Of a stretch of DNA of 20,383 nt, positions 1-20,383 are shown one piece after another (the first letter of the stretch is position 1; each line of letters starts with the position of its first letter). The translations under genes and the position numbers were made by a program. A model generated the notes under the pieces. The model searched no databases and was not told where the DNA came from. It was given only the letters and a program-made list of their open reading frames with translations. Location: the IMG/VR virus record IMGVR_UViG_3300035698_012845, positions 1 to 20,383 of that record; one strand, given 5' to 3'. The DNA comes from a virus.

Positions 1-123
1 AATTCTGGATTCTATGCAGAGATGGTTAATGCAGCGGCTCAAAGAGGCAATGAAAACTTATCTCCGCTTGAGTATAAACTCTTTTTTTTCCCTTGGTATT
101 TGGAATCGCTATACTCTATATGA
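1..123 (+). CDS. Terminase large subunit, ATPase-domain fragment (3' end, gene split)
   Basis: The frame is open from base 1 to a TGA at 121-123, giving 40 residues with the start outside the window. It reads FYEMVNAA-like sequence (here FYAEMVNAA), then YKLFFFPWYLESLYSI. The FFFPW block next to a Y/F-rich stretch is typical of the end of the ATPase (motor) domain of phage terminase large subunits, just before the linker to the nuclease. The large terminase pumps DNA into the prohead through the portal. The protein ends here, and the nuclease part is found again at 1075 after an inserted HNH-type gene. The two parts seem to be separate polypeptides that would have to assemble. The call rests on one short motif and on the matching downstream half. 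Confidence 0.8.
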   Translation, partial: NSGFYAEMVNAAAQRGNENLSPLEYKLFFFPWYLESLYSI

Positions 124-126
124 AAG

Positions 127-161
127 AAGTGTAGTTTATATTCTAAACATGTAGTATACTT
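127..161 (+). promoter_or_regulatory. Nested stem-loop after the truncated terminase stop
   Basis: AAGTGTA (127-133) can pair with TATACTT (155-161), with one G-U pair. Inside it, GTTTA (134-138) pairs with TAAAC (144-148) around a 5-base loop. The structure starts 3 bases after the TGA and is followed by TATTTTC, then the ribosome binding site of the HNH gene. It could be a weak terminator or a translation-control hairpin. It is AT-rich and only modestly stable, so the role is a guess. Confidence 0.35.
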
Positions 162-185
162 ATTTTCATATAGACAAGGTGATAT

Positions 186-1085
186 ATGGAATATGGAAGA
201 CTAACAATAATTGATCCTATAAAAGATGAAAAAGATAAAGTTTTGTGCTTATGCGATTGTGGAAATAAAAAGAGAGTAAATATTTATAGTTTAAAATCTG
301 GAAAGACTAAAAGCTGTGGTTGCATTCATAAAGAATTTCTTGTTGCACTTCATAAAAGCAAAAAAGTTAAGACTAAAGGTAATTTTGAGGAATACATAGG
401 AAAGGCTTATGGAAGACTAGCTGTTATTGAAGGGGCTAAAGAATTTGGGATTAAAGTTAAATGTAAATGTTCTTGTGGTAATGAAAGTTTTCCGAGTATT
501 CATGCTTTATTAGCTAATCGAATTAAAAGTTGTGGTTGTCTCAAGAAAGAAAAAATGAAGATAGAAGCAAAGAAGCGTTTTACTGGTAAAGTTCCTGTAA
601 GTTTTATGGATTATACAGGAAGAAGAATAGGGATGGTTAGAGTTTTAAGACGTATTGAAGACACTAGACAGTATACAACTACATATTTATGTAAGTGTGA
701 TTGTGGAACAGAATTTAAAACTGAAATATCATCATTAAGAAGGGCAACATATAAAATATGTACATGTGGTTATAAACGACATCCTTTAAAAAGCGTTTTA
801 CAATCGATGATAGAAAGGTGTGAAAACCCTAATATATTATCTTATAAATGGTATGGAGCTAAAGGTATTTCAGTTTGTGAAGAATGGAAGAAATATCCAA
901 TTAAATTTATAAATTGGGCTATTAAAAACGGTTGGAAACAGCATAAAGATTTGCCTAGAAAAGCAAGATTGACGATAGATAGAGTTGATTCTTCAAAAGG
1001 CTATTGCCCTGAAAATTGTCATTGGATAACTCTATCTGAAAACTCGAAAAAAGCAATGGATGATAGGTGGCACAATGACAAGTAA
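186..1085 (+). CDS. HNH-type homing endonuclease inserted in the terminase gene
   Basis: This 299-residue protein has three Cys-rich zinc-ribbon-like units of the form CxCxCG...SCGC: C21/C23/C25 with C44/C46, C93/C95/C97 with C116/C118, and C169/C171/C173 with C192/C194. They are followed by a domain (about 203-290) with MIERCENP, YKWYGAKGISVCEEW and LTIDRVDSSKGYCPENCHW. That combination is common in phage HNH-type proteins with an IDRxD...GYxPxNCxW signature, which spread by cutting DNA and copying themselves into the break. An AAGGTGAT site precedes the ATG. The gene lies exactly between the two terminase halves, and its last 11 codons overlap the start of the nuclease fragment. There is no room for a group I intron core around it, so it looks like a free-standing insertion rather than an intron ORF. 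Confidence 0.8.
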   Translation: MEYGRLTIIDPIKDEKDKVLCLCDCGNKKRVNIYSLKSGKTKSCGCIHKEFLVALHKSKKVKTKGNFEEYIGKAYGRLAVIEGAKEFGIKVKCKCSCGNESFPSIHALLANRIKSCGCLKKEKMKIEAKKRFTGKVPVSFMDYTGRRIGMVRVLRRIEDTRQYTTTYLCKCDCGTEFKTEISSLRRATYKICTCGYKRHPLKSVLQSMIERCENPNILSYKWYGAKGISVCEEWKKYPIKFINWAIKNGWKQHKDLPRKARLTIDRVDSSKGYCPENCHWITLSENSKKAMDDRWHNDK

Positions 1086-1914
1086 CATAACTATTTCATA
1101 TGAACAGGAACAATATTTTAAAAAACTTGAGGAAGCAGAAAACATAAAATTATCTATTGGTCAAAGAAGGTGGTATTGTCACCAACAAAGCATACTTGGC
1201 GATAAGATATGTCAAGAGTTTCCAAGCACTATAACGGAAGCCTTTTTAAGCAACTCTGACGCCTATTACTTCCAACAGCACATAGAAAGAGCCTATAACG
1301 ACAGTCGATGCCTTAGCACGCCCTTATATGATGCATTAGAGCTAGTCTATGTAGCAATGGATATAGGAGTAAACGACTTAACGGTAATGACGTTCTTCCA
1401 GGTGGTACATGGCGAGATCAGAATTATAGATTATTATGAGGACAACAATAAGGGGGTAGATTTCTATGCTAATTTCCTTTTACAAGATAAGAAGTATATA
1501 TATAGCACTATCTTTCTTCCACATGATGCAGCGAGACGAGATGGGATTGTCGTAGAAAACACCTATGAGCGAGACTTTAAACGGTTATTGCAACATACAA
1601 ACACAAGGTTTATAGTTTTAAAGCGAACAGACAAGAACCTAAATATCTCAAATGCAAAAATCAAGATGGATAGATGTGTATTTGCTATTAATCGAGTAAA
1701 GCCACTTTTGACGCAAATAGGTAAGTATAGGAAGAAATGGAGTGAACAATATGGGAAATATTTAGATGAACCATACCATAATGTAGCTAGCAACTATGCA
1801 GATAGTTTCATCTATGCAATGCAAGCAGTGGCACATATAGAGCGAGCAGGCACGCTAGCAGGTTCACTTATGAAGCATAAAGAGGCTACAGAGAACAGAC
1901 GGTATCAGCTTTAG
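1075..1914 (+). CDS. Terminase large subunit, nuclease-domain fragment
   Basis: A 279-residue protein. Residues 1-65 resemble the inter-domain linker of terminase large subunits (EEQYFKKLEE-like, QRRWY, then GDKICQEFPSTITEAFLSNSDAYYF). Residues 90-245 form an RNase H-like nuclease: AMDIGVND with Asp96 and Asp101, IIDYYED with acidic residues near 119-123, FLPHDAARRDG, and NYADSFIYAMQAV with Asp243. This domain makes the headful cuts in the concatemer. I chose the ATG at 1075 because AGGTGG (1064-1069) lies at good spacing; an in-frame ATG at 1060 has no clear site. The start lies inside the end of the HNH gene, so the fragment has its own initiation signal. With the fragment at 1-123 it appears to complete one terminase with little or nothing lost between. 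TAG stop. Confidence 0.85.
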   Translation: MTSNITISYEQEQYFKKLEEAENIKLSIGQRRWYCHQQSILGDKICQEFPSTITEAFLSNSDAYYFQQHIERAYNDSRCLSTPLYDALELVYVAMDIGVNDLTVMTFFQVVHGEIRIIDYYEDNNKGVDFYANFLLQDKKYIYSTIFLPHDAARRDGIVVENTYERDFKRLLQHTNTRFIVLKRTDKNLNISNAKIKMDRCVFAINRVKPLLTQIGKYRKKWSEQYGKYLDEPYHNVASNYADSFIYAMQAVAHIERAGTLAGSLMKHKEATENRRYQL

Positions 1915-1915
1915 G

Positions 1916-2110
1916 TTAGTAATCGGTATCGGTATATCCATAATATTTGATAGACATTTTCTTTTTATAGTTCCCGATTCCGACTAGAATTAATCTTGTC
2001 TTGTTATGAATAGTAAATCCTTTGCCCGATTGCTTTTTAGCGACCTCAAGCCACTCATCCTTTGCCCACTTTTTGCAAAACTTTCTTTTAGTTAATTGTT
2101 TACGTTTCAT
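1916..2110 (-). CDS. Small basic protein coupled to the minus-strand HNH gene
   Basis: I do not recognise this 64-residue ORF. It is strongly basic at the N terminus (MKRKQLTKRKFCKKWAKDEW) and has a hydrophobic patch (LILVGIG) near residue 41. Its ATG directly follows the TAA of the upstream HNH gene (TAAATG), the arrangement expected for translational coupling, and it stops one base short of the terminase stop on the other strand. Basic charge and position suggest an accessory of the endonuclease, but no motif shows this. It could also be a chance ORF in an AT-rich stretch. Confidence 0.45.
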   Translation of the reverse strand: MKRKQLTKRKFCKKWAKDEWLEVAKKQSGKGFTIHNKTRLILVGIGNYKKKMSIKYYGYTDTDY

Positions 2111-3301
2111 TTATATTTTTACTATTACCTGCATATCATTGAATGTATAATCGAACATAGACATACGCCTTAACAAGTTAGACTTAGACGAATAACCTGT
2201 TTTCTCAAGAATAGTATCACAATGTTCTTTGTTTTTATATGATTCATGAATAATTCGATCTCTTTCACTAGCAGAACGACGGATAGCCAATCTTTTTTTT
2301 AATCCCATCTTTTTCATTCTATAGGATGGATTAAAGTTTAAAAGTTTATTGATTTCTTCTTGCGTATGACCATTCTCGTATAATTTTTTAATATACGCAT
2401 CACTTACTTCCTCTCGTTTCATCCATTTCCCTGATTCGCCATATCGAGGCATTTCAAGGGCTTCTTCAAAACTCTTGCCGCTTTTAATTCTAGCTCTCAT
2501 CATAGAATAGTCAATTTTTAGGTAAAAACACCATTCTTTCAATAACTTGATTTTACCATCATATGGAATACCATAAGTGTTTAACATGGCAGCATGTCTA
2601 TTTTTTTTCATTAACTCTTTAGTTGAAATTAAAAAACAATTCATAGGATTAAATTCTTTTTTGCCTGCTTTTATATCAATAGTTTTCCCTTTTTCCCACC
2701 TATGAAGTTCTAACCATTTTATGAAATTGCTAGCTGAATTTCTCCATAGATCACAACATGTATATCCATTTGCCCCATAGATAGAAAAAGATTGACTTTT
2801 AGGATTATGACACTTATGTACTAACGCTATCCACAGCTTATAAGCGAAATGACTAGATAAGTTATGTTTAGAGGGATATAAGCTAGCGTTTACGTAACGA
2901 GAGTTATTTTTACAAACATAACATCCACAACTAATAGTATGGCCTTTTCTAATAGAATCAGCAGCAACCCAAATTTTAGAACCACATTCGCAAATGCAAA
3001 ACCATTCTCTATATTTATGGCCATTAGTCCACTCAGAGATTCGCCACTTATCTTGAACATTAAGGCGACCAAATTTCTTACCCCCAATATAAAATTCACT
3101 TCTTCTAAAAACACAATTAGGACATTCATAAACAAAGCCTGCTGATAAATCAGATTGGCGACGAATAAACTTTTCTTTGCAATCACATTCCAAGAGATAT
3201 TCTTTAGAAGGATATTTCCTAGTATCATTTTTTCTATAATGTCTATTGATTACAGTCGTACGACCAAATCTGTTACCGATAAGGTTTAAGGGAGCAGGCA
3301 T
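2111..3301 (-). CDS. Second HNH-type endonuclease-family protein, antisense
   Basis: This 396-residue protein belongs to the same family as the gene in the terminase. It has a GRTTVI...CDC unit at the N terminus with C60/C63, a GRLNV...CICECG...SCGC unit (about 78-128), then a nuclease-like domain (153-228) with LWIALVHKCHNP, SIYGANGYTCCDLW and a TIDIKAGKKEFNPMNC segment. Residues 240-285 resemble the small DNA-binding module (YDGKIKLLKEW...GKSFEEALEMP) often joined to such nucleases. Residues 300-345 look like a helix-turn-helix. The expected IDRxD catalytic signature is replaced by IDIKAGK, so activity is uncertain. AGGAAT lies upstream of the ATG. The gene sits between terminase and portal and runs against late transcription. 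Confidence 0.75.
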   Translation of the reverse strand: MPAPLNLIGNRFGRTTVINRHYRKNDTRKYPSKEYLLECDCKEKFIRRQSDLSAGFVYECPNCVFRRSEFYIGGKKFGRLNVQDKWRISEWTNGHKYREWFCICECGSKIWVAADSIRKGHTISCGCYVCKNNSRYVNASLYPSKHNLSSHFAYKLWIALVHKCHNPKSQSFSIYGANGYTCCDLWRNSASNFIKWLELHRWEKGKTIDIKAGKKEFNPMNCFLISTKELMKKNRHAAMLNTYGIPYDGKIKLLKEWCFYLKIDYSMMRARIKSGKSFEEALEMPRYGESGKWMKREEVSDAYIKKLYENGHTQEEINKLLNFNPSYRMKKMGLKKRLAIRRSASERDRIIHESYKNKEHCDTILEKTGYSSKSNLLRRMSMFDYTFNDMQVIVKI

Positions 3302-3480
3302 AAGTTAAATTCCTATTATGATAGTTACAATTGGTCATTTGATTTTAAGATATACTTATTAGCGCAACGAATCAATAAGTTTCAGCCATGAAAAAGAGAA
3401 AAGCTATTTTCTGGAGTTATGAGCAAATCATAATAATCTGCCCTAAGTCGTTATAATCCAATATCTAACATAAAAATAAC
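3302..3480. other. Intergenic region between minus-strand HNH gene and portal gene
   Basis: No ORF is evident. Two inverted repeats stand out: ACTTATT (3354-3360) with AATAAGT (3374-3380) around a 13-base loop, and AGAAAA (3397-3402) with TTTTCT (3407-3412) around GCTA. They may be operator sites, remnants of terminators or chance in AT-rich DNA. The ribosome binding site of the minus-strand gene (AGGAAT on that strand) lies near 3310. Confidence 0.5.
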
Positions 3481-3481
3481 A

Positions 3482-3508
3482 TTGACATTATCAATTTTAA
3501 AATATAAT
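3482..3508 (+). promoter_or_regulatory. Candidate sigma-70-type promoter for the portal operon
   Basis: TTGACA at 3482-3487 and TATAAT at 3503-3508 are both perfect hexamers, but the spacer is 15 bases rather than the best 17. Transcription would start near 3515, about 30 bases before the portal ATG. An AT inverted repeat, TTAAAA with TTTTAA around TATAA (3497-3513), covers the -10 box and could be a protein-binding site. The promoter would restart head-gene transcription past the antisense endonuclease gene. Confidence 0.55.
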
Positions 3509-3544
3509 TTTAATTTAAGTTAAATACCTTACCTTAAGGTGGCT

Positions 3545-5671
3545 ATGTTAAATGATAGAGAACTGCTTGGAGAATTCCAAGAAAATTATAGATATGCTCA
3601 TGACTATTGGAGTCCATTTGTTAAAGATGCGCAAGTATATACGCTTGCATCATCTGGTTATACATGGAGAAATGACGAGTTAAAAGCGCTTCAAAAAGAA
3701 GGGCGAGAACCACTTGAACTAAATATCATGAGGAGACCATTACAGTTCTTTTCGGGATATCTAAGAGACAACCTAAATAGTGTTGTTATATCGCCTGTAG
3801 AAGGTAGCGATCAAAAGACAGCAGATCAATTTACAAAATTAAGTTATTACACATGGGATAAGGGCGAAGGATACTCAACTTTCCTAGATGCATGTGACGA
3901 GGGATTCAAATCGGGGATATCGCTATGTGGGCTTAGAATGGACTATTCGAGAGACTTCATAAATGGAGAGATCTCTTTCTTCAAGAGAACATATAATTCG
4001 TTCTTTCTAGATCCAACATTTGAAAGAATAGACTTAAAAGATTGTGGCTTTGCAGTTACAAGAGATTTAATGGATAGGAATATCATAGGCCAGCTCCTTC
4101 CGTTTATAGATCCTAAGCAAATAGCAGATATTCATACATCATTTAGAGATGATAAGTTCCTATCATATCACCCTAACTTTACAGTACTTAGCAGAAACAG
4201 AAACCTCCTAGCATACGATCAATATTACAGACGTATATCAAAGAAACGCAAATTTTTAGTAGACCAGGAAAGCTCATATTATAGAGATATAACAGACCTC
4301 GAGCCAGAAGAAAGAAAGAAACTAGAGACTGGGATTTACAGAATACGCAAATTACATGAAGAAGCAGAAATGTTAGGTATCGAAAAGCGTGATTTACCCC
4401 CCATTGTAGATATACAAACCGTTGACAGGGATTTCATTGAACTAAATATAATGTTGAATGGCCAACCTGTTTATACAGGAGAAGATAAGACAGGGATAAA
4501 TCAAACGTATCCGTTCGCACCAGTACTATGCTACCTCGAACCGAGTGTATGGGAAGCATCACAAAGGATTCAAGGATTAGCCTCAACGCTTTATTCTGCG
4601 CAGAGACAGTTTAATAAACGGCACATGAAGATTGTGGATATGATGGATAGCACGATATCTACTGGATATAAGTATTTAATCGGCTCTGTACCCGATGTGG
4701 AAGATCTACAACAATCAGGGCAAAACAAGATAATTGGTGTTGATCCTGAGAATGCGCCTGAAGGCTTAAACTCTGTTCAAGAACTTCAAGGAGGAACGGC
4801 TAATCCTTCTTTAATTGAGTATCAAAGCATACTCGATCAGTTAACACTTACATTGTCTAATGTAAATGAATCTGTTTTAGGGATTGACGATAAGGGAAAC
4901 ACACAAGTATCAGGCAGATTAGCACAAGTTAGAATAGGTCAAGGGCTTAGATCAAACCGAAAAATATTTGATAACGTAGAAGTCACCCAAAAGGTCTTAG
5001 GTGGCTTAGTCCTTAAAGCAATTCAAAATCATTATCCTCCAGGAAAAGTAAAGCGAATTATCGGAGAAGAGCCAACCGAACAATTCTATAAAAAAGAATT
5101 TGAGCAATACGATGCAGTTATAAAAGAAGGCGTAAGATCACAATCACAAAAAGATGCTTATTACTATGAACTAGTAAATCTTAAGCGAGAAGGAATAGTT
5201 GATGTACCACAAGGCGAGATAGTTAAATCACTGCAAATGGCTGGCATGTCGGATCTCGAGGAAGCGATTTCTAAACAGGAACAGCAAGCACAGCAACAAG
5301 CACAAGAAACACAAAGAAAACAAGATGATCTTATAGCAGCGACAACAGCGGAGAAGAACGCATTAGCGCATGAGAGAGATACAAGAGCAGATGCAAATGA
5401 AGGCTTAAGAATCGAGAGAACATCGGAGGCAGTTCAGAACCAGAGCTTAGCAGAACTGAATAAAGCAAAAGCTATCGTTGAGCTTTCTAAACTACATGAA
5501 GATAGGCTTATACAGGCATTAGAACTTGTTAACCAAATACATGTGCAAGAGCAAGAACAAATTGCTCAAAAAGAGGGCTTAGTAGATGCAGAATCAGAAA
5601 AAGAAGCAAGTAAGCCTCAAGGACAAGTTAATGCAACGCAACAAGCGTCTCCTCAACAAATTCAACCATAA
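3545..5671 (+). CDS. Portal protein, P22-like family
   Basis: A 708-residue protein, close to the usual 700-725 of P22-type portals. Residues 1-60 give an N-terminal helix (ELLGEFQENYRYAHDYW), residues 60-95 a LELNIMRRPLQFFSGYLRDN stretch resembling the start of the P22 portal clip and wing region, and residues 110-150 the FLDACDEGFKSGISL block. Residues 565-690 are Gln/Ala/Glu-rich and predicted helical, as in the long barrel of this family. Twelve copies would form the ring for DNA entry and exit and the base for tail assembly. The ATG at 3545 is preferred because AAGGTGG (3536-3542) fits it; the in-frame GTG at 3539 lies inside that site. It stands after terminase and before scaffold, the standard order. 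Confidence 0.85.
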   Translation: MLNDRELLGEFQENYRYAHDYWSPFVKDAQVYTLASSGYTWRNDELKALQKEGREPLELNIMRRPLQFFSGYLRDNLNSVVISPVEGSDQKTADQFTKLSYYTWDKGEGYSTFLDACDEGFKSGISLCGLRMDYSRDFINGEISFFKRTYNSFFLDPTFERIDLKDCGFAVTRDLMDRNIIGQLLPFIDPKQIADIHTSFRDDKFLSYHPNFTVLSRNRNLLAYDQYYRRISKKRKFLVDQESSYYRDITDLEPEERKKLETGIYRIRKLHEEAEMLGIEKRDLPPIVDIQTVDRDFIELNIMLNGQPVYTGEDKTGINQTYPFAPVLCYLEPSVWEASQRIQGLASTLYSAQRQFNKRHMKIVDMMDSTISTGYKYLIGSVPDVEDLQQSGQNKIIGVDPENAPEGLNSVQELQGGTANPSLIEYQSILDQLTLTLSNVNESVLGIDDKGNTQVSGRLAQVRIGQGLRSNRKIFDNVEVTQKVLGGLVLKAIQNHYPPGKVKRIIGEEPTEQFYKKEFEQYDAVIKEGVRSQSQKDAYYYELVNLKREGIVDVPQGEIVKSLQMAGMSDLEEAISKQEQQAQQQAQETQRKQDDLIAATTAEKNALAHERDTRADANEGLRIERTSEAVQNQSLAELNKAKAIVELSKLHEDRLIQALELVNQIHVQEQEQIAQKEGLVDAESEKEASKPQGQVNATQQASPQQIQP

Positions 5672-5688
5672 ATCTTAGGAGGATATAA

Positions 5689-5877
5689 ATGGAAAAAATG
5701 AAAAAGATGGACTCAGGAAAGGGGATATATAGTTATTCTAAGAATCCAATGAGCCAACCAAGTAGAACAAGCTCCCAATGTGGACCAGGTTCTAATGCTG
5801 ATGCTCAGAAAGCTAATAAGCTTTTACAAAAAGCACATGCAGAGAAAGAGTCTCTACGTGGAAAAAGCGGAAAGTAA
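5689..5877 (+). CDS. Small conserved-type phage protein of unknown function
   Basis: This 62-residue ORF has an excellent ribosome binding site (TAGGAGG eight bases before the ATG) and sits between portal and scaffold genes. It is rich in Ser, Lys and Gly, with a central PMSQPSRTSSQCGPG stretch and a short helical C terminus (ADAQKANKLLQKAHAEKESL). Composition suggests a mostly disordered protein. No domain is recognised. A role in head assembly is only suggested by position. Confidence 0.75.
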   Translation: MEKMKKMDSGKGIYSYSKNPMSQPSRTSSQCGPGSNADAQKANKLLQKAHAEKESLRGKSGK

Positions 5878-5889
5878 ATAGGTAACGCC

Positions 5890-6273
5890 ATGCGAATGAT
5901 GCAAGATCCAGTTAGCAAATTAATACTACCTCAAAAATTCATCGATGAAAAAACATCGTTAACAAATGAAATAAAACGAATTGTTGAGTATGTAGTTAAT
6001 ACGCATAGCAGTGTAAGAGAACCGTATTTCCTTACATTTCATGCTAAGTTTGACTCTATGAATCCCAAAGAATTTCGCATTTCAGAACCAAAGATAACAA
6101 AGAAGATTCCAGGCTTTAAATCTAATTCAATGGTTTATTGGGTTAGTAATGAGAGAGGAATATGTGAACTTCTATGGATGGTAGCTCCTAAACTGAAAGG
6201 GGAGAAACTAAAAGTAGAATTCAATGAAAAAGGTGTCGCCTACCTACAAGCAAAGGGCGCAATGCCATCGTAA
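5890..6273 (+). CDS. Conserved-type phage protein between portal and scaffold
   Basis: A 127-residue ORF, probably soluble, with mixed strand and helix. It shows YFLTFHAKFDS, a KFKS-like turn, VYWVSNERGICELLWMV and a C-terminal FNEKGVAYLQAKGAMPS. Trp/Tyr-rich VYW...LLWMV segments of this kind recur in small proteins near portal genes of podoviruses, but I know no assigned function. The start has only a weak site (AGG at 5880-5882), so the downstream ATGs at 5896 and 5899 remain possible. Its stop codon lies inside a strong hairpin (6269-6287). Confidence 0.7.
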   Translation: MRMMQDPVSKLILPQKFIDEKTSLTNEIKRIVEYVVNTHSSVREPYFLTFHAKFDSMNPKEFRISEPKITKKIPGFKSNSMVYWVSNERGICELLWMVAPKLKGEKLKVEFNEKGVAYLQAKGAMPS

Positions 6274-6287
6274 GAGGCTGTCTTACG
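6269..6287 (+). promoter_or_regulatory. Stem-loop before the scaffold gene
   Basis: CGTAAGA (6269-6275) pairs perfectly with TCTTACG (6281-6287) around a GGCTG loop. It covers the stop codon of the preceding gene and ends 16 bases before the scaffold ATG. No T-run follows, so it is not a usual terminator. A processing or mRNA-stability site is more likely. The same GTAAGA/TCTTAC stem recurs at 8681-8698. Confidence 0.5.
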
Positions 6288-6303
6288 TACAATCGGGGAA
6301 AAT

Positions 6304-6954
6304 ATGGATACAGATACCGAAACTGTACAAGAGCAAGTGCAGGAAGAAACACAAGTTGTAAATCAAGAGCCAGTGGCGACCGATGAACAAGTTGTAGAAA
6401 ACCAAGAAGCACAAGCAGAAGAACCTGTTAAAGAACAAAATGTACCTCTATCAGCCCTTCAAAAGGAAAGGCGAAAGAGACAGGATGCAGAGCAGGAACT
6501 AAAAGTATATAGAGAGCATCAATTAAAACAGGTGCAACAGCAAGTACCAGTGGAAGAAGACGAAAGCCAGTATGAGCCTGTGACAAAAGCAGAGCTTAAG
6601 AAACAACAAGTGCAGATGATGCGTGATGTTGAAGAAAAATCATGGATTCGCCAAAACCCTGAAAAAGCTGAAGTAATAAACGAAAAATTAGCTAACTTTT
6701 TAAAAAAGAGACCAAATTTAGCGGCAGCGATAGAAGCAGCGCCAAACAGATATGAAGAAGCATGGGAGTTGATGGACAAATTAAGTCCAAAGCAAAAAGC
6801 AGCTTTGACAAGTCCGCAGGCTACTAAGAAAGTAACCCCGAATTCACCTTCAGGGTCACCAAAAGCAGCAGGGATAAATCAAGCTGTAGATTTAATGAAC
6901 ATGTCGGATTCAGAATTTGCAGCGTGGAGAAAGACTAAACGCAGTCACAGGTAA
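6304..6954 (+). CDS. Capsid scaffolding protein
   Basis: A 216-residue protein with the usual scaffold make-up. Residues 1-50 are acidic and Gln/Val/Glu-rich and likely disordered. Residues 50-80 are a charged helix (SALQKERRKRQDAEQELKVY), residues 95-150 are helical, and residues 165-185 are a Ser/Pro/Lys-rich linker. The C terminus is short and basic (FAAWRKTKRSHR), of the kind that binds coat protein. Its place directly before the major capsid gene fits. Scaffold proteins guide coat assembly and leave before or during DNA packaging. The start follows GGGGA at 6295-6299. Sequence alone does not prove the family, since scaffolds diverge fast; context carries the call. Confidence 0.8.
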   Translation: MDTDTETVQEQVQEETQVVNQEPVATDEQVVENQEAQAEEPVKEQNVPLSALQKERRKRQDAEQELKVYREHQLKQVQQQVPVEEDESQYEPVTKAELKKQQVQMMRDVEEKSWIRQNPEKAEVINEKLANFLKKRPNLAAAIEAAPNRYEEAWELMDKLSPKQKAALTSPQATKKVTPNSPSGSPKAAGINQAVDLMNMSDSEFAAWRKTKRSHR

Positions 6955-6975
6955 GGTCTCCAATAAGAGGATATT

Positions 6976-7908
6976 ATGGGAGTAACAACAACCACACAGT
7001 ATGGTCCTATGGCCGACAGATGGGCGCATAGAGCATTACTACAAAGATCAAAACCAAGAAATGTTCACAATATGTTTGGTAGAGCATTTACCTTACCACA
7101 AAAAAACACTGATACAATGGCATTTAGAAGACAAGAGAACTTGAATTCAGATCCAGTTGTATTATCAGAAGATGCTGATCCAGCACCAGAACAAGTACAA
7201 AAATTTGATATCAACGTAACAGTGCAAGAATTTGGTAAAGTAGTATTACTTTCCAGAAAAGTATTGTTAGTCGTTGAAGATGATACAGCAAATGAAACAG
7301 TGGATAATTTATCTCAAACCATGCATACTATGCTAGATAAAGTTACACGTGATGTTTTCGAATCTGCTGTACCACAAATTTCATGCCTTAACGGTGTAAA
7401 TGGAAATGCGATTACAGAATTAACACAAATTGATGTTAATAGAGCAATTGCGTATCTAGATGAAAATGATACAGAGAAAATGACACCAACAATAGAGGGA
7501 ACTTCACGTTTCGGAACTGGACCTGTGGAAGCAGCGTACTGGGTTACATCACACGTAAAAGTTAAACCTGATATTAGAGCATTAGATGCATTCATTCCTA
7601 CTTCACAGTATGGAAGTCAAGAGCCAGTTCTACAAGCTGAATTTGGTTCTACAGATGAAGCTAGATGGGTAACATCTACACTAGTAAATGCTACAACAGC
7701 AGCAGCTCCCGTATATAGCAACACTTTTATTGGTGCAAATGCATATGGATATGTTGGACTAGATGAAGTTTCTACAGAAATGATCTTAAAGCCACTTGGA
7801 TTTAATGATTATTTAAACCGATTCCAGTCAATGGGATTCACTGCTTATTTTAACGCAGCAATTCTAGATGATTCGCATATCGTAACATTGCTATCAACAA
7901 AAGCGTAA
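6976..7908 (+). CDS. Major capsid protein, N4-gp56-like family
   Basis: A 310-residue protein with the layout of the N4 gp56-type HK97-fold coat proteins. The N-terminal segment (QYGPMADRWAHRALL) is followed by ALP-like FTLPQKNTDTMAFRRQENL, the DADPAPEQVQKFDINVTVQEFGKVVLLSRK block (about 65-95), and VTRDVFESAV. Near residues 196-232 comes a KPDIRALDAFIPTSQYGS...LQAEFGSTDEARWV block, matching the family's D...P...YGS...GE.G...R pattern. It would form the icosahedral shell. AAGAGGA precedes the ATG, and the scaffold gene ends 21 bases upstream. Its strength of initiation and position fit the most abundant virion protein. Confidence 0.9.
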   Translation: MGVTTTTQYGPMADRWAHRALLQRSKPRNVHNMFGRAFTLPQKNTDTMAFRRQENLNSDPVVLSEDADPAPEQVQKFDINVTVQEFGKVVLLSRKVLLVVEDDTANETVDNLSQTMHTMLDKVTRDVFESAVPQISCLNGVNGNAITELTQIDVNRAIAYLDENDTEKMTPTIEGTSRFGTGPVEAAYWVTSHVKVKPDIRALDAFIPTSQYGSQEPVLQAEFGSTDEARWVTSTLVNATTAAAPVYSNTFIGANAYGYVGLDEVSTEMILKPLGFNDYLNRFQSMGFTAYFNAAILDDSHIVTLLSTKA

Positions 7909-7926
7909 CATAAGGAGAAAAAAATT

Positions 7927-8646
7927 ATGTCAGATTTATTTGAAGGTCAAACAATGACTGAAGCTTTTAAACTTATCTCTGGAGGAGCAGCCTATACATT
8001 AACATTAGGTTTTGATGCCGATAAAATAGAAGTTTTTAACTTAACCGATTGGACAGGAACAGCAGATGCTTTTCCTATTTCAACTTGGTTCAAAGATCAA
8101 ACAACAGCAGCACATGTATATCAACAAGTAGTTATCGATTCATCAGCAGGTGCATCTTTCAACTTTTTGGATGCAGCAACTAATGGTTTTACACCAGCTA
8201 ATACAAGTGGTGGAGTAACTGAATATCGCACAGCAATAACAGGTGTATCACAAGCTGATCCATGTGTAGTTACAGCGGTAGCTCATGGAATGGCAACAGG
8301 TTGGGAAGTACGTATTACTGATCTAGGTCCAGAAATGACAACAGCTCGTGGCATGGATGAATTAGTAAATAATCGTTATAGCATCACTGTTCTAACGGCT
8401 GATACATTTTCATTACAAGATGTGATCACAGGTGAAGATATTGACTCTTCAGCATATGTAGCATATGTTTCTGGTGGTAGTGTAATGGGTATATCACGCA
8501 CACAAGCATTAAGCAGTGCTTTTGAATATGATCCTGTTACTTATAAGATGACACTAGGGACTGCAATAATGGCTACAGATGGCGATGTAATGCTAGTCGT
8601 TGCTTATAAGTGGGGACAAGTAACTCAGCTTGGGGATATAGGTTAA
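7927..8646 (+). CDS. Probable head decoration/structural protein with FCCH-like domain
   Basis: A 239-residue protein translated from a strong AAGGAG site just after the coat gene. Residues 1-100 are strand-rich with no recognised domain. Residues 102-186 (TAITGVSQADPCVVTAVAHGM..., DELVNNRYSITVLTADTFSLQ, SSAYVAYVSGGSV) match the FCCH-type beta domain first named in the ubiquitin-activating enzyme E1 and now seen in many phage virion proteins. It has no link here to ubiquitin; it is a small binding or surface fold. Position after the coat gene suggests a decoration or head-completion protein. A second FCCH-like domain occurs in the gene at 11356. Confidence 0.65.
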   Translation: MSDLFEGQTMTEAFKLISGGAAYTLTLGFDADKIEVFNLTDWTGTADAFPISTWFKDQTTAAHVYQQVVIDSSAGASFNFLDAATNGFTPANTSGGVTEYRTAITGVSQADPCVVTAVAHGMATGWEVRITDLGPEMTTARGMDELVNNRYSITVLTADTFSLQDVITGEDIDSSAYVAYVSGGSVMGISRTQALSSAFEYDPVTYKMTLGTAIMATDGDVMLVVAYKWGQVTQLGDIG

Positions 8647-8661
8647 TAAACCAAAAGAAAA

Positions 8662-8758
8662 TGAGATGAAGGGAATCTCAGTAAGAACGTAATCTTACTT
8701 TGTAGGGAGAAAGTAAATCTATAATTTACTAATGCTAGCACTCCCGCCCCTTTTTTTT
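8662..8758 (+). ncRNA. Structured intergenic RNA with three stems and a terminator-like end
   Basis: Three helices follow each other. TGAGAT (8662-8667) pairs with ATCTCA (8675-8680). GTAAGA (8681-8686) pairs with TCTTAC (8693-8698). A two-part stem has GGGAG (8705-8709) with CTCCC (8741-8745) enclosing AGTAAAT (8712-8718) with ATTTACT (8724-8730). After the last stem come GCCCC and eight T residues (8751-8758). This could be a partial terminator that lowers transcription past the coat genes, or a processing or regulatory RNA. The T-run is five bases from the stem, so termination would be inefficient. I do not recognise a known RNA family. Confidence 0.5.
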
Positions 8759-8797
8759 AATAAACTAAACAGAAGAAGAATAACCAAAGGAAAAAAG

Positions 8798-9265
8798 ATG
8801 GCTAAAAGTAAATATTTAGAACAGCCCGCTAAAATAGACGGGATAATAAAAGAAGCACCAACAAAAGATAAAGAGCAAGTATCAATAGAAGATATGCCTT
8901 TAAATAATATAACTGATTATGTCAGATATAACCGAGAGGCAAGAAGATTAAACAAGAAGTTAAAGATTTGCAGATATCCTGCAAAACCATGTCCTATTGA
9001 ATTACATCCTAAAGAAACGATAATATTTAATAGAAAAGATCAACCTTCAAATCCATTACCAGTAATGCTTTCTAATGATGTAATAGATTTCAAGATGACA
9101 TTGATACCAGGTAAGACATATGAGTTACCTAGGTGTATAATAGCATATTTAGCAAGTAAGGGTAGACCTGAATGGCGATGGTATGACAACCCCGACGGCT
9201 CTAGAGAGACCAGAAAAGCATCACTAGATCCAAGGTTTGCATTGAGAACAATATATAAGGATTAA
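8798..9265 (+). CDS. Conserved-type head protein of unknown function
   Basis: This 155-residue ORF starts at the ATG at 8798, supported by AAAGGA six bases upstream; an earlier in-frame ATG at 8732 lies inside the structured RNA and is unlikely. The N terminus is charged and probably flexible. Residues 55-110 are strand-rich (ICRYPAKPCPIELHPKETIIFNRKD, VIDFKMTLIPGKTYELP). The C terminus reads CIIAYLASKGRPEWRWYDNPDGS followed by a basic RETRKASLDPRFALRTIY tail. Proteins with this kind of ending lie beside capsid genes in other podoviruses, without known function. Between coat and adaptor genes, a head-completion or stabilising role is plausible but not shown. Confidence 0.7.
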   Translation: MAKSKYLEQPAKIDGIIKEAPTKDKEQVSIEDMPLNNITDYVRYNREARRLNKKLKICRYPAKPCPIELHPKETIIFNRKDQPSNPLPVMLSNDVIDFKMTLIPGKTYELPRCIIAYLASKGRPEWRWYDNPDGSRETRKASLDPRFALRTIYKD

Positions 9266-9267
9266 TT

Positions 9268-9960
9268 ATGGCACAGAAAGTTTCAGATTGTTTAAGAGTA
9301 ATGCGTTTAGCAATTGGTAGACGTAACGAAAATGATCCAGATTCAGATGATGGCACATTACGACAATACATTAATGATTTTGTAACTTTTACAATGTCAG
9401 ACGATGTTAAATTATTTGAACAATATGGTTCATTAACTTTTCCAATAGATGAAACAAATACAACAGGTGTCTATACATTTAATGATGTAGAAGCTGATAG
9501 CAATTTCACTAATATCTCAGTAGAAGGATTTATAACCTTAACCGAGCCAGCGGATGAATCGGTGTCATGGAATAGACTAGAAATATACCAAGATCCAGGT
9601 GAATTTTATGGTCACTGGGGAATAAATAACACAGATATACTGATAAAAGGATATCCAACAGAAATGCTGTATTATGGAACAGAAATGGTTTTTAGAACAA
9701 TTCCAGATCAAGAATATACAGTAACAATCTATGGATATAAGGAATATGCGGGATTTGGAGCAGCAGGTAATCCAGATTTACCGTTTGACTATTGGATGCG
9801 TTATATAGCTTATGGGGCAGCGTTAAATTATGCTAGAGATTACAGATTTGATGCAGACACAAAGAATCAATTAAAAATTGAGTTTGCGCATGAGAGAAAG
9901 TTATTATTAACTAGGACGTTTAACCAAAAGAAACTAAATCGGGCAGTACCGAGTTTTTGA
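9268..9960 (+). CDS. Head-to-tail adaptor, P22 gp4-like by position and C-terminal helices
   Basis: A 230-residue protein. The N terminus is helical (SDCLRVMRLAIGRRNENDPDSDDGTLRQYINDFVTF), the middle (60-160) is strand-rich, and the C terminus is helical with FDYWMRYIAYGAALNYARDYRFD and a basic AHERKLLLTRTFNQ tail ending in VPSF. This layout recurs in podovirus adaptor proteins that dock under the portal and carry the tail hub. P22 gp4 is the model, though gp4 is shorter (about 166 residues) and has a muramidase activity for which I see no motif here. The start follows AAGGAT and comes two bases after the previous stop. The exact family needs a profile search. Confidence 0.6.
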   Translation: MAQKVSDCLRVMRLAIGRRNENDPDSDDGTLRQYINDFVTFTMSDDVKLFEQYGSLTFPIDETNTTGVYTFNDVEADSNFTNISVEGFITLTEPADESVSWNRLEIYQDPGEFYGHWGINNTDILIKGYPTEMLYYGTEMVFRTIPDQEYTVTIYGYKEYAGFGAAGNPDLPFDYWMRYIAYGAALNYARDYRFDADTKNQLKIEFAHERKLLLTRTFNQKKLNRAVPSF

Positions 9961-9962
9961 TT

Positions 9963-10157
9963 ATGAAAATTGAGATAGAATCAGGATATATATGCAGAGA
10001 CTGCGCTACTAAGCATGGAGCTAAATGGCCATATGGGCATGCTGCAACTTGTCATAGTGGAAAGTGCTGTGGGTGTGGAGAGATGAAGAGAGTATGTCAC
10101 ACAAGTGATTGGAATTGGCCACGCAGACCTGAGCTATCGAGGAACAGGGAATTATAA
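9963..10157 (+). CDS. Small Cys-rich, probably zinc-binding protein
   Basis: A 64-residue protein with seven Cys residues (C11, C14, C30, C35, C36, C38, C45) and several His. The CRDC and CCGCGEMKRVC groups look like a two-knuckle zinc fold. SDWNWP near residues 48-53 is a conserved-looking end. Similar short proteins (CxxCA...KWP.GH...C..CG...V...SDWNWP) are common in tailed phages, function unknown to me. No Shine-Dalgarno site is visible; the TGA of the adaptor gene (9958-9960) lies two bases from the ATG, so reinitiation is likely. An in-frame TTG at 9957 is an alternative but inside the upstream gene. Confidence 0.7.
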   Translation: MKIEIESGYICRDCATKHGAKWPYGHAATCHSGKCCGCGEMKRVCHTSDWNWPRRPELSRNREL

Positions 10158-10158
10158 T

Positions 10159-10551
10159 ATGTCATTAGTCACAATACAACCTAGAGACGTAGTGTTTTCC
10201 TTCACAGACTCATGTAATTGCTGTTTTAAGGGAAAATGCTCTAAAGGTGAGCCTGCGAAGGATGAAGCAGTATATGTTAATTCATCTGGAGACCTAGAGA
10301 AGTTTAGCAATAGCAAGTCTAGGAAAAACGTAGAAGCCTCGTTCGAAAGGGCGAAGGCAAACATGATGAAAGCATTAAGAACGAAATTAATCCTAGTAGA
10401 TGGAGACATGGACGATTTTAACGGGAAAGCAAAGTCAATACTCTTGTCAATGGAAGCATTGGGTAAGATAAAAATAGCTCATATAGATAGTATAAATGAG
10501 CTAATGATTGATCATTTAAGAATAAAGTCGGAGGAATCAGATGCCCATTAA
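10159..10551 (+). CDS. Unknown protein with N-terminal Cys cluster
   Basis: A 130-residue protein preceded by AGGGA at good spacing and starting two bases after the previous stop. Residues 19-27 carry a Cys cluster (CNCCFKGKC), which together with the preceding gene makes two Cys-rich proteins in a row. Residues 55-125 are predicted helical and mixed-charge (SFERAKANMMKALRTKLILVDGD, KSILLSMEALGKIKIAHID). No domain is recognised. A longer reading from 10105 would overlap the preceding gene by more than 50 bases, so the ATG at 10159 is preferred. Its end overlaps the next small gene by 11 bases. Confidence 0.65.
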   Translation: MSLVTIQPRDVVFSFTDSCNCCFKGKCSKGEPAKDEAVYVNSSGDLEKFSNSKSRKNVEASFERAKANMMKALRTKLILVDGDMDDFNGKAKSILLSMEALGKIKIAHIDSINELMIDHLRIKSEESDAH

Positions 10552-10690
10552 AGCGGGGAAGTCAAAGAGAGTAGTAAAGGCTAATATTAGAGAGCTGAGA
10601 CGCTCTGGAAAGCCACAGGAGCAGAGTATAGCAATTGCACTAAATAAGGCTGGCAAGAGTAAAAAGAAAAGCAAAAAGAGAGGTAAATAA
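10541..10690 (+). CDS. Small basic phage protein (49 residues)
   Basis: This short gene has a GGAGGA site (10530-10535) and reads MPIKAGKSKRVVKANIRELR, then SGKPQEQSIAIALNKAGKSKKK and a Lys-rich tail. The pattern 'K.GKS...V..NI.EL...GKP..QAIAIAL.KAGKS' is a frequent tiny phage protein; it forms one or two helices and a basic tail and may bind nucleic acid. No function is established that I know of. It overlaps the preceding gene by 11 bases, and its TAA shares a base with the ATG of the next gene (TAATG), so translation is coupled through this stretch. Confidence 0.8.
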   Translation: MPIKAGKSKRVVKANIRELRRSGKPQEQSIAIALNKAGKSKKKSKKRGK

Positions 10691-11355
10691 TGGTTTGGCA
10701 AACAGTATCACCAGATGGCACTAAATCTGTTAAGTTAAATGAGACATTACTACAAGATAATACTACATATACCAAAACAACAATGAATGTAGATCATTTC
10801 TGGGACAATGGCGCAGATGAAGCAGGGCATCATCAATTTGCACAAATGCCCCAAAATGAAACAGGCGGAAATCCAAGTGATCCAACTATAGCGGTGGGAA
10901 TGGATTTAGCATATTTTGCAAAAAAGAAAACAGCAGTAGAAGCACCAGCAGCAGGCGCGCAAAATGTGCAGCCGTTTAGTATAGATGCAAGTGGAACATC
11001 ACAATTATTAGGAATGAGAGCTTGTGGCGCATTTAATATCCATCCAGGAACAGGAGTAATAACTCAACTATATACGCATAATATAAAAACACAGGCAGCA
11101 GGCGGTATAGTTACAGTATTTGATGGATTATATCAAATATCATTTACAACAGCATTACCATCAACATCATATCTTATATTAGGAATGGGTGCTAAATACG
11201 AGGCAACAGCAAGTAATAAGCCATTAATAGTTAGCTTAACCAGTGATTCAACAATGGCATTAAAGACAGTAGATAAATTTTCTATTCTTACAACAGATTA
11301 TGCAGGCACTTTAGTTAGACCGTTAGAAGTTAGTTTTGTAGTATTTGGGGGATAA
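10690..11355 (+). CDS. Probable virion surface/fibre-like structural protein
   Basis: A 221-residue protein with AGAGG upstream. The N terminus (MVWQTVSPDGTKSVKLNETLLQDNTTYTKTTM, DHFWDNGADEAGHHQFAQMP) is of a type that recurs in podovirus structural proteins next to head genes. The C-terminal 140 residues are strand-rich and Thr/Ser/Gly-rich (FNIHPGTGVITQLYTHNI, GLYQISFTTALPSTSYLILGMGA, PLEVSFVVFGG), resembling a small beta-sandwich binding head. It could be a head fibre or a tail-associated attachment protein. No enzymatic motif is seen. Confidence 0.6.
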   Translation: MVWQTVSPDGTKSVKLNETLLQDNTTYTKTTMNVDHFWDNGADEAGHHQFAQMPQNETGGNPSDPTIAVGMDLAYFAKKKTAVEAPAAGAQNVQPFSIDASGTSQLLGMRACGAFNIHPGTGVITQLYTHNIKTQAAGGIVTVFDGLYQISFTTALPSTSYLILGMGAKYEATASNKPLIVSLTSDSTMALKTVDKFSILTTDYAGTLVRPLEVSFVVFGG

Positions 11356-13248
11356 ATGGATATATATGAAATAGCAGGTTTTAAGACAGGGGTAGAGCAT
11401 TCAGGCGTTAATTTCCTTGATCCAGCAGATGCATTTGAGATTATTAAAAATGGATATATCTATAGACAAGAGTTAAAGAGCAGACAAGGTTTTGTTCAGT
11501 TTGGAAATAGGCTAGGAAATCAAAAGACAGATATACCAGATGCAACAAGAGTTTTAGGAATCTTTGAGAATGTAGACCCTGCAAATAGTGGAACTAGAGA
11601 ACTACTAGTTATAACTAAGAAATATTTATATAGTTATGATCCAGCAACGGAACTATTTGATCAAATACCATTTAATGCACGTTTACTTGTACTAGACCCA
11701 GCATATGACTTTAATATAACAAGCAATGATGAATATGTTTCAGGAACAACATATTTAACAAAAGCAGGATTAAAAAGATTTGTATTCACTGGAAAAGGAA
11801 TGTCATCGGTTTATTTTTATGATGGAACAAATGTAGGAGAATTTACAAATACAACAGATAATACGGACTATGCAGCACCATTAGAAGGACCACTAACAAA
11901 AGCCACAAAAGTACATTGGTTTGGAGAGAGGCTTAATTTCTTTGTGCCAGTAATTAATGCAGTTCCATACCAACAAGGTGTTTTATATTCAGGAATAAGA
12001 GATAGCACAGGCAATGGAGATAAATTTGATGTTGCAGGAGCAGGGATTTTATCAGCAGATACATATGAGTTAATGAAAGGAACAATAATACTGGGCGATA
12101 TTATAATAATGAAGTTCCAAAGTTCGGATTGGTCATTAGAAAAAACAAGAGCCGCATTTAATCCATATCTAGTAAAGAAAATACCATCAGTATTAGGAAC
12201 AGATGCAACATTTTCTGCTGTATCATGGAATTATGAAGCTAAATCATTGGGAGAAACAGGACTAATAACAACAGATGGAAGACAATCAGTAAGATTTGAT
12301 AACAAGATACCATATTTTATACGAGATGAATTAGAGCAAAAACAAATTGAATTAACCTATGGTGGCTTTGACAGATACACAAGTCAATTTATGTTTGCAT
12401 ATAGAGAAAGTGAATCAACATTATCCGATGTGACACAAGATAAAGTACTTATCTATAATTATGAAGAAAGCACATGGGCAGTTAATGATCAAAGATTCTC
12501 AGTATTTGGAGAGACTAATACAGGAAAAGATAAAGCCTGGAATCAAATAGACGAAACAGAAAAGGCATCATGGGAAAAATGGAGTACAACAGATGAAATA
12601 TGGTCAAGAATTGGAATAGAAGAAGAAGTTCAAAAGACATTAGCAGGAGATAATGAAGGATATGTTTATTGGTTAAATGTAGATTTCGATGATTATAAAG
12701 GAGCTATTACAGGAGTAACTCAAGGAGCAAGTGCAGTTATAGCAGTAGAAGCAGCTTTTAAACCTGGAGATAAAGTATATGTAACTAATGTTGAAGGAAT
12801 GACAGAGATAAACGATCAAATATGGACAGTATCAGCATCTACAGGAGCAGCAATAACCGTTGACTTTAATTCAACAGATGCAACGGCATATACAGGAGAA
12901 GGTTTAGTCTCAAGAGTAATAGATTTTGAAGCAAAATTAGTACCGTTCAATCCATATAGAAGCCAAGGAAGAAAATGTTATATTTCCCATATTGAATTTC
13001 TGGTAAATAAAGGAGCAGGATCAGTATTTATAGATATGTTTGATGATGATGAAGCGTCGCCATTTAAAAAAGATATTGAATTAAGACCAGATATAGAGTC
13101 ACGAAAAGAAAGACAATGGATAACAGCAGTAGTTGATCAAGAATCAAACTTTTTAAATATAAAAATAAAGAAAGAAAATGCACTCCAACCAATAATAATA
13201 TCCTCAATAAGGATACATTGCAAAGTAGGGTTATTAACAGGTAATTAA
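11356..13248 (+). CDS. gp10-like tail hub / DNA stabilisation protein
   Basis: A 630-residue, strand-rich protein starting directly after the previous stop with GGGGGA upstream. The N terminus reads IAGFKTGVEHSGVNFLDPADAF followed by repeated blade-like segments (VLGIFENV, ELLVITKKYLYSYDPAT, FVFTGKGMSSVYFYDGTN, GLITTDGRQSVRFDNKIP), suggesting a beta-propeller as in P22 gp10, which closes the portal exit and carries the tail. Residues 450-525 (ITGVTQGASAVIAVEAAFKPG...) are an FCCH-like insertion. The C-terminal 100 residues hold further strands (CYISHIEFLVNKGAGSVFIDMFDDD). Position after the adaptor matches P22 order. P22 gp10 is shorter (about 470 residues), so the extra length likely reflects the inserted domain. 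Confidence 0.6.
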   Translation: MDIYEIAGFKTGVEHSGVNFLDPADAFEIIKNGYIYRQELKSRQGFVQFGNRLGNQKTDIPDATRVLGIFENVDPANSGTRELLVITKKYLYSYDPATELFDQIPFNARLLVLDPAYDFNITSNDEYVSGTTYLTKAGLKRFVFTGKGMSSVYFYDGTNVGEFTNTTDNTDYAAPLEGPLTKATKVHWFGERLNFFVPVINAVPYQQGVLYSGIRDSTGNGDKFDVAGAGILSADTYELMKGTIILGDIIIMKFQSSDWSLEKTRAAFNPYLVKKIPSVLGTDATFSAVSWNYEAKSLGETGLITTDGRQSVRFDNKIPYFIRDELEQKQIELTYGGFDRYTSQFMFAYRESESTLSDVTQDKVLIYNYEESTWAVNDQRFSVFGETNTGKDKAWNQIDETEKASWEKWSTTDEIWSRIGIEEEVQKTLAGDNEGYVYWLNVDFDDYKGAITGVTQGASAVIAVEAAFKPGDKVYVTNVEGMTEINDQIWTVSASTGAAITVDFNSTDATAYTGEGLVSRVIDFEAKLVPFNPYRSQGRKCYISHIEFLVNKGAGSVFIDMFDDDEASPFKKDIELRPDIESRKERQWITAVVDQESNFLNIKIKKENALQPIIISSIRIHCKVGLLTGN

Positions 13249-13256
13249 GAGGTAAT

Positions 13257-13517
13257 ATGGCTAAACTACCAGAGACATACAATATTGGATCAAATGAAGA
13301 TATTACAGTTGAAAAGTTGTTGGATATAATGATGGATATGTACAGCGATATAGCGATTCAATTAAATAAAAAACCTGATTTATACAAAAGAACAACAGAT
13401 GGGCAAGCATCAGATACACTTTTATCCGAGGGGGATTTAAATTTAAATACAACAACACAAAAGGTTGAAATGCTAGTAGATAGAACAGCAACAACCGTAA
13501 CATGGAAAACATTGTAA
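13257..13517 (+). CDS. Small structural protein near the tail hub
   Basis: An 86-residue ORF with AGAGGTAAT before its ATG. Residues 1-45 look helical (EDITVEKLLDIMMDMYSDIAIQLNKKPDLYKR) and the rest is polar with short strands ending in VEMLVDRTATTVTWKTL. Small proteins with a helical start and a trailing strand segment like this occur beside tail hub genes in many podoviruses. By place it could correspond to a P22 gp26-type plug or a gp14-type assembly factor, but no sequence motif decides this. Confidence 0.65.
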   Translation: MAKLPETYNIGSNEDITVEKLLDIMMDMYSDIAIQLNKKPDLYKRTTDGQASDTLLSEGDLNLNTTTQKVEMLVDRTATTVTWKTL

Positions 13518-13528
13518 GGAGAAGAAAG

Positions 13529-14233
13529 ATGACAGATTGGGATAAAGTAGGATCAGGAGCTGTCAAAGGCGCAACAATAGGCGGAGCAATTGGCTCATTA
13601 ATACCTGGGCCAGGTACTGCAATAGGAACAGGCGTTGGCGGTTTACTAGGTGGAGCAGCAGCGGGACTATTAGGAAGAGAAGACAAACAAACACCAATGC
13701 AAGCAAGACAAATGGAGTTAGTAGATCAATTATTATCCTCATTAGGTGGACAAGGGCCATATTCTAATTTATTTAATGTAGATGAAGCTGGATTCCAAAA
13801 GTCTTTTGTAGATCCAATGAAGCAGAAATTCCAATCACAAATAGCACCACAGATACAACAAAGTTATATTGCATCAGGGCAACAAAGAGGAACAGGTTTA
13901 GACGATACCTTGACGAGAGCAGGTGTTAATATGGATCAACTACTTAATCAATTTTATTCACAGCAGCAGCAAGGAGCAATGAACAGACAATCAAATGCAA
14001 TGAATTCTGTTTTAGGAAGGGGAGCTGGAGCGCCAAATACTCCAACAGCAGGACAAGCAATAGGACAAGGATTAGGTGGTTACTTATCAAGTGATGCATT
14101 TGGAAAAAGCATAGGAGATATAGTTGGTTCGTTTACAGATAGAAAAGGATTTGAGAATGATTTAAAAGACACATATGAACCACTAGGGAATAAAAACCAA
14201 TCATATGATTATAGAACAGGGAGGATGAGCTAA
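13529..14233 (+). CDS. Ejection (internal virion) protein with glycine zipper
   Basis: A 234-residue protein. Residues 9-50 are a run of Gly/Ala-rich small residues spaced as a glycine zipper (VKGATIGGAIGSLIPGPG and on), typical of proteins that insert into membranes. Residues 85-150 are Gln-rich and helical (QKFQSQIAPQIQQSYIASGQ). The C-terminal quarter is polar. It fits a gp7-type ejection protein, released with DNA to form a channel across the envelope. The ATG at 13529 is chosen for its AAGGAGAAG site (13516-13524); an in-frame ATG at 13502 overlaps the previous gene and lacks one. It is first of four adjacent similar genes. Confidence 0.65.
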   Translation: MTDWDKVGSGAVKGATIGGAIGSLIPGPGTAIGTGVGGLLGGAAAGLLGREDKQTPMQARQMELVDQLLSSLGGQGPYSNLFNVDEAGFQKSFVDPMKQKFQSQIAPQIQQSYIASGQQRGTGLDDTLTRAGVNMDQLLNQFYSQQQQGAMNRQSNAMNSVLGRGAGAPNTPTAGQAIGQGLGGYLSSDAFGKSIGDIVGSFTDRKGFENDLKDTYEPLGNKNQSYDYRTGRMS

Positions 14234-15183
14234 TGAGTATGCCAAGTCCATTTGAGATGGGAAGAGCAGTAGGCAGTAATATAAGTGGTGGTTTAAGTGA
14301 AGGATTTGAAAATAATCGTATAGCTAAAATACTGCAACAAGCTAAAGCTAGCGGAGATCCAGAGCAAGTTAAAAATATTATGAATCAAGTGCTTACGCAT
14401 GTTTCACCAGAAAAACAACAAGCAGTTATGGGAGCTTTACAGCAAAATCTTAATATGATGGGTGATACATCTACAGAAGCAGGATATCAAAATATGATGA
14501 GGCAAAGAAATATTGCTAGTCAATTTGAGAATTATGCAACTCCATTATTAGAACAACATAATGTTTCTCCAGAAGAAAGTAATCGTTTTTTTGAAGCATC
14601 AAAACAGTTTGAAAATATACCTAATTTACAAGATAGATTTGCAAAAACAGCAAAATTATTAAGTTCACAGCAACAAACAGAAGAAACATTATCTGACATT
14701 GGAGAAAGACCAGGATTTATAGGTAGTGAAAAGCAAAAAATAAAAGATTTAAGTCCGTTAGTTCAAAAAATGAAATCACAAGGCTTCTCTGATAAAGAAT
14801 TAGAAAGTAAATTAGAAGGTTTAGGGCATGGAAAAGTTGAAATAGATAAGATGTTATATCCTATGAGTGGAGATGAATCAGATATGATTAAAAACATAGG
14901 TAAACAAGCTAGATCTGAAAAAGGTAAAGCTAGTGATATAGCAAATCAAATAAATGGAATGATACAACCAAAAACATCAATGCTAGCTATCTATGAAAAG
15001 TTATTACAATCTGGAATGGCTAGAGATCAAATTTCTAAAACATTTGAAAATATAATTAAGACAAATCCTAATTTAACAGATAGGCAGTTAAGACAAATAG
15101 CAGAAATAAGAACACAAGCAAGAAAATTAGGACCTCAGAGACTGATACAAAAGCTAGATAAAATTTTTGGGGTAAAAAGATGA
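14233..15183 (+). CDS. Ejection (internal virion) protein, second of the group
   Basis: A 316-residue, mainly helical, Gln/Asn/Lys-rich protein with GGAGG upstream and a TAATG overlap with the preceding gene. The N terminus (PFEMGRAVGSNISGGLSEGFENNR) resembles the start of several phage ejection proteins. Residues 190-210 carry QGFSDKELESKL, a motif echoed near the N terminus of the next protein. The C terminus is basic (RKLGPQRLIQKLDKIFGVKR). By place it would match P22 gp20. Soluble, flexible helical make-up suits unfolding through the portal. No enzymatic motif is seen. Confidence 0.55.
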   Translation: MSMPSPFEMGRAVGSNISGGLSEGFENNRIAKILQQAKASGDPEQVKNIMNQVLTHVSPEKQQAVMGALQQNLNMMGDTSTEAGYQNMMRQRNIASQFENYATPLLEQHNVSPEESNRFFEASKQFENIPNLQDRFAKTAKLLSSQQQTEETLSDIGERPGFIGSEKQKIKDLSPLVQKMKSQGFSDKELESKLEGLGHGKVEIDKMLYPMSGDESDMIKNIGKQARSEKGKASDIANQINGMIQPKTSMLAIYEKLLQSGMARDQISKTFENIIKTNPNLTDRQLRQIAEIRTQARKLGPQRLIQKLDKIFGVKR

Positions 15184-16052
15184 AAGATAAAATAAAAGAA
15201 GCTAAAGACCAAGGATTTTCAGATACAGAAATATTAGACTATTTAAATAAAAACTTTCAAAATATGGATGGTCCAATAACAGAAGCACGAGAAAAACTAT
15301 ATGATGATCAATCAATACTGAATTATTTAAGTCATAGTGATGTTAAAGCTGTAAGGAAAACAGCAGATGTAGTAGATAAAGTTGAACTATCTCCTAAATT
15401 TTTATATAAACAAAATCAGAAAATTTTCGAGAATATAAATAAAGACCATAAGAAAACTTTAGTTAATAAAAATAGATTAAAAAAACTATCAGAATTAACT
15501 AATAATCCAAATCTTCCAGAAGGATGGGCAGCAAAAGCTTTTATTGGAAAAGCAGGAAGAGTTGGACCTTATGCAGCAGCATTAGCTCCTAAAGAGTTAA
15601 TTGAATATCAGAAGTTAATTGTAGAAATGACAAGTGGAGCTAAAGATAGTTATGGAGCTAGAATTACAAACTTTGAATTAGAAACATTTCTAAATCAGTT
15701 ACCAAATTTAGCGAGTACAAAGGCAGGACAAAAGGCAGTTATTAGAAATTTATCAATAATTAATGAATTAAATGAAGTATATGCAACAGGAATGAAAAAT
15801 GTGTTCAAAAAAGCAGGTGGAATACATAAGATTGGATATGATGAAGCTGTTAATAAATTTGATGAAAAGTATGGGAAAAAGGTAAGCGATTTAATTCAAG
15901 GATATAAAGAGCCAACAGAAATAATAGGCGATAGAATTAAAGTTCAATCACCCACAGGACAGATAGGAACTATTCCTAAAGCTAATTTACAAAAAGCGTT
16001 AGAAAAAGGATATACAGAAACAGATAATAAATTAGAAAAAGAAACTAACTAG
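15180..16052 (+). CDS. Ejection (internal virion) protein, third of the group
   Basis: A 290-residue helical protein starting in an ATGA overlap with the upstream stop. It opens with IKEAKDQGFSDTEILDYLNK, a short helical motif also present in the preceding protein, and closes with RIKVQSPTGQIGTIPKANLQ and KALEKGYTE, a small strand-plus-helix motif (P.G..G.IP...L..AL..GY) common in ejection and internal proteins of podoviruses. The middle is helical (LPEGWAAKAFIGKAGRVGPYAAALAP). It may be a gp16-type component or the second half of an older longer protein shared with its upstream neighbour. TAG stop. Confidence 0.55.
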   Translation: MKDKIKEAKDQGFSDTEILDYLNKNFQNMDGPITEAREKLYDDQSILNYLSHSDVKAVRKTADVVDKVELSPKFLYKQNQKIFENINKDHKKTLVNKNRLKKLSELTNNPNLPEGWAAKAFIGKAGRVGPYAAALAPKELIEYQKLIVEMTSGAKDSYGARITNFELETFLNQLPNLASTKAGQKAVIRNLSIINELNEVYATGMKNVFKKAGGIHKIGYDEAVNKFDEKYGKKVSDLIQGYKEPTEIIGDRIKVQSPTGQIGTIPKANLQKALEKGYTETDNKLEKETN

Positions 16053-16062
16053 GAAATATAAA

Positions 16063-17361
16063 ATGGAAGATAATGATTTAGGGTTTGAACCCGAAGTAAA
16101 AAAACAAACTTTTGGAGAAAATGTTAAATCAAATATTGGATATGCAAGTAAAAAGTTTGTTGGTGAAGCAATAGGTGGAATAGGAAGTTTAACAGAATTA
16201 ATAACAAATCTTCCATATATAGGTAATATAGCTGGAGGAGCGTTAGGAAAAACGGCAGCAAAGCTTTTACCTAAAGTAGAAGGAGTTGAAAAAGGCTTTG
16301 AAAAGATTTTAGGCAGAGAATTTAAACCAACTGGAACAATATCAGAAATATTAGGTGAAGCAGCGGGATTTGGAGGAGGTTTATTATCATTAGGAGGAAT
16401 ACCTAAAGCAGCAAGTGTAGCAGGTAGAGCAGTCAGAACATTACTAGCAACTGGATTACCAGCAATAGCCTCTGTAATGACTAAGAAAGGCAAGTTGCCA
16501 CCTTGGGTGCAAGCTGGAGCTACTATAGGTACATCTTTATTAGCACATAAATTAACTGGATTAAACGCTAAACAGATAGAAAAGAAATTATATAGCGAAG
16601 CTAGACAAAGTGCTGGCAATTCCAAAATAAATGCTAGACAAAGAATTAGGTCTCCTGGAGCGCAACCATTAAGCTCATTTGAAGAAGAACTAAGAACTTT
16701 AAGGGAAGACATTTTAGTTGGTGGAACAAATCCATCTTATAAAGACCCAACAGTAAAACATATCAACGAATTATTAGATGCTATAACTAAAAATAACGGA
16801 GAATTACCTGTAGCTGACATATTAAGATTTAAAGAAAACATTAATGCAACGAGAAGCACTTTTTTCAAGAGATCACTAACTGGTGAAATTCATGCACCAA
16901 AAGCTAAAAGATTAATTAATGGTTTAAATTCACGAGTAGATACCTTTTTAAATAGATATCAAAATCCAGAATTTCATACTGCATATAGAACTGCTAATTC
17001 TATACATAAAGGAAGAATGGACACTAGAAAGATATATGAATTTTTATCATCCCATGCATTTAATAAAACTAATTCTATGGGAATTGGAGCTGGCTTGGCA
17101 TACACATTGATAAATGGAGCAATGGGGACTTTACTAGGAAAAGCAGCACCAATAGCTGCTGGAGCGCAAACATTAGCCTTTACTAATGCATTAGCAAGGA
17201 ATCCTGGTTTAAGATATGCCCTTAGAGAATTTTTAATAAGTGCATCAAAAGAAGAGTTAAAAGCAACAGGAAAAGCTTTAAATAATCTAGGGAAAGAGGC
17301 AAAAAAAGCTAAATTAGATTTATCTCAATATGAAGATGTTGGTTTTTCCTCTGATGAATAG
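16063..17361 (+). CDS. Ejection protein with several hydrophobic segments
   Basis: A 432-residue protein with AGGAAAT upstream. The N-terminal half has repeated Gly/Ala/Leu segments likely to enter membranes: near 38-70 (IGGIGSLTELITNL, IAGGALGKTAAKLL), 97-138 (AAGFGGGLLSLGGIP, LLATGLPAIASVM) and 148-165. Residues 170-300 are polar and helical. Residues 330-365 hold two more hydrophobic stretches (MGIGAGLAYTLINGAMGTLL, PIAAGAQTLAFTNAL), and the C terminus is basic then acidic. This profile fits a late ejection protein of the gp16 type that crosses the inner membrane. It is the last gene of the cluster, before the minus-strand island. Confidence 0.6.
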   Translation: MEDNDLGFEPEVKKQTFGENVKSNIGYASKKFVGEAIGGIGSLTELITNLPYIGNIAGGALGKTAAKLLPKVEGVEKGFEKILGREFKPTGTISEILGEAAGFGGGLLSLGGIPKAASVAGRAVRTLLATGLPAIASVMTKKGKLPPWVQAGATIGTSLLAHKLTGLNAKQIEKKLYSEARQSAGNSKINARQRIRSPGAQPLSSFEEELRTLREDILVGGTNPSYKDPTVKHINELLDAITKNNGELPVADILRFKENINATRSTFFKRSLTGEIHAPKAKRLINGLNSRVDTFLNRYQNPEFHTAYRTANSIHKGRMDTRKIYEFLSSHAFNKTNSMGIGAGLAYTLINGAMGTLLGKAAPIAAGAQTLAFTNALARNPGLRYALREFLISASKEELKATGKALNNLGKEAKKAKLDLSQYEDVGFSSDE

Positions 17362-17366
17362 CTTAA

Positions 17367-17396
17367 GTTATAACATCCATTCTATGAGGATGTAAC
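17367..17396. terminator. Possible weak bidirectional terminator hairpin
   Basis: ACATCC (17373-17378) pairs with GGATGT (17388-17393) around a nine-base loop, and outer GTT (17367-17369) can pair with AAC (17394-17396) across a three-base bulge. It sits between the end of the ejection genes and the end of the minus-strand genes, where two transcripts converge. There is no good T-run on either side, so this is a weak candidate. Confidence 0.3.
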
Positions 17397-17421
17397 ATTT
17401 CTGTAAAGCGAAGAGATTATT

Positions 17422-17589
17422 TTAATCAATAGCTAAAATAAAAAATATGAATGTAAGGCCTGCTAATCCAGTTATTAATTTAAGAAATGTAATCTCACTC
17501 CTAAAAAAACCAAATATTAAAGAAATACAAATTATGACAATTAATATTCTCAGGAAAATACAAAGTGGCTTTACGTCAAGTCTACCCAT
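17422..17589 (-). CDS. Two-helix membrane peptide (55 residues) in immI-like island
   Basis: This short ORF encodes a very hydrophobic peptide with two predicted membrane segments: residues 9-28 (LCIFLRILIVIICISLIFGF) and about 33-53 (EITFLKLITGLAGLTFIFF and on), separated by a short charged loop (RSE). It has no clear Shine-Dalgarno site but starts 14 bases after the stop of the 101-residue gene, so coupling is possible. In P22, the inner-membrane exclusion protein SieA (about 160 residues) lies at the corresponding place, between the last ejection gene and the repressors. This peptide is much shorter and no homology is claimed. AT-rich DNA can give chance hydrophobic ORFs, so this is a candidate only. 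Confidence 0.45.
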   Translation of the reverse strand: MGRLDVKPLCIFLRILIVIICISLIFGFFRSEITFLKLITGLAGLTFIFFILAID

Positions 17590-17603
17590 TATTTTAAGGG
17601 CAT

Positions 17604-17909
17604 CTAATTGTCATGAAGCACAGTTTCTATTGTGTCACATATTTCACGCAAATCAATAATCTCGTGTCCAATGCAATTATTTTCTTTTATAATAATATTA
17701 GAGATAACCATGTCTACTATTTTCATGCAAGAGCATGGTGGCATCAATTGGACAGCTCTAAATGTATAAATTCTATATTTTTTTCCAGAAGATCCAATAA
17801 AAATTAACGAATAATCCTCATCAGTTGTATTTGTCTTTTCTTGTTTTAATGTGATATGTTCGATGCATTCAAAATTAAATATCTCAACCATGTTTTTTAG
17901 CAAAATCAT
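17604..17909 (-). CDS. Unknown 101-residue protein in immI-like island
   Basis: I do not recognise this protein. It looks soluble and globular, with alternating strands and helices: FNFECIEHITL, EDYSLIFIGSSGKKYRIYTF, CMKIVDMVISNIIIKE, EIIDLREICDTIETVL. Three Cys fall near PCSCM and NNC. AAGGG lies about 12 bases upstream of the ATG, a little far; the second ATG (residue 7) is an alternative. It follows the repressor gene by 64 bases on the same strand and probably shares its transcript. A role in superinfection immunity or antirepression is possible by place alone. Opposite-strand ORFs here lack good start signals. Confidence 0.6.
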   Translation of the reverse strand: MILLKNMVEIFNFECIEHITLKQEKTNTTDEDYSLIFIGSSGKKYRIYTFRAVQLMPPCSCMKIVDMVISNIIIKENNCIGHEIIDLREICDTIETVLHDN

Positions 17910-17940
17910 TATTTAAATTAACCCTTATTTGTATGTTTTT

Positions 17941-17978
17941 AGTGATGTACATAAAGCAAACGCTAGCCACACATCACT
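17941..17978 (-). repeat. Perfect 8-base inverted repeat at the end of the repressor gene
   Basis: AGTGATGT (17941-17948) and ACATCACT (17971-17978) are perfect inverted copies around a 22-base loop. The right arm covers the stop codon of the repressor gene. On the minus-strand transcript it would make a stem-loop between the repressor and the next gene. It is followed by A residues on that strand, not T, so it is not a standard terminator. It may limit read-through, stabilise the repressor mRNA or serve as a protein site. Confidence 0.45.
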
Positions 17979-18123
17979 TTGCCTTAAGTTGTTTGATCTT
18001 TTCTGTTAAAGCAAGTCTAAGCAATTCGGAAAAAGAAGTTCCCGTTAAAAGAGCCATTATCTTAGCTTGTGTATGAATATCAACTGGCAACCAAATAGTG
18101 GTTCGCTTATACATTTTCTTCAT
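17974..18123 (-). CDS. Arc-like ribbon-helix-helix repressor
   Basis: A 49-residue protein, the size of P22 Arc (53). It shows the ribbon-helix-helix plan: a short N-terminal strand (RTTIWLPVD, residues 7-15), helix A (IHTQAKIMALLTG), a turn, and helix B (FSELLRLALTEKIKQLKAK). Such proteins bind DNA as dimers through the strand pair. I chose the ATG at 18123 because the longer reading from a TTG at 18159 would translate through a perfect promoter whose -35 box is that TTG. Transcription would start at the A of this ATG, so the mRNA looks leaderless, as for lambda cI from PRM. An in-frame ATG at 18114 remains possible. Placed between ejection genes and tail gene, as P22 mnt/arc are. Confidence 0.8.
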   Translation of the reverse strand: MKKMYKRTTIWLPVDIHTQAKIMALLTGTSFSELLRLALTEKIKQLKAK

Positions 18124-18126
18124 GTA

Positions 18127-18162
18127 TGTAATTATATACAAATGTTTAGTAATTGTCAATTA
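18127..18162. promoter_or_regulatory. Candidate autoregulatory operator sites
   Basis: A 13-base palindrome, TAATTG-T-CAATTA (18150-18162), covers the -35 box of the repressor promoter. A second inverted pair, TGTA (18140-18137) and TACA (18130-18127) on the minus strand, exactly brackets the -10 box. Either would let the ribbon-helix-helix protein shut off its own promoter. Part of the symmetry overlaps promoter consensus bases, so chance contributes. Confidence 0.45.
18131..18159 (-). promoter_or_regulatory. Perfect consensus sigma-70 promoter for the repressor
   Basis: On the minus strand TTGACA (18159-18154) and TATAAT (18136-18131) are exact consensus hexamers with the ideal 17-base spacer. 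The predicted first transcribed base is at 18124-18123, on the A of the repressor ATG. This is the best bacterial promoter in the window. It points away from the tail gene. Confidence 0.8.
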
Positions 18163-18190
18163 TTTCTTTAAGTTTGCGCATAGTTAGGGT

Positions 18191-18206
18191 ACTTTAAAAA
18201 TAAAGT
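18191..18206 (+). promoter_or_regulatory. Inverted repeat before the tail gene
   Basis: ACTTTA (18191-18196) and TAAAGT (18201-18206) form a perfect inverted repeat around AAAA, seven bases before the ribosome binding site of the tail gene. It could be an operator or an RNA hairpin affecting initiation. I see no convincing plus-strand promoter between 18160 and 18225. Confidence 0.35.
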
Positions 18207-18225
18207 CATTACAAGGAGGACGTAA

Positions 18226-20383
18226 ATGCCTAAATTTAAAAGACCTAATGCGTATGCTTCACCGAAAGCTACAACACAAAGAACAGGTGAAATTAGATTT
18301 GCCACAGCGACTGAAGGAGCAGCAGGGACTAGAACAGACCTAGCTATATCTCCAGCAGTGTTAGACAGTGCGGTAGAATCTTTGATTCAAGATGGAACTA
18401 CTACACAAAAGGGAATTGTTAGACTAGCTACAGTAGCGGAATCGCAGGCTGGTACGTCAGAATTAATAGCAAATACACCAGCTGGATTAGCAGCGGTAGC
18501 GATTGCTGGAGCAACAGATGCTTCAGAAGGAACAAAAGGGATATTAGAACTAGCAACACAAGGTGAAACAAATACTGGAACTGACGATACAAGAGCAGTC
18601 ACACCATTGAAACTAAAGACTAATTTTGCTTCACCACCAGCAATAGGTGGAACAGCACCAGGTTCAGGTGCATTTACAGATTTAGCAGCAACAGGAGTCG
18701 GCACAGGAAATGTTATGACTTCTGATACAGCTTCTAGTTTTTCTGTAACAGGAGCAGCAGCAGATCTAACATTAAATAGTGATGCAGGACGGGTCATATT
18801 AAATGGCGAAGAGGCAATCGACGATGCAGTGACAATAGTATCTGCAGCCGGGGGTATCGATGTAGATGCAGCACTTTCTATTGTTATTAGCTCATCTGAA
18901 AATAGTGCGGATTCTATCTTCATTGAATCTAGTGCTGGAGGAATTGACGTAACAGCAGCGGGTGCAGCAGGCGAAGACATTGATGTCACATGTACAGCAG
19001 GATCAGTAAACATTACAGCTGGAGAGTCCGCATCAGATTCAATTGTTATTACTTCCTCTATTGGAGGAATTGACATTGTGGCAGCTGGAGCAGCAGCAGG
19101 CGAAGATATAGACATTTCTTCAACTGGCTCATCAGTAAATATTTCAGCTTCAGAAAACGCAGCAGATGCGGTTACAATCACAGCAAGCGCTGGAGGAATA
19201 GATATATCGGCTACAGGAACAGCAGGCGAAGATATTGATATTACAGCAACTGGAAGTTCAGTAAACGTAGTAGCAACAGAAGCAGCAGCAAAAGCAATTT
19301 ATTTACATGCAAACGGCGGAGCAGCAGAAACTATCGAGATTCATGCTGACCAAGGAACAGGCGTAGCTAGTGTTAGTCTTCTATCTGATGTTGGAGGAGT
19401 AACTATCTCTGGTGGCGTTGCGAGTGCTGACGCTATAAATATCGTATCTGCAAATGCAGGCGGAGGCATAGATATCGACTCTGGCACAGCAGGAACAATC
19501 ATGGATTCTACAGGTGCTATATCACTAGATGGTGCAGCAGCTTCCAATTTCTCAGTAGGTGGAGCAGGAATTGACCTTACTCTTTCTAGTGCAGCAGGTA
19601 GAGTTGACATAGCAGGTGGAGAAGCACTTGATGATGCAATTACTATACAAGCAGCAGCAGGCGGAGTGGATATTGATGGAATATTACAAATAAATATTGC
19701 TTCAGCAGAAGCTCAAGCGGATGCTTTAGTAATTAATTCCTCAGCAGGTGGTATGGATATCTCTTGTGATGGAGCAGCGTTAGACTTAGACCTAAGTTCT
19801 ACAGCAGGTAGAGTTAATGTAACAGCTGGAGAAGATGCAGCAGATGCTATATATCTTCATGCTGATGCTGGAACAAGTGAAACAATAAGACTACATTCAG
19901 ATCAAGGAACTGGAGCAGATTCAGTTGAACTAGAATCAGATGTTGGTGGGATTACGCTTAAATCTGGGTTAGCTTCTAGTGATGCTATTAATTTAGAATC
20001 TACTGTTGGTGGCTTAGACATTGATACAGCTTTAGATATTGTAATTACATCAACAGAAAATGCAACTGATAGTATTTATATACATGCAAATGGTGGAGCA
20101 ACTGAGCAAATAAGACTTCATGCTGATCAAGGAACAGCAGTTGGTTCGATACAGTTAGAATCAGATGTTGGTGGGTTAACGTTGTTATCGGGTCTTGCGC
20201 ATGATGATGCAATCAACCTTACAGCAAGTGCTGGCGGCTTGGATCTTGACGGAGCTTTACAAGTAAACATAGCTTCATCCGAAGCAGCAGCGGATGCTAT
20301 AGTAATTTCAGCCTCTAATGCAGCAGGAGGAATTGATCTTACTACAGGTGGCGGATCAGTTGATATCAGTTCAGCAGGTTTTG
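18226..20383 (+). CDS. Repetitive tail fibre protein (3' end beyond window)
   Basis: Open for 719 codons with no stop, preceded by a perfect AAGGAGGA. After a basic start (MPKFKRPNAY) come three tandem units of the phage tail-fibre repeat type, about residues 18-130 (TGEIRFATATEGAAG...LAISP; KGIVRLATVAESQAG...IANTP; KGILELATQGETNTG...AVTP). Then a PPAIGGTAPGSGAFTDLAATG linker, common before fibre shafts, and a very long Gly/Ala/Ser/Asp/Ile-rich array with SAGGIDI-type strands spaced as in a beta-solenoid. Residues 225-351 contain three clear tandem repeats of 42-43 residues. This would be the receptor-contacting fibre or spike. No P22 tailspike head-binding domain is visible. The receptor tip is not in the window. 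Confidence 0.8.
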   Translation, partial: MPKFKRPNAYASPKATTQRTGEIRFATATEGAAGTRTDLAISPAVLDSAVESLIQDGTTTQKGIVRLATVAESQAGTSELIANTPAGLAAVAIAGATDASEGTKGILELATQGETNTGTDDTRAVTPLKLKTNFASPPAIGGTAPGSGAFTDLAATGVGTGNVMTSDTASSFSVTGAAADLTLNSDAGRVILNGEEAIDDAVTIVSAAGGIDVDAALSIVISSSENSADSIFIESSAGGIDVTAAGAAGEDIDVTCTAGSVNITAGESASDSIVITSSIGGIDIVAAGAAAGEDIDISSTGSSVNISASENAADAVTITASAGGIDISATGTAGEDIDITATGSSVNVVATEAAAKAIYLHANGGAAETIEIHADQGTGVASVSLLSDVGGVTISGGVASADAINIVSANAGGGIDIDSGTAGTIMDSTGAISLDGAAASNFSVGGAGIDLTLSSAAGRVDIAGGEALDDAITIQAAAGGVDIDGILQINIASAEAQADALVINSSAGGMDISCDGAALDLDLSSTAGRVNVTAGEDAADAIYLHADAGTSETIRLHSDQGTGADSVELESDVGGITLKSGLASSDAINLESTVGGLDIDTALDIVITSTENATDSIYIHANGGATEQIRLHADQGTAVGSIQLESDVGGLTLLSGLAHDDAINLTASAGGLDLDGALQVNIASSEAAADAIVISASNAAGGIDLTTGGGSVDISSAGF
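18898..19278 (+). repeat. Three tandem 126-129 base coding repeats in the tail fibre
   Basis: Copies at 18898-19023, 19024-19152 and 19153-19278 each encode 42-43 residues of the pattern E-x-A-A-D-x-x-x-I-x-S-x-x-GGIDI, then AAGEDIDI and GSVNI. DNA has diverged at third positions, so the duplications are not recent. Confidence 0.7.
19297..20233 (+). repeat. Dispersed super-repeat in the tail fibre
   Basis: A second module starts at 19297, 19849 and 20074 (residues 358, 542 and 617). It has the form IYLHA-x-GG/AG...E-x-I-x-LHADQGT...SDVGG-x-T-x-x-SG-x-A...DAIN. Between copies lie other duplicated units, such as LQINIASAEA near 19684 and LQVNIASSEA near 20260. Confidence 0.65.

Follow-up and report, generated by a model that had tools for sequence, protein, structure and literature searches.

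In IMG/VR virus record IMGVR_UViG_3300035698_012845 (20,383 bases, examined in full and called the window here), a block of three minus-strand open reading frames (ORFs) lies between virion genes and a tail fibre gene. The last large virion-side gene to the left (positions 16063 to 17361, plus strand, 432 aa) occupies the position of gene 16 in phage P22. Family searches returned no match for it, and a search of viral contigs returned no relative. The tail fibre gene to the right (18226 to 20383, plus strand; phrog_910, E = 3.5e-25) is incomplete, and the record ends there. The original prediction had placed the block between ejection genes and the tail gene. The slot is real and the right-hand gene is a tail fibre gene, but an ejection identity for the left-hand genes is suggested by gene order and a glycine-zipper segment, without a convincing family match.

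All three minus-strand ORFs were present as predicted, and none matched Ant, in line with the prediction. The first encodes a 49-aa ribbon-helix-helix (RHH) protein (17974 to 18123, minus strand, ATG at 18123); the boundary given earlier, 18162, corresponds to an upstream TTG start of the same ORF. As a single sequence, the protein matched phrog_3180, "Arc-like repressor," at E = 0.002, and single-sequence matches were weak. We then compared a profile of 21 same-position orthologues with solved structures and found RHH-type proteins exclusively among the matches listed: the CopG-family structure 9kkd at E = 6e-5, and also ORF56, E73, ParG, and omega. The AlphaFold model reached a pLDDT of 94; it is a monomer, so the strand is unpaired. 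With this model, Foldseek ranked CopG first and Arc further down, with weak E values throughout because the protein is short. Both the profile and the model gave the strand-helix-helix fold of about 45 residues, and on this evidence the 49-aa protein is an RHH protein. When the profile was aligned to P22 proteins with hhalign, Mnt scored an E value of 0.004 and Arc 0.09. The label "Arc-like repressor" is thus supported for the RHH fold but not for a specific relation to Arc, which by these comparisons is no closer than CopG or ORF56. A search of cultured phages with the RHH protein gave no match.

The second gene of the leftward block encodes an orphan protein of 101 aa (ORF call, 17604 to 17909, minus strand). 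No ORF of at least 100 aa appeared in 400 shuffles, so its length exceeds chance. It had been described as unknown, and it remained without a relative in every library searched, including viral contigs and cultured phages. Its single-sequence fold (pLDDT 57) was too poor for a structure search. The last gene encodes a 55-aa peptide (17422 to 17589, minus strand) that adjoins the 3' end of the left virion gene. The predicted two-helix membrane peptide is borne out to the extent that there are two strong hydrophobic segments (19-residue means of 2.94 and 2.26), but the ORF could be a chance one. By chance, this stretch would contain about 0.37 ORFs of at least 55 aa, and the opposite strand has an overlapping 70-aa ORF; the case for a real gene therefore rests on position and composition. 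Family searches with the peptide gave no match. Codon usage was uninformative as a test of these ORFs, as even the RHH gene scored low. We found no intrinsic terminator in 17300 to 18300.

Other features of the window lie outside the block. The terL gene (1 to 1914) seems interrupted, with its middle part at 1 to 120 and its C-terminal part again from about 1084. Between the parts is a 299-aa ORF (186 to 1085) of endonuclease-like appearance. The same CxCG-type repeats occur in a 396-aa ORF (2111 to 3301, minus strand) between terL and the portal gene, for which an NCBIfam search gave no match. In the related genome G001 (L014), the major capsid gene is split by about 330 nt (27931 to 28265), possibly an intron. 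Rfam searches of the window and of G001 gave no match, and thus no Rfam intron match at terL.

Pairing of RHH and fibre genes among relatives

We collected relatives by scans with the RHH protein, a gp7-like protein, and fibre N termini. An alignment of 19 fibre sequences was too diverse for scanning, and a 7-sequence version worked. The relatives form one uncultured phage group, and the portals of the first three are about 68% identical to that of the window. A portal-based genome scan added two contigs from metagenome-assembled genomes (L058 and L059), which may be misbinned. In Pseudoalteromonas phage vB_Pun_Y3, a cultured relative by its capsid, there is no annotated gene between the neighbours and the tail fibre gene.

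In 36 of the 38 records with a resolved fibre start (21/22 and 15/16), the fibre gene has an RHH gene facing it on the opposite strand; L051 and L092 are the exceptions. The start-to-start distance is 92 to 142 nt in 34 of these 36, with a median of 108 nt; in L025 and L108 it is about 365 nt because another gene sits between the promoter and the RHH gene. No two fibre N termini were at least 90% identical, and the fibre proteins of the window and its relatives have a common N-terminal domain, beyond which their internal repeat arrays differ. The linkage could partly reflect common ancestry. RHH divergence correlated more strongly with fibre divergence (r = 0.35, p = 0.002) than with that of the structural gene for the gp7-like protein (r = 0.22, p = 0.015).

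The sequence behind the RHH gene was far less uniform. Nothing precedes the neighbouring virion gene in 11 of the 36 records (L032, L034, L038, L039, L040, L047, L048, L052, L054, L087, and L096), terL follows in 5 (L090, L091, L103, L106, and, after one additional gene, L089), and cargo genes follow in 20. In the terL class, terL runs in the same direction as the RHH gene and is followed by the portal gene, so that the entire structural block has a changed orientation with respect to the fibre gene; the RHH gene is the first gene of the structural operon and usually overlaps the terL start. Cargo includes a DUF29 protein (L006), a PDDEXK_5 protein (L030), a DUF551 protein (L036), serine recombinases (L005 and, again behind the RHH gene, L093), and numerous small membrane proteins. 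Of the small cargo ORFs, 38% had a hydrophobic segment, compared with 16% of small ORFs elsewhere in these phages (Fisher p = 0.001). The cargo membrane proteins had no match in cultured phages.

Two repetitive features of the slot proteins are worth recording. A family of small proteins with one hydrophobic segment and a "KDFHGRLCAIEERR"-like tail is found both inside and outside the slot, with as many as five copies in one phage (G002 at 5243 to 5688, 16994 to 17442, and 19774 to 19995; also L022, L025, L036, and L108), and had no match in cultured phages. A 254-aa slot protein of L053 (10349 to 11113, minus strand) contains near-perfect "NCSSLIGDCSEL" repeats.

We also compared RHH genes from cargo-free records. 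The pairs L034/L047 and L039/L048 gave dN values of 0.146 and 0.157, with dS saturated and beyond estimation. These values indicate that the cargo-free RHH genes are under purifying selection and functional without cargo. Judged from gene content, the conserved unit is the RHH gene plus the fibre gene, and whatever genes follow the RHH gene can be exchanged. Because the RHH gene is kept opposite the fibre gene in 36 of 38 records whatever lies behind it, it probably acts as a local control at the tail fibre gene and not just as the first gene of an immunity island. The original prediction had proposed looking for other gene sets in the same slot, and these were found; it had also suggested a different exclusion or immunity system in this slot. 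The content of the slot does vary, but the pair that is conserved is RHH and fibre, not RHH and an immunity cassette. An integrase or serine recombinase was recognizable in 3 of 25 virus records searched, several of them incomplete. Since most records show no integration gene, lysogen immunity is unlikely as a general role.

The control region between the two genes

We examined the region between the divergent starts for signals that might be common to the group. In the window, a leftward sigma-70 promoter of perfect consensus, TTGACA-17-TATAAT (18131 to 18159, minus strand), ends its -10 box 7 nt before the RHH ATG. Transcription should therefore start at or next to the start codon. Only two perfect matches with a spacer of 16 to 18 occurred on both strands of 1.1 Mb of relatives, and the window promoter is one of them. 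Among the 36 records, -10-like boxes peaked 6 to 7 nt before the RHH ATG (9/36), with at most 5 at any other pair of adjacent offsets. Shine-Dalgarno-like 4-mers preceded 7 of 36 RHH genes versus 31 of 36 fibre genes. The simplest reading of these patterns is that RHH mRNAs are leaderless, though some records do not fit.

RHH transcription factors bind an operator as dimers or tetramers. A candidate operator, the imperfect inverted repeat GTATATAATTACATAC (18124 to 18139, minus strand), overlies the -10 box, and the window contains no further site within two mismatches. The first 16 nt of the intergenic region are 94% common to the window and L053. Over the whole set, inverted repeats clustered near the RHH start and were modestly better than in shuffles (p = 0.02); perfect repeats were found in L029 (TTGAATAATTATTCAA) and L048 (TGACATAATTATGTCA). 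Sites of the AATTGAATAA type occurred in 10 of 36 intergenic regions against 0.39 expected, with a core that was chosen after inspecting the sequences. They adjoin solo, cargo, and terL arrangements alike, and the site has remained beside the promoter in L025 and L108, where a gene now separates it from the RHH gene. The candidate operators that we tested did not recur elsewhere in the sequence searched. This restriction to the RHH-fibre site points to a local autorepressor, not a genome-wide regulator.

On the fibre side, a conserved motif, ACTTTAAAAATAAAG (18191 to 18205, plus strand), lies about 30 to 45 nt before the fibre start and is possibly part of the fibre promoter. It lies some 50 to 70 nt from the candidate operator, so a direct effect of operator binding on fibre transcription is not obvious. 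A similar motif, of the GTTAAAATTTTAAC type, precedes the portal gene in a few genomes (G004, G006, and G007) and not in most. Because this occurrence was inconsistent between genomes, we do not claim a late-promoter family.

Models for the locus and comparison with known systems

The gene order in P22 is gene 16 (plus strand), sieA, ORF59, and mnt (all minus), and then arc, ant, and gene 9 (all plus). Thus, the block in the window has the place and strand of mnt-ORF59-sieA, with the RHH gene in the Mnt position. The earlier comparison, that P22 holds sieA, mnt, arc, and ant in the same place, is right about the slot between gene 16 and gene 9, but only mnt-ORF59-sieA forms the minus-strand block, and arc and ant are plus-strand genes. 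This part of P22 goes by the name "ant moron," and P22-like phages differ greatly in it (PMC2629481; PMC8022706). In PMC2629481, the moron is reported to influence tailspike level, an effect called possibly accidental; it is proposed to affect the number of late transcripts that extend to the tailspike gene, and Mnt and Arc may play a part in this. Phage L retains a mnt-like gene without sieA, arc, or ant, and this lone gene was read as repurposed or as a remnant (PMC8022706). P22 SieA has about 164 aa and three predicted membrane segments (PMC10883804).

For the window, we lean towards an RHH protein that acts as a local autorepressor and is coupled to the fibre gene. The leftward slot is exchangeable, and in the window it may hold an exclusion-type membrane peptide. 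After phage DNA entry, host sigma-70 RNA polymerase would fire the leftward promoter, and a leaderless mRNA would yield the RHH protein, along with the 101-aa and 55-aa proteins in the window phage. The RHH protein would bind the candidate inverted repeat over its own -10 box and turn the leftward promoter off, so that leftward expression would be a short pulse. Binding might also alter transcription opposing or preceding the fibre gene and so set the fibre level, which would be a dedicated form of the tailspike-level effect ascribed to the P22 ant moron in PMC2629481. The cargo would be a moron that varies between phages and often includes a small membrane protein; by analogy with SieA, the 55-aa two-helix peptide could counter superinfecting DNA at the inner membrane. 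That the RHH-fibre pairing is near universal and includes cargo-free forms suggests that fibre-gene control is the conserved role and cargo is optional. Gene order, RHH-fibre conservation, cargo turnover, selection on cargo-free genes, the promoter, the missing Shine-Dalgarno sequences, and one local operator-like site are read from the DNA; from there we infer autorepression and its timing, what binding does to the fibre gene, and how the cargo functions. The five relatives in which the RHH gene leads into terL speak against an autorepressor, as simple autorepression would also dampen late genes.

The same observations bear on other readings of the locus. Were it truly an island for exclusion or immunity, as immI is, the RHH protein would regulate cargo alone and the 55-aa peptide, with or without the 101-aa protein, would block superinfecting phages. 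The order and strand of P22 mnt-ORF59-sieA and the enrichment of the slot in small membrane proteins agree with this, but it is unlikely given RHH genes that stand without cargo (11/36) or before terL (5), the absence of integrases from most records, and a 55-aa peptide without homologues whose ORF may have arisen by chance. Conversely, fibre dosage control could be the sole function of an RHH protein dedicated to the divergent fibre gene, with the leftward genes as passengers. The near-universal pairing at fixed spacing, the selection on cargo-free RHH genes, the conserved motif before the fibre start, and the P22 precedent (PMC2629481) argue for this; the candidate operator lies at the RHH promoter and not at the fibre-side motif, and the membrane-protein enrichment implies that cargo may not be passive. 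We hold so narrow a role to be possible, if somewhat unlikely.

It is quite unlikely that the RHH gene is the sole real gene and stands beside a variable gap in which decay or chance has produced the 101-aa and 55-aa ORFs. Neither ORF has homologues and 55-aa ORFs do arise by chance, but shuffles never yielded a 100-aa ORF and the slot in relatives holds clear cargo, such as the DUF29, PDDEXK_5, and DUF551 proteins. A type II toxin-antitoxin pair, with the RHH protein as antitoxin and the 101-aa protein as toxin, would account for the RHH fold and for a RelB-type model match (E = 0.024) that fell far short of the cutoff. However, family searches matched no toxin family, and the RHH protein lacks a C-terminal extension. 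Because no recognizable toxin was found and the RHH gene often stands alone, we rejected this explanation as highly improbable.

In P22, the stretch ahead of the tailspike gene is a textbook immunity locus (Arc, Mnt, and SieA), yet PMC2629481 calls its tailspike effect possibly accidental. We tentatively raise the idea, though it may well be wrong, that the RHH protein is a conserved, dedicated controller of tail fibre dosage across a large set of uncultured phages that have P22-type portals, and that P22 mnt/immI is a derived tail-gene control site with added immunity cargo. If so, the tailspike effect in P22 would be explained. The parts of the locus are ordinary; the conservation of the RHH-fibre pair is unusual. 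The group is a natural experiment, in which the RHH gene persists opposite the fibre gene under purifying selection in cargo-free genomes and keeps its place when other genes, even a terminase operon, are substituted behind it. This persistence makes RHH control of a receptor-binding protein directly testable. The slot beside the conserved pair also marks a place to seek small membrane proteins for exclusion or host takeover.

Some small inner-membrane proteins of phages, such as HK97 gp15 and T4 Imm, act in superinfection exclusion. The 55-aa peptide, with its two hydrophobic segments, would resemble these and P22 SieA as a small phage protein of the inner membrane, but we found no sequence relation to them. 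CopG and ORF56, the closest solved folds, are likewise short RHH repressors; they act in plasmid copy control and, unlike the window RHH gene, have no link to a virion gene.

On the autorepressor reading, the island is a variant of the P22 "ant moron." Like P22 immI, it fills the slot between the last ejection gene (here presumed from position) and the tail gene, its minus-strand block begins with an RHH gene and ends with a membrane-protein gene, and its content varies between phages of the group. P22 has ant under the control of arc and mnt, whereas the window has no ant match, no plus-strand arc, and no recognizable sieA, and its RHH protein is not demonstrably Mnt or Arc. Expression of the P22 moron is independent of the late operon, and the perfect sigma-70 promoter of the window block might allow this too. 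The window phage has a P22-type portal (Pfam P22_portal, E = 1.5e-49) but a capsid of the N4-gp56 family. The moron comes in ten types among 16 P22-like phages, several of which have none (PMC2629481), whereas the RHH gene is near universal in the window's group. Phages L, ST64T, and ST104, with a reduced moron of a mnt-like gene and one unknown ORF, are similar to our group in keeping an RHH gene without sieA, arc, or ant. Their mnt-like gene has been read as repurposed or as a remnant, whereas the cargo-free RHH genes of the window's group are under purifying selection.
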